Of a stretch of 64,000 bases of DNA, positions 1 through 64,000 are shown in pieces. The first letter of the stretch is position 1. Every line of letters starts with the position of its first letter. Below the pieces are notes generated by a model. It was given only the letters and a program-made list of their open reading frames with translations. It made no database searches and was not told the origin of the DNA. The translations under genes and the position numbers were made by a program. The stretch is from Thuidium tamariscinum (Eukaryota; Streptophyta; Bryopsida; Hypnales; Thuidiaceae). The stretch is from contig OX344750.2 of the NCBI GenBank assembly GCA_947034885.2, positions 12,766,053 through 12,830,052 on the forward strand. Reading direction: 5' to 3'.

Positions 1-556
1 TCTAAGTTGAAATATTGATGTAAATTGTCAAGTTGAATTATTGATGACTTGATGATGTAAATCACAATCTTATTTTGCCATCAAAGTATTTGTTTGTTTT
101 GTACAGGTGTATTGCTTAGTGTATAATTTCTTTCCAAATTACAATAGAAGTAACTACATTAGAATTTATACATTGATATTTAGTGCGTTGCATTTTCAGT
201 ATTGTAGCCACATAGCATAAGGTTTTGCATTTAGATTATTAAGTTGTGCCTTTTTTTACTTTCACAAACTTATTACAATGCCACTATTTTATTCCAAATG
301 AGAGTCTAGTGCCACTAATTGAGCCCAAAATTTTCTATTTAGTGTCAAGAATTAAGTCTAAACATCTTTTCTATTTCACTATAAAATAATGTGAATGTTG
401 CCAAATGAGTACTCCTACTTTGTTTTTGTTGCCACATTTTCCCCCATTAAAATTACAATACAATCATTCAAGAGCCATAGATTTCACAATTTATGCCTCT
501 AGGCAGATTCAATAAAAAAACTAAAGAAAAAAGATTGATTAGACTTAGAAACCCAA

Positions 557-834
557 GTAAGGTAGGTACACCCAAAAGTGCCAGTTTTCATATTGTGCCT
601 AGTTCCTGTTATTATGTTGTTCAAATTTTTTGACAGTCTTGTTGGTGAGTGAAAGCATGTTCCAACGCACCAAAGAACAGTGCATTTGGATACCGTATGC
701 AAAAGTTATTAACAGTCAAAGTGTGTTTCTGAAAGCGCCATCTATAGTCTGGGTACCTGACTGATTTTGAAAATGTATGCACATTGTACAGGGTGCTTTA
801 AGGTCACGTGCCATTTTGGGTGTACCTACCTTAC
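557..834. mobile_element. MITE, ends AAGGTAGGTACACCC, copy 1
   Basis: Perfect terminal inverted repeats AAGGTAGGTACACCCAAAA and TTTTGGGTGTACCTACCTT enclose about 275 bp. The same interior ('tattgtgcctagttcctgttatta', 'caccaaagaa') occurs at 33852-34125 and 42015-42300. No clear target duplication for this copy. Confidence 0.7.
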
Positions 835-1047
835 GTGATTGATACAGAACTAGTGTACTCGGAAAGCATCCTGGCTGCCAGATCGGAAGATCACGCATTC
901 AGCCATTCACAGTCCACAACTATTTTTATTTTTATTTGTTATATTACTTTCTATGGGGAGGTACTAGTTAAAGTCCGTAGGTCCGGCAGGCATGGCATGC
1001 TGCTGAATGTTACGTTCTTTTGCAATGACTTGTCGGTTGCCCTAACT

Positions 1048-1437
1048 TACAGTGGAAACACCCAAAACCGTCCATTTAAGGAATTCAGCATAGTTGGAGG
1101 GAGATTTTCCTAAAATTGATATTTTTCTAGTATTAGCGAGTGAAAATTATGAATATTCAAAAAAAGAAATAAATTTTTTGGGCATTGTATGTAATTTATA
1201 TGTTTTTTTGAAGTGATGGGTGCCTAGACCACTGAAAGTGTCCAGTAGGTGCACCCAAAACTGAACCCTGCGAAAATCAGCCCTGAGCCAACCAGATTTT
1301 CTTAAGTGTCCTTCACCTGTGTCAACAAATTATTTTCACACATGTGTCAAACACATTAACTACACTCTAGGGACATATTTGAGTGACTCTACACTCCACT
1401 GCAAGGTACAGGGACGGGAATGGGTGTTTCTCCCTTA
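1048..1437. mobile_element. MITE with TA flanks (Tc1/mariner-like?), copy 1 (1050-1435)
   Basis: Ends CAGTGGAAACACCCAAAAC and GGAATGGGTGTTTCTCCCT, flanked by TA. The interior includes 'gaattcagcatagttgga' and matches copies at 3345, 3786 and 28396. TA flanks and a CAGTG start suggest Tc1/mariner; the two ends are only partly inverted copies, so this class is tentative. Confidence 0.6.
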
Positions 1438-1696
1438 GTCGAATCAAAGGTGAGATGAAAAGGAGCGACAAGGATTGCATCAGGATTGGTTTGTTTTGGT
1501 TTGTTTTTTTCTTCTTGAAACACATGGATAATTTCCATTGAATATATATTTATTTTCAAGAAAAGCAAAATAAATATCTTTCTGTAAAATATCTCTATTA
1601 AGCGTGCATTCATTTTGGTAGGCAAATTAAATTTATTTTTTTAAACTTTGGCAATTTATGACACTTTTAACTTTGGATTAATTTTTTCTATTTATA

Positions 1697-3170
1697 GATA
1701 GGGTGATTGCAAGAAACATTTGTACTATTTGTTGCGTTTTGAACTGTAGGGTCGTTGCAAGAAACACTTACCGGTTTTAGCTCAAAATGGTTCAAAATCA
1801 GTGAGTCCTATGACCCTTTGAAATAATTTTTTTTTAAATTGAAAAAAATATGGATAATTTGAAGAGCAATGAGAATATTATGTCTCTTGAAATTCAGACC
1901 TAAGAATTTTTTTCTCTAAATGTTATAGACAATGGAAAATACAATGAAAATAGCTCATTTTTCACTAATTTGGTAAAAATAGTAAAAAAATTCAAAAAAT
2001 AAAAATGAAAAATCCATTTTTTCTACAAGTAAAGGTCTTTCTTTTCCAACAAATTTCATCTTTGGAAAAAATAAATTCTATTCTCTACACTTGCGCAAAG
2101 TCAGCCACTTTGATGACATGTGGAGTCAGCCACTTTGAACAGTATAGTATTTTCAAAAAAACTCTTTGTGGACTTGTGCAACTTTAGGTGAGGTCCTTGC
2201 ATGCCAATTTTCAGCTCAAAATTTGCATTTTTGGGTCAAAAATAGGACTAAAACCCCCCGAAATGGCCAAAGTAGACACCCAATCGGGGGAAGTTTAAAA
2301 ATAGTAAACTAATTTTGAAAAATTGAAAAAATTACCCAAAATGTAAAACTTTTGTAGAAACCTTCTTTTCAAGTTTCAAATCAAATGAACAAAAGATGCA
2401 AAAGTTATGAGCAAAAAACTACCTCCTAAAGGTCAAGGGGACAAAAAAAAGGATAAGTGTTTCTTGCAATCACCTTGTACTCATGATTTCTTTTAAAGTA
2501 CTTTAAAATTAAAAAACTAATTCTTTAAAAAATTTAAAAATATGATTACTATATACATCTTTAAGACAAAGGTTTTCACTCAAGAAAATGGATAGAAAAA
2601 TCCTCTAAGTACGTATGAGAACTTGAAAAGTGCCCAATCTCAAGAAAATAGGCACTTTGATTCAAAAATTAGTTTAAAATAGTATAAATAAGTAAATAAA
2701 AAAAGATAAAAACTGGCCATTTGTAACAAATTTATGGAGATGGTCAATTACTAAAAAATAATCATGAAAATAATATTTAATATGTTTCAAAATACAAGCA
2801 GAAAGAAGCTCACTTTGTAGACTTCCACACTGCATAGAATTAACTATTTTAGAATTCTTTCAATGAAAAGTTGTATTTTTATACTAGGAAAAACTCTACA
2901 AAATTTCATAATGTAACTTTTCAAAAAAGGTACTCATTAGTACTAGAAACCTCAAAAATTGGCAAATGTGGCATACATTTCATGCCTATTCTTTGATAGT
3001 AAATTATTTTTGAAAATTATCAAAAAAATCAAGGAAGTTGTATGGTAGTCATCACTACCTTCTTTATAAATCTTAAGTCATTTGAAATTAAAACACAAAA
3101 GTTATGGCCAAAAAACTAATCAACAAGTGACATAAAATAGGACAAGTGTGTTCCTTGCAATTGCCTGATA
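1697..3170. mobile_element. outer TIR element, AGGGTGATTGCAAG family (1701-3166), TSD GAT(A)
   Basis: Left end GGGTGATTGCAAGAAACA at 1701 and right end TGTTCCTTGCAATTGCCT, flanked by GATA on both sides. It hosts a second member of the same superfamily at 1748-2475. No coding capacity remains. Confidence 0.75.
1745..2478. mobile_element. inner TIR element inserted into its relative (1748-2475), TSD TGT
   Basis: Left end AGGGTCGTTGCAAGAAACAC and right end GTGTTTCTTGCAATCACCT, flanked by TGT on both sides. Removing it restores the order seen in the related copy near 9760 (gttgaaaatgcaac ... actcatgatt on the opposite strand). The interior is almost the same as at 6425-7150 on the other strand. 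Confidence 0.8.
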
Positions 3171-3342
3171 ATTGTGTTCCATTCTCTATTTTTTCCCAAA
3201 GAACAATTTTTTTCAGATTTTTAGAAATAGTTGTAAATCATTTTAAAAATTTCAACATTTTCCAAATTCTCTCAAGTTATTTACAAAACTGATGTACACG
3301 TATGCTATCTTGTTCAAAGCCTCATGAATAGTCGGTCAATGT

Positions 3343-3722
3343 TAAGGGCAAAACACCCATTCCCGCACCTGTTCCTTGGAATGGACCATAGATTCACCCA
3401 ATTGTGTCAATAGACTTTCTTTAATGTGTTCGCCACATGTGTAATTATAATTAGCTTATACAATTGAAGGACACATAGGAGAATCTAGTTGGCTGAGTGC
3501 TAATTTTTGCAGGGTTCAGTTTTAGGGGCACCTACCACACGGGTTCACAGGTCTAGGGAGCCAACACTTTGAAAATTTGTAGAAATTACATACTAAATCG
3601 ATTTTTTTTTTTAATATTCATGATTTTCACTTGCTAATACTAAAAAAATATCATTTTTAGAAAACATTGCCTCCAACTATGCTGAATTCCTTATTTGCAC
3701 GGTTTTGGGTGTTTCCACTGTA
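3343..3722. mobile_element. MITE with TA flanks, copy 2 (3345-3720), reverse to copy 1
   Basis: Starts AGGGCAAAACACCCATTCCC and ends GTTTTGGGTGTTTCCACTG with TA on each side. Interior blocks 'tctagggagccaacactttg' and 'ctccaactatgctgaattcc' are shared with the other copies. Confidence 0.6.
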
Positions 3723-3783
3723 CTTTGGGCTCATCAATTTAGTTGTAAGTATATTGGCCAGGCATGATTCTCAAAGTTGCTAA

Positions 3784-4174
3784 TAAGGGAGAAACACCCA
3801 TTTCCATCCCTGTACCTATTCCTGGTCCCTAGAGTGTCACTAAATCTGTCCATGAGCGTTCATCAAAGTGTCTAACAAGTGTTTAACTCTAATTTGCTGA
3901 CGCAGTTGTAAGACACATGTATAATTTTCATTCACTGACAACTGATTTCAGCAAAGTTCAGTTTAGGGTACACCTACAGGACGGTTCCAGTGGTCTAGGG
4001 AGCCAACTCTTTGAAAATTTGTAGAAATTACATACTGATTCCAAAAAATTTAATTTTTTTTTTGAATATTCATGATTTTCTCTCGCTAATACTAGAAAAA
4101 TATCAGTTTTAGAAAAAGATGCCTCCAACCATGCTGAATTCCTTATTCGGATGGTTTTGGGTGTTTCCACTGTA
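3784..4174. mobile_element. MITE with TA flanks, copy 3 (3786-4172)
   Basis: Starts AGGGAGAAACACCCATTTCC and ends GGGTGTTTCCACTG, with TA on both sides. It lies only about 65 bases after copy 2 in the same orientation. The 93-codon frame at 3958-4239 on the complement is repeat sequence. Confidence 0.6.
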
Positions 4175-4248
4175 ACAGAGACAAACTGTTTTGAATCTGG
4201 TAGCAAGCTCTGAGAACATTCCATCTGGACACTATACAAAGTTTGGTT

Positions 4249-4418
4249 CCAGGTGCAATTTAATTCAACAACATGATGGTGGTGTCAGGTGCAATTTAAT
4301 TCAACAACATGTGGTAGTTTCAGGTACAATTTAATTCAACAACATATGGTAGTTTCAGGTGCAATTTAATTCAACAACATATGGTAGTTTCAGGTGCAAT
4401 TTAATTCAACAACATATG
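4249..4418. repeat. minisatellite, 35-36 bp x 5
   Basis: Units start at about 4250, 4286, 4321, 4356 and 4391, each 'caggtgcaatttaattcaac' followed by 'aacatatggtagttt', with few changes. The last three are almost the same. Confidence 0.9.
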
Positions 4419-4424
4419 GTGGAT

Positions 4425-4615
4425 ACACCCAAAAGCACCACAAATTGGTACTGTTATTATTATTGCTGTTATTATTATTATTGATGTTATTATTATTCTT
4501 GTTATTATTAGATTGTTTAGATTTTTTAAAGTCTTGCTGGCATGTAAAAGCATGTTCCAATTCACCAAAGAATGCAGCATTTGGATAGAGTATGTAAAAG
4601 TTATTAACTCGTAAA
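4425..4615. mobile_element. partial MITE of the AAGGTAGGTACACCC family with an internal TTA repeat
   Basis: Begins GGATACACCCAAAAG and shares 'gtcttgctggcatgtaaaagcatgttcc' and 'tttggatagagtatgtaaaag' type blocks with the full copies. A TTATTATTG microsatellite (about 4452-4510) has expanded in its left part. The right terminus is missing. Confidence 0.5.
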
Positions 4616-6420
4616 GTCCTAAGGCCTATTTCTTGTTAAAAAACACAAAAAACCTACCATTTTCTGCTGCATTTATCTCAAAAAACAGAAAAAAAAACAT
4701 TTTTTTCCGAGAAACTAACCGTAGGATCTTGTAATTAAATTGTTGGAGATCATATAATAAAAATTTGATACCATGTATATTGAAAGATATGCCCATTCAA
4801 AGTTGGAAAAAACAAGTTTTTTGAACTACAATTTGAAATTTTGGATGACTTTTACTACCATTTGTGGACAAAAAATTTCTTTATAGATTTTGAATTAAAA
4901 AAAATTTTGTGTAAAAGAATTGAGTTGAGAGTCTAGGAATAAAATTTCACAAGACAAACACTTGATATTCATTCTTTAAAAAAATTATTAAATAGAAGTA
5001 GGTCCAAAATTAAAAGAAAAACTAAATGGTTAATCGCTCTAAATTGGGATTGGAAAACACAATAATCTCAATGGCAATTACCAATAGAAGTTGACTTTGT
5101 CTAGTCTTTTTGAATTGCCGGCATTACCAATAGATATGTTGAGTCTCTTTTTTGTGCTCCCCAATTTATTTTCTTCCAAATGTAGTACTCAAGTTCATAT
5201 ACCATGTGCTTCTTGCAATATATTCAGTGCTTCTGGTAATGTGTTCAATGCTTTTGCAATTTTTTGGAGGCATCCGCTACATCTTGCAGCTTTCAACTTC
5301 AATTCTTCCTTTGATGGGCCCCATCTAGATGCTTGGCTTCTCAAGTATGTTTGATAGTTTGTCATTTGCATTCAATCACAAAAACTATCATCACAAGTGG
5401 TATCAAATAAATTGATTCTTCTTTTTTCTGACAATTGAAGCCACTTATTATGAACTGTTTCAGACAAATTACAAAAAGACATGTCTATCATTTCTTCTAA
5501 ACTAAGACTCTACAAATCTAGCCATAGTAAAGCATGAGTAAAAAATAAATGAAATATCCTATGGCCAATTGTATTTTGAATTGCTATGTGTAATTGCAAG
5601 TATTGAATTGAAAAAATTCATATCTTATAAAAATTTATTTGAAATAAATAAAAAAAATTCTACAAATGCTTAATATAAAAAAAATTTAGATTGGAATAAA
5701 AATAAAAAAGGATATTACCTTCAACTAGACCTTGCAAGTTGTTGATTATTGAAAGGTACAAAAAATGGAAGTACTAAGTTCAATTATACTACAATTTGTC
5801 AAATCAGACGGATGTTCAATTGATGCCCCCTAATACTCCCATTTTTGGTACCTTTCAAATTTTCCCTAAAAATTATAGAAACAAATTCCAATGATTTATA
5901 GTACTAAAACAATATACTTAAGCAACTCTAGTTATAAAAAAAAAAAAATAGCTTCCAATTTAAATTCAACTTTCTAATACTCTTTTTTTTTAAAGGAACA
6001 ATATAATTTTTTCAATACCAAAGAAATTCACTTACCATTGTCATATTAAAATCTTCCTATTGTAAATACTAAAAATGCCAAAATGCTAGCCAATGGTCCA
6101 AGTGATGAAGTGAGTCTTTACTTGTAGCTCCAAATGACAACTACCATAATCAAATTGCAAGATAGCGTATCTTAGATTCTTAACTTTATCCAATATTTTT
6201 TATTCTTTGTACTACTCACATAGGGCAATGTGTTATTGTTGGAATGTTTGTTCGGTGTGCCTTTGTGTGTGTTTAATTATGAAGATAATTACTCCAATTC
6301 AATGAACATGTCCTCTCATGTTTCTTTCTAACTTCATCTACAAAACCACAATCATAGACAATGCATATAGCATTCCAATTGGCCATAGTGCTCTCTCTCA
6401 TAAAAATTTTAAAGTTTGAC
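4616..6420. other. AT-rich DNA without a supported gene
   Basis: Only short frames rich in Lys, Asn, Phe and Leu. No conserved motif, splice pattern or clear repeat ends seen. Confidence 0.5.
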
Positions 6421-7154
6421 TCATGGGTGATTGCAAGAAACACTTGTCCTTTTTTTGTCCCCTTGACCTTTAGGAGGTAGTTTTTTGCTCATAACTTTTG
6501 CATCTTTTATTCATTTGACTTGAAACTTGAAATGAAGGTGCCTACAAAAGTTTTACATTTTAGGTAATTTTTTCAATTTTTTCGAAATTATTTTACTATT
6601 TTTAAACAGCCCCCGATTGAGTGTCTACTTTGGCCATTTTGGGGGATTTTAGTCCTATTTTTGACCCAAAAATGCAAATTTTGAGCTGAAAATTGGCATG
6701 CAAGGACCTCACCTAAAGTTACACAAGATCACGAAGAGATTTTTGAAAATACTATATTTTTCAACCTCCACATGTCGTCAAAGTGGCTGATTTTGCACAA
6801 GTGTAGAGAATAGAATTAATTTTTTCCAAAGATGAAATTTGTTGGAAAAGAAACTTTTTACTTGGAAAAAAAATTGATTTTTTATTTGAATTTTTTGAAT
6901 TTTTTGACCATTTTTACCAAATTAGTGAAAAATGAGTTATTTTCATTGTATTTTCCATTGTCTATAACATTTAGAGAAAAAAATTCTTAGGTCTGAATTT
7001 CAAGAGACATAATATTCTCATTGCTCTTCAAATTATCCATATTTTTTTCAATTTAAAAAAAAATTATTTCAAAGGGTTATAGGACTCACAAGACTCACTA
7101 ATTTTGAGCCATTTTGAGACAAAACCAGTAAGTGTTTCTTGCAACGACCCTCAT
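6421..7154. mobile_element. TIR element, AGGGTGATTGCAAG family (6425-7150), TSD TCAT
   Basis: Left end GGGTGATTGCAAGAAACAC, right end GTGTTTCTTGCAACGACCC, TCAT on both sides. It is a near-identical reverse copy of 1748-2475, about 726 bp, so these two were amplified recently relative to the rest. Non-coding. Confidence 0.85.
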
Positions 7155-7740
7155 TCACTCCGAGGTTGTGACATTATAGCATTCAAGAACCTCCAAAATT
7201 TCACTTGTACTTTGGTATCTTTGGATTGCATGTCACACATGGCAGTGGTCATTACTTTCTTGTTTTGGTTGTTGTACAATTGGCAAGCTATGGTGGTCTA
7301 GTCCTTCATGTGCTTCTTGTAGTTAAACATCATCCATGCATTCTATAGATTACTTCTAGTTTTCATGCGCCTTATTAGGTTCACTCCACTTCTAGGTCCT
7401 TCAATGAGCATCTTGAAGATGTATACCTTCTCTTTGCCTTAGCTTAAGAAGACACTATCATGTATGAATTCAAACTTTGATTCCTTCTTTATGATCATAA
7501 TGTTATCAATGACACCTCCTTGGTTGTTTGAGTGAAAAGAGAAGATGATATTCCATATACTAAGACTACTTTAAAACTAAAAGCAATCCATGACCACTTC
7601 CATTTCCTCCCCCTTCAAGATTTGTTTCTCTTTTTCTCCATGGTGAAATAGGTGGTTTATAAAAAATCTTTCCTAGTGGACAATACAATGGTGGAGTTGG
7701 TGGTTGTAGAGATTTAAAAAACTTGCTATATAATGAATTC

Positions 7741-8279
7741 AGTAATTTCTTTTGAAGAGTTCTTATACATGCTTTTTGCTATCGGATGATTATGATTTCC
7801 TAAATGAATAGCAACCCTAGTCATATTTGCATTGTTACTATAGTAGAAGTAAATTCTAACATTGCAGGTGGTAAGGCATTTAGATATTGTTTTGCAGACC
7901 TTGCAAACTAGTTTGCAATCTTTTGAAGGAACAACTCCTACAACAAAAGGAAGTATTGTAGAACCACTCCACTATGTATTGTTCTTCTTAGAAGCCCTTA
8001 TCAAGTACTCATAGCTAGGGTTCTCACAAACTAGATGACCAGTATAGAATAACTTATAAAACTTTAGATTATTGGAGTTGTTTATATTTGTTGTCATGAG
8101 CTTGTACCAAGGGTGTCCATTGTAACTCTTGTCCATTGCCACCAAGTTCTTGGTTGCTAAAGAAGAAGAAGACCGGCATGGAGGTAATTCAAAGATGGCA
8201 TCTCTTTTGTAAGTAGGTAGAAGATATTTCACTTGGTGGTGACCACAACATCTATGTCCAAACTTGCAACCAACTCATT
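7741..8279 (-). pseudogene. zinc-finger/MULE-like transposase relic of a moss-type repeat family
   Basis: On the complement the frame reads GCKFGHRCCGHHQVKYLLP, then LPPCRSSSSLATKNL, NGHPWYKLMTTNI and TGHLVCENPSYEYL. A TAG stop at 7972 sits where the family probably has Trp or Gln. Beyond it the same frame continues WSGSTILPF, CKLVCKVCKTISKCLTTCN and RVAIHLGNHNHPI. The Cys pairs followed by H-x-H resemble the WRKY-GCM1/FLYWCH-type zinc fingers of FAR1/MULE transposases. The reading frame collapses after 7741 and is blocked upstream by TGA. I believe this block is a common multicopy family in mosses. It is inactive here. Confidence 0.6.
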
Positions 8280-9439
8280 CCTTAAACAATGAAGACTGGA
8301 AAGTCTCCTCAAGCATTTCATTACATTTGTTCAATTCATGGGACTTGGATGAAGTACAAATTCAAGATAGCTAAATTGTACATATCTACTAGGTGGGGTG
8401 TTCTATACACACTATTTAGTTGCTTTTTCATTTGAAACTCTTTGAAGTTTGAATTGTAGAGGGTTTCACAAAAAGGGTCAAGGTTGGGGACTCACCTTCT
8501 CATTTACTAGACAATTCTACAATAATATCTAGTTTATTTAGCTTCACCACCACAAGAGCTTCACTTCAACAAAATCTTAGACAAACATCTAAAAAAAGAC
8601 TTGGAATACCAATTTTAGATATGAAAGGTGTGTTCACTATTGAATTACTTGACTGCCAACTTCCTATCTCAGTGGGAAGGACAACATAGGTAATGAAAGA
8701 CTATAAGCTTTGAAATTTTCTAATTCTAAATACTAGCATTGGCCTTCATCTGAGACAAACTTCACAATAAGAATGGATTGTTGTAATTCATTAGACTAAA
8801 AGTATTGTTCTTCCTCAATGTAGATGGATGATTTTACAAATTTTAATCAAACATGGTAGTATGTCCTATTGCCTTGATTCATCTAATGGAAATACTAGAA
8901 GAACCTAGCCATGTCACATACAATAGAAAATTAGATAGTGACTCTGGAAAGATTGTCTCATTAGACTTTAGGAAAAACATTTGCACTTGTTTTATAGTCT
9001 TCTTTTACTATTATAATTTAGAGGTGGGTGTGGCATGAGTTTATGTTCTGCATTATTTCAACATTTAAAAGAAATGATAGCAAAATACTATTGTTATGCT
9101 ATGTAGATAGTTTAGAATTATTATCATTTTTATATGTATTAATACAATGTATGTATCACTGATCAATACCTTCAACATCATAGCGCATTAAAATTGTACT
9201 CGTTGACAACTTTATTTCATCTCAAGATTAGGATCAAGGTTTTGAAATTAGCATATAATGGCTAACTTATTTGTCTAAGCTTTTCTAAGAATAGATCTTC
9301 ACAATCCTACAATGTCATATAAAGGCAGCTCCTTGAAACAATTTCAATAAATTCAACTATACATATTTATTTTTGGCGGCTTTTGAAATTGACGTTGCCT
9401 TAGAGCCTTGAGTAGTGTAGTCTCTTTGTTCAAGGAACA

Positions 9440-9818
9440 ATGAAATTGTAAGAAAAAAATTTATCATTTTTAAATTTTTAAAATTATTTTCATGGATTTT
9501 CTGGTGGCTGAAGATTTAAATAAATTGGTTACAAATGTTCAAATTTTATTTTTTATTTAATTATTTATACTATTTTTAACTAATTTTTGAATCAAAGTAC
9601 CTATTTTCTTGAGATTTGGCACTTTTCAAGTTATCCTACTTAGAAAACTTTTCTATCCCTTTCCTTCGATGAAAACCTTCATTTTAGAAGTGTACATATT
9701 AATGATATTTTTTAATTTAAAAAAAATTAGTTTTCCAATTTTAAACTACTCTAGAAAAAAAATCATGAGTATTGTTGAAAATGCAACAAATAGTACAAGT
9801 GTTTCTTGCAATCACCCT
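9440..9818. mobile_element. truncated TIR element, AGGGTGATTGCAAG family
   Basis: Right end AAGTGTTTCTTGCAATCACC near 9797-9817. The sequence from about 9440 is a reverse-complement match to the outer element at 1701-3166 (for example 'gtactatttgttgc' and 'tactcatgattt'). The left end is missing. It shows the uninterrupted form of the site into which the inner element at 1748-2475 inserted. Confidence 0.65.
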
Positions 9819-10920
9819 AATGTGAAGTCTCTCTGTCCTCTTTCTACAAGTCAAATCTAAAAAATTGGTGACCAAAAAAATATTAGATTAAAGAGCCTAA
9901 CATGCATATTTCAAATCAATGTAGGGCTTCTCAAAATCCATTCTACAATTTTTGTGAAGGATAATTGCAAGAAACACTTGTCCTTCTTTATGTCTCCTTA
10001 ACCTTCATCAGGTAGTTCTTTGCTTATTTCACCTTTTGTTTTTTTGACTTGGAATTTGTGACAAAGGTGCACACAAAAGTTTTGTATCTTTTGTAATTTT
10101 TTCAGTTTAAAAAAAATTAGTTTATTATCTTTAAGCTTCCCCTGATTGGGTATCTACCTTGGCCATTTTTGACCCCAAAAAGAAAGTTTTGAGCTGAAAA
10201 TTGGCATATAAGGACTTCTAGTATAGTTACACAAGCCCTAAGAAGATTTTTTGAAAATATTAAATTGTCCAACTTCCACATGTGCTCAAAGTGCACTACC
10301 AAGGTATATTTGTACAAAATACAAAATATTTTTCTTCAAGACAAAATTTATTGGAGAAGAAGTACCTTTATATTGTTTTACATTTTATTTTTTAAATAAA
10401 AGAAAAAAGTGTCTATTTTCTTTGTATTTTCCATTGTCCTTTTTCAGTGCATAACTTTTAGAGGTAAATTTTCTTAGATCTGAATATCAAAAGACATCCT
10501 ATTCTTATTGCCTTATAAATTATCCATATTTTATTTTATTTCTTAAAAATTTATTCCAAAAGTCACAAGACTCTTGGAAATAGGCCATTTTGAGACAAAA
10601 TCGGTAAGTGTTTCTTGCAATGACTCTAAATGAATTTTGAATTTGATTTTTTCTCCAAGATCTAATTGTATTTGAGGCTCATGTTCAAAAGTTCTCAACA
10701 CTACAAAAGTCAAGATTGCAAAGGGTACCCTTGCACAAAATCTTGAATAGAAAAATCACTATCATTCATTTTCCAAATTATATTTTAGACTCTAAAACTA
10801 GATTTCAAGAAGAGCTTTTCAAAAATACAAATTACTAAAAATAGAAAATTGGTTAGGTTTTATTTAACTTCAAAGTTTTGCAAACACCAAATTTTGGTGC
10901 CTTGGGCATTTAAGGGTTAA
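9819..10920. mobile_element. family A TTAA element, reverse orientation, broken by an insertion
   Basis: Segments 9819-9957 and 10628-10916 are reverse-complement matches to the right and left halves of the family A copy at 27079. The terminal TGGGCATTTAAGGG is followed by TTAA at 10917-10920. A different transposon (9958-10627) splits the two. The far end is lost under another element ending at about 9818. Confidence 0.7.
9958..10627. mobile_element. TIR element of the AGGGTGATTGCAAG family, diverged
   Basis: Left end AGGATAATTGCAAGAAACAC and right end GTGTTTCTTGCAATGACTCT are inverted repeats. The interior matches the copies at 1748-2475 and 6425-7150 in part (for example the 'gagctgaaaattggcat' block). 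It lies inside a family A element. The target duplication is blurred. Confidence 0.7.
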
Positions 10921-11378
10921 AAGCATCCCCATGCCAAGACACCAATCAATCCAAATACAGCCAGTAGAAGGCCTTGGGTTGAAATTTTTCCCCTCAACAA
11001 GCACATCACAATAGAAAAAAAAGGTTGGCCATCCCAAATTTTGAAACAAACATTGGAAATGTTGCACCTTGAGAGTGCTATGCCATATGCTTGACTCTTG
11101 GTTCAACACACTTTGTCAACATTAAATGGCACTCTACTAACCTTATTCAACAATATTGGAAATGACTGAGAGATGAAGAAGCACTACCTAACAAGGTGCA
11201 TAGCTTTCATGACAAGGTGGGTCCTCTTCTGGTGGCCACACTAGCTAGCAAGTGGCATGTTGCAATGTTGCTTCCGTGGTGGGGTACTCTTAGTGCAACC
11301 AAATTTTGACTCATCAACAACCTCGCTATTCACTCACCTAACACCCCATTTGGCATTGTAGGCATGGGAATGCTCTAA
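10918..11378. mobile_element. PIF/Harbinger (Tourist-like) MITE (10921-11375), TSD TAA
   Basis: Left end AAGCATCCCCATGCC and right end GGCATGGGAATGCTC are inverted repeats and TAA stands on both sides. TTA/TAA duplications are typical of PIF/Harbinger. The left TAA is also part of the TTAA that closes the family A element to its left, so this MITE landed in the piggyBac-type target site. Confidence 0.65.
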
Positions 11379-11713
11379 TATAATAGATCGATAGAATAGT
11401 GAACTTATATGAGACGGCGAAAGTCTCAAAGAGTGTGGAAGTTGAGTCCTATTGCATCACTTGTTGCATGGACTGTTGGTGCTTATTTAGGCAATGTATA
11501 TACTTCCAGAATTGGAATTCAAACTACAATAAATTTGTCAATCACCACATAGATGGTTCAAATCCTTCTCCACAATTTCATGAAAACTTGTAAGATGAAA
11601 CTTGGCATTATTAATAATTGTCATGTTAAGATTCACTTCCAAAAAAGAAAGTGCTAAAAGATATCTTTTTGCAAATTTCATTCCAACGTAAAGGTTACAA
11701 GCCTAAAATTATG

Positions 11714-12448
11714 TTAACCCCTAAGCGCCGGCAGCGCCATTCTGTGGCTTATGAATGACTTCTCCACGCCATCTGAAGCCTGAACAATAGTTTTTTCATC
11801 CATTTTTTTTTCCAATGACCTTTCATGTTGAGTTACAAAGAGTGTCCAAGTGAATTTTTAGTGTAATTGATATTTCTTTTCATGTAGTTGAGAATTAATT
11901 AAGAAAAACGGATGGCAAAATTTGTCATTTTAGTGTATTTAGAGAAATTGAGTAAATCTGAAATTTCTCCTTGAAAACAACATTTTTTGAATTTGAGCCC
12001 AACTAATGAAATGGAGGTCCTGTACTCTAGTTTCTTCTCCAATTGAAATTTTGGAAAAATTCGTAAAACTGAATATTTTATTGTAGTTTGAACTTTGTCT
12101 GTATTTTTAATGTCCACTGAATTCTAATTATAAATGTACACGGCAAATTAGTGTACACCATGATGATTTCCACTGTATTTTTCACACATGGTGAAATTTT
12201 CAGATTTTTTGAAATTTTTTTCTATTTTCTATGATTTTTTCTTCAGTTTCTCTTCAAAAAAATTCAGAAAATACAATTTTCCTCAAAAAAATCTGAAATT
12301 TCTGTGAAGTACAGAGGACATGCAGTTTCATCTCTGAAAAATAAAAATAAAAATTTCCATACACATCTGGTTACAAAATGGTAACAAACTGAGTGACAGA
12401 GAGTGCAGCCTGAAACCAGTGGTCACAGGCCCGGCGTTTCAGGGTTAA
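11714..12448. mobile_element. TTAA-flanked piggyBac-like MITE, family E (element 11718-12444)
   Basis: Left end CCCCTAAGCGCCGGCAGC and right end GCCCGGCGTTTCAGGG form imperfect inverted repeats with TTAA on both sides. The 727-bp interior is AT-rich and non-coding. Confidence 0.75.
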
Positions 12449-12654
12449 AAAAAGCTAAGAGCCCTCAAAAGCTAACAACTCTTCACCACACCGCAATCAT
12501 GTGCACTGTGCGGTGACTATGAAATCATTAACTTTGGGAACGCTATTGAGAAAATTGTTCACACTACTGCTGCGTACGATGACTGCGGTGATTAGCATCG
12601 TCCGGTAAGTGGCGCGCTTACCGCATATAAGAATTTATTTTCTCTGCTGCACAG

Positions 12655-13010
12655 GTACATGTCGAGCAAGCACTTGACAGAGAAGGACGACGTTTACGTT
12701 GATGTGATGTTATTGGAGTTGGTATCAGGGTAGGAAACAATCAATGAGCAAGTGTCTGATAGAAATCCTAACCTGATAGAATGGATGTGTGTGCTCCGAC
12801 TCCCTTCAGTCCATATGAATAACAAGTTATGGTTGTAGCACCAAGCTGGTGATTCTTCTCCTTGCAGATTAGGCCCTTGCTGGCAGAAGGGGACCTGAAA
12901 GCTGTGGTGGATCCATCGCTAAGAGACAAATACACTATTAAGTACAAACACAGAATACATGTGGAAAGTAGCGGAGCTGGGAATGGTGTCCATGGATTTC
13001 AACAGACCAA
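12655..13010 (+). pseudogene. receptor-like kinase fragment, degraded, introns retained
   Basis: After an acceptor (ttctctgctgcacag) the exon 12655-12729 reads YMSSKHLTEKDDVYVDVMLLELVSG. This matches kinase subdomains VIII-IX of plant receptor-like kinases, usually 'YxxxxLTEKSDVYSFGVVLLELVSG', with the SFG replaced by VDV. It is followed by a donor (gtagga). After a second acceptor (ctccttgcag) the exon from 12868 reads RPLLAEGDLKAVVDPSLRDKYT, and then, after a frame change, YMWKVAELGMVSMD, the usual C-terminal lobe. The upstream catalytic loop and the rest of the receptor are missing, and the frames do not join. It is therefore a broken gene fragment and not a processed copy. Degenerate sequence may continue to about 13220. 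Confidence 0.75.
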
Positions 13011-13752
13011 ACAGTGCGAGAAACTCTAATTTCAATTGCCATTGAAGAGACGATTCGAGCTCACTCGTTCCCTTTTGTCGGTCGATTCTTGTGAACCTCG
13101 ATTGAACAACTGTAGTTCAGGCACACGTTCAAAGCCATCACCACATGATGCTAAGCTAAGTTCAAATCGAGGAGACACAGGAAGCACATCTATACGATTA
13201 GCTCGTCGCCAGATTAAATAGGTCTCATTCAAGACTTACACTTCTACTCTACGAGAATGCATGGAGGAAATGACAAGACAATTCTTTGCACCTTTTTCTG
13301 CGAAACCTCCACATTGTGCAACCTTAAGGGACTTGTAGCAGCTACAACATTACTACAACTGGGATACTCGTCAATCTTTAATGCTCCAATTGTATTGAGG
13401 AAATACAAACAGTTGTCGTGGTCCCTAGCTTGTTTCAACTAGGGCCGTGCCACTTTTCTTCTACGATTTCATCTATGTATGTTACTCTTAAATCTTATTT
13501 GCTATTTGAAACAGTGTCAACAGATTGTCAGAGCACGGGATCCAGCGAATCATAAGACATTACAAATACAAAGAATCAGTACAACCTAAGAGATTTTCAT
13601 TCGAACACACTGAATTCCCAGCTATCACTAGGTTTGGATTTCATTGTAATTAGTACTTTGCAATCTAGAGTTTTCATCATCTACAATGAACTTTTGGTAT
13701 GCAACAGGTAGTAGCCGCAGCCAATTGGGGACGGTGCTGCCGCCCTGATTCG

Positions 13753-15465
13753 TCAAGCATTGAAGGGATTCTCACCTTCGGAAGTCGGGGTTGTACTTCG
13801 GAATTGGTGAACTGGATCACTGTTTCCATCTAAGACGAATTGGTCTTCGTTCGGATTGTGGCCTGGCCTGCTCCTACTCAATTCCCTTACCGAATTGCTG
13901 CTATGCACTAGCCCGACATCTTGAAAGGGAGCGTGCAGATTAAGGTTTGGGTCCGTCGTGGCTTCAGTGACGGCGCTGTAGCGGCTCATAGGAGTGGACC
14001 CTATAGGCACCGTTTCGTAGGTCGCGGCTCCCGACTCGCGCCCTAAATCCACTTCCACCTCAGGGTGATGCTTGATCCCGCCGAGGAGAGGGGCTAACGT
14101 CGCCTTCACCTTCTCCGACATGCCCGTCAAGCTCTTCCGGTCCTTCGCAAGCTCTTTCTTCTCCGGCTCTCGGTTCTCGTCGTCGACACTGCTAGGGATT
14201 ATTTCCTCAGCCATCGTGACCCCGATCAATCCAAAGGACTCCGCATGTCTCTTCAAATCTGCGAAGAACAAAACCACAAGAAAGATGAAGTTTAGCATTG
14301 GCTACAAACATCACACTTACTGCATATCCTCCCACCATGCAATACCAGAATGCACATATCCTGCACCTAACTTAGATAACTCTTAACAATAAATCCTGAA
14401 ATAATTACTGACAAAACCAATCCCTGTTCCAGAAACGAGCATCACATTCAAATTGGACAAATTGCATTGCCTAAACTCGACCTCTACATTGGTTGGGAAC
14501 ATCAAACCCGAATGCATGTCAAAACACCTCCTTCCACCATGCAATGCCACATACATTTACTGTATCCTGCACCAAAACCCTAATAACTCCAAATATGACA
14601 ATCCCGGAAAAAATCACTAACAAAATCAATCCGTGTTCCAGAGACCAACATCACACTCGAATAGGAAGCGAATCCCGAATAGTATAAAGTCGAACTCTTA
14701 TGTTGGCAGCGAACATCACATCCAAATGCATGTCACTACATCTTCTCCCACCATGCAATGCCAAATTCATATATCGGTTCCACAACCCTAATAACTCCTT
14801 ACACTAAAATTCCTGATAAACTCAATTCCTATTCTAGAGACCAATATCACACTTGAATAGCAAGCGGATCGCGGATTTCGAATTGCGTAGACTTGAACTC
14901 TTACATTGGCTACAAGCATTGCATCCAAATGCATGTCACTTCATCTACTTGCATTATGCAATGCCAAGATTACATGTCCTGCACCCAACCCTAATAACTC
15001 CTAACAAGAAAATCACTAATGAAATTCACAAACGAAACTCAAAGCCTATTCTAGAAATCAGCATTATACTCAAACTGGAAGCGGACACCAAATTCCATAA
15101 TCTCGAACACTCACATTGGCTGCGAACATCACACTCGAATACAAATCCTTTTACAATGCAATGCCAAGCTCACATAATCCTCCACCCAACCCTCATAACT
15201 CTTCCAACAAAAATCCCTAAAAAAATTAGTAATGAAGCAATGGCTGTTCCAGAAAGTGAGATCACTCTCGACTTGGAAGTAGATCCCGAGTCCCGACTGG
15301 CGCAACCTGTGAGCGAAGTGATCGATTTTCAAGACGCCAACTGAATGCATGGAAGTGGACATGAAATGTATGAAGGATTGCTATCTACCTGAAACAAATG
15401 GTATCGAAATTGCAAGGCAACGGATTGATCTGCACAGGCAAAGGAAGAAGGAAAGAAGTCTTACC
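13753..15465 (-). CDS. hypothetical protein, 153 aa, with a 5'-UTR intron
   Basis: The coding part is 13753-14214 on the complement, starting at MAEEIIPSS and ending GENPFNA. The GC content and codon use are gene-like and unlike the flanks. A good acceptor (tttgttcttcgcag) lies at 14259-14260, so the exon starts at 14258. A donor (GAG|gtaaga) at 15465 ends an upstream, apparently non-coding exon; its candidate reading frame from an ATG near 15541 is stopped before the donor. The protein is hydrophilic and Glu/Ser/Pro-rich, with LAPLLGGIKHHPEVEVDLG as its most structured part. No domain is recognised. The intron is filled by a degenerate tandem repeat of about 205 bp. Alternatively the frame could continue into an unseen 5' coding exon, because it stays open for 28 codons upstream of the chosen Met. 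Confidence 0.55.
14290..15330. repeat. degenerate tandem repeat, about 205 bp x 5, inside a 5'-UTR intron
   Basis: Five diverged units follow each other. The shared landmark ccaccatgcaatgcc occurs near 14333, 14537, 14748, 14954 and 15155, that is every 201-211 bases. Each unit also carries a 'cctaataactcc' block, an 'aaaatcactaacaaaa' block and a 'gttccagagaccaacatcacactcgaat' type block. The long + strand open frame at 14853-15344 is a by-product of this repeat and is not called as a gene. The array lies between the inferred splice donor and acceptor of the 153-aa gene on the other strand. Confidence 0.75.
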
Positions 15466-15559
15466 TCAAGATCCTCGTTGCCAAGTGTCACAACTCCTCG
15501 GTAGCCACTTGTTCCGGGGCAGGGTGTCTCCGGTTCTCATCCAAAGACCCGTTTGGTTT

Positions 15560-17829
15560 GGATTTTTCGAATTAGCTATAGGCCCAAATGATTAATTATT
15601 TAGTATAGGAATTATTTAGTATAGGGTGACGGGTTTCATCCGGATGCGCAAGTGCTGAGGGAAGTTTATGAGGAAATGATTTCATCCAACTTAAAGACCT
15701 TCCTATCAAATTTTCATTCCAATTTTGGATGGAGTTCAAAAATTTCTACTCATGGTTTGTTTGTTTTCCAAAATGTGTACCTTACAAGAGGGCGTTTTTG
15801 ATAGTACCTTCATAGATGGTCTTCAAGTATGGTTGAAGAATTGGTGAGTGTAAAAATTAGTATAATCAATCTAATAATATCATCTATGTACACCGCAAGT
15901 ACTACAACAACACCATTACAACCAATGTTAAATAGAAGATCTTTATAATGAATTGTTAAATCATACTCCATACTAAATAATTATTTGGGTGTAATGGAAA
16001 TGTTTTCAATCATCTCAATTATGCCTTTTATTGAGGAAGTTCACAAAAAATTTACACTTTCTACCTATATTTGTTTATGCACATGAAAGTGCACAATCAA
16101 GCATCATTCCAAATGATTTGGATTTTTTTATTAGTTAAATGGCATTTAATATTAACAACTAATTTGTTACATTTGTCACAAAAATAATTTGAAAGTATGT
16201 AAAATTGTAAATTTATTTTATAAGTCATGAAGTATTGCCTTTCATTTGATCATATTTTTAATTAATTTTTTATTACATTGCATTTGATTACTTATCAAAC
16301 TTGCAAATTAGAATGACAATGAGGCATAATTGCTTGCAATCTAATGGAATTGAGCTTTATTTTTTCAATTGAAGCTTGGAAATGAAAGCCACCTTCCTAC
16401 GTTAGATTCTCATGCATCTCTACTTTGTGATCAATTCGACAAGGGCATAATAAAAATAGAAACTCAAATGCATTTAGGATTTAAAATCAAAAAGACGTTT
16501 AGGACTTTATAATTAAACTAGATATTGATAGCAGCATATTGTAGAAATATTTTGATTTGAAACAATAAATATCTAGTAACTTAAGTTACTTTTTTATCAA
16601 TTCATTTTTCTTTAATGTATGCATTTTTAGTGTATATAGTATAAAGGTAGTCAATAAAATATTATTAGTTCTTAAGATGATTATATGCATCCATATATTT
16701 ATAAAGTCATTTTTATTGAGTTCTCAAAGTCAATGATGGGACTTTAGATAAATAGATGCTTAACCCTAAAATGTTAGCTACTTATGAATGTGTCATCAAA
16801 CACCATGCTATTATATTTTGGATGCTTCATTTTGCTATTAAAAATGAGTGAAATTGTTTATTGTTTTTATTTTAGAGACTAACTCAAATTTCATCTAAAT
16901 ATCTTAAGAAAACTTTTAATTTTTTGTGAAAATTTGAAATTATTCTAAATTTTTGAAAATCAATAAAAAAAAAATTCATATCAAAGACAAGATAAACTCA
17001 AGGTTGTTCCCTTGACTATTCCTTGTATTGTTTAGGAACTAGAACCAACCCCCATATTGTGAATTTTGGAATTCTTAAAAATAAAAAATTCTAAAATTCT
17101 AAAATTCTAAAAAATAATTAAGAACTAAAAATTGAATTAAATTTTTTTTAAATGATTTAATCAATAATTAAATAATTATCTCATATGGCATTGTCTTGAT
17201 TATGTTAAATTACTAGTGAGACATTATTATTAGAATTCCTACAATCTGGGAATTCATGGTTTTGTAATGGTTGATTTATCATTTTCTTTTTTTAAATTTT
17301 TTGTAGTTCTTCACTAAAGGATTTGGACCTTGCATCAACTACTCACAAGTTCCATTAACACTTCATATTGTTATAGTTGATATGAATTAATCCTAGAGGG
17401 ACCTAGCCCCCTAACCAAGACAGTTATAAAAATACTTTGATTATTGGACCAAGAGGTGGATTTTTGTTTCTAAAGTCACCTTGTCAAATCTTTTAGATCT
17501 ATAGCATTCTTTAATGATTAGTCCTCAAATATTGGTCTAATCACTATGGAAATCATATTTTTGATATTATATAAATCACTTTCTTAAAAAAATGAAGTAT
17601 ATTTACACAAGATTAGAACTTTGTATAAGCTACCTTCCTTTTCACACAAACTCCAAAGATGAATATGTATCATCTACAATTCCTTATATCCTACTAAAAA
17701 CCTCTAAAAATCTTCCCCATGAGTCAAAAAGTTATTACATGATATGTGATTTCCTTTTATCTCTGGGCAGCTTGGGCAGATTAAAAAACTTCTTTAAAAA
17801 TAATTTTTTGAAAAAATGAAAAATTGAAA
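15560..17829. other. AT-rich intergenic DNA
   Basis: No gene recognised. A short 'aaattcta' tandem stretch lies near 17082-17112. A single TTAACCCT at 16760 has no matching partner. Confidence 0.5.
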
Positions 17830-18515
17830 TATTTTATTTAGAATTTTGTGTATGCAGGAATCTTTGAATCATTCCATTTGGATTAGTGAGTCAAAAGTTA
17901 TGAGGAGGTTTAGTTTGAGGTAGTTTGTGGCTAGTTACAAAATTCCTACACTACAAAAAAGTTTGAAATCCTTTATTTAATTCAATTTTTAATATTTTTG
18001 GATAAAAATAATTGCAATAGGTGAAGATTGTTTATTACAACATTTTAACCATTGGGATCAAAAAATTTCAATTCCATAAATAAATTGTGTACAATTTAGT
18101 GTTTTGGCTCATTTTCTACTTCTTTGTACTTGTTATTTTTTTCCTCTATGTTTTACAACTCCAAATGATTTGAATTTTTTTTTGCATATAGCCAACTTTC
18201 CTTTAAGAATGAATCCAGAGAGTAACCACCAATTTGAACCTTTTTTCTTACAAATGTAACCTTGTGAAGTGCAGCTGCCCGGATTTCCGCAGTGGTAAAA
18301 AAATGATTTTTGTCACTTCAAACACTAATATCTTGCAATCTACACGGTGGAAATTGCTGAAATTTTTTCCACGTCTTTTTAAAATTATGCTCTAAAATAT
18401 CCTATGGTTACTTTTGTCCAAAAATGTTTTTTTCTTAAAATTTGATAGTTGTCTAAAAAATGACAGTTTTGAAACGGTTTTGGTGAAAATATAGTCAAAA
18501 ACCTTTAGGGGTTAA
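17830..18515. mobile_element. family C TTAA element, right part
   Basis: Ends AAAACCTTTAGGGG followed by TTAA at 18512-18515 and matches 53211-53890 as a reverse complement ('cagctgcc' and 'aatatcttgcaatctac' blocks). The two copies diverge upstream of 17830, so the left end is unknown. Confidence 0.5.
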
Positions 18516-19359
18516 AGGTTTGTTGCAACAATAAATGGGATTCTAGAAATATATTTCTTATTCTAAATATGGGCAACAAGGAAAGCTAGCCCACTTCATA
18601 AACAAATCTTTATAGTGCCTAAATAGACACTGAATCCATTGTCAATACTATTTTCTAAAGAAGCAACAAGTGCAAAGTGCCTTGTATGGGCAAGGCCAAC
18701 CTTATTAGGCTAGAAAAAAATGTTCTTATATTGTATCACTTATACCCATGAGGTAGTTCAAAACAACAAACACTATTTAAATGGTTGAAAGCAATAAATG
18801 AAGTTTTTTATTGAAACAAAATCCATGGCTCAATTGAAGGTTTTTAGTTGGACAAAGGAAATACAATAGAACCTCTCTAAAGTAATTCCTTCTGAAGTAA
18901 TATCTTTTCTAAGGAAATACTAGTTGCCTAGTCTTGGCCCAAGCCTTGCCATACACTGAAGTCAAATTCGGCACCTTGGTGCCAAATTAATTTAATTTTG
19001 AAATTTGGACAATTTGGAAGCTTAATTTACTTTTTATGAATTTCATGAGGAATTTCAACACCTCATTCTTTCTACTTTTTCAACACTATCAATTTTGAAT
19101 TAATTTTTTTATTCATGTACAAATGTGTTCCTTTTTCTAAATTTTCTAAAGAATATTTTTTTAATATTTAGAATTAGCAATAATGAATTTTTCCAGATTT
19201 TCAGAAATAGTTGTACAATTTTTAAATCTTTTACATGTTCCAAGTTTTTTTCTGAGATTATTTATGAACCTACACATAGGGCATACAAAATCAAATAAGT
19301 GAATGCCACTCAGCTGGGGAAAAAAAAAATGGTGACCCGTTCTTTAAATGTATAAACGG

Positions 19360-20177
19360 ATGAATGTCATCCATATCTATCCACACAGCCCTAGAAAGCC
19401 GACGGAGTTCCCAAACAGTTGGACCACATAATCTTCACGGTAAAACGACCCCGAACCTTCAAGCCTCTAGAGCTCATTCACAACAGCTTGCCTTCTCGTT
19501 TCACAGCTCGCTCTCTCATTCACTGCTCCCACAAATCCAAAAGCTGTTGCTGCTGCGATTGTTCATCACCGACGTGCGCTTGAATCGGTAAACTTTCGCA
19601 TACTGCACGCCGTTGAAATCCCTGCACTGGGAGCTTTCTGTCAAAAAAAACCCAGTGGAAATCCGTTCCAGCATTGTGTTTCTGTAGCGTTTTAGCGAGA
19701 TTCTCTGTGTCGACGGAATTCTTCTGTCAGAATTCCATATTGATGCACCTTTCGTGTAATCGGAAAAAGGAAGACGTTTGAGTGTTGATTGCTGTGACGT
19801 TTGAATTATCGATGTCTGACTTTTTCAAGTGGATGAGAATTTTCTTCAACAAATTATGGATATGGATTCTGAGTGAAAGAGGTGTAAGAAGTCTTTATGT
19901 CTCTGAGGAGATTCTCTTATTGTATCGGGAATTGATGTGCATCAGTTATCCGGACAAATATGCAAAATTCGTGTTCTGGTTGCGAAACAGAGTTAAAACC
20001 CTAAATTGAGGGTTTATCGGATTTCATGCAGGGATTCAGAGAGAGTTTGTGCGCATCGTTTGATGAGAGGATTGGAGATCGACGCTGGAGCATGAGGTGA
20101 AGACAAGGTTCAGGAATTGAAGGAGATTCTTTGAGACTTGAAAGGGCGTTGAGACTTTCTTATTTAGGCAATTAGGT
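19360..20177 (+). other. probable promoter and long 5' leader of the 132-aa gene, with upstream ORFs
   Basis: GC rises here compared with the AT-rich DNA upstream, as expected for promoter plus 5'-UTR of the gene starting at 20178. The leader carries several upstream ATGs. The longest upstream frame is 19782-20009 (75 codons, starting MLIAVTFEL and rich in Trp, Phe and Leu), ending 168 bases before the main start. Whether it is translated, or is simply an open frame in a long leader, cannot be decided here. A transcription start site was not identified. Confidence 0.45.
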
Positions 20178-21464
20178 ATGGCTCCCAAAAAGACTGGGAA
20201 AGGGTCGAAATTTTCCGATGATGCACCCTGGAGGGCATACAAGGGAGAGAAACCTGTGCCTCGAATAAGCAAGGGGGGGATTGTCGCTGTTCGGCAAGGA
20301 CCTAATTTCCAGTATGCCCTTAGCATTATGAAGGTACGGCGTGGCATTTCGATTATATCTCACTTTTTTTGTAATCTTGGGGCCTCTTTACCTGAAGAAG
20401 TTTAGGGGACGATTGCGGCAGAATTTCCAGTTGCCTTAAAGCTACCACTTAAAAATTAATTAATTGCGTACTTATCGAGCTCATTGCTGAAGTGAGGAGC
20501 TCTGATTTGTAGTTGTTACATTTCCCTGTCTGATCAGATTTGCTCTATTGGAATATGGCAGCGTCGGTGTCTGATTGAATCTTTCATATTGCTTTGGATG
20601 GGATGGTTATATAGTATAATGTTGCTTACGATTGACTTGAATTTCTGAGTTGTTTCGGACACTTGTGGATCAGACAAATTATTTGGATTTGTAGAGTGAC
20701 AGAAGCTCTTATTTCGATTGGCCTTTTAAAAAATACGCTAACGAATTAGTGGTATTTTGTTGATGAATACAGCATCCAGATCCAATTGGTTATGGTCTTG
20801 CTCGTGAGGCTTTTGTCGAGCCAGCTGGACCTGATTGCATCATTCCTGGTTTACAAAAGCCTGTTAGGGTTCTTGGGCTTCAAGTGAGATTTTCCTCCTT
20901 GATTGTTACTTTTGAAATGAGAGTTTCTTGTTTTTCGGTCCCTGTCAATTGTTTGTGTGAAACTATACCAGATGAACCAAGTTATAATGGTAGTCATGAA
21001 TATGCATATTACTACTCAACAACTGATATAAACTCGATGAGGTTGTTTTGTAGGTCTGGCCGGTCCCTTTTAAATGCCAGGTCAACTTAAAAGCTCTAGA
21101 TCCAATTGGTCGTGAGTTAAAAACAGTGGGGAAGGTAATTTCTCTATCTCTTTACGTTCACAGCATTTCTGTTTGCCAAGGACCGATTTCAAGTAAAATT
21201 TTCGTCCGTCAGAATGGTTGATTTTGCAAGCAGTTTTTGGTCATATATGGAGCGTATGTGTGATATCTAAGCCACCCATTTTCTAGTCTTTTACGTGAAG
21301 TAACTGAGTGTTCGAGACATGTTGCACAACTCACATGTCTCATTTGATGGACGCCTCGTCAGTGAACAAGTTTTGGGGTGTGCCTAACGATTGTATTTGG
21401 CTGCTTAAAACAGCTGCTGGACAAGGCTTTTGACTTGATGCAAGCTCCCTTCAGCGAGCGGTAG
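20178..21464 (+). CDS. conserved plant protein of unknown function, 4 exons, 132 aa
   Basis: Exons 20178-20333, 20773-20883, 21054-21134 and 21414-21464 join in phase 0 at GT-AG introns. The product has a Lys-rich start (MAPKKTGKGSK) and a central block rich in conserved-looking short motifs: RISKGGIVAVRQGPNF, HPDPIGYGLA, EPAGPDCIIPG, LDPIGRELKTVGK, and a short amphipathic tail LLDKAFDLMQAPFSER. I recall similar small proteins across land plants but cannot name the family. There is no signal peptide or membrane segment, and the length of about 130 residues looks complete. The phrase D-P-I-G occurs twice, in exons 2 and 3, which hints at an internal repeat. Codon use and GC are higher than in the flanks. 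The 5' leader reaches back to about 19.4 kb. Confidence 0.86.
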
Positions 21465-24311
21465 ATGTAGACGTTGAAGCGGAGATTATCATATGCTGTG
21501 AGTTTGATTCCGAAATATATTGCTGTTCTTGAAGAGCAGGTGTCATCATTTTGCAAGATTCCAATGGATTCAATATTTTAGCAGAGAAAGATTAGGCATA
21601 GCTAGATGATCAGACACACGAATTTTAATTTGGATTTGGGTTGCATATTTTCTGGTGTAATTTTAGGCATGCGCCGTTTGCTGAATAACTACATTGATTT
21701 GACACTAGGTTTATAGTAACAAATTAACAAATCGATCCCAGGAGTTGTACTAATTTAACCCTGAAACGTCTCAATCCTTTTTAGAATTTTTGCACATTTT
21801 CGCTTATGGCTTTGTACAGATATACCATTTACCAGAATTTAATGAATTTGGTCATTAAGGAAGGTTGTCTTTTCTAGATTCAAGTGTTACATTTGATAAA
21901 TGTGAAATTAATTGGATGAAACAGTGCCTTGAAGCCCTCTGTTTATCGTCCAGAATATGGACGTCGGAGTGCTTCAGGGTTAATAGTACTAATTTAATAG
22001 CTACGATTGTGCTATTGCTATTTGACTATTCTAGTTTGGTTTTCTCATAATTCTAAATGCGGTTCAGGTAGGAAATGAATCAGTTCTATGTCTACAGAGT
22101 GGGTAGGGTGTCTCTGGGTCAGATGCTGAGTAATGCGCACTGCAACATAGCACACATGAAACATTTGTCTATCTCCCCAAATGGAATCATTTGATCTTCA
22201 TTGTTGAGAATGAAATAGTTTTTAAATTTTGTCAGTTTAGTTCATTCAATTACTACAAGACTCATTGATTGGTTTCCTACTATATTTTTCAACAATAAAT
22301 TTTTGTTTGTTGAGTGATAGTTATGAGAAGAAGGAAGTATCTTCTTTGTCTTAAAGTCATTAGATTTTGTTGTAGTAGAGAAATGTGACAAAACAATTAG
22401 TGCATCTTGCACTAATCAAATTAACCACTTAAAAACCAAGCATTCAAATTTGGAACATAGATTTGCTAGATAGTGATTTGCAAATATTCTATAGTTACAT
22501 ATCAAAGATGTAGATTGTCAAGTTATATATTGAGGTATATAGTTGCAATGTATACTTTAAATAGTATAGGAATGATATACCTCAAAATACAACTTTTATT
22601 AGTACTCAATTTGATTCTTCAAAAATGACTTCAATAAATAATTAAAGTTAAGAAAAACACAAAACATCACTACATTTACTATCTCATATTTTGAATCGAA
22701 AGGAAAAACATTCTTGTAAATGTTATTCTTACTCAATCTATAATCAATTTAAAAATGAATTCCTAGTTTCTAGTTCATAATTGTATCAATGTAGGTATAC
22801 AAAGTAGTAAATCCAAGTATATGGATATTATTTGAAAATCATATTTTGCTTGAAATTCATCATTAAACTATTATTCTAAAATTAATAGATCTTCAAAATT
22901 ATCAATATTTGGATTGCCCTTAAAGGAGTTAAATTGATCATTTTTAATTTTGCAAGGGAATTTGAATTTTTAAAAACATCACTAATCTTGTAATTTAGTA
23001 CTTTTGATTTTTTTGATGTTTTTAGCTTGATTGTGATTGTCAAAATGGACTAAATAATGATCAAGAATTATGAAGCTTGAGAGCATTATAGGATATAATG
23101 TCAAGTTTAATAGTTCATCACAAATGTTCACATTTGTACTTTTCACAAATCTAAGGATGTAAAAAGAAGGTTGCATTATAAATTATAATACTTTTATGAC
23201 TATCTAATGGAATGGTAACAAATCTACCTTCAAAGCCAATTTAGGCTTGAAAAAGCTCATATTCCTTTTACATATAATGAAGATCACAATGCCAAGTCCA
23301 ATTTTCAAAAAAGCATGATAATTGAAAATGAAACCACTTCTTCTACTCCCTTAGATTTGTGAAAAGTACAAATACAGATGACTATGATGAACTATTAGAC
23401 TTGGCATTAGAGATAAATCATGAAGTTGGTCTTGTGTTTGTGACTAGGTGTCAAAGGAAGGTATATCTAAGAATAGAGAACAAACACAACACCAAACTAC
23501 ATTAGAACTCAGTTTTGATGCTCCAACAAGTTTCATCCGATCCTTTTCCCAAACTCAGGCTCTTGGTGTTGCATTACTACAACTTTACGATTAACTCTAT
23601 TATGTCCCATGATGCTCTCAAGCCTCCCGACTCTCCAGCATTATCTAGACCTTAACGACTTCTCACTCTTAGTGGCTACCTCTGGCGATGGCAACCCCCA
23701 ATCATGCTCATACCGTAGATGTTCATCTCTAGACAGATTCAAGGGAGGAGCATCTCCTTCCGTTGATCTAAAATATTTTCATTTCTGATTAAGAGGTCCT
23801 AAGTCATAGCATAAATGCTTCTAACAATGGAAGGATCGATGAGGGCATTTGGGGTAACTTAACTTACACCATCCAGAAACTAGAGAACACAGAATGACAC
23901 TCATTCATCGAACTGAATCCATGAGAGTGAAATTGGCCTTTTCCTCATTACGTGTAGAAAATGCCTGTGCTCGGCAAAAAAAGTTCCTACACTTTGAGAT
24001 CACGCAGGTTATTCAGAATAGAACAAGATTCAAAGTGATATGCAAATAGACGACTTTGAAAGTAATAGACAATTGAAAATGGGTAATAGAAACATTGAAA
24101 TAAATCAGAAAGAACAGTTGTAAAACCCGTAGTTGGTCTCTGCGACTTGATGCAGGTGAATCCAACCAAGGGAGAAGCAATTTATTATATGTATATACAA
24201 AACAAAAAGCAGTCAAATAGCAGCACTGTTGACTATTGACAATGTGTACCAACAATCACCAAACTCTGGCATTCAGTGGTAATGGGAAAAATGCTCTAGA
24301 GAAGAGAATGT
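21465..24311. other. intergenic DNA between the 132-aa gene and RABF1
   Basis: Holds the 3' flanks of both genes and the inverted repeat at 23.1-23.4 kb. GC rises from about 23.5 kb toward RABF1, which may be its 3'-UTR or an unrecognised exon. No frame could be supported. Confidence 0.45.
23075..23420. repeat. inverted repeat, arms about 70-85 bp
   Basis: Segment 23092-23162 ('aatagttcatcacaaatgtt', 'acttttcacaaatctaagga') is repeated in reverse orientation at 23345-23412 with some mismatches, leaving a spacer of about 180 bases. Probably a decayed MITE. Confidence 0.6.
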
Positions 24312-26452
24312 TCAATTCCTCGACAAGCTTGATTGTCCCCGAGGTAACCTCTTGGCAATCTCCTGTCAAAATAACGATAACACAACCATTTCAGGCCCGG
24401 CATGCGGGGTGAATTCTGCGAGACTGATGAACCTTGGACACAGAAGTATTTCTCGACCCGCTGTACAGACTTGGATGCTTGGGCTTCCTGGCAATGTCGC
24501 CCTCAGTGCATTGCTGCCAGGGAGCAGTGTCAGAATGTGGCCTCAGATTCAAGTTTTACTGATTCAAGCTCATTATAACGTAAAGACTATCATCAATTTC
24601 AGCATAACGATGCATGAGGACTGAGACTAGTCGATGAAAAGCTCCAAATAGAACACACAGTATTTCAGACATCAATTAAGAGTGACAGGGACGATTGCTG
24701 CTCAGCTGACCCACCCGCCACCCCAATGCACACCTCTGGTACATTCTCTCCTTAGAACATACATTCGGTGTCACCTAAGTAGAGCACTCTACCCCAGAAC
24801 TGAATCAATTATGAGTAAACCAACGACACTAATGGACGCCATGCTTGCAGAATGAATGAAATAATTACCTCAAATAATTCGTTCACATTGTCAGAAGTCT
24901 TTGCTGACGTTTCGATAAAAAACATGCCATTGCTTTCCGCATATTCCTGTGCTTCCTACAGGTTCAACCGCAGGCACTCTGTACATCAGCGATTATTTCA
25001 TGACCACCGTCCATAACAGTTTACCATATCTCTGGAGACACGAGATCCCTATGCACTGTATAAAAACGAATAGACCAAACAATAAACCACACTGTAGGCA
25101 ATAGCGCAATGCTTACTTCGCGAGAAACTTGACGTTGACTTTCAAGGTCGGCCTTGTTTCCAACCAAAGCCATTACGATGACAGGACTACCGTGCTTCTG
25201 CAACTCCTGTTGTTATCCATCAAAAAAATCAATCAGTGCTACATTTCAAAATAGATCGCTGCAAGAGAACTCTGTGAAGAGGTTTAAGTCCTAGAAAAGA
25301 AGATATCCCTAACAATATTCAATGACTCCCATGTAGTCTCCCGATCACAAAATTTTAACGAAGGAACTGACCTTAACCCAAAACTGAGCTTTCAGAAAAG
25401 TCTCCGGGTTAGTGATGTCGTAAACTACAACCGCCGCTGACGCACCCCTGTAGTATAAGGGCGCTAATGACGCATATCTGTCAAATTTCAATAATGCAGG
25501 TCGGAAACGGTAAGAATCAACAACATTCCTTCCACAATCACCCTAAACGATACACTGGCAACTGTGGCATTACGATACAATCCATCCTCTAGTTAATCAG
25601 CACAGCAAGTTTTATGAAGTTCTGTCAGAAAAACACGGCGTACCGTTCCTGGCCTGCCGTGTCCCATATTTCAAATTTTACACTGGTAGAGTCTTGCAGG
25701 GATATAGTTTGGGAGAGAAATGACGCGCCCACCGTCACCTGAGCAATCAGAGCACGAACACAGTCAAACGACCTCTTTAAGTGAAGATGCACAATGATAA
25801 ATCGACTTCTCCCCTAGTGCTTGCGAAAGCCTTCAAAACAGTCAACCAAGTGCTAGCAAGACCAGTATCCAGTTCAAATGCAAGCGAACCTTAGACGAAG
25901 CGTCGAATTGGCCGCGCACAAAACGCAACACAATGCAACTCTTACCAACTCCAGAATCGCCTAACAAAACAAGCTGCAAAATGAAGTCAACAATCACTTA
26001 GCAACCACCTCAAGGAAGCCATTGAATTCCCACACTAATCCAAACAACAGCGAAAGCCACACGGGAAAATCGGTAGTTCGTACAAACCCGCACACTGACA
26101 AACCAAAAACCATTGGATTTTAAACCAACACTCAACATCGCCTTCCAGAATCTAATTCCATAATACCTTAATACGCAGATTCTTATAATCCAAAACCTCG
26201 GACTGTGAGTGCGTCTGAATGCGCCCCGAACCTTGCACAGCAGCTATCGCACACAACCAAAATCCCCATTAAACACACACATACAAACACAATGCCGCTC
26301 ACCGAACTTCACCACATTACCACTTGAAAACAACCTTCAACTAACTACTATCACACAACTTCTGAGATCTAAACTCGAATACTCGCAATACAAGAACGCA
26401 ACGCAGAAAGGAAACGAACGCGCATACCAGGGGAAGACGATGTGCAGCCCAT
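24312..26452 (-). CDS. RABF1: RABF1/ARA6, plant-unique Rab5-type small GTPase, 8 exons, 204 aa
   Basis: Exons on the complement: 26428-26452, 26167-26243, 25890-25973, 25644-25738, 25372-25477, 25117-25206, 24869-24955 and 24312-24362. All introns are GT-AG and the phases agree, giving 204 residues, close to Arabidopsis ARA6. Visible motifs are the P-loop GDSGVGKS (39-46), switch I with TVGASF (64-69), WDTAGQE (87-93, catalytic Gln92), NKAD (146-149) and ETSAK (174-178). The protein begins MGCTSSS and lacks C-terminal cysteines, ending LSRN. That is the ARA6 arrangement known in plants: N-myristoylation at Gly2 and palmitoylation at Cys3 replace prenylation. Canonical Rab5 proteins end in a CC-type motif, so RABF2 is excluded. 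The family acts on endosomes and at the plasma membrane in trafficking. The first exon holds only 25 coding bases. The exon 2 acceptor at 26243 was chosen because it restores the frame and the expected N-terminal length; it is the least certain junction. Confidence 0.93.
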
Positions 26453-27074
26453 GGCAAGAGCGACCCCGAAACCTACACCCCTACGGAACTGATTCCTTCA
26501 AGCCCTCATCCGCAACAAACGAGGCTCCACTACCGCCATTGCGATCACAGACACAAAACCACGATCATCATGAACAACGCTATGTCTCTCACACGCACTC
26601 AAAGTCCGATTTCTCAACAATAACAAAACCCTACAAGAAAATGGCGAACTGGCTCGGTCGTTTCCGCTGTTTCAAAAAGGCGTTTATAGCATTCGCCACG
26701 GCTTTCTCAGATTCAAAGCTTCCTGGAAAAACTGAAGTCCAGGAAAAATGGCATGAGATTCGATTGAGACTAAAGAATGTGGAAGGAGAGGTGCCTGAGG
26801 GGATCGGGGAAGAGAGTGTGGAAGTGAGGATTCGTGTAAGTGAAGTGAAGTTGTAGACGTCGTCATATGGGGAAGGCTACTGGAGAGCAAGACGCGGGGA
26901 AGGAGGGCGGGGTGCTCCCTTGAATGAAACACATCCGTCCGTTGTGAGGCCGTTTCTCATCCAAATCTTTTCATTCGTTGAGATGGGTCTGGGTAGGGTG
27001 GGTACTGGGTACCAGGGTTTCTTGTTTCATTTCTGGATCTTCTTCTTAGGCATGAAGCCGATCCATTTTACTTT

Positions 27075-27729
27075 TTAACCCCTAACTGCCCAAGGCACCA
27101 AAATCTGGTGTTTGCAAAATTTTGAAGTTAGATAAAACCTAATCAATTTTCTATTTTTAGTAATTTGTATTTATGGAAAGTTCTTCTAGAAGTCTAGTTT
27201 TAGTGTCAAAAATCTGATCTGGAAAATGAATGATAGTGATTTTTCTATACAAGATTTTGTACAAGGATATCCCTTGCAATCTTGACTTTGTGTAGTGTTG
27301 AGAGCTCTTGGAAATGAGCCTCAAATACACTAGATCTTGAAGAAAAAATCACATTCAAAATTCATTTAAAAAAATTGTAGAATAGATTTTGAGGAGCCGT
27401 AAATTGATTGGAATTGTGCATGTTAGGCCCTTTCACCTCATATTTTTTTGGTCACCAAGTTTTTAGATTTAACTTGCAAAAAGAGGATAAAAACACTTTA
27501 CATCACTTTTGCAGTTTTAACACCCTCATGGTCAAACATTATAATCTTTCACTCCACAAGTGTTATTGTCGGGTTTTCTTTTCCTATGTAATCTCTAACA
27601 TGTCTAGTTTGAATTTATACGGTTACAATTCAAAAAAGATTGATACAACTTATCAATATGTTGGCATTTTGTTCAATTTAGAGCAAATTCTAAGAAGCTA
27701 GAAACAGGCCTTGGGCAGTTAGGGGTTAA
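27075..27729. mobile_element. TTAA-flanked piggyBac-like MITE, family A (element 27079-27725)
   Basis: Left end CCCCTAACTGCCCAAGGC and right end GCCTTGGGCAGTTAGGGG are perfect inverted repeats, and TTAA flanks both sides. This is the cleanest copy in the window, 647 bp. A 97-codon frame inside (27408-27701) is not supported as a gene. Confidence 0.9.
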
Positions 27730-28105
27730 TGCTTATTTTTCAAATTCATATTGCATTTTCTAAGATTTCATCTGCGAAGAATGATGTTAGTGTCTAAGAA
27801 AACTACACCTAAAATTTCTCAAATAAGCAAATCAACATAGTTCCCATTATTATATCAAAAAGCTTTTTGTGGGGTCATGATGGTAGTGAAGAAGAGATTT
27901 TAGATTTCCTTAGAATACATTTTTTAGACACCATATGAATAAACTACAAACTTTCAAAGTGTTGAAAAACAAGTGTTCATAAAAGCGATCATCCACTCTC
28001 ATGAACAATGAGAGTACATTTTAGGCAAGAATATCCATTGTGTGATTTTAGAAAGTGTGTGATTTTAGATTTAGTTACCTTACTATTCTATAACCTCATA
28101 ACTTT

Positions 28106-28172
28106 GGGGATTGGCCGAGTTAACATAGGTTATGTTAAGAACACTTTGAGTAAGGTAGGAGGTTCAAACTCC
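28106..28172 (+). other. tRNA-like relic or SINE head with A and B boxes
   Basis: 'gggga' + 'ttggccgagttaacatagg' resembles the start and A box of tRNA-Ser/Leu, and 'ggttcaaactcc' at 28161-28172 fits a B box at the usual distance. The stems do not close into a functional tRNA, so it is not called a tRNA gene. A tRNA-derived SINE is possible. Confidence 0.35.
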
Positions 28173-28393
28173 AACTGAGCATTAGAGGCAAACATGACTC
28201 AGAGGTACATTTTGCTTTCTTCAATGTACCAAATCTGCACATTTCAGGAGGTGATTGCCTTATATGACAACAAATGACCACTTTTTTTCAATTTAAAAAT
28301 TTTGTAACTAATTCCACAAAGCTCCAAAAAATATAAAACAACTTCAATTAGATGCTTATTCTACTTGTCTTTTAAGAAAAATTTACTAAAATG

Positions 28394-28755
28394 TAAGGGA
28401 GAAACACCCATTCCCGAATGTGTCCCTTACAATGGACTGTAGACTCACCCAATTGCAGCAATAGAGTTCCCTTAATGTGTTCACCACTTGCTTGATTCTA
28501 ATTGGTTGACACATTTCAAGGACACATATAAATATCTAATTGACTCACTAATGATTTTAGCAGGGTTCTGTTTTGGGTGCTCCTATTGCATAGTTTCACC
28601 AGTCTAGGGAGCCAACACTTTGAAAAATAAGAGAAATTACATACAACATCCGAAAAATCTATATTTTTTTTTAATATTCATGATTTTCACTCGCTAATAC
28701 AAGAAAAATATCATTTTTAGAAAAAGTTGCCTCCAACTATGTTGAATTCCTTGTG
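28394..28755. mobile_element. MITE with TA flanks, copy 4, 3' end missing
   Basis: Starts TA-AGGGAGAAACACCCATTCCC at 28394. It shares the interior of the other copies up to the 'gttgaattcctt' block at about 28751 and then stops matching before the GGTTTTGGGTGTTTCC terminus. Confidence 0.55.
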
Positions 28756-28914
28756 AAACAACTTCAATTACATACCTATTCCACTTGTCCCTCAAGATGT
28801 CCTTCAAGATGTTTTACCTCTCCAAAATTCAGTTTCAACCGTTACGTGGTGGGTTTACGGACCTCCTACCTTAAAGATGACCCTTTTTTTGTGCGTTGAT
28901 TGTGTTAGCACGTG

Positions 28915-29035
28915 GAGGTTGATTGGGACCCCTGAAGGCGACACATTTTGCATGTCCATTTGCATGTGTGGGTTGATTGGGACTAAACCCAACACATTTT
29001 ACACATTGATTTGCCCATGTGTGGGTTGATGGAGG
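28915..29035. repeat. tandem repeat, about 55 bp x 2
   Basis: 'ggttgattgggac' followed by a block with 'acacattttgcat' and 'tgcatgtgtggg' is repeated once (28917-28972 and 28973-29027), then a third start 'gttgatgg' follows. The 105-codon frame on the complement comes from this repeat and is not called a gene. Confidence 0.7.
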
Positions 29036-29989
29036 CTGCGGTGACGGATGGGGACCCTTCAACCCTCTTTTTTTCGGTTTCCACGTCCATCTGGGCCATC
29101 TGCAGCTAGCCAGCTTCATGGGTATCCTCAATTTGGTTGTACTGTACTTTTTTCCTTTTTTTTCCTTTTTTTTGAAACAAATGGACAATTTCCATTGGTA
29201 AGGGAATGGATGCAGGACAAAAAATTGGGGGGTTGTACTGTACTTTAAAACTCATCAGCTGGAATTGTAATTGTGTTGATAAGGGTGGGCAGCAAGTACT
29301 CTGAAAATGCAGAAGGGGAGTCAGTAATGAGTTTACAAAATTGAAGTTGGAAATATCACCCCTTCAGCTTCTCATTCCTTCCATTTGGGGGAGTTCTGCA
29401 GTTCTGCCTCACTGGTGAATTGATCTCTTCAAAATAATAGGTTTTGCCGCCTAGATGTCATTCCAAGGAATTAATCCTTAAAAGGACAGGCTGGTGACCA
29501 TAGAAATCATTCCTTTGGGCATTGTGTGAATAGTTGGTTCAAAAAAATTTCAAGAGCGCTCATTCACTAAGGTAGATGTACCCATAACAGATAAAATAAG
29601 CATATTTAAACATGATCTGGGATAGTGCAAAGCAAGACAAATATTTTCAGAGGTGCATTGACAAAAATGATGGAGATAACAAAAAAATCTGGTTATTTTA
29701 TCTCTTGAATTGAAATTACTATGAATTTTGAAAGGCAAAAGTTGGACTTGACCTCTAACCAACATCTAGAGTCATCCAATTCTGATCATTCAAGAACTAC
29801 TTTCCTACTAATTACTTCCTACTTTTGTGCTCACTTATGTGTCATTAACTTAATGGTCCAAACCTTGAAAAAGTACAAACTGATACACATTCCAAGGAGA
29901 AAATAGAAGTCCATTCCAATCTTGTTTGGAATAGGGTATCTTACTTATTGTGGATAGAGAGTGTGTTAGAAATAGGTGCATTTACTGTA

Positions 29990-30058
29990 GAAGAAAAGTA
30001 TGTTGCAATGAACAAACTCTAGTTGATTTTTTTGGTTCATTGCAACATATTTTTCTTC
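29990..30058. repeat. hairpin, arms 24 bp, loop 21 bases
   Basis: Arms gaagaaaagtatgttgcaat+gaac (29990-30013) and gttcattgcaacatattttt+cttc (30035-30058) pair with one mismatch. The size recalls a small-RNA precursor, but a short foldback element is as likely. Confidence 0.7.
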
Positions 30059-33000
30059 AAGTGATTGGAAGTCAAACTACTATACAAGACACCCTATTTC
30101 CCCATAAGATTTTGAGGAGGAATAGTAGCGCTTCACTTTGTCGTATAGTGAAGGATTTTCTATCATTCATCAACCATAAGACAATCATGGCATCATTTGT
30201 ACTTTAATCCTAGAATGCATAGCCATGTTGTCACTGTATATGGAAATTGTCCTTTCAAGTACCATGTAAATCATTTTATTTAAAATAAAACTAAAAGTTG
30301 GTTCATTGAAGGTCAAATTATTGTACAAGACCTCCCATATCATCATAGTAAGATTCCTAGGTTGAACCGATTTGTACTTTTGTTTGATATAGAATAATTC
30401 TTTATAATCCACTACACATTTTGAGGTTGTTACATGGTTATGTTCTTCTCTTTAGGATTTTTGCAAGGGATGAGATTCATTGATCAATCAAAAGACCATC
30501 AACCAGTAGAGGCCCAATCAATAGGGGGCTAGTTGTGCATCACTATTGGAGCTATAGTGGTAATGAAATTTAAAAGTGTCTTACTAATCAATTTGAAAAA
30601 TGCTATTTGTTTTTACTCCTAATGAAGATTTTTGCCAAGAGCATAGATACTAGTACTACACAAATAGGAAGGTCTCTATAAGTACAGATAGAAAAAAAAT
30701 TCATCAAGAATAAGAACTTAAAACATTTTAAAATCAATTATTGTCATTAATACTAAATTTCATTATTAAAGTAGTATACACAGAGTAAGTTGTTCCTTAT
30801 ACTTTTGAAAGTTGCAATTCAAGGACTAAATTGTTTATTAATATGATGTTTATATAGGATTATTGTCCCCTCAAAAACACCAAATATAATTTGTTCAAAA
30901 GCTAGGGCCTATTTGGAAGAGAAATAAAATGAAAATTAGGTGTCTAGCTAGAAATTTATGTCATATGTATGTATAAAGACATTTGTAGTTTACAAACATA
31001 TATCAATGTATTTACTTGGAAATACATAAATTTGGATAAATATGGAATATGTATATATATAGAGAGAAAGAGATGCAAATATGATTGTTCATTCAAGTAT
31101 AAATTATCTCATATCATTTTAGAATAACATCAATTGATCCCAATATTTGAATATTTGAACTTTAGAAAAAAAAGATAAGAAAATTGGACAAAGATATTTG
31201 TCTTTCATTTTGAAAACCTAAGGCTTTAGAACATTGATTGACAATCCCTTCAAAAAGACTAGGCAAGTGGCAATCACTATTGTTGATTCAAATCAAGTTA
31301 ATAATCTCTTCTTTAATTCTCTGTACTATGGTACATCCTTTATACAATCATCAAAAAGTAGGAAATAGATCTATTCATTAGATATTTAATCTCCACATTC
31401 ATTTATTATAGTATTATGTCAAAATTAACTCCATATAAATCTAATGATGAATTTAACAAATGTGAATGGTTATCAAGAACATCATTTATAGGACCAAGAA
31501 TCTTTTTTTTGCTTGTTTTATGTGCAATAATATTTACTTCTATTGTTTAAGAATTCTTTACATTTAGGGGGGCTTAAATTGAATATAAAAGAAATAAAAG
31601 AAACATAAAAGAAATATAAGAATGAAAGGGCCCTCTCTAAAATCTTACAACTTTCTTTTCCAAACAAAAAAAAGCATACAATAGAGTTTCTTTTCTATCA
31701 ACTATTCCCTCAAAGTCATTAAAAACTTCTAGACACTAAAGATATCCATTGAACAACTAATAATACAATTTGAGGAGGATATTAGATTCTAAACTATAAA
31801 CCAAATTTTCAACCAAAATTGTGCTTAGATCCTCTAATTAGAGAAAAACTCTACATGAACACTACATGAAATTCCTAGTTAGTACTTGATGGCTATCTCT
31901 AACATTTGGTGACCCACCTTCTTTGATGGGTTAAATCACAAAATCAATACAAAAACTTTGAATGGAATCAATATTTTTTTAATAAATATATTTACTTTAG
32001 AAATGTAAAGTGCTTCCACCCAATGCACCATTGACCCCTAACCACCATCATCACTCTTTATACACCTCCAAAATCAATATGTACTTATGTGGAAGAATCA
32101 ATTTTAGCACATCTATCAACAAAAACTTTGACCCTTCCTAGCTTTTGCATACAATATCCAAAAGTTGCATTTTTTGGTACATTGAAACTCCTTTCATTTG
32201 TTGACAAGAAATTATGAAAATTTGATAACAGTAATTAGGTACAATATCTAAAAATTGTGGTTTAAAAGGTGTCTACCTTAAATAAATTCTCTTCAATGTA
32301 TACATTAAATTATCTTGGGATTTTTTACTATATTTAGATATCAAATTTTATTTGTTTTGTTTGATATACTAAGATCTAACTAACTGTGAAATGTTGGACA
32401 ACGGTCTTAATATTACTTGAAAGATCTTTGCAAAGAAGGGTGCATGGAGTCTCTTTCATTACCTTTGGACCTATGGTACAAAAGATCTTGAATTTTAAAG
32501 TTTTTATGAACCAAGAAAATTAAATTAAATCATCTTTTCTTTTGGAAAATTGTAACTTTCACATCTCACAACTAAATACCATATAACAAAGCCCTTGTAT
32601 TCCTTTGTGCGTAGCCAACTTTCTATTTGCATCAAGAATGCAATGTCTTTTAGTACAACAAATCCTTCACACTCTTTTGTGAAATAAAGATATTGAATTT
32701 CAGAAAATTTATGAATGAAAAAATAATTTTTACTTGTTTATAAATGAAAAAAAGATTTTTCCTTGTATTTTGAGTGTAGCAAGTGCACAAAGTACACTAG
32801 TCCAATCCATACCTTAACTATTAGACTCTTTGTCTTGTTTTTTACATTGAGATCTCTTGTACCATTTGTCTCCTTGTTGAATTCTTGGTATTGTTGAAAA
32901 GCTCTCTATAAGGACTTTATTTTGTGGCGTTGACGCATATATGAAACTTATGGAATTTTGAATTTTATATATTTAATTAAAAAATAAAAAGGTTATTTTT

Positions 33001-33845
33001 ACTTTTGTTATCTTGACTAGTGGGCCCTATACCGTTGCCACTATCAAAATAAAAGTCAAAGTGATTTTTTAATTTTTTAATTCATAAAACTTCGAAAATT
33101 CAATAATTTTCACACTATAGGTCCAAACACCATGAAACAAAGCCCTTGCACCCTTCCTTGCTAAGGAATTTTGGACAATACCAATAATGCTACATAGGGA
33201 CATATGGTCCATGAGATTTCAATGTAACAAACCAAACAAACATAACAAACAAATAGTTTACTTATAGATAAGGATAGTGGCAATGGTATAGGGGATACTA
33301 ATATCAACTGCATGTTGCTTGTTTCATGCATTCCTATATAAGGTACTTGATTATTTTTCTATCAACCCTCCATTTCTAGAGTTTAGGTTGTTTTATTTTC
33401 AAGTATGGGAGGTGGGAGTAACTAGTCTATTATAATGCACTATGAGCAATTGATTTCCTTTGGATTTCTTGACTAGCCTATAGTTGGCATTTAACATACC
33501 CATGTATCAAGAATAGGTTTCATAAAATCTTAACAAAAAAATTCACAGTAATTTTTTTGGGAAAAAAAATATAACTAAATTTCAAATTTGTCTATAATCT
33601 ATTTTTCCACACTAGAATTTTTTTCCCTTGCCAAACCTAGCTAGGAGCTATCGTTTATTGGGGTTAGATTTGTATGACCCTATATGAAATATTTTCTTTT
33701 GAGTGAAATTACCTTTTAGTAGTTGGATTTAGAATTTCTGAATTTCATTATATAGGATATAGACTATTTCATTAACTTTAGCAACATCACAACTTTACTG
33801 CGTTACTTTGGGCTTTAATGAATCTTATGGATTTTCAAATCTTGT

Positions 33846-34131
33846 AATAGTCGGGTGCTCAATTGTTCACATCATGTAAAGTGCCATTTATTCATACTGT
33901 GCCTAGTTAGTGTTATTAGGTTGTTTGGATTTTCATATAATCTTGTTGGCAAGTGAAAACATGTTAAAGAATGGAGCATTTGGATACAATATGCAAAATT
34001 TATTAAAGGTCAAAGTTCGTTTCTAAAAGCGCCATTTACAGTCTATATACATCACTAATTTTGGAAATGTACACAAATTGTAAATGACACTTTAAGAAAC
34101 AATGCTTTTTGGGTGTACCTACCTTAATAGT
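33846..34131. mobile_element. MITE, ends AAGGTAGGTACACCC, copy with AATAGT duplication
   Basis: Element 33852-34125, flanked by AATAGT on both sides. The right end GGGTGTACCTACCTT is intact while the left end has decayed to CGGGTGC. The interior matches the other copies. A 6-7 bp duplication does not identify a superfamily by itself. Confidence 0.6.
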
Positions 34132-34150
34132 AGGGTGACACATCCTATGT

Positions 34151-34205
34151 TATTTTTGTTGTTTTGAAATACTACTAACTTCATGTGTTTCAAAACAACA
34201 AAAAT
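34151..34205. repeat. hairpin, arms about 19 bp
   Basis: atttttgttgttttgaaat and its near-exact complement gtttcaaaacaacaaaaat stand about 17 bases apart, directly after the MITE ending at 34125. 'actactaactt' appears both in the loop and just after the right arm. Confidence 0.7.
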
Positions 34206-34209
34206 ATCA

Positions 34210-37200
34210 ACTACTAACTTCACATTTCAAACTTCCTTGTGATAGTAGGGTCATTCATTAACTTTTAATGAATACAATCTCTCTCAAAGAGAAAAAAGAA
34301 TTGAGCTTATTGGATTCATGTATTCCATCATTTTTTAACATTTATAAAGCTAAATTTTTTTATACTATTCAATTAGGTCATGTTGTAATTTTTGAAAACT
34401 TCATTACATGCCATATTTTATTATATTTTGAATTATTTTTTAATGAATCTACCCTAAGTGTAGGGTATCTTAAATTCCTTAACCTTTAAATGTCGACAAG
34501 GTCATTTTGTGGCTAATGAATTACAAAGAATCTTTCTTTGTAGGATAGAAGTTCAACTATTCATCTTTGGTATATTAGAGGTGTAAAGGAAAAATCTTTT
34601 ATAGTACTTTGACTTCCAATGAGTATATTTGGCTTATTCAAAGTAGATGATGTCACATAGTATCAAAATGCATTATTTCCAAGGCCACTAGTCTGTCTTT
34701 TAAGGAGTAATCCATGAATGATGCGAAAGCTATTTTTTGGTCAATGTATGAGAGAGTTCTCTCTATATAGGACAAAAACACAAGTATTTGTCTTCAAAAT
34801 AAGGAATCAAAAGGGAAGATCTTCTAGAGTGCTTTGACTTCCAATGAACGCTTTGGGATTTTTTTTTAACCAATGATTCCCACAGTATCAAAATTCGTGA
34901 TTTTCATGGACATTGGCTCATCGTTAGCATCCATTAGCAATTGAAAAACATGAACTTAAAAAAAATAGAATTTTTGGATAAGACATGTAATTTTTATGAA
35001 TTTTCAAAGTAGGTCTCACAAGGGCACCTAAATCTAAACTCTTGAGAAAATTGCCTTGATTCTTTGACCAAAATCTTAAAAAATTAAAGCCAACCAACTA
35101 CAATTAAGCATGGGGATAGTTTTAAGGTACTTTTGGCAACACTTTTAAGAGAACTTTAGTGTCAAACAATGAGTACATTGAAATTAATGGGTGCTCTTAC
35201 CTCTAGCATAGTCCAAGAAGAAATTTTAGCATAACCGACTGAAATCCTACATTTTCTTGGACTAATTGGTTGTCTGAGGTATATTCTCACCTAGGTCTTA
35301 GGAAACTAAAGAGTATTCTCCCTTTTTCCTCTATTATGATTAGGGGTTTCCCAAAATTTTGAACTCAATTCGAAAATTCTTGATTTCAACTGGCTGACTT
35401 GTAACTAAATGCCGGTACTCCCCAATTGAGGTCCTCGAGTGGTGGTAGGAAACTAGGAGCCAGATTGCACCATTTCAAAATAAATGTTTTTTTTTCGCCA
35501 GATAAAAGTAATCTTTTTTCGCCGAAAATTTTCAAGTTTTCTCTAAAATATGGATGAAGTTGCCAAATTTGGGTGAAAAAGTGTATGAATATGATGGAAA
35601 AGTGTTTATTAGTCCAAAAGATGGATGGATGTAGAAATCCAATGCTTCATTGAATTTGAAGTGATTGCCATCTTGGCACTTTCTCAAAAAGTAAAAAAAA
35701 GGGCTGCTAGGAACTAGGAAATGGGTTGTAACTTGTAAGCTTCTACCTTATGGAAGTGTAGGTGAATGGCTTCATCAGTGCTTCCTGCCCCCATCCCCAA
35801 ATAAATGAAACGGAACACCTGGCCACACTCACTGCCTGCAGGCAGGCGAGGACGGACAGGCAACTGCACTGAAGGGAATAATAAGGGAAGGTGAGCTTAA
35901 GTAAGTTAATTCAATCGACGATGCCATGCCACACGCCAGCGGCCAGCCAATCCAACACGAGGTGCATGCACGCGGCGCCCATCAATAGAACCACACTACG
36001 AAAAAACCCAAGTCAACGACGGATGGGGACGGACGGGATGAACGTGCGGTGTCATCCGACGAGGTCGGTGCGAACCGACGAACTGGATGGATGAGAAGTG
36101 GAGATCCTCCCTGGGCGGGCGGGCAGCCGACGCCCGGGCCTCAATCCCGGAATGTCATCGTCCCGGTGCACGCCTCCCTCACCTGCCGCCGTTTGCTTTA
36201 TAAGGGGTGATTTTACGGGAGATTTGGGTTCCATGAAAAGGTTTCACGAGGAAGGGCCGGCAAGACGTTCAATGCTACCACCGAAGGTGGGCCCAGCAGA
36301 TGCTTTGGGAAAAATGCAGGAACTTTTTCTTTTTTTGTGAGTTTTTTTTTTTGCAAATTTTGAAGTCACATTTGCAATTAGAAACCCCAAATTAACTAGA
36401 AAACATTTGCAACATTCCCTAGACACAACCCAAAATAGGAGATTTTTTTTCACTTTTATCCAGAGAGTCAAAAATTTATCCTATGGGGCCTACTTTCGAT
36501 GGTAGGATTTAACAACTTGCCAAGAAAGGGGGACCCACAAAAATACATGAATAATGTGGAAAGTCATCCATCTTATTTGTGACACATGTAAGTTAAACCT
36601 ACTATTATGCTATTATGCACTAGGATTGCACATTGTGTCAAATAACATATTCCTTCCATCCCAAAATAAATCACCACACTTCTCCATGTAATATTTTGAA
36701 CCAATTTCATCTATTGTGAAAAACATAACAAAGAAAGGTTCCAAATAATATATCTCAAGAATCAATGTAAAACATTGGATGTGTTCATTGCAATCTAAAT
36801 AAAATAGTCATAAGGAAGTATTTTTTGACCTATTAAAAACAACCTCAAAAAAATATGACATTCAAAGTGGACAAAGATTTTGGAGCAAAGGGAATATATT
36901 ACATTGATTATGCCAATTAATTGTGCATGATTCATGTATATTGGTTTGTATTAATAGTGAATATAACACCAAGTTGTGAAAGTAGTACTAATTTTGAATT
37001 AGTTCACACAAAATAAAATATTGGTGACACAAGTTTTTAGGTGATACAAAAAAATTTCACCTTTACTAATTGGAAAATATCAATAAGGTTTACATAAGTC
37101 AAAAAATTTGTTTGAAGATATTCTTAAGCCTCATATAGGCATTTTATTGGCTTTGGATGAAAAGAAAAAGATTTTGATAGCAAAGATGCAATAGAAATGA

Positions 37201-40200
37201 ACCTTATTTTAAAAACTTAGAAAATCAATCAAGTGCAATAGGGACAAAGCGTTTAGTTTAACTACGTTTTTGCTTGCCACCTTTGCACACTAACAATCTT
37301 ACACAACCAACATCAAATCAAAGTTTAGTCAATTTTTTCGAAGTCCTACTTGTAATTAGTCAATTCATTATCCATAGGATACATTTGCTTTTTTGAGGTA
37401 GAACTCAAGAAATGAGATGCTAGATTGAAGGCTTGTCAAATAGAAATGTGAAATTATGGCATGTTAAATTCAAAGAGTATGAGAATAGATGCTCATATTA
37501 GAAAAAAACATAACATTGGATAATTAGGTAATGGTCTGTACATGTTAGATAGGTATAATACTTGCTAGATGTCTAGGAGGGACTTACCATTCAATTTAAA
37601 TATTGAAGTTGGCTAAGAAGTCATCTAAGATGATTTTGTACTAAAGAATGTATAGTGTGGAGTACACCGTGTTCAAAAAGAAGCCTTGGGGCAAGCTCTT
37701 TCTATAGAATGTAATCTACATAGATGATTATATAGCATCAAGAGTAGTTTTCCATCCTTCCTATGACATTCCTACAACATAATTGGCATCTCATGGCAAA
37801 ATTGGCTATTGTTGCTCTTCTTGCATTTAAATCTTCCCTTGAAAGTGCTTGATTCATCATTTGGAATTGTTTTCAATGGTCATTGTAGAGGGGCCCTTTT
37901 CAAGAATGCAAAAAGGATTGTTGCTTCATTGGTAAGCATGTTAAAGGAGATAAATCTATTATCGTCTTGAATTGCAATTTGAATATCTTTGGGCCAAAAA
38001 AAGGCCAAATACATTTTTTTAGAGGAATACTCTTATTTGATAATCAAACTAATGTAGAAAAACAAAATTTTCAATTAAAAATTCTAATTTATGTGAATTT
38101 CTGAGGTGGGCTACCTTGAAATTACAAAATCGTTTATAATTAGAGACAAAAAGGTCCTAGAAAGGACTTAGAAGTACCATTCCATGTATCTAATAATACT
38201 TAAGTTTTCACCAATCAAGAGCTAACATGTTATCCAGGTTGGAATTCAAGTATAAAATTTGTCAAAAAAATAAATGGATATGGAAATTTTCTATAGTAGA
38301 GATAGGGCCAAAAGTCAAATGGTCGAAACAGACAAATCGATGATGGAGATAGGTTGGTTTATCTTATCCTTTAAGAGATATTTCATGTCTAAACTTAGTC
38401 AAACTTTATTAGAATTCTATTGGAAAGCACATATTTCAAAATTTTCATATTTTTCACATATATTAGTACGAAATTTCTTTGTAAAATCTTTAGTATTTAT
38501 AAAAATGCTTAAAATAGTATAAGAATTTTATGAAAAATGAAAATACTAGTGACAAGCATTCTGGTGTAGTTGATTGACTTTGTAAAACTCACACTAAGAA
38601 AGAAATTGAAGAAGTTCAAAAATAGTGTATTTTGAATTTTTAAAATGTTATCTTCAAAGTGTCACCAAAATTATAGATTAAATAATTTTGAAAAAACTTA
38701 AAATGGGATATGTAGTAAACTATTTGAACTACATTTTCCTAGCTAAGCTTAAAAATATAAAATCAAGACCTATGTGAAACTTTAGTATTCATCTTTAAAA
38801 AGCCTGTTAAGCTTGCAATGGTGTTTAAGACCTATGCACAAATCTAAGCATTTTTCAATACACTCCAATTAAAGTAGCCATCTCCTTTCTGATCCCTCCA
38901 TTTCCAAAGATTAAGTTGCTCTATTTTGAACATAAGATATGCAAGTAATTGCTCCATTATGATGCATTATGAATTGCTAATTTCTTTTAAATTTTCTTTC
39001 TAGCCTATGGCTAGACTTAGACATACTTATATATCATAAATAGGTTTTACATAATCTTATTGAAAAAACCTGATACTATCTTTTTTAGTAGAAAATGATA
39101 AAAAAATTCAAATTCATTTGAAATGTATCTCTCTACACACGAAAATCCCCCCCATCCAATTGCGAGCTATGCATAGGACATTAAATCTTGTTTTTGAAGG
39201 TGGGCCCAATAAGGCAGATTTTCTTTAGAAAAAAAAATGCTTCAATTTTTACAAATATTTCTTTTTTGCAAATTCTGAATTCATATTTGCAATCAAAGAC
39301 TCCAAATTTAATCCATATAAGATCTAGAACATGGTTTTTTTTTCATTTCTTGTGAAGTGTCAAAGTGGCGATATTTCATTTTATTGTGGAGCTCCAAATC
39401 TCAACATTCATCCATATATTGGATAGAAAATATCATATAGGCACATAATACATATCTATCATTCTATTTTCATCCATTATTTGGTGATTTCATTCACTAT
39501 TTAAATTTTTTTTGGAATTTATTGGCGATTTCATCCAAATTTTTACTGTTTTTTTCCTACAGGCTTGGTGCTAGGCCAAAAAATTTGGTGCAATTTTGCA
39601 CCAAATCGCCAGAAAAAAACCCTGATCTAGAATGTACCCTAGACACAACACATAGTAGGAGGCTTTATTTTTTTTCACTTGTACCCGGAGAACCCAAAAT
39701 TTACCCTGCTGGGCCCACCTTCGAAGGCAGCCCTGCATTGGCGTCCTTTCTAGCTGACGTGTCCTCTCCAGGAGGCTGCAAGGCATCTCGCCAAATTAAG
39801 GTACTGTAAGGGAGTCCATCCCATGCCGGCGTGCAGATGGATCATGAGGATGCTGATTGGATGTTTCTTTTGAAAAAGCTCATTACAGTACCTTACATTC
39901 CACTATTTTCTTATTGAATTCTGAGTGTGGACACTCCGTCAGGTAGTACAAGTGAGCTTAAAACATTAATTTAAAACATTAAAAAAGTTATTCCCATGGC
40001 TGTAGAGTAATTAATAGAATACTAGTTAATCAACTCCGGTGATGATGATTACTGACTCTATGATGATTTGAAGTGCCGTGAGTGGGCGAGCCATCATCAT
40101 CCATCCCTGCATGAGTGGAGTGCTTGGTGGCTCCGGGCTTGGGGAGAATCATGGCATTCCATTTCGGGTCAGACGGGAATCCAACTTTTCTTTTTCTTTT

Positions 40201-40477
40201 TCTTTTGGGGAGAAAGAAACGGGTTTCTTCTTTCCCTGGCTCCCTCCACCGGCAGGTCATTGATTAGGGTTGGGTTGGGTTGTGGCCACCGAGTGATTAT
40301 TCTCCATGGAATCACGGCCTTGGCGTGGGTTTCAGTTCGGTGAACAGGCCACCGTTGGATGCAGATCCCATCGAGTCGGGTTCACCTGAATCACCAGGCA
40401 GTGGGCGGCGCTACCAAGGATTGCAGTCTTATAGGAACTTTGAAAAAAGTTGCTTTGAGTTGTGCCACAAAATGTTG
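34210..40477. other. mostly AT-rich DNA with two GC-rich islands
   Basis: Islands at about 35.78-36.33 kb and 39.70-40.40 kb stand out but have no gene-like frame. Both contain 'gtgggcccagcag' or its complement, and the AT-rich DNA next to each ('ccctagacacaac', 'ttttttttcact') is similar, so they probably border diverged inverted copies of one repeat. A short inverted pair, aaggtactgtaa / ttacagtacctt, lies at about 39798-39893. Confidence 0.45.
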
Positions 40478-40892
40478 TTAGAGCATCCCCATGCCTGCAC
40501 GCCAAAGGGCTGAAAAATGATTATGTAGCGTGTTTACTCTGTGAAATTGCCCCATGCCAAGCACTCCAAACAAAATATTTAGCTAGCAAAAACTTCAAAG
40601 TAACAATCGCACTCAACTGTTGTGTTTCTTCCCCATGGCTCACTAAATCTTGATTTCCTCAATTCTGGCGCATTATCAGGGAATGTTCAGCCATTCGGAG
40701 CTTGGAGGCCCAACACTTGGCCTGACATCTTTCACTTGGCTTGATAAAGGTAGTTATTTGGCTTGGGAGATGTGTTTAGTGAGTGAATTAAGAGTGTAGG
40801 CATGGGGCACGAAGCACCTTCACTAACCATGAACCCATGTCAAACTCCATTTGGCGCCCCTGCTTGAGGGGTCTGGCATGGGGATGTTCTTA
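40478..40892. mobile_element. PIF/Harbinger (Tourist-like) MITE (40481-40889), TSD TTA
   Basis: Left end GAGCATCCCCATGCC and right end GGCATGGGGATGTTC are inverted repeats flanked by TTA. Same ends as the element at 10921. The 84- and 63-codon frames inside are not supported. Confidence 0.7.
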
Positions 40893-41446
40893 TATCCTTT
40901 TCTATGGGATGTTAAGGGCCACTTTACATTATGGCCGTTCAAGTTGAGAGACCATGGTTTTCTGAATTCTAATTGGTGGGAATTCTTAGCCTCTCGACTT
41001 GGATAATCATAGTGGGAAGTGGCCCTAAATTGTTGTGGCATGACATCACCTTTACCTAACATTTTTTCAAGATTCATTCATTATTGTCATTTAGAATTGC
41101 AAAAGCATCCTATCTTTATATACATGATTGGTGGTAGGAAGTAAAACAATCAATATGGGATATGCAATAGGAGCTCAATGATTAAAGGAAGACACCTTAA
41201 ACCCTAAAACCATTGCCTAAAACCTTAAAACCAAAGTGGTGTCCATTTCATGTAGAACGATCTTAACCAAACTCCATCATTTGTGTTTAGCCAACTCCAC
41301 GTGCCGCCCATTTTGATGGCACAATCCATTGTCCGGCAAAGTGAAGCCGGGAAGAAAGTAACATATGAGAAGGTCTGATTTGGTTTTTAGATGTCGAAAT
41401 TGAATTTCTATGTCAAATTAACAACGGTCCATGTCCCTCACACCAA

Positions 41447-41809
41447 TTAGAAGATGACAAGTGACACTTTTTCCACATATTCAATGACTGGATTATTTCT
41501 GAATCTGACCTTCACGTGGGTGATCGATTGTATGTGTAAGTTTTCCATCAAACTGGGCTGCTGGGAGTAGGGGGTCAGCTGAGGAAATTGAAGTTGGAGA
41601 CAAATATATAAGTTGTCACCGTCATGGGCTGGCTGCAAGTGGGAGAGAGGAACAGCAGGGATCTCCGTCCCTCCGACTGTTGCCAGAATTAATAGAATAC
41701 TTATTCTTATTATTACAGGATTGATTGCATCGTCACGGTACTTCAAGTGAGTTTCTGGAAACGTCGGCAGGAGAGAAACTAGAACGGAGACGGAAGTTGC
41801 TTGACTCAC
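41447..41809 (-). CDS. possible small ORF, 120 aa, unsupported by homology
   Basis: A frame of 120 codons on the complement (MSQATSVSVLVSLL ... VEKVSLVIF) lies in a stretch of higher GC (about 41.3-42.0 kb) than its surroundings. The start is hydrophobic, and the rest has no recognisable motif. It could be a 5' exon or UTR of an unrecognised gene, or a chance frame. No neighbouring exon was found. Confidence 0.2.
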   Translation of the reverse strand: MSQATSVSVLVSLLPTFPETHLKYRDDAINPVIIRISILLILATVGGTEIPAVPLSHLQPAHDGDNLYICLQLQFPQLTPYSQQPSLMENLHIQSITHVKVRFRNNPVIEYVEKVSLVIF

Positions 41810-42014
41810 TGTGGATGAGTTCTATTTGAGTCGAAAATGATGTCAAAATAAGAAGAGAATTTTGAGGGGGAGAAGCGGACTGGCTGAGCGTTTCAAGTTG
41901 GGCGGAATCAAATCTCCGTTGAGGATCCAAGTCTCCAGATCAGTCCGTCGGCTACTCCGACAACCTCAGAGTCAACTTCCGGTGCAGACAAAATTGCCGA
42001 ATGCTGGAACTTCG

Positions 42015-42535
42015 AAGGTGGGTACACGTAAAAAAGCCAAAAAAGCGCCACTTATTCATATTGTGCCTAGTTCCTGTTATTAGCTAGTTCAGATTTTTAT
42101 GCAGTCTTGTTGGCAAGTGAAAGCATGTTCCAACGCACCAAAGAACACAGGATTTGGATACCGTATGCAGAAGTTATTAATGATCAAAGTCTATTTCTGA
42201 AAGCGCCATCTACAACCTCTGAACATGATTGATCTTGGAAATGTATGTGCACTGTAGATGGTGCTTTTAGGAATAGGGCGCTTTTGGGTGTACCTACCTT
42301 AGTTACTATTATTAGGCTATTCAGATTTTCATATGGTCTAATTGGCAAGTGAAAGTGCGTTCCAATGCACCAAAGAATGCAACATTTGGACACAATATGC
42401 AAAAGTTATCGAGGGTCAAAGTTTGTTTTTCAAAGTGCCATATAGAATTTGTATATATAACTCATTTTGGAAATGTACACAAATTGTAGATGGCACTTTA
42501 AAGTTAGTTGTGTTTTTGGGTACCTACTATATTGT
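42015..42535. mobile_element. MITE, ends AAGGTAGGTACACCC, full copy plus adjacent partial copy
   Basis: 42015-42300 carries both ends (AAGGTGGGTACACG and GGGTGTACCTACCTT). Immediately after it, 42301-42535 repeats most of the interior ('attggcaagtgaaag', 'ccaatgcaccaaagaatgc') and ends TTTTTGGGTACCTACT, a second copy lacking its left end. The 126-codon frame across this block is not a gene. Confidence 0.65.
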
Positions 42536-43750
42536 AGCATTTTGGCACATGATGTTAAAGTGGTCATTCAAAGTTTGCATTTTTACTCCAAGGGGAAATA
42601 CTAGAATTTTTTTACTTTCTTTTTTATCACCATTGATCAAATTTGGATTCACAAGCCCTCATTTAGCTTGGAAGGGTACAGAACAGAATGGGAGAGGTGA
42701 ATACCAAACAATTGCAAAATAAAGGTAATTTTTTACATTTAACCTTGATTGGGGGAAGACAAACACAAGATGCAAATTTCAAATGACCACTTTTATGTCC
42801 TACCAATATTATTTTCATTGCTTCAAACAACTTATCAAGTTAATTCAATTAGTACACTTAAGAGTAATAACACCAAGTGTGTCACCAATTATATGTGGTA
42901 AAGTACATTGAATAGTGGAATTAGGTTGTCCTACACTCATTTCTTGATATTTGACACTAAATAAATATTTGCTCCCATTGTACAAGAATACACTACTTCT
43001 GAATTAAATAGTTAGTATTGTTGTAATTGAGGTTCATAAACCTCCATATGTACAAATGGAAATTTTTATAGAAGTATTTGTTAACTTTGATGGCTTGTAA
43101 AGTAGCTTTAGTAAAGTAAAACAACCTTATTGTTAAAGCACTCTAATTTCACAATTTAGTGTAGGAATTTTAATTTAGGCTCCAATGCAATTGTTAGTTA
43201 AATGAAGATATGTATATGGTTACTATCCTACATATTGCATTGGCATTGCTAAACAAAATTTGGAGAGTCTACAACCCTTCTCAAGAAATCCAAGATTCTT
43301 AGATAAGTCTATAGAGTTGAAGACATCCCATGTACTTTGGTCCTTGTATCAATCATTGATGAAAACAAAGGAGAATTAATACTTCTTTCCAAATAATTAA
43401 TACTCATATCTCCACAATCAATTTATCGCAAAACACAATTGAAGGATTGGTGTTCTAATAGTACAAGGTGACATATTCAACCCATGAATATCTGGGATTC
43501 ACTTTATTGACTTGTTTTGTTTATGCATAAGGCATGTATGCAAGTCCATGATTGAAGGCACCCTAATGTACATTTTGTTTTGGAGTTGCAAGGATTTTCT
43601 ACAAAGCTCACTACATGCAATAGTTCATGATATTTTAGATAAAATTAACAAAGTGAGGTTTACACTATTGTCAAACTATCTCAACTAGCATGATTGCCTT
43701 TCATTTTAAATTTAGGGCAAATGCATAAATAGGATAAATTAGCATAACCT

Positions 43751-44728
43751 TTAACCCCTCACCGCCCAAGGGGCCCAAAAGTGTCCTCACACAATCTAGT
43801 AGCCAACTTCAAAGTGTTGTAACTTTTGCATCTGATGTCCAAATTCAATAAAACTTGTTGGTAAAGTTGCGCATAGAAGTTTATATTCTATGGTAAAATT
43901 TTCAAAACAATCCAACTTGTATTGAAGTTTTGGCAACCAATCAAAGCTCGGAGGTTCAATTTGAGTTCACCAAACTGCATTTTAGGGCTGCAACTTTGGG
44001 GGCTTGTATCTTTTTCATTCAATGCTTGATTTCAATCAAATTTCTAGGTTCTATTTGCCTTGAATTCTAGTTACCGTGGTAAGAGTTTCATATCAATCCA
44101 AGTTGTTTTGAATGTTTGGGAGCAATTTGAAGTTCAAAATTCTGTCATTTTTGGAGTGTAGTGAACTTTGGCGACTTATAACTTATTTTTACATGATCCA
44201 CTTACAACAATTTTTGTTGGAAAAGTTGAGCATACTAGTCTAGTTTTTGTGGTTCAAATTTCATATTAGTCAAAGAACTATTGAGTGACTAAGAAGCATT
44301 TTAGTAAAGAGAGGTTCAGCCATAGATGTGATTTTTTGCTACTTTTTTCACTGTTTTTTGACATTTCAAAACAATTTTGCAAACACAATGGGTCAATTTA
44401 ATGATATTTTTTTCACCAAAGTGTTTTTCTTTTCTTTTTGAATTATTTTGTAGTTTAATGTTTTTTCATCTGAGTAGGTTTAGAAATCAAATTTCACCTC
44501 TAAATGTGTTTTTAAGAAAATTTCACCATCTTTTTTGAACACTAAAACATTATAATCTTTCAATCTATACGTTCAAATGACTCCAAATTTGATCTACAAC
44601 ATCTTTAGCATGCACACTACAAGATTGTATGGTTCAGATTTTCATACGCTATTCACATTTAGACTTATAACACTTGAAAAGTAGGGTTGTTTTTTGACAT
44701 GGTTGGGGCTTGGGCAATGAGGGGTTAA
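43751..44728. mobile_element. TTAA-flanked piggyBac-like MITE, family D (element 43755-44724)
   Basis: Left end CCCCTCACCGCCCAAGG, right end CTTGGGCAATGAGGGG, TTAA on both sides. The 970-bp interior is different from family A apart from the ends. It has no coding frame of note. Confidence 0.85.
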
Positions 44729-46236
44729 AAAGAGCAATTATTGATCATCTAACAATCCACATATATATCAATATTGGCATAATTGAAGATCCAAGAGGTC
44801 AAAATTATGTTGATAAAATCTAAGTAACTTAATCCTTGAGTGCCTAGAGTGGATCCCAAAAGCAAGCCACAACCTACCATTCATATCCACTAATGAAAAA
44901 AAAGATCCAAAGAACATGACCATTCATATTGCAAGAGGGCTAGGAAGATAGCTTTGGGAAAAATTGTAGAAGTTTTCATTATGTGGCTTATAAGATTATA
45001 GTGATCAAACATCTTTGTCAAGAGGAGGCCAAATTTGGAGGCATTGGAGTATTTGTAGGATGTTTTAGTGTTTTAGGATGATATCCCAAAAGCATGCATG
45101 CAATGAACCCTTGGATGTCAACACACTTCATCCAATTGTTCTAAACTTCACATAACATTCAATAGCAAGGTTGGCATTGCCTTCGCTCTACAATGATAGT
45201 GTGGAATATGCCCCACCCAACTATGTTCATCAGTAACTAATTGGTTGGATGTGAAATATACTATGTAGAGGCATGGCATGCTACTGAATGTAAAGCAAAA
45301 ACGAAGTGAAATTCTTCACCGTTCTGTTTTTTTTTTTTTTTTTCAGTCAAATGGATGAATACTGATATCAAATACACCACATAAGCAAGTTCACCTTCTG
45401 GTTTGCAGGGATCAAATGCTGAATGTACTAATCCCTGTTTGAGTTTAGACAATATATTGCCATCCCTACTACTCGGCTCTTACTTTCGTCTGAGAACGAC
45501 ATACATTGTTGTGGAGAGTAGACAATCATGGACACGCTGAGGCTCGGAAGGACTTTCTAGTAGTCACTTACAGAGCAAAACCCTCTTGACAAGGAACTTG
45601 ACCAGTTCTAGTTTATACTTGCAACACAGTCACAAAGGAATTTGCTCGGAAGCCAACTGAATGGGATTCCAGGAGTACCAGTTCTGGTAGCAGCAACAAC
45701 CAATTTGTGCTTTGGAGTGAAGGAGAGCAGAGTATTGTGCTTCAATATCTCAAGAATCAACCACAGCATGAAACATCGCAGAGCATTCGAACAGCATCTC
45801 CCTGAACGTTGCGATGTAATTGTAGATCGCCACGGGTTGCACATATGAAAGTTTGAGATAGAATTCAAATCTTCCAGCAGCTACTGTACAATACAGAGGC
45901 GAATTACATGCCAAATGGTCTCAAATCTAGCACCTTCGCAAATCGACCTAACTATTTCACTTGTCATTTCTCTCATCTTGATTACATTTGAAGCCGTAAC
46001 AAGTGATAAGCGCTGTGCAAGAAAATACTATATTGCCACAGGCAGTATTCAAGCGCATGTACTCAATGTTCAGTGAATGGATGTCTTTCAAACCTCAATT
46101 GGCCCATCAGCGCTGGAACTGCCGTCGGTAGAGTAACGGGAGCACATTCTCCACCTTCTCCATCAGACATATTGTAGACCCACTATCGAGACTCCTTCAC
46201 AAGCTCAAATATAGACTGCCGTCAATATTATTCATC
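44729..46236. other. DNA downstream of THO5
   Basis: 45.4-46.2 kb is less AT-rich and probably includes the THO5 3'-UTR. I searched it on the complement for the basic C-terminal block of plant THO5 and did not find one. The 86-codon frame at 45608-45868 is unsupported. Confidence 0.4.
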
Positions 46237-49200
46237 TCAAAACTTATCGAATAGCACCATCAAGGCCAAAATTTGGTGAGCCAACACGTTGTTGCGTTCC
46301 CTTGCTGGCAGTTTCTTGGGTACGACATTGTTAACCTGAAAAAGCCAAGAAAGCTTACGTGGTGAGGAAGGACTTAAATAGGTACTCAAGAAATGGACTG
46401 AAGAACAGCAAAAAACAGCGAATTACTCAAAGAGATAACAATGGAGGTACAGTAATACACGACAAATCACCCAGTAGATTGGACTTCTGATCTGTCAATA
46501 GATGTGAGTGTTCTTCATAACGTCAAAGAGGGAAAATTAAGAGAAAACACTCACCTCTGTCTCCATAAGGCGAATATCACTCTGTACTACTGTCGAGTTT
46601 CCACCGCCATCCGGAACTGGTTGCGGTTTCTTCTCGGGAATTCCTGATAGAACCCTAATTCGAAACTCAGGTGCGCGGGTAGGATAGTCCGCACCAATTA
46701 CTACCTGCAAAAAGTAGCGACGTCTCAGCAATCATCAAGCAAGCCAGTGATGAACATGAGAGATACTAGATTGAACGCACAACATCACTAGCCAACTAAC
46801 AGACTCCGACTTTTCATGCAGTCTTCACATGAAAAGTGTATGTACCTGTGCTTCCAACTCGACACGCTTGCCAGAGGTCCCATTCTCTCTGCGTAACACA
46901 GCCCTGAATGTGCGAGACCCTGGAGCAATCCCCAGTGAAGGCAGTACTATCTGATCCTCTCCAGCGGTTTCTCCCATCTCGACATCTTGTTGTCTAAACT
47001 CCCCCTCATCAGCTGCACTTCGTGTCTCCTCACCATCTGCCGCAGCCATACTCTCCGCACCTCCGGCAGCGTCCCTCCTAGTTTCAGACGTGTCAACTTC
47101 AGGTTTAGCGCTGATCATTGCAACATCCATATCAGTGGCACCTATAGACGGGAGTTCTCCATCCTCTTTTCCAGTGTCATTCTCGGTCTGCAACGCATTC
47201 GCACTCGATGGTCTTCCAGTAGTGGGTGAAAGCACAGATGACGAGAGCTTTCCATTTTTGCTGTCAAGAGGAGCCCAAGCTTGCAGAGTAACCTTTGGAT
47301 TATTTGAAGTCCAAGACAGAGAGGAATCGGGTTTCACGGAAGGACGTCTCAACTTTCCAAGAGAATCGAGGTGGTCTCTGTTATCAGCAAAAATTACGAG
47401 TCAGGTGATATCTCCAGTTGATACGCAACAAATCAACACCTCCTGGAGTGCTTTACTTGCCTTTCACTACACTAAATCATGACTTGGTGAAACAATCTAG
47501 TCAGGAAACTATGTTAACGTAGCGCATCATTGATAAACTGGTATTCATTTCACAAGTAAATCCTGCGCGTGGGTGCCATTTCACTAGAAACGCTTAATTT
47601 TTTGCGTAATATAAGCAATATTTCTACGAAAGTTCACAATTGTTCAACTTAGCTTTGGCATCCTCTACATAGTCCAAGATTACTCACTTCAGTGCAAGTT
47701 GCGCTTTTCTTCTAGCTCGAAGATGCTGTAGAACATTCTGAAGAGGGTGTTGTTGCCGATACGTTTGTGATTCTTTTCCGTGTGAAATTGGGGGAGAGAC
47801 TGGGAGATTGTCTTTTCCACCAAGATGCTGAGCCCACTTGTAAGGCCTCAAAATTCTCTTTGTATCAAATACAAACCCAGGACCCGCTCGTAGCCTTGAT
47901 GACTGAAAACCAGAACAGCAAAGAGTTAAAGAACGAGAATTAAACTTACTAAAAGATGACTCTCTCTCTCTCTTTCTCCATCTCTCTCTCTCTCCACAAA
48001 TAACGACTGGGTGTAGACATGACTAAGTGCTATCAGTTTCAATTACCTTAGTTGGTAGCTCTAGACCCGGGTCGTTGGGGAACAAGTTAGCCAACGAGAA
48101 AACAGGGGAGACCCCTGCTGGAGGTGTGCTTTCCTCCCCCGCACACACCACATCCAGTGTCAAGAGGTACTCAACCTTCAGGGTCAGAAGCTTGGATCCC
48201 TTTTGCTTTTCATCATATATTTGAACTGAAACAGTTAGTGGATGAGACTGGCACACGTTCTCTTTCTCAGCAGCATCCTTGTCATGAGGCTTCTTGGCTC
48301 GCTTTCGCTGCCTCTGCGTGTCATCGTCGTCTTCTTGATCACGTCTTCCTCCGGTACTACCTGCCGACTTCCTACCTGTAAAGGAAAATCAAAAGTCACC
48401 AAGTTCAATATTGTGTAGTGATCAACCGAATGAAGAGTTGAACATACCTACAAACACCTGCTATTACTTCAATACGAAAGAAACGAAAATGTTAAAAATC
48501 CAGTTCATCATCCTGTGCGCAACATGAAGCAACTTTGCAGTCGTTGATCTAGAGACTGCTCAGAATGTCTACTTCAACGGAAATATGAAGGCGAGAACGA
48601 ATATCAAACTAAATAAGAGCGCTCATTAATTGAAGCAGACTAAAGATGCAAATTATAGTACCTTCTAAGTATTCGGTGCAAATTAACTGTTAAGGACAGA
48701 GGTAGTCAACGAGATTTCATTAATTGTGAAAGAAGCATTGAAAATCTAATTTAGAATAAGACTTTAATGACAGACTCTTTAAAAACAGTTGTAAAGTATG
48801 ATTCATAGATCATATCCATAAGGTTAAATCAATTGCTACACTAACCCATATTTTGAAGCCAAAAATTGAAAAATTCCTTCTAAAATTGATTGTAGATTCA
48901 GTATTTGTGATTTTTCACCAAAACTTTTTTCCTTTTTGAAGTTCAAAATGTTAAGATCTAAACATAGAGATTTTTAATGATTTTTATTTTACGTTTTTAT
49001 TTTTTTCGACAGGTGATTATTTGAACTGAAAAAGTTACTTTTTGAGACCAGACCTACTAGTACCCTTTGCATCATAGAATAATTGCAAAGCAAAGTCTTC
49101 AGAATCTATATTGTACAAATGTTAACACAAATGTCTTCGGAACTAACACAAGAACCTACCAAAAAAATTCATGGATGAAACAACATATTTTGAGTGCTTG

Positions 49201-50745
49201 GGATATGTTTGAGCTCATCCGTTGTTCAAAATTTAAATGTCTGACATTGTTCAAAATTGAAACGTCTGATCCATTAAGGAGTCAAAAAAAATAGAACACC
49301 AGAGAACTTAACAAGATCCACATGAAACTTGAAAAGATTTGAAACACCCCCACAAGGCCTTAAAGCATCATTACCCGCCTCCTTCATTGCAAGCTGTTTC
49401 GATATTGTAAGAGCATCCTTTCCACTCCCGACGATTTCCAACTCAACAGCTTCGCCAAGAACTTCCTTGTGAGACAGCAACTCCGTATAAAAAATATATA
49501 GCGGAGTGGGCAGAAGCTCTGCAAGAGAGTCCTGTTTGCTCCGCTTCGTGTGTAAGATGTTCAATTGTTGCTGAACAGGTAAAGTGGCTTTCTTCAAGGT
49601 TTTCAGGTGCGAAGCAAGACCTCCGAGGAACTTCCGCCTGTTGGCGATGTTCTCTAACAACAACTTCTTCCGGGTTTCTACGATCTCCCGCTGCTTAAGC
49701 AATTCCTTTCGCTGTGATCATACAATACCAGATAATGAGTAATTATGGGCAAGTATGGAGATTAAGAAGAGAAAGAGGTAGTCTCTTGAAATGTGCAGAC
49801 TTAAATATGCCAAAAATCTTGCATCCCCATAATCACTGGGCATATGGCTACCACTAAAAATCACAACCAGAACTGCTCCATTTGTAATTAAAATTAGCAG
49901 TAAAGAAACAAGTGGATCAGGAAAAAAAGTAATGTTATAAAATCATTCATGGCTGAAACGAAGTGTCAAATCTGTGCAACGAGCAAGCCGACATAGAAGA
50001 TTAAGAAATGATTCTCATTTCATATGCTTCATATCTACACATGGTAACTAGTTTGTCATCAACCAGAATCCATTCTGAGCAACAGAAGCGTGTGCGAGAG
50101 GTAGGCACCTGATGAAGCTCGAATTTGAGACGCTGAATCATGAGTTTATGAGGATCATCACGTAATGCAGGATCAGACTGAAGATCCGGTGGCGCATCTT
50201 GGAAAAATGCCTCTTCAGAAACTAATTCAATGTCGGAATATTTAGACCTAAAATCCTTGCAAGTTTTAATGGCCTTTACGTAGTGATTTTTTTCGTAAAG
50301 TAAATTATGGAGCTGCAAAGTGATGTGATCAATAGGCGCTTTCGCACTCTCTGTCTCCAACTTAATTTTATCTTCCTCTTGAAGTATCTCTCGATTCTCC
50401 TGCATCCAAAGCAATGCAAAACCCTTTCTATGAAGAGAAAAGCTAATCCGGCGGAACATCCACAGAAAAAAATGCTTCAAACTGAGAATCTCCTTCACCA
50501 ATATTCGGATTCAAATAGAAGCAGCAGCACAATTGAGCTCCATAGCAACGAAAATGGTCATTCAATCGAAAACTTACCCGCCGAAGGTCAATAAATAAAA
50601 CAGACGCATCCGTGACGATTTCCCGCATGGGGAGAGAGCCCTTGACGTTGGCCTGTCCATCGCGCTTCAAGGCCAACATGCGCGCCATCAAATCCTCCAA
50701 GGAACTCCGAATCTTCACCACGCCTTCAAACGACGCCTTCTCCAT
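46237..50745 (-). CDS. THO5: THO complex subunit 5 (THOC5/FMIP), 8 exons, about 706 aa
   Basis: Exons on the complement: 50578-50745, 50109-50399, 49375-49711, 48047-48375, 47688-47902, 46846-47377, 46555-46704 and 46237-46335. Every junction is GT-AG and the frame stays open. THOC5 is a coiled-coil subunit of the nuclear THO/TREX complex, which couples transcription to mRNA export. Landmarks agree with plant THO5: LQLHNLLYEKNHYVKAI and KDFRSKY in exon 2, RKFLGGLASHLKTL and AELLPTPLYIFY in exon 3, a DDDDTQRQRKRAKK basic stretch (probable nuclear signal) and VYLL-type core in exon 4, and RPYKWAQHL in exon 5. Exon 6 is long and Ser/Gly/Glu-rich, as expected for the variable region, then VVIGADYPTRAPEF in exon 7. 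The start is the only Met upstream of the conserved helix. The C-terminus (LFDKF, stop at 46237) is shorter than the plant proteins I know, so one more exon after a weak donor is possible. Confidence 0.93.
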
Positions 50746-51631
50746 CTTGTGCGTAATGAGGTAGTTCGATGGATTGGATTGGAACTAATCAATCCAATTC
50801 TACTTCGTCATTCTCTTCTTGGAGGATTGTAAAGACATTGCCACATGCATCGTCTTCTTCGTCGTCCCCGCCATAGCCATAAAGCTTCAGTGACCAAAAC
50901 CCTAAAATATCAGAAGCTCTTGCAAAACCTCCACGCTCTGCAACCCGGCTCTATGGCTTATTCCAGCTAATTCCGGCTATTAGATCTGGGTATCAACTGC
51001 TCTTACTTGAGACTTTTCACACTATCCCGCACCCTAGCATTTAGTATCTTTTCTACCTCTGGTGAACCTGCTCACATTGTAATCTTTTGCATTCAGAAAA
51101 TATCTTCCACATGCGCGTGCTATTGCTAGGGTCCCCAAATGTACTACCAGATGAGAAAGAAGGACTGAATTGGTACAGAAAAATCGCTGCGTTCTTCACG
51201 TGAGAAGAGGAGCACTTCGTTGGGGCAAATGTCAGCAGACCCGCTCCAAGTTGATTTCTTCAACACACCGACAGTCAAGACCCGTTTTGTTGAACGGATA
51301 CCTTAGAAGTGTTTCACTCCGCAGCAAATCCAATTAAGCAAAGACTCCACCGCCTCCGAGCAGCTGCAGATGCCGCATGTAAACGCTTGCAGCCTCACCT
51401 CCCAAGCGAAGAAATCAAACGACCTCAACCAACCAACGTCGTAGAAACATAAGTACAACGCTAGGTCCCTCCGGACTCCAAACAATCAAAGCTCGTCTGA
51501 GCAACGGAACAGGACTGAGACAGAGCCTCACAAGCACCAGAGACCCCGCAGAGACAACCCTGCGAAGTACTCTCAAAGCAAAGGGGTAAGGGCTGGCAAA
51601 GATGGGTTTAACCCTGAAAAGCCTTTAACCC
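50746..51631. other. THO5 upstream region and GC-richer spacer
   Basis: The first 250 bases are the probable 5'-UTR and promoter of THO5. From 51.0 to 51.6 kb the DNA stays GC-richer but no frame is convincing; a 60-codon frame on the complement (51303-51485) has no motif. Two TTAACCCT motifs sit just before the family B transposon. Confidence 0.4.
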
Positions 51632-52567
51632 TAAACCCCTTAGGGACTAAGTGAACACGGTTTTGACAATGGAGGTTTTCAATGAATTCTAGCAGTTTGA
51701 TATTTTTTTGCATATAGATGTGAATAAATTTTTTAATTTTAAATTGTATAAAAGAAAAGATTTCTTTATCTAGTAAGCATGGAATGAATTTTAGGAAATT
51801 TGGACCGTTACATCTTTAGATTATAATAATTTTGGATGATTAACTTCATAGGCCTAAACTGCACTTTTTGGAGAAAAAAATTAATAAAAAGATGAATAAA
51901 TATTTTTTAACGCCCCCCCTCCAAAAAAATATATATATTTGGAATCTAAAGAAAATATTGTATTTTTTATTTGAAAATTTGAAGGAAAAAAAATCTCTCA
52001 AATTTGTACACATTTTCAAACATGAAGACTAGAAAGTCAATTTCAAGCCAATTGGATCCTACAGAATTCTTAAAAATTTATATATGGATAAATTTTTGAA
52101 ATTTTACAAAGAATTTTATTATCATATTTTTTGGAATATCTTAAAAGAATTTGAAATCATTTTAATTATTTTGTATCATTAATTATACTTGATAATGATT
52201 GAATCTTATATTCAAAAAATTAAAAATAAGAATTTGAATTTATTTTTCAAATTTATTTTGTTTGTGTAGATTATAGAATAGAATTGTATAAGAAAATGTT
52301 TTTTTTTCATCTCTACTATTCTTTTCATGAAAAAAACATTATACTTGCTCTATTTTCCTACTAGACTACATTCTCGACTACATTTCATAAATGAATTTTT
52401 AACTACTTCTAACATTCAAAATTAAAGAATTGGAAAATGAAAAAAGTATGTAAACTTCTTTTTGTACAAGATCTTAGTTCCCAAAATATTGAGATTTGTT
52501 TCACCCTTCCAAGAAATTGCCATTGAAAACTTTAGAGATTGTGTCCTCTTAGTCCTTGAGGGGTTAA
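51632..52567. mobile_element. TTAA-flanked piggyBac-like MITE, family B (element 51636-52563)
   Basis: The element starts CCCCTTAGGGACTAAG and ends CTTAGTCCTTGAGGGG, which is an inverted repeat with few mismatches. It is flanked by TAAA on the left (one change from TTAA) and TTAA on the right. The interior of about 900 bp is AT-rich and has no coding capacity. The right TTAA is shared with the next element. Confidence 0.7.
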
Positions 52568-53210
52568 CCTCTAAATGCCCAAAGGCACTAAGAACTTGGT
52601 GTTTGCATAAGTTTTGAAGTTAAACAAAATCTAACTAAGTTTCTATTTTTAGTAGTTTAATATTTTGTTTTGAAGTTTAGTTTAAGCATCCAAAACTTGA
52701 TCTTGAAAATGATTGATTATGATTTTTCTATTTAAGATTTTGTGCAAGGGTGTTCATTGCAATCTTGATTATGTAGTGTTGAGGGCTCTTTGAAATGAGC
52801 CTCAAATATACTAAATCTTGAAGGAAAAATCACATTAAAATTTCATTTAAAAAAAATTTGTAGAGTAGATTTTGAGAAGCGATAAATTGATTGGAGTTAA
52901 GTACATTCGGCCCTTTAACCTCGGGTTTTTTTTGGAGGCCAACTTGTAAATTTGACATGTACAAAATAGATCAAAATATTCAAGTCATTTTTGCAATTTT
53001 AACACCCTTATGATGAAATACTATAATCTTTCAATCCATAGGTGATATTGTTGTGATTTCTTGTTCTAAGTGATCTCTAACATGTTTAGTTTGAGTTTAT
53101 ACAATTACAGAAATCCAAAAGTAATATGACTCATTAAAATGTGGTCATTTTGTTCAATTTAGAACTAATTCTTCAAAACTTAGAACATGCCTTGGGCATT
53201 TGGGGTTTAA
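52564..53210. mobile_element. TTAA-flanked piggyBac-like MITE, family A (element 52568-53206)
   Basis: Left end CCTCTAAATGCCC and right end GGGCATTTGGGG form terminal inverted repeats, and TTAA stands on both sides. The interior aligns by eye with the copies at 27079, 53941 and 56026; shared blocks include 'cttgcaatcttgattatg' and 'gagcctcaaatacactaaatctt' types. It is non-coding. Confidence 0.8.
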
Positions 53211-53936
53211 CCCCTAAAGGTTTTTGACTATGTTTTCACCAAAACCAATTCAAAATTGTCATTTTTTAGACAACTACCAAATTTTAAGAAAAAAACATTT
53301 TTGGACAAAAGTAACCATAGGATCTTTTAGAGCACAAGTTAAAAAAGATGTGAAAAAAATTTCAGCAATTTTTGCCTTGTAGATTGCAAGATATTAGTGT
53401 TTGAAGTGACAAAAATCCTTTTTTCACCACTATGGAAATCAGGCAGCTGCACTTCACAAGGTTACATTTGTATGAAAAAAAGTTCAAATTGGTGGTTACT
53501 CTTTGGATACATTCTTAAAGGCAAGTTGGCTATATGCAAAAAAAAATTCAAATCATTTGGAGTTGTCAAATATAGAGGAAAAAAATAACATGTACAAAGA
53601 AGTAGAAAATGAGCCAAAACACTAAATTGTAAACAATTTATTTATGGAATTGAAATTTTTTGATCCCAATGCTTTAAATGTTGTAATAAAAAATCTACAC
53701 CTACTGCAATTATTTTTATCCAAAAATATTAAAAATTGAATTAAATAAAGGATTTCAAACTTTTTTCGTAGTGTAGGAATTTTGTAACTAGCCACAAACT
53801 ACCTCAAACTAAACCTCCTTATAACTTTTGACTCACTAATCCAAATGGATGATTCAAAGATTCTTGCATACACAAAATTCTAAGTAAGAGACATTTGAGT
53901 GGTATGCTTCAATTCTATCCAAATAAAAGATATTGG
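53211..53936. mobile_element. TTAA-bounded element, family C, possibly truncated
   Basis: The left end CCCCTAAAGGTTTTTGAC directly follows the TTAA at 53207-53210. From there to about 53890 it is a reverse-complement match to 17830-18511, which ends GGTTTTTGAC-type sequence plus AGGGG-TTAA. No matching right end is seen before the next TTAA at 53937, so either the right end is lost or the next element inserted into this one at a TTAA. The ORF at 53397-53588 is not considered real. Confidence 0.55.
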
Positions 53937-54578
53937 TTAACCCTTAAATGCCCAAGGCACCTAAAAGTGGTGTCGAAGAAACTTTGAAGTGAAATAAAAC
54001 TTTACGAAAATTCCTATTTTTAGTAGCTTATATTTTGGAAAATTCTTTTTGAAGTCTAGTTTTAGCATCAATAATCCGATTTTGAAAGTGAATGATTATG
54101 ATTTCTCTATTCAAGATTTAGTGCAAGGGTATCCATTGCAATCTTGATACTCTATAGTGTTAAGGACTCTAGGAAATGAGCCTCAAATACACTAGATCTT
54201 AGAGAAAAAATCACATTAAAAATTCATTTAAAAAATTGTAGAGTAGATTTTGAAAATCCATAAATTGAATGGGGTTATGCTTGTTAGACCCTTCAACCTC
54301 ATATTTATTCGTGACCAAATTTTTAGATTTGACTTGCAAAAAGAGAGCTCAACGATTTTCATAGTTTTTACACCCTTGTGATCAAACATTATAATCTTTC
54401 AATCCGTAAGTGATATTGTTGTGTTTTCTTTTCCTATGTCATCTCTAACATGTCTATTTTGAATTTGTGTGGTTACAATTCAAAAAAATTGATTCAACTT
54501 ATCAAAATGTTGGATTTTTGTTCAATTTAGAACAAATTCCAAGAAGCTCAAAATAGGTCTTGGGCATTTAGAGGTTAA
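53937..54578. mobile_element. TTAA-flanked piggyBac-like MITE, family A (element 53941-54574)
   Basis: Left end CCCTTAAATGCCCAAGG and right end CTTGGGCATTTAGAGG, with exact TTAA on both sides. The 634-bp interior matches the other family A copies. It is the last of a run of elements placed end to end since 51.6 kb. Confidence 0.85.
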
Positions 54579-54850
54579 CTGAGCCAGAAAACTTTAACCT
54601 CGTTCATGTCACAAACAAGAAAAGAAAATCTTAACCAAAAAAATAAGCAAAAATCATGTACTCATGATTGAGATCCATGCATGATCTAGCAAGCCTTAAA
54701 AATGTCTAGATGAACCCAATAGACTTATTCGGATCAAAGTGAGACTAAATATAGGATCATTCATGTACCCGTGCTCTTGAAAAAGAGAATAACTATGATT
54801 AAAATGAGCAATATTAATTGTACAAACCTGCGGCGATGCAAGTTAGTATA

Positions 54851-54945
54851 GGGCAATGCTCTCGTCGTCGGGTATTTCGCCTAAAAAAGGGCCGACGAGG
54901 AGGCCCTTTTTTGGGCAAAATACTCGACGACGAGGGATATTGCCC
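54851..54945. repeat. foldback hairpin, arms about 43 bp
   Basis: Left arm GGGCAATGCTCTCGTCGTCG ... AAAAAAGGGCC and right arm GGCCCTTTTTTGGGC ... GACGAGGGATATTGCCC pair with few mismatches around a spacer of 8 bases (gacgagga). GC is far above the neighbourhood. Confidence 0.85.
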
Positions 54946-55027
54946 GGCGTAAGCCACTGCCAAGAAACTCGGTGAGGGATGATAACCTATTCAATCAAGG
55001 ATGAACAAGAAAAAATGGATGAAAAAT

Positions 55028-55075
55028 GCGTAATGCCCGATTATGCGGGCAAAACTGCATAATTGGGCATTACGC
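55028..55075. repeat. foldback hairpin, arms 19 bp
   Basis: Left arm GCGTAATGCCCGATTATGC (55028-55046) and right arm GCATAATTGGGCATTACGC (55057-55075) pair with one mismatch around a 10-base loop. It lies 83 bases after the larger hairpin. Confidence 0.85.
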
Positions 55076-55377
55076 CTCAAATTCTGCCAAGTAAGTTGCC
55101 CCCAAAATGAACTAGAAATTTCCTGACAGTGGTTTACGTGGGAAAACAAACAACTAAGTAGGGGTTCAGGGTTCGGGAGATGTACAGATAGACAGCTGGA
55201 AAGACGAGCTGATTAACTTGAATCAAAGAGAAGCCAACCCAAACCCAAACCTAAAGAGACCCCACATGTGGCACTAATCAACGACCCTTGATCAAATTTT
55301 AAGAATACTTAATACAGTGTTTGCAGGGAGAGTTTGGGAAGCTTTTAGTGGGACAAAGGGTAGTATTTTGCTCTCCT

Positions 55378-55598
55378 TACGGGAGAGGCACCCAATGGCA
55401 CACCTGTACCCAATGTTGTCCATTTCTAAGTTAGTTGTTCATTCTAGAACAGAAATGTAGTGGGATTGTAGACTGCTTATTGTTTTAGGTCAAAAGAAAT
55501 AAATCATGTACTGCCTACCTACATTTATGCCTGAAATGATTGTGTTGTAGAAACGGACGGCATTGGGTACAGGTGCGCCATTGGGTGCCTCTCCCGTA
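55378..55598. mobile_element. MITE with long terminal repeats, 221 bp
   Basis: Inverted ends of about 38 bp: TACGGGAGAGGCACCCAATG at the left and CATTGGGTGCCTCTCCCGTA at the right. The inner parts are also paired (cacctgtacccaatg / cattgggtacaggtg). Flanks tttGCTCTCCT and gtGCTCCTCCT may be a blurred 8-9 bp duplication, which would suit hAT or Mutator. Non-coding. Confidence 0.7.
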
Positions 55599-56324
55599 GT
55601 GCTCCTCCTTGTTTCCTAGTTCTAAAGTGATAATGGCGCACTAAAGTGTGCATGCCATGGCCATCTTATTAAAAAGTTAACACATATAATCTGTGATCAT
55701 GAATGGTAGTGACCAACCACCCTTGCTCAATTGACAATTGATCTCCACTAACTTCATCTGAAATTATTATGTGCTGAGGTAGCATTTCTACATTTGTGAC
55801 ATGAAATGAAGCCATCAAACTAAATAATCAATCGTTAGCCTACCCTTCAAGCGAGAATTGAAACCAGTAGCAATCTGAACTTAGTTCCAAAATTTAGATC
55901 GATCGAGTGGTGAAGGAGAGGATTAAAAAAAAACATAATTCTTGTAGTTATGTGCATCTGGCCAGAGAAATCAGAATAAAAGGAATTTATATACGTACTT
56001 CATGTTTAATTGGGTTAATTAATTACCCCTAAATGCCCAAGGCACCTAAAAGTGGTGTCCAAGAAACTTTGAAGTTAAATAAAACCTTATCAATTTTCTA
56101 TTTTTAGCATTCTATATTTTTGGAAGATTCTTTTTGAAGTCTAATTTTAGCATCAATAATCCAATTTTGAAAATGAATGATTGTGATTTTTCTTTTCAAA
56201 ATTTAATGCAAGGGTATCCATTGCAATCTTGACATTCCATAGTGTTAAGGACACTTGGAAATGAGCCTCAAATACACTAGATCTTAGAAAAAAAATCACA
56301 CTAAAAATTCATTTACAAAAATTG

Positions 56325-57256
56325 TAGAAGGTCATTGCAAGAAACGGTGGTACTATCACTAGAAGAAAATCGTGTTAAAATCCATAGAAACACGTCAAGT
56401 AGTTTATGTTGAGTTCCTGTTTCAAAACGCAGTCAAAACACAGTCATTTTGACTGCGTTTTGAAACAGGAACTCAACATAAACTACTTGACATGTTTTCA
56501 GGGATTTTAACATGGTTTTCTTCTAGTGTATTTTGCTATCACAATTGGACATACTCTCTCATTGTCTGCAATAACTTTTGAAGCACAAGTTGAATGAATA
56601 TGAAATTTTTATTGAAGATGTATAACTTTATTGTTATCACATCTCTTATTTTTTAGAAATTAAAAAAAAATCATTTTATATTTAAAAACTATTTTTGTTA
56701 ATTTGTCACAAGTTGAGGTTTAGGGGTTTTCACTATGTTATGAGCCCCTAAATTTAAATATTTGGAGTTGAAACTTTCATGGTCTACTTGTATAATAAAA
56801 AAACTCATATCTACCAAAGGAAATCTAGAAATACATTATTTTAAGTCCTCCACATGAGTACAAACATCACTTCTGTTGCGCACAATTTTTGAACATTGAA
56901 GATAGTTCTTGGATCTATTTTTTTGGTGAAATGTCATTAATATCAATTCTTCCTAAATGGAAAATTTTTAATTTTAAGAAAAATTCCTTCCTTTATTTTC
57001 TGTAAATTAAAATGTGAAATTACAATGACAAAACTACTTTAATGAGATTTTGCACTTTTCTAGTTCACCTACTTAGAAAAAATTTCTATACTTTTCCTTC
57101 TTAGGGTACCTTCTTTTTAAAGATATATATATATGAAAATTATTTTTTACATTTAAAAAAAATTATTTTTCTAATTTTAAAGTACTCCCGAAAGAAACAG
57201 GAGTATTGTGAAAAACGCTACGCTTTTTGAACACCATTTCTTGCAATGATCCTAGA
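56325..57256. mobile_element. TIR element of the AGGGTGATTGCAAG family, nested (56329-57252)
   Basis: Left end AGGTCATTGCAAGAAACGG and right end CCATTTCTTGCAATGATCC are inverted repeats. TAGA stands on both sides, and the empty site is known from sister copies of the host element, so the insertion is proved by comparison inside the window. Target duplication is 3-4 bp. Of the 924 bp, 172 belong to an inner CACTA MITE. Confidence 0.85.
56354..56531. mobile_element. CACTA-type foldback MITE, 172 bp (56357-56528), TSD TAT
   Basis: The element begins CACTAGAAGAAAA and ends TTTTCTTCTAGTG, and the two halves are nearly perfect inverted repeats of about 75 bp around a short centre near 56440. TAT flanks it on both sides. 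CACTA-class transposons start CACTA/CACTG and make 3-bp duplications, so the assignment follows from ends plus duplication length. It has no coding capacity. Confidence 0.88.
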
Positions 57257-57898
57257 GTAGATTTTGAGAAGCCATAAATTGATTGGGGTTATGCTTGTTA
57301 GGCCCTTCAACCTCATATTCTTTCGGTGACCAAATTTTTTAATTTCACATGCAAAATGAGAGTTTAAAGATTTTCATAGTTTTTACACCCTCATGATCAA
57401 ACATTATAACCTTTCAATCCATAAGTGATATTGTTGTGTTTTCTTTTCCTATATCATCTCTTACATGTCTACTTTAAATTTGTATAGTTTCAATTCAAAA
57501 AAAATTGATTCAACTTATCAAAATGGTGAATTTTTGTTCAATTTAGAGCAAATTCTAAGAAGCTCAAAATTGGCCTTGGGCATTTAGGAGTTAAGAAACG
57601 CAAAACAAACATGACAAGTTTGTTTGAAGGCCTAGTTTCTTTGAAAAAGGTATGGGTAGTGAAAGTATAGGGAACAAAAGTGAATCTTAAGTCTCTTGAA
57701 CACCATTTGTCTCCACAATAGCATCTTCTGTGATGGTAGGAAGAAGCATAGTTGGCAATACTGAAAACGTTTTATATGCTTTCCAGGAGGAGTATATTAA
57801 ATGAGACTGCTAGTTAGGTCTTCCACAATCCTTTCCAAATGATGGGGATCGTGTTCGATTAAACCTTTGTCCATATTTGACAAAGTAATTGTCTCATG

Positions 57899-58956
57899 TT
57901 ACTTTTGTCGAAGGCATTGAAGTTCTTTAGCTTGTTCTGAAATGAAAGCATTCTTCTGTTCCAAATCAAATTGCAATTTCTTCACATCAGATTGGAGTGA
58001 AGCAATTCTTGTGTCTTTGGTCTTCAAGAGGTCAAGAGCCTTATTGAGAGCCGTGGTTGAATCCCCTTGAGCTGGAAGAGCAGGAACACTTGTTTCCATA
58101 AGCGTTTCATCATTTGGTTCGAAGTCGAAGACATCGGTTGCATTTTGTGGTGGTAATGATGGATTGGGAACTTTGTTGAGGTTGATCCAAGGCCAATTTG
58201 ACTGTTCGAGCGTCGAACCTTCAAGGAGCGTCTAGGTTTTTGTCCTCGTGATGATGAAGCTCCCTTGACAATTGGATCTTGAATTACTAGTACAGGGGCA
58301 ATTATTTGTGGAACAACCCGTGTTGTTCTTGGAGCATGTGTGCCATCAGAATTGCTATCTTCTTCGGATTCTGATGTGCTAACTTCAATGGTACTTTTGT
58401 CTTGAGAATCTTTTCGAATTGGTCCAAGTCCACCCTCTAGAAACTTCAAAACTCCTCTTGGTATTGATCCAAGTTCTAGGCGTGAAATGTACATACTTTC
58501 CTTGATGGTAGACCAATCAACCTCTTTTTTTAGAACCACCTCAGCATATGCTCCCCGAGCAATGGAAAGTGTGGCTTCATTCCTCTCTACAAAAGGAATT
58601 TTGTAGAGAACTTGCCAAATTTCGATGCACCTTTGAACAAAAGCAGGATTTTCACAATATTTCAAGTTTGCCATGTTTGTATGCCAATTGTGATGATGGC
58701 GCCAGGTTGGAAACAATTTCCCAATGTGACACCATTCAATGTAATCTTTGCATATTTGCATTGACCATGGCTCAGACTCCTCGCTCCAACCTTTAAATGC
58801 AGGGTGATGTGGATTGTTCAACACGTGTAATCGCTTGCGATGAGTGTTGCCCTTGCGCTTCCGATTTTTGTCTAGGATAGACTTTCTCGTAGCATAAGTG
58901 GTCCGTGCATCACGTTGAACAACGAGGGGCACCTCTGCGGTCTGTTTTGTAGCCAT
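57899..58956 (-). pseudogene. lineage-restricted coiled-coil protein, single exon, one frameshift
   Basis: Two overlapping frames on the complement clearly belong together. From ATG at 58956 the first frame begins MATKQTAEVPL and runs through WSMQICKDYIEWCHIGKLFP, TWRHHHNWHTNM, a Tyr/Trp-rich fold, and ARGAYAEVVLKKEVDW. A Ser/Glu acidic linker and a basic RGQKPRRSLKVRRSNS stretch follow. Near 58170-58210 the sense switches by one base into the second frame, which continues NKVPNPSLPPQ and FEPNDETL and ends in a coiled coil of about 55 residues (LLKTKDTRIASLQ ... ELQCLRQK) with stop at 57899. I associate similar proteins with multicopy families in moss genomes, possibly tied to mobile DNA, but this is memory and not a database result. 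The frameshift may be a true mutation or a sequencing error. No function is assigned. Confidence 0.6.
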
Positions 58957-59160
58957 GAAATAAGTTGGTGGTGAAAACACCAATAACAAAACGTGGATGA
59001 ATTAAGAAAGAAGTAATTATTCAACTCGAAGTTCATGCATGCAGCCAATAAAGGGTGCAAGACAAAGAGCCTCGATGGAGAATGAAGGTACCAATGCCTT
59101 ATGTGAGAATGGCTTTATAGGGGCGAGCACGGGTCAAATCCAGAGCGCATGCGAATCAGA

Positions 59161-59420
59161 GGCGACCACAGGTGGAGCTAGGGCGACTTCGGCTAGGAGT
59201 GACTACAGTTGAGGGAGACCTAAGGTTTCTACGGGGTGACCGCGTCTCAAGGTGGGGCGACTATGGCTGGTGATGGAGAGAACATGGCTTATAATGGGGC
59301 GACTTCGAGTAAGCTGCGGTCGCCTAGAACCTATAGTCGTCCCTAGTATGGTTGCCCTTCTATGGTCCGATACCCACAGTCGCCCATATCCGAAGTCGCC
59401 CTAGTTGCAGTCGCTTGGAC
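59161..59420. repeat. cluster of GGCGAC motifs with mirrored orientation
   Basis: GGCGAC(T) occurs at 59161, 59182, 59255 and 59298. Then the complement GTCGCC occurs at 59319, 59379 and 59395, with related gtgac/gtcgtc variants between. The block is GC-rich in an AT-rich area and lies upstream of the coiled-coil gene's start. It looks like a degenerate short tandem repeat with one half inverted. Confidence 0.6.
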
Positions 59421-59999
59421 CCCTTTACCCGCATGCGCCTTGAATTTTGCCACACGGGCATTTAGGTGGCATTATTTACCTCGTGGTATTTTTTTTAGAG
59501 TCAAAGGTAAATTTGACTTTTTTGGACGTCGTGGAGGGTCTATTGGACGTTGCATGACATATCAATATCACGATGTCGCGCTATCCGATAGAACAACCCT
59601 GTACTGTATTGATCGTTTTTATAATATTTTGTTGATTTGGCACTTATTAACAAAACAATGACAATTTTTTTGTTGATTTGGATAGTGCAATGTCCAAATC
59701 AACAAAAAATTTAATACTTATTTGTTAACTAGCACTTACAAAAGTTTCATATAAGTTTCTTCATATATTACAAGTGTGACTTGTCTTTTGAGTGGATAGT
59801 GACTAGTGAGGCATACTTCTATCCAAAAGACAATGCCAAAAAAAATATAATTTTTAAGATTACACCCTCCTTTGAGTCCCCCCCTAGGATTTCATTAATT
59901 AATTCAAATAATTCATCCTCCAATCTTCCCCTCCTACCTTGCCTTTATAATTTTGAGAATCAATTCATAAGATAATCAATATGAGATATTGATTGTATC

Positions 60000-60235
60000 T
60001 TGTACCTTGTATCCCCTCATATATCCATGTCTGTATTTTTCCATACTCATATTTGTATTTGTTCCATATCCATATCCACTTATGTATCTATATCTATATT
60101 GTATTCATTCTATATCCACATCCATACTTTCTACAATATGTCTATTATATTTATACTTTCTATAATATGTCTATTATATTTATACTTAGTACCGTATATA
60201 TTGTATACATACAATATCCATATTAATATTCTAAA
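60000..60235. repeat. low-complexity 'catatccatat' tract with a 33-bp duplication
   Basis: Sequence built from tatccatat/tatctat motifs. 'actttctacaatatgtctat' + 'tatatttat' is present twice in a row near 60126-60190. The two overlapping open frames here are products of this composition. Confidence 0.7.
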
Positions 60236-60537
60236 TTTGTATTTCGATGACTCAAATTAAATTTTTGAAAGATCGACAACATGAGATTTTTTGAGAAATC
60301 AACAATATTTGGGACAGAAGCATTTAAAAAGAATTTAAATCATTAGCTTGTGATTTTTTGGGGTGTGTATGAGTGGTGGAGGACACACCAGGAAGTGATG
60401 TATCTTTTTAGCGCATAGTTATATACTCATTTAAAAAAAAATTGTAGTCAAAAACTCAAAATCCAAAAACAACAACTTATAATCATCTTGAAACCATGCA
60501 AAACAATGGTTAAAAAGTTTGCTCTTAGTTTTAAGTG

Positions 60538-60697
60538 TGGTTTTCTTTACCAACTTTGGTTATAGTACAATTACGATGTCCCTATCATGCGGTTTTCTTT
60601 ACCAACTTTGGTTATAGTACAATTAGGATGTCACTATCATGCGGTTTTCTTTACCAACTTTGGTTATAGTGCAATTAGGATGTCACTATCAAGAACA
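60538..60697. repeat. tandem repeat, 52 bp x 3
   Basis: Units start at 60541, 60593 and 60645: 'ttttctttaccaactttggt' + 'tatagtacaattaggatgtc' + 'actatcatgcgg'. Only a few bases differ between units, so it is young. Confidence 0.92.
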
Positions 60698-61268
60698 AGC
60701 GCGCTTTGCAAAGCGGACAAAGACCTCTAACTTGTTAGTGCCACTAAACATCCCCTCATTCTTTAACATTTGTCAATAGATATGGCTTGTCATTGTATAG
60801 TATGTTACCCCACTGAACTTCATGGTCCTACTAAAGTAAACCAACCTAATTCCATTTGCAACCCATTTCTGTCACCCTATATTTGGCCCCATTTCCCCCT
60901 TTGCCACTATCCAAGTCTGTTGAGAAATGAGCCAATTCAAACTAGAAATCTAACAAAATCAATGCACTTATATCATTTAGGGTATCATGGCAATAGCTGA
61001 TTGGTGAATACCTAGATGCTTGTAGGGACATAAGAAGGTGGTTATGGGTTGTTATTAGGGTGTTCATGACTCTAATCTTGGACACTTTTGAAATGTAGGG
61101 CTGCACTCTTCAAAAATTCACAGAAATTACAATTTTGATCAGAAAATTGTAACTCCACTTGGGTTTGATTTGTGAAACATGCACACCCCTCTGAAAATTA
61201 TGTGTTCCTCTTGGAATTGGCCCCAAGATAGTCACATTGCAAATCAGGGTGGTAATAGGTTGGTCTAC

Positions 61269-61676
61269 CTTAGCAGGGTTACTTGATTCCTGGGAGCCGT
61301 CAGACTCGGTTTCAGGATCACCTTGGCGTTGGTTCGTTTTTTTCCTGGGCGATGTACGCACCTCCATGTTGGCCGCGCTTCTCCGCTCGTGCTCCGCTGA
61401 TGTCCCCGCAGTCGCTTCCCGCAGCTTGTCGAGCTGGTTCTTGCTGCGGTGCTTCCCTTGAGCCACCGTCATTGATGTTGACAAATCGGAGTCCGTTTGC
61501 TCTGCACTGGGCTCAGACGACTCCGAGCTGACCAGATCCACATGCTCGACGGGCTCCGACAACGCCCGCTTCTCCAACCCGTCCTTCGGTTGCAATTGCC
61601 CGGTGGGCTCGAGTCCACTGTGATCGACGTGAGTCCCCTGCGCCTCGCCCCTCCCATGCGCCGCTGCCACAGACAT
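61269..61676 (-). CDS. hypothetical protein, first coding exon only (136 codons)
   Basis: On the complement an ATG at 61676 opens a GC-rich frame (background is AT-rich) starting MSVAAAHGRGEAQG. It is Ser/Glu/Thr-rich with basic patches, for example SPRKKTNQRQ, and looks intrinsically disordered. A good donor (GCTAAG|gtagac) ends it at 61269 in phase 0. Translation into the intron quickly loses gene character. No continuing exon was recognised down to 57.9 kb, where AT-rich repeats and another gene lie. The gene may therefore be truncated or have a very long intron. A possible 5'-UTR donor (ATGGCGG|gtatgt) lies near 61848. No domain was recognised. Confidence 0.45.
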
Positions 61677-62415
61677 CTTCGGTCTCTAGATAACACACCA
61701 TTTGGACCACCACCAGTAAAGACTCAAAATCAGTACAAATAAATGAAGTAGCTAGGACACCAGCTAGCTTCGTAACCAAATCAGCTAGAAACAAAATATG
61801 TAAAGCACCGCAACCAAACTTGAGTCTCAACGAAATGGCCCACATACCGCCATAACTGGCCTTCACGTGCACAGAGACGGAAGAAGCGTCGATCAGACTC
61901 AAGAGCTTGCGAGAGGGTTGCTGGTTGCTGGAGTGCTAAGCTCGAAAGATGGAACTGTCCCTTAAAAGCTCTAAACTTGCAAGCTAGTTTGCATGCAGTG
62001 AGCGAGGAGCTTGACAGGATACTCTGAAACTTGGGTCAGTCCGAATCTTAAGAGATTGTCTCTGAAACTGGGAAACTGTGTGTGAATTGGGAAAGGGAAA
62101 ACTGGGAAACTGTGTGAATTGGGAATTGTGAAACTGGCTCGCTGGCTCATTGGCACACTGGCACTTGTTCTAGAGCAGCTGTGCAAATCAACGCCTGCCA
62201 AAAGAAATTTTTGGAAGCTCGGAAAAATCTGTCAAACTGAGATAGTGAGATCGAGAGCAAACCATTCTATCAAATCAACTCCGTTTCCACCAGCCATTAC
62301 TCCTGTGGCACAAAAACAAGGTCAAAAAGCAGGTGCCATTGGTAGATTGGTTTAGCACAACTTGGCACATCTGTAGTGTCAATTCACGATCATTTGACGT
62401 CTGCAAACTGTGTAC

Positions 62416-62655
62416 CTTCAACATCTCGTTGACATCTCTAAACTGTCTTAATTGATCATTGCGTTGTGCTATTTCTACCTGCAGTGGGTTTGAACCATCT
62501 TCAAAAACACAAACTGCAGTTGACGTGAAAATCAAATTCAAACAATCACGGATTACCCCAGGCCCGAAGTGTACGCGTGATCCCACAAGCAGAAGAGTTG
62601 ATGTCCTAATTCTTCCAGTCACAATGATACAAGCACACTGAAGTGCGGTGTCAAC
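62416..62655 (-). CDS. unidentified exon, about 75 codons
   Basis: The complement holds an open frame with strong protein character: TALQCACIIVTGRIRTSTLL, FGPGVIRDCLNLIF, FEDGSNPLQVEIAQRND and QLRQFRDVNEMLK. It ends at a good donor (AAG|gtacac) at 62416. The upstream limit is unclear; acceptors ending in aag near 62660 or cttcag at about 62641 are both possible. I do not recognise the family. The next upstream exon-like stretch is at 62918-63030, and the two may belong to one gene or one pseudogene. Confidence 0.4.
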
Positions 62656-62917
62656 ATCACTTAATTTGAGAGCATTTCAGCGTAAAGGCGTACTAGAAAC
62701 AATTAAGATGGTATTAGCAAATTGCAAGCTCACTTTACCATCAGTATCTTAAGTTTCCTTGAATGAACAAAAACCATTCCTGTTGCCCACAATTGACAAC
62801 AGCCAGAATCTGCAACGGATGTCACGCATCAGAGATATTTACTTCCTACTTGTATGTGCATGCATTGTCGTACTAAAGGAATTAGTTAACTGTTGAAAGG
62901 ATCAAGCTTCAATATAC

Positions 62918-63024
62918 CTACAGTAAAAAATAGGCTCATATTCCAGGAGATTTTTAGAATACGGAAGGTCAACATCGACCTCGAAGATGTATTGATCAAC
63001 AATCAGAAGCCCAATGTTTTCCAC

Positions 63025-63030
<6 letters not shown>
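62918..63030 (-). CDS. unidentified exon-like frame abutting a (GA)n microsatellite
   Basis: The complement reads VVENIGLLIVDQYIFEVDVD then LPYSKNLLEYEPIFYC and stops at a donor (TGTAG|gtatat) at 62918. Its upstream edge runs straight into a CT/GA microsatellite (63029-63071), which stays in frame as alternating Glu-Arg. No pyrimidine-rich acceptor is visible on this side, so the exon start is unknown. The family is not recognised. Confidence 0.3.

Positions 63031-63071
<41 letters not shown>
63029..63071. repeat. CT/GA microsatellite
   Basis: An uninterrupted run of CT for about 42 bases, then cactctcagc. It borders an exon-like frame on the complement. A second, interrupted CT tract lies in a THO5 intron at about 47960-47998. 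Confidence 0.95.
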
Positions 63072-63077
<6 letters not shown>

Positions 63078-63579
63078 AGCACAAGGGTGAAGAGGTAACT
63101 CTCAATCACGCAGACAAGTGAATTAGTTCGTTTAGAAAAAGTCTTACAATGGGAGGAAAAGCAACAGAAAACCCACGACCCGCAGCAGATACAATTTTGA
63201 AAGTGGCACCCTACCTTGCCATAGCTGACACACCTCCAAGTCTTAATTGGGAAGAGTGGCAGAAAAGTCAACAAAGTGAATCATGCATTGTGTTGATTAA
63301 GTCTACCTGTAGAGTTTCCGAGGATCAAGTAAATTCCAGCCCAGCAGGACAACATTGTGTGAATTTGTTTAAGCTAAATTTTCCTTGGGAATTTAACCGT
63401 TTCATAGTCACACAACTTGAAAGCACCTCGCATACAGTATTATTGCTACACAGTATTATTCATCCACGGTTGTTGTACATGTAAGATTGTTCTCAAGTAC
63501 TCCGTAATAAATATTGTATCTACGGGATGTCAAAATCTCAAACAGCAATTCCGCATTTGAACTCCTTAATTGTAACCGT

Positions 63580-63747
63580 ATCTGCCGAAGACTTTGAGCC
63601 ACAAGCGTTTCGGTTCCAGGACCACAGTCTTTATTAAGCCCATGGACCTCGCTCGTCAATAATCAGAAGCTTCCCTGGCGCAGCCAGCGCCATATCACTG
63701 CTCTTACGCGTAATGACGTCCCACTTCTCAGGTGTTGTCACAAGCAT
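63580..63747 (-). pseudogene. Ski2-like DExH helicase fragment (ASCC3/Brr2 type)
   Basis: From 63747 the complement reads MLVTTPEKWDVITRKSSDMAL ... KLLIIDE. This is motif Ib (TTPEKWD) and the first part of motif II of the N-terminal helicase cassette of ASCC3/DExH14-like proteins, normally followed by VHLLNDDRGP. Here a 4-bp duplication (cgag, near 63646-63653) breaks the DEVH box. The next frame resumes with EVHGLNKDCGPGTETLVAQSLRQ. After LRQ the sequence no longer resembles the family (normally VES.Q..IRIVGLSATLPNY). No splice acceptor abuts the start. It is a short decayed copy at the window edge; more may lie beyond 64000. Confidence 0.7.
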
Positions 63748-64000
63748 TTTTTAAAAACACCCAAGATCTCGTTACAGTTCTTTGCAGTAGGTCCGTGAAA
63801 AATCTCAATAACCAAGTCTTTAGCGGTCTTCAGAGAAAACTAGGAGCGAAGGAAGCAACTCATTGATCTTCTTCTAAACCAACAAGCTCTAAACAACCCC
63901 AGCGACTCTCAAGTTACTAGAATTGCAAAAACATGATCCAAGGGCTCTTGCAGATTATCAGACACGGTCAGTACACCAAAGAAATTTTTTGAAACAAAAT

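Follow-up and report, generated by a model that had tools for sequence, protein, structure and literature searches.

Among the closest described systems is piggyBac of Trichoplusia ni (T. ni; structures 6x67/6x68), which duplicates a TTAA target and encodes a DDD transposase with a C-terminal cysteine-rich domain; its left and right ends are unequal, and the left one carries a palindromic repeat at bp 17–33, centred at about bp 25, to which the cysteine-rich domain binds as a dimer (PMC7351741). Short non-coding relatives of piggyBac-type elements are described from animals, namely mPok, related to Pokey of Daphnia (PMC4912750), and piggyBac-related MITEs of corals (PMC2872659). An animal survey reports piggyBac elements flanked by TTAG, TAAA, CTAA or ATTA, and its abstract names piggyBac in plants (PMC10813416). 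PiggyBac is also listed in a repeat table for Ceratopteris (PMC6890710) and mentioned in a MITE review (PMC10004981) and a plant TE review (PMC10794571). For plants, the earlier records thus consist of mentions and a table entry, whereas the present analysis covers the transposases of a plant genome, their near-identical copies, the element ends and the target sites.

The window analysed is a stretch of 64,000 nucleotides from the moss Thuidium tamariscinum (assembly GCA_947034885.2, contig OX344750.2, positions 12,766,053 to 12,830,052 of the forward strand). At 51632–54578 it holds a chain of four elements from three families (Table 1). The preliminary description had seen three or four different piggyBac-type elements placed end to end, with a single tetramer at each junction. 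All five tetramers read as it gave them, TAAA at 51632 and TTAA at 52564, 53207, 53937 and 54575 in the letters of the window, but E3 and E4 are not in contact: 49 bp of other DNA separate them, and the only true element-to-element contacts are E1/E2 and E2/E3. Likewise, the number of elements is indeed four, but E2 and E4 belong to the same family, F, and the number of families is three. The CCC termini of the same description were borne out, with one change in single copies (CCTC in E2, CTCC in E1 copy 0). As to the neighbourhood of the chain, two open frames directly to its left, at window 49274–50510 on the minus strand, match THOC5 (PF09766), and the window also contains a long hairpin at 54861–54934, with 33-nt arms of 91% complementarity, and a fold-back of 90% identity at 56357–56528.

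Table 1. Positions in the window of the chained elements, their target tetramers and further copies of the same families
Feature	Position	Strand	Basis
F copy interrupted by a family H MITE (~9964-10628); left TTAA present, right part gone	9838..10920	-	
Second E3-family copy in the window, 94% identity to E3	17834..18515	-	
Complete F copy, TTAA on both sides; young subfamily	27075..27729	+	95-97% vs 8 fetched genome copies
Left-end palindrome CACCA-5-TGGTG in the 27075 F copy	27096..27110	+	
E1 left target tetramer TAAA, one change from TTAA	51632..51635	.	letters
E1, MITE of 928 bp	51636..52563	-	end type; genome copies
TTAA common to E1 and E2	52564..52567	.	letters
E2, family F MITE, old copy, 78% vs the 27075 copy	52568..53206	+	
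TTAA common to E2 and E3	53207..53210	.	letters
E3, truncated member of a ~950-bp MITE family	53211..53887	-	genome copies
49 bp without match to the E3 family or E4	53888..53936	.	
TTAA left of E4	53937..53940	.	letters
E4, family F MITE	53941..54574	+	
E4 left-end palindrome CACC-7-GGTG, centre 25 bp into the element	53958..53972	+	
TTAA right of E4	54575..54578	.	letters
F copy interrupted by an H-type insert (~56329-57252); tetramers ATTA left, TTAA right	56025..57594	+	

Identity to the scored or nearest relatives is 93–95% for E3, 86–90% for E1, 90% for E4 (to the 56025 copy, in a self-comparison of the window) and 77–81% for E2, and because these identities differ, the chain's components are of different ages. 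This bears on whether one block could have been duplicated, segmentally or in tandem, to give the chain without separate insertions. E2 and E4 share orientation and family and lie about 1.37 kb apart, as a duplication could have left them, yet the window self-comparison gives them only 76% identity to each other, against the 90% that ties E4 to the 56025 copy; the high identity of E3 to its scored relatives again implies parts of unequal age, and the self-comparison shows no second copy of E3 or E1 flanking E2 or E4. Tandem duplication of the chain was rejected on these identities, and we consider an origin of this kind very improbable indeed.

To place the elements in their families, we searched the window's own genome (363 Mb in 19 contigs). 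For family F, 40 matches were scored of 4,781 first-look candidates, the latter being a loose number and no copy count; the sample was formed by 27 of the 39 scored rows that remain once E2's own is set aside, leaving out two higher partial matches and the lower rows. These 27 fetched loci and the window gave 25 complete copies, of which 22 have TTAA on either side; counted over all ends seen, TTAA stands at 27/30 left and 25/27 right ends, and the four bases beyond it are free, without any pattern. It is on these target sites that a reading of the MITEs as PIF/Harbinger (Tourist) elements, with a 3-bp TTA/TAA duplication, or as Tc1/mariner (Stowaway) elements, with a 2-bp TA duplication, has to be judged, the flank then reaching TTAA by accident. 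The tetramer does contain both TA and TAA, but all four of its bases are fixed at both ends of those 22 complete copies, with only the bases outside it free; neither the 3-bp nor the 2-bp duplication was found at family F target sites, and we give this reading next to no probability.

The end pattern of family F, allowing at most one mismatch, occurs 3,232 times in the genome (1,607 + 1,625 on the two strands), compared with 0 for a reversed control, and this abundance is not due to chance. The exact back-to-back end TTAGGGGTTAACCCCTAA, which is its own reverse complement, was found at 78 places (control, 0), which indicates that contacts like those of the window's chain recur in the genome. 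A 2.9-kb pair of F ends on contig C1 (L090), considered as an autonomous partner, was discarded as an F copy with other DNA inside. Separately, the window harbours a further MITE group, H, at 1747–2474, 6426–7151, 9964–10628 and 56329–57252. Its ends are close to GGGTCATTGCAAGAAAC, and it duplicates 4 bp of target other than TTAA (TAGA for the 56329 copy, TTTA/TTCA for the 9964 copy); two of the copies sit within F elements.

The other two families were sampled in the same genome, with 40 matches scored of 1,179 candidates for E1 and 40 of 8,180 for E3, both candidate numbers again being loose and not copy counts. For E1, the sample comprised ten of the twelve rows ranked next below the window's own; in the two omitted rows the match starts at query base 23 or 25, and the sample consequently favours copies with the left end kept. 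TTAA was present on the left in 9/10 of these, on the right in 9/10 and on both sides in 8/10. E1 is read on the minus strand because its right end is of the palindrome-bearing type that forms the left end of piggyBac. For E3, the sample was eight of the first ten rows, omitting the window's second copy and one row with an adjoining extra fragment, and TTAA was found on both sides in all eight. The 39 other scored E3 matches, the window's second copy included, cover query bases 1–681 only, and all eight fetched copies extend about 270 bp more, to a CCCC end of their own and TTAA. Since the relatives match only those bases and then continue to another end, E3 itself is without its right end.

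F, E1 and E3 are therefore each families with multiple copies in the genome, which agrees with the earlier view of several small-element families in one plant window, and the TTAA flanks that were to be sought at genome copies are there at both ends in all three samples (22/25, 8/10 and 8/8). Departures from TTAA of the kind reported in the animal survey (PMC10813416) were seen at E1, at one host site and in a few copies.

A source of transposase is at hand in the same genome. A profile search with PF13843 scored at least 116 loci (658 candidates), all over the family cut-off and with a best E value of 5.7e-80, and in about two thirds of the listed loci, as counted from the listing, the domain is free of stops. 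One complete element of about 5.1 kb has the left end TTAA-CCCCTAAACGCC and the right end TTAA-CCCTGAAACGCC. Nine sampled copies of its lineage share a common right end and TTAA, followed by unrelated flanks; in a comparison of 3,984 bp, seven of these copies proved identical, and the other two showed one difference. Such near-identical copies are probably very young and would have jumped very recently. The protein of this lineage matches two transposases of solved structure, piggyBat (1.1e-27) and T. ni piggyBac (1.1e-22), and the three catalytic aspartates given for the latter in PMC7351741 align with it in an alignment read by eye. In 6/6 aligned proteins of the genome, the aspartates and the C-terminal Cys/His residues (cysteines and one histidine) are invariant. 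The likeness to T. ni piggyBac has its limits, with a similarity of only about 80–100 bits, 594 aa in the moth protein versus open frames of 1,023 and 774 codons (stop to stop) in the moss, and palindrome arms that differ between lineages of the moss genome. The full-length relatives encode a DDE_Tnp_1_7 transposase with the three aspartates, and the MITEs are tied to them by end similarity only.

One locus (L049) shows a full-length element and a MITE side by side. The element (reverse complement, 1767–6862) lies in a tandem host repeat, and a MITE with similar ends, at about 7107–7837, occupies the same insertion place in a neighbouring repeat unit; the unit with the element has TTAA at both sides. 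The third unit is uninterrupted and shows a single tetramer, TTAG, in this one case. The preliminary description had proposed a check of empty sites with one TTAA, and here an unfilled site with a single tetramer does stand beside a filled one. The same locus has a second open frame of 285 codons (L049:4743–5597, minus strand), which partially overlaps the transposase frame and has no Pfam match at E 0.01. Among viral contigs, 30 pattern matches yielded no confirmed relative.

As to the host, the plastid contig C19 carries psaA and psaB, and pieces of psaA/psaB also lie in nuclear contigs (C1:38344367, C6:6427592, C2:5226827 and C3:42715477), which argues that these chromosomes belong to a plastid-bearing, photosynthetic host. 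The best-scoring matches of PsaA are 8htu and 6l35, which are chains from the moss Physcomitrium. Contig C9 spans exactly 24,900,000 bases, an oddly round length.

We next consider the anatomy of the ends. The left-end library was made up of 20 transposase elements, from 25 upstream stretches; L092, L099, L100, L111 and L117 were omitted as having no end or a single far one, although the distant left end of L099 does carry a palindrome. For L115, the end nearer the transposase was taken, which is without a strict palindrome. Counting perfect stems of at least 5 bp whose centre falls within bases 25–32 (base 1 being the first T of TTAA), we found a palindrome in 16/20 left ends, the remaining 4/20 being short or absent. 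In 13 of these 16 it is centred on base 29, which lies 25 bp into the element (28, 28.5 and 31 in the others), and the arms vary among the lineages of the genome. The stems of the 20 left ends sum to 103; shuffling gave a mean of 49.1 (SD 4.2), and 0 of 1,000 shuffles reached 103; as this fixed-position test was chosen after the ends had been inspected and some of the 20 come from related lineages, the shuffle count is no clean probability. When palindromes were sought without restriction, most ends taken singly had weak p-values. Control windows farther inside the same elements showed nothing in 6/7 cases and a weakly raised value in one (28/1,000), and no right end of nine had a 5-bp stem (summed stem 24 versus 22.2).

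The same feature recurs in the MITEs. Left ends of family F carry CACCAG-aat-CTGGTG or a 5–6 bp variant in 11/13 examined copies, with none at the right ends seen, and the right end of the E1 family has arms of 4–10 bp in 10/10 copies, compared with at most 3 at its left ends. The palindrome is broken in E2 and in the window's E1 copy, and the left-type end of the E3 family is without one at bp 25. Taken together, the palindrome evidence supports membership in piggyBac independently of TTAA and CCC.

For the comparison of MITE ends with transposase-element ends, the left-end library was joined by a right-end library of 19 ends (L105, L123 and L128 having been dropped from one set of 17 downstream stretches), the common TTAACCCC, that is the first 8 bases, was removed, and scores were set against 200 shuffles. 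The left end of the 27075 F copy had its score reached by 0/200 shuffles with the left-end library and by 43/200 with the right-end library; its right end gave the converse, 0/200 with right ends and 44/200 with left ends. The right end of the E1 family matched left ends (0/200) and not right ends (64/200), and the kept (left) end of E3 matched right ends (1/200) and not left ends (107/200). Judged by their sequence, several MITE ends thus match transposase-element ends, with left/right polarity and beyond the common first bases, the similarity being confined to tens of bases. Other ends were less clear: the opposite end of E1 had no match in either library (94/200, 65/200), the left-type end of the E3 family gave 13/200 with left ends, and against polarity stands L011, an F copy of another subfamily, whose left end gave 35/200 with left ends and 3/200 with right ends.

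Kolobok and Sola3 are other superfamilies with TTAA targets, and a TTAA duplication is not by itself decisive between piggyBac MITEs and MITEs of one of these, moved by a transposase of its own. That origin appears very unlikely, given that the ends match elements encoding PF13843, with left/right polarity for F and E1, and that the palindrome is placed as in piggyBac. The search for a full-length partner, as proposed in the preliminary description, was successful in that a piggyBac transposase is encoded by elements whose ends are of this kind. No full-length element carrying both complete ends of F, of E1 or of E3 was found among the 25 transposase loci examined upstream, of the 116 scored; there were partial end matches, and the best ones to the two ends of F come from different loci, C3:4298709 and C7:1357340. 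The domain at C3:4298709 is interrupted by a stop.

The results show the target duplication, the anatomy of the ends, the multicopy nature of the families, and the presence of transposase elements that are intact, nearly identical to one another and bounded by similar ends. The identification as piggyBac made in the preliminary description is supported by the TTAA duplication, the CCC ends, the transposase relatives and the left-end palindrome; nothing refuting it was encountered, as most sampled flanks are TTAA and a transposase of piggyBac type is encoded by partner elements that end in the same manner. We are accordingly highly confident that E1–E4 are non-autonomous piggyBac MITEs, which resident transposases would have moved into TTAA and successive insertions would have chained. 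That the window's MITEs were mobilised by the transposases residing in this genome is most likely.

In such a scheme, the MITEs would have lost the gene and retained both ends that the transposase recognises, a left end that combines a TTAA-CCCC tip with a palindrome centred some 25 bp into the element, and a right end that has no palindrome. Resident transposases would recognise tip and palindrome, the latter presumably bound by the cysteine-rich domain, and transfer the MITE by excision to a TTAA target. As each insertion duplicates TTAA, a later element could land against an earlier one, and an end-to-end chain may have grown in this way, step by step. The MITEs of Daphnia and corals, too, are reportedly moved by piggyBac-type transposases. 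Repeated insertion at a boundary TTAA, the explanation first offered for the chain, is consistent with what we see, but a preference for boundaries lacks support: CCC follows TTAA on the outer side in 2 of 46 transposase-element ends, too few to claim one.

The moss elements thus resemble T. ni piggyBac in their TTAA duplication, DDD transposase, C-terminal cysteine-rich domain, left-end palindrome near bp 25 and unequal ends (PMC7351741), and the MITEs resemble the Daphnia (PMC4912750) and coral (PMC2872659) elements as short, non-coding or piggyBac-related forms. Those have animal hosts; here the host is a plant, and several families lie end to end. That piggyBac elements are poorly documented in land plants, as had been remarked, holds insofar as our literature search, which covers subscription journals thinly, returned no description of natural piggyBac elements in a moss among the matches listed, but piggyBac had already been named in plants. 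The superfamily is known; the surprise is a rich, recently active population of it in a plant, and what is new is the unusual host together with partner elements that are unusually many, young and varied.

PiggyBac, taken from a moth, is a main tool of genome engineering, and the many open transposase frames in this plant genome would offer a source of plant-adapted transposases. In the genome itself, piggyBac MITEs account for thousands of small repeat ends. It is an evenly balanced proposition that the moss hosts a presently active piggyBac radiation in which each lineage reads its own left-end palindrome at bp 25, forming separate recognition pairs with the cysteine-rich domain, and in which MITEs would have spread by keeping one such palindrome. 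As the lineages differ in a palindrome whose place in the left end is nearly constant, these elements would constitute a natural experiment in the divergence of end recognition.
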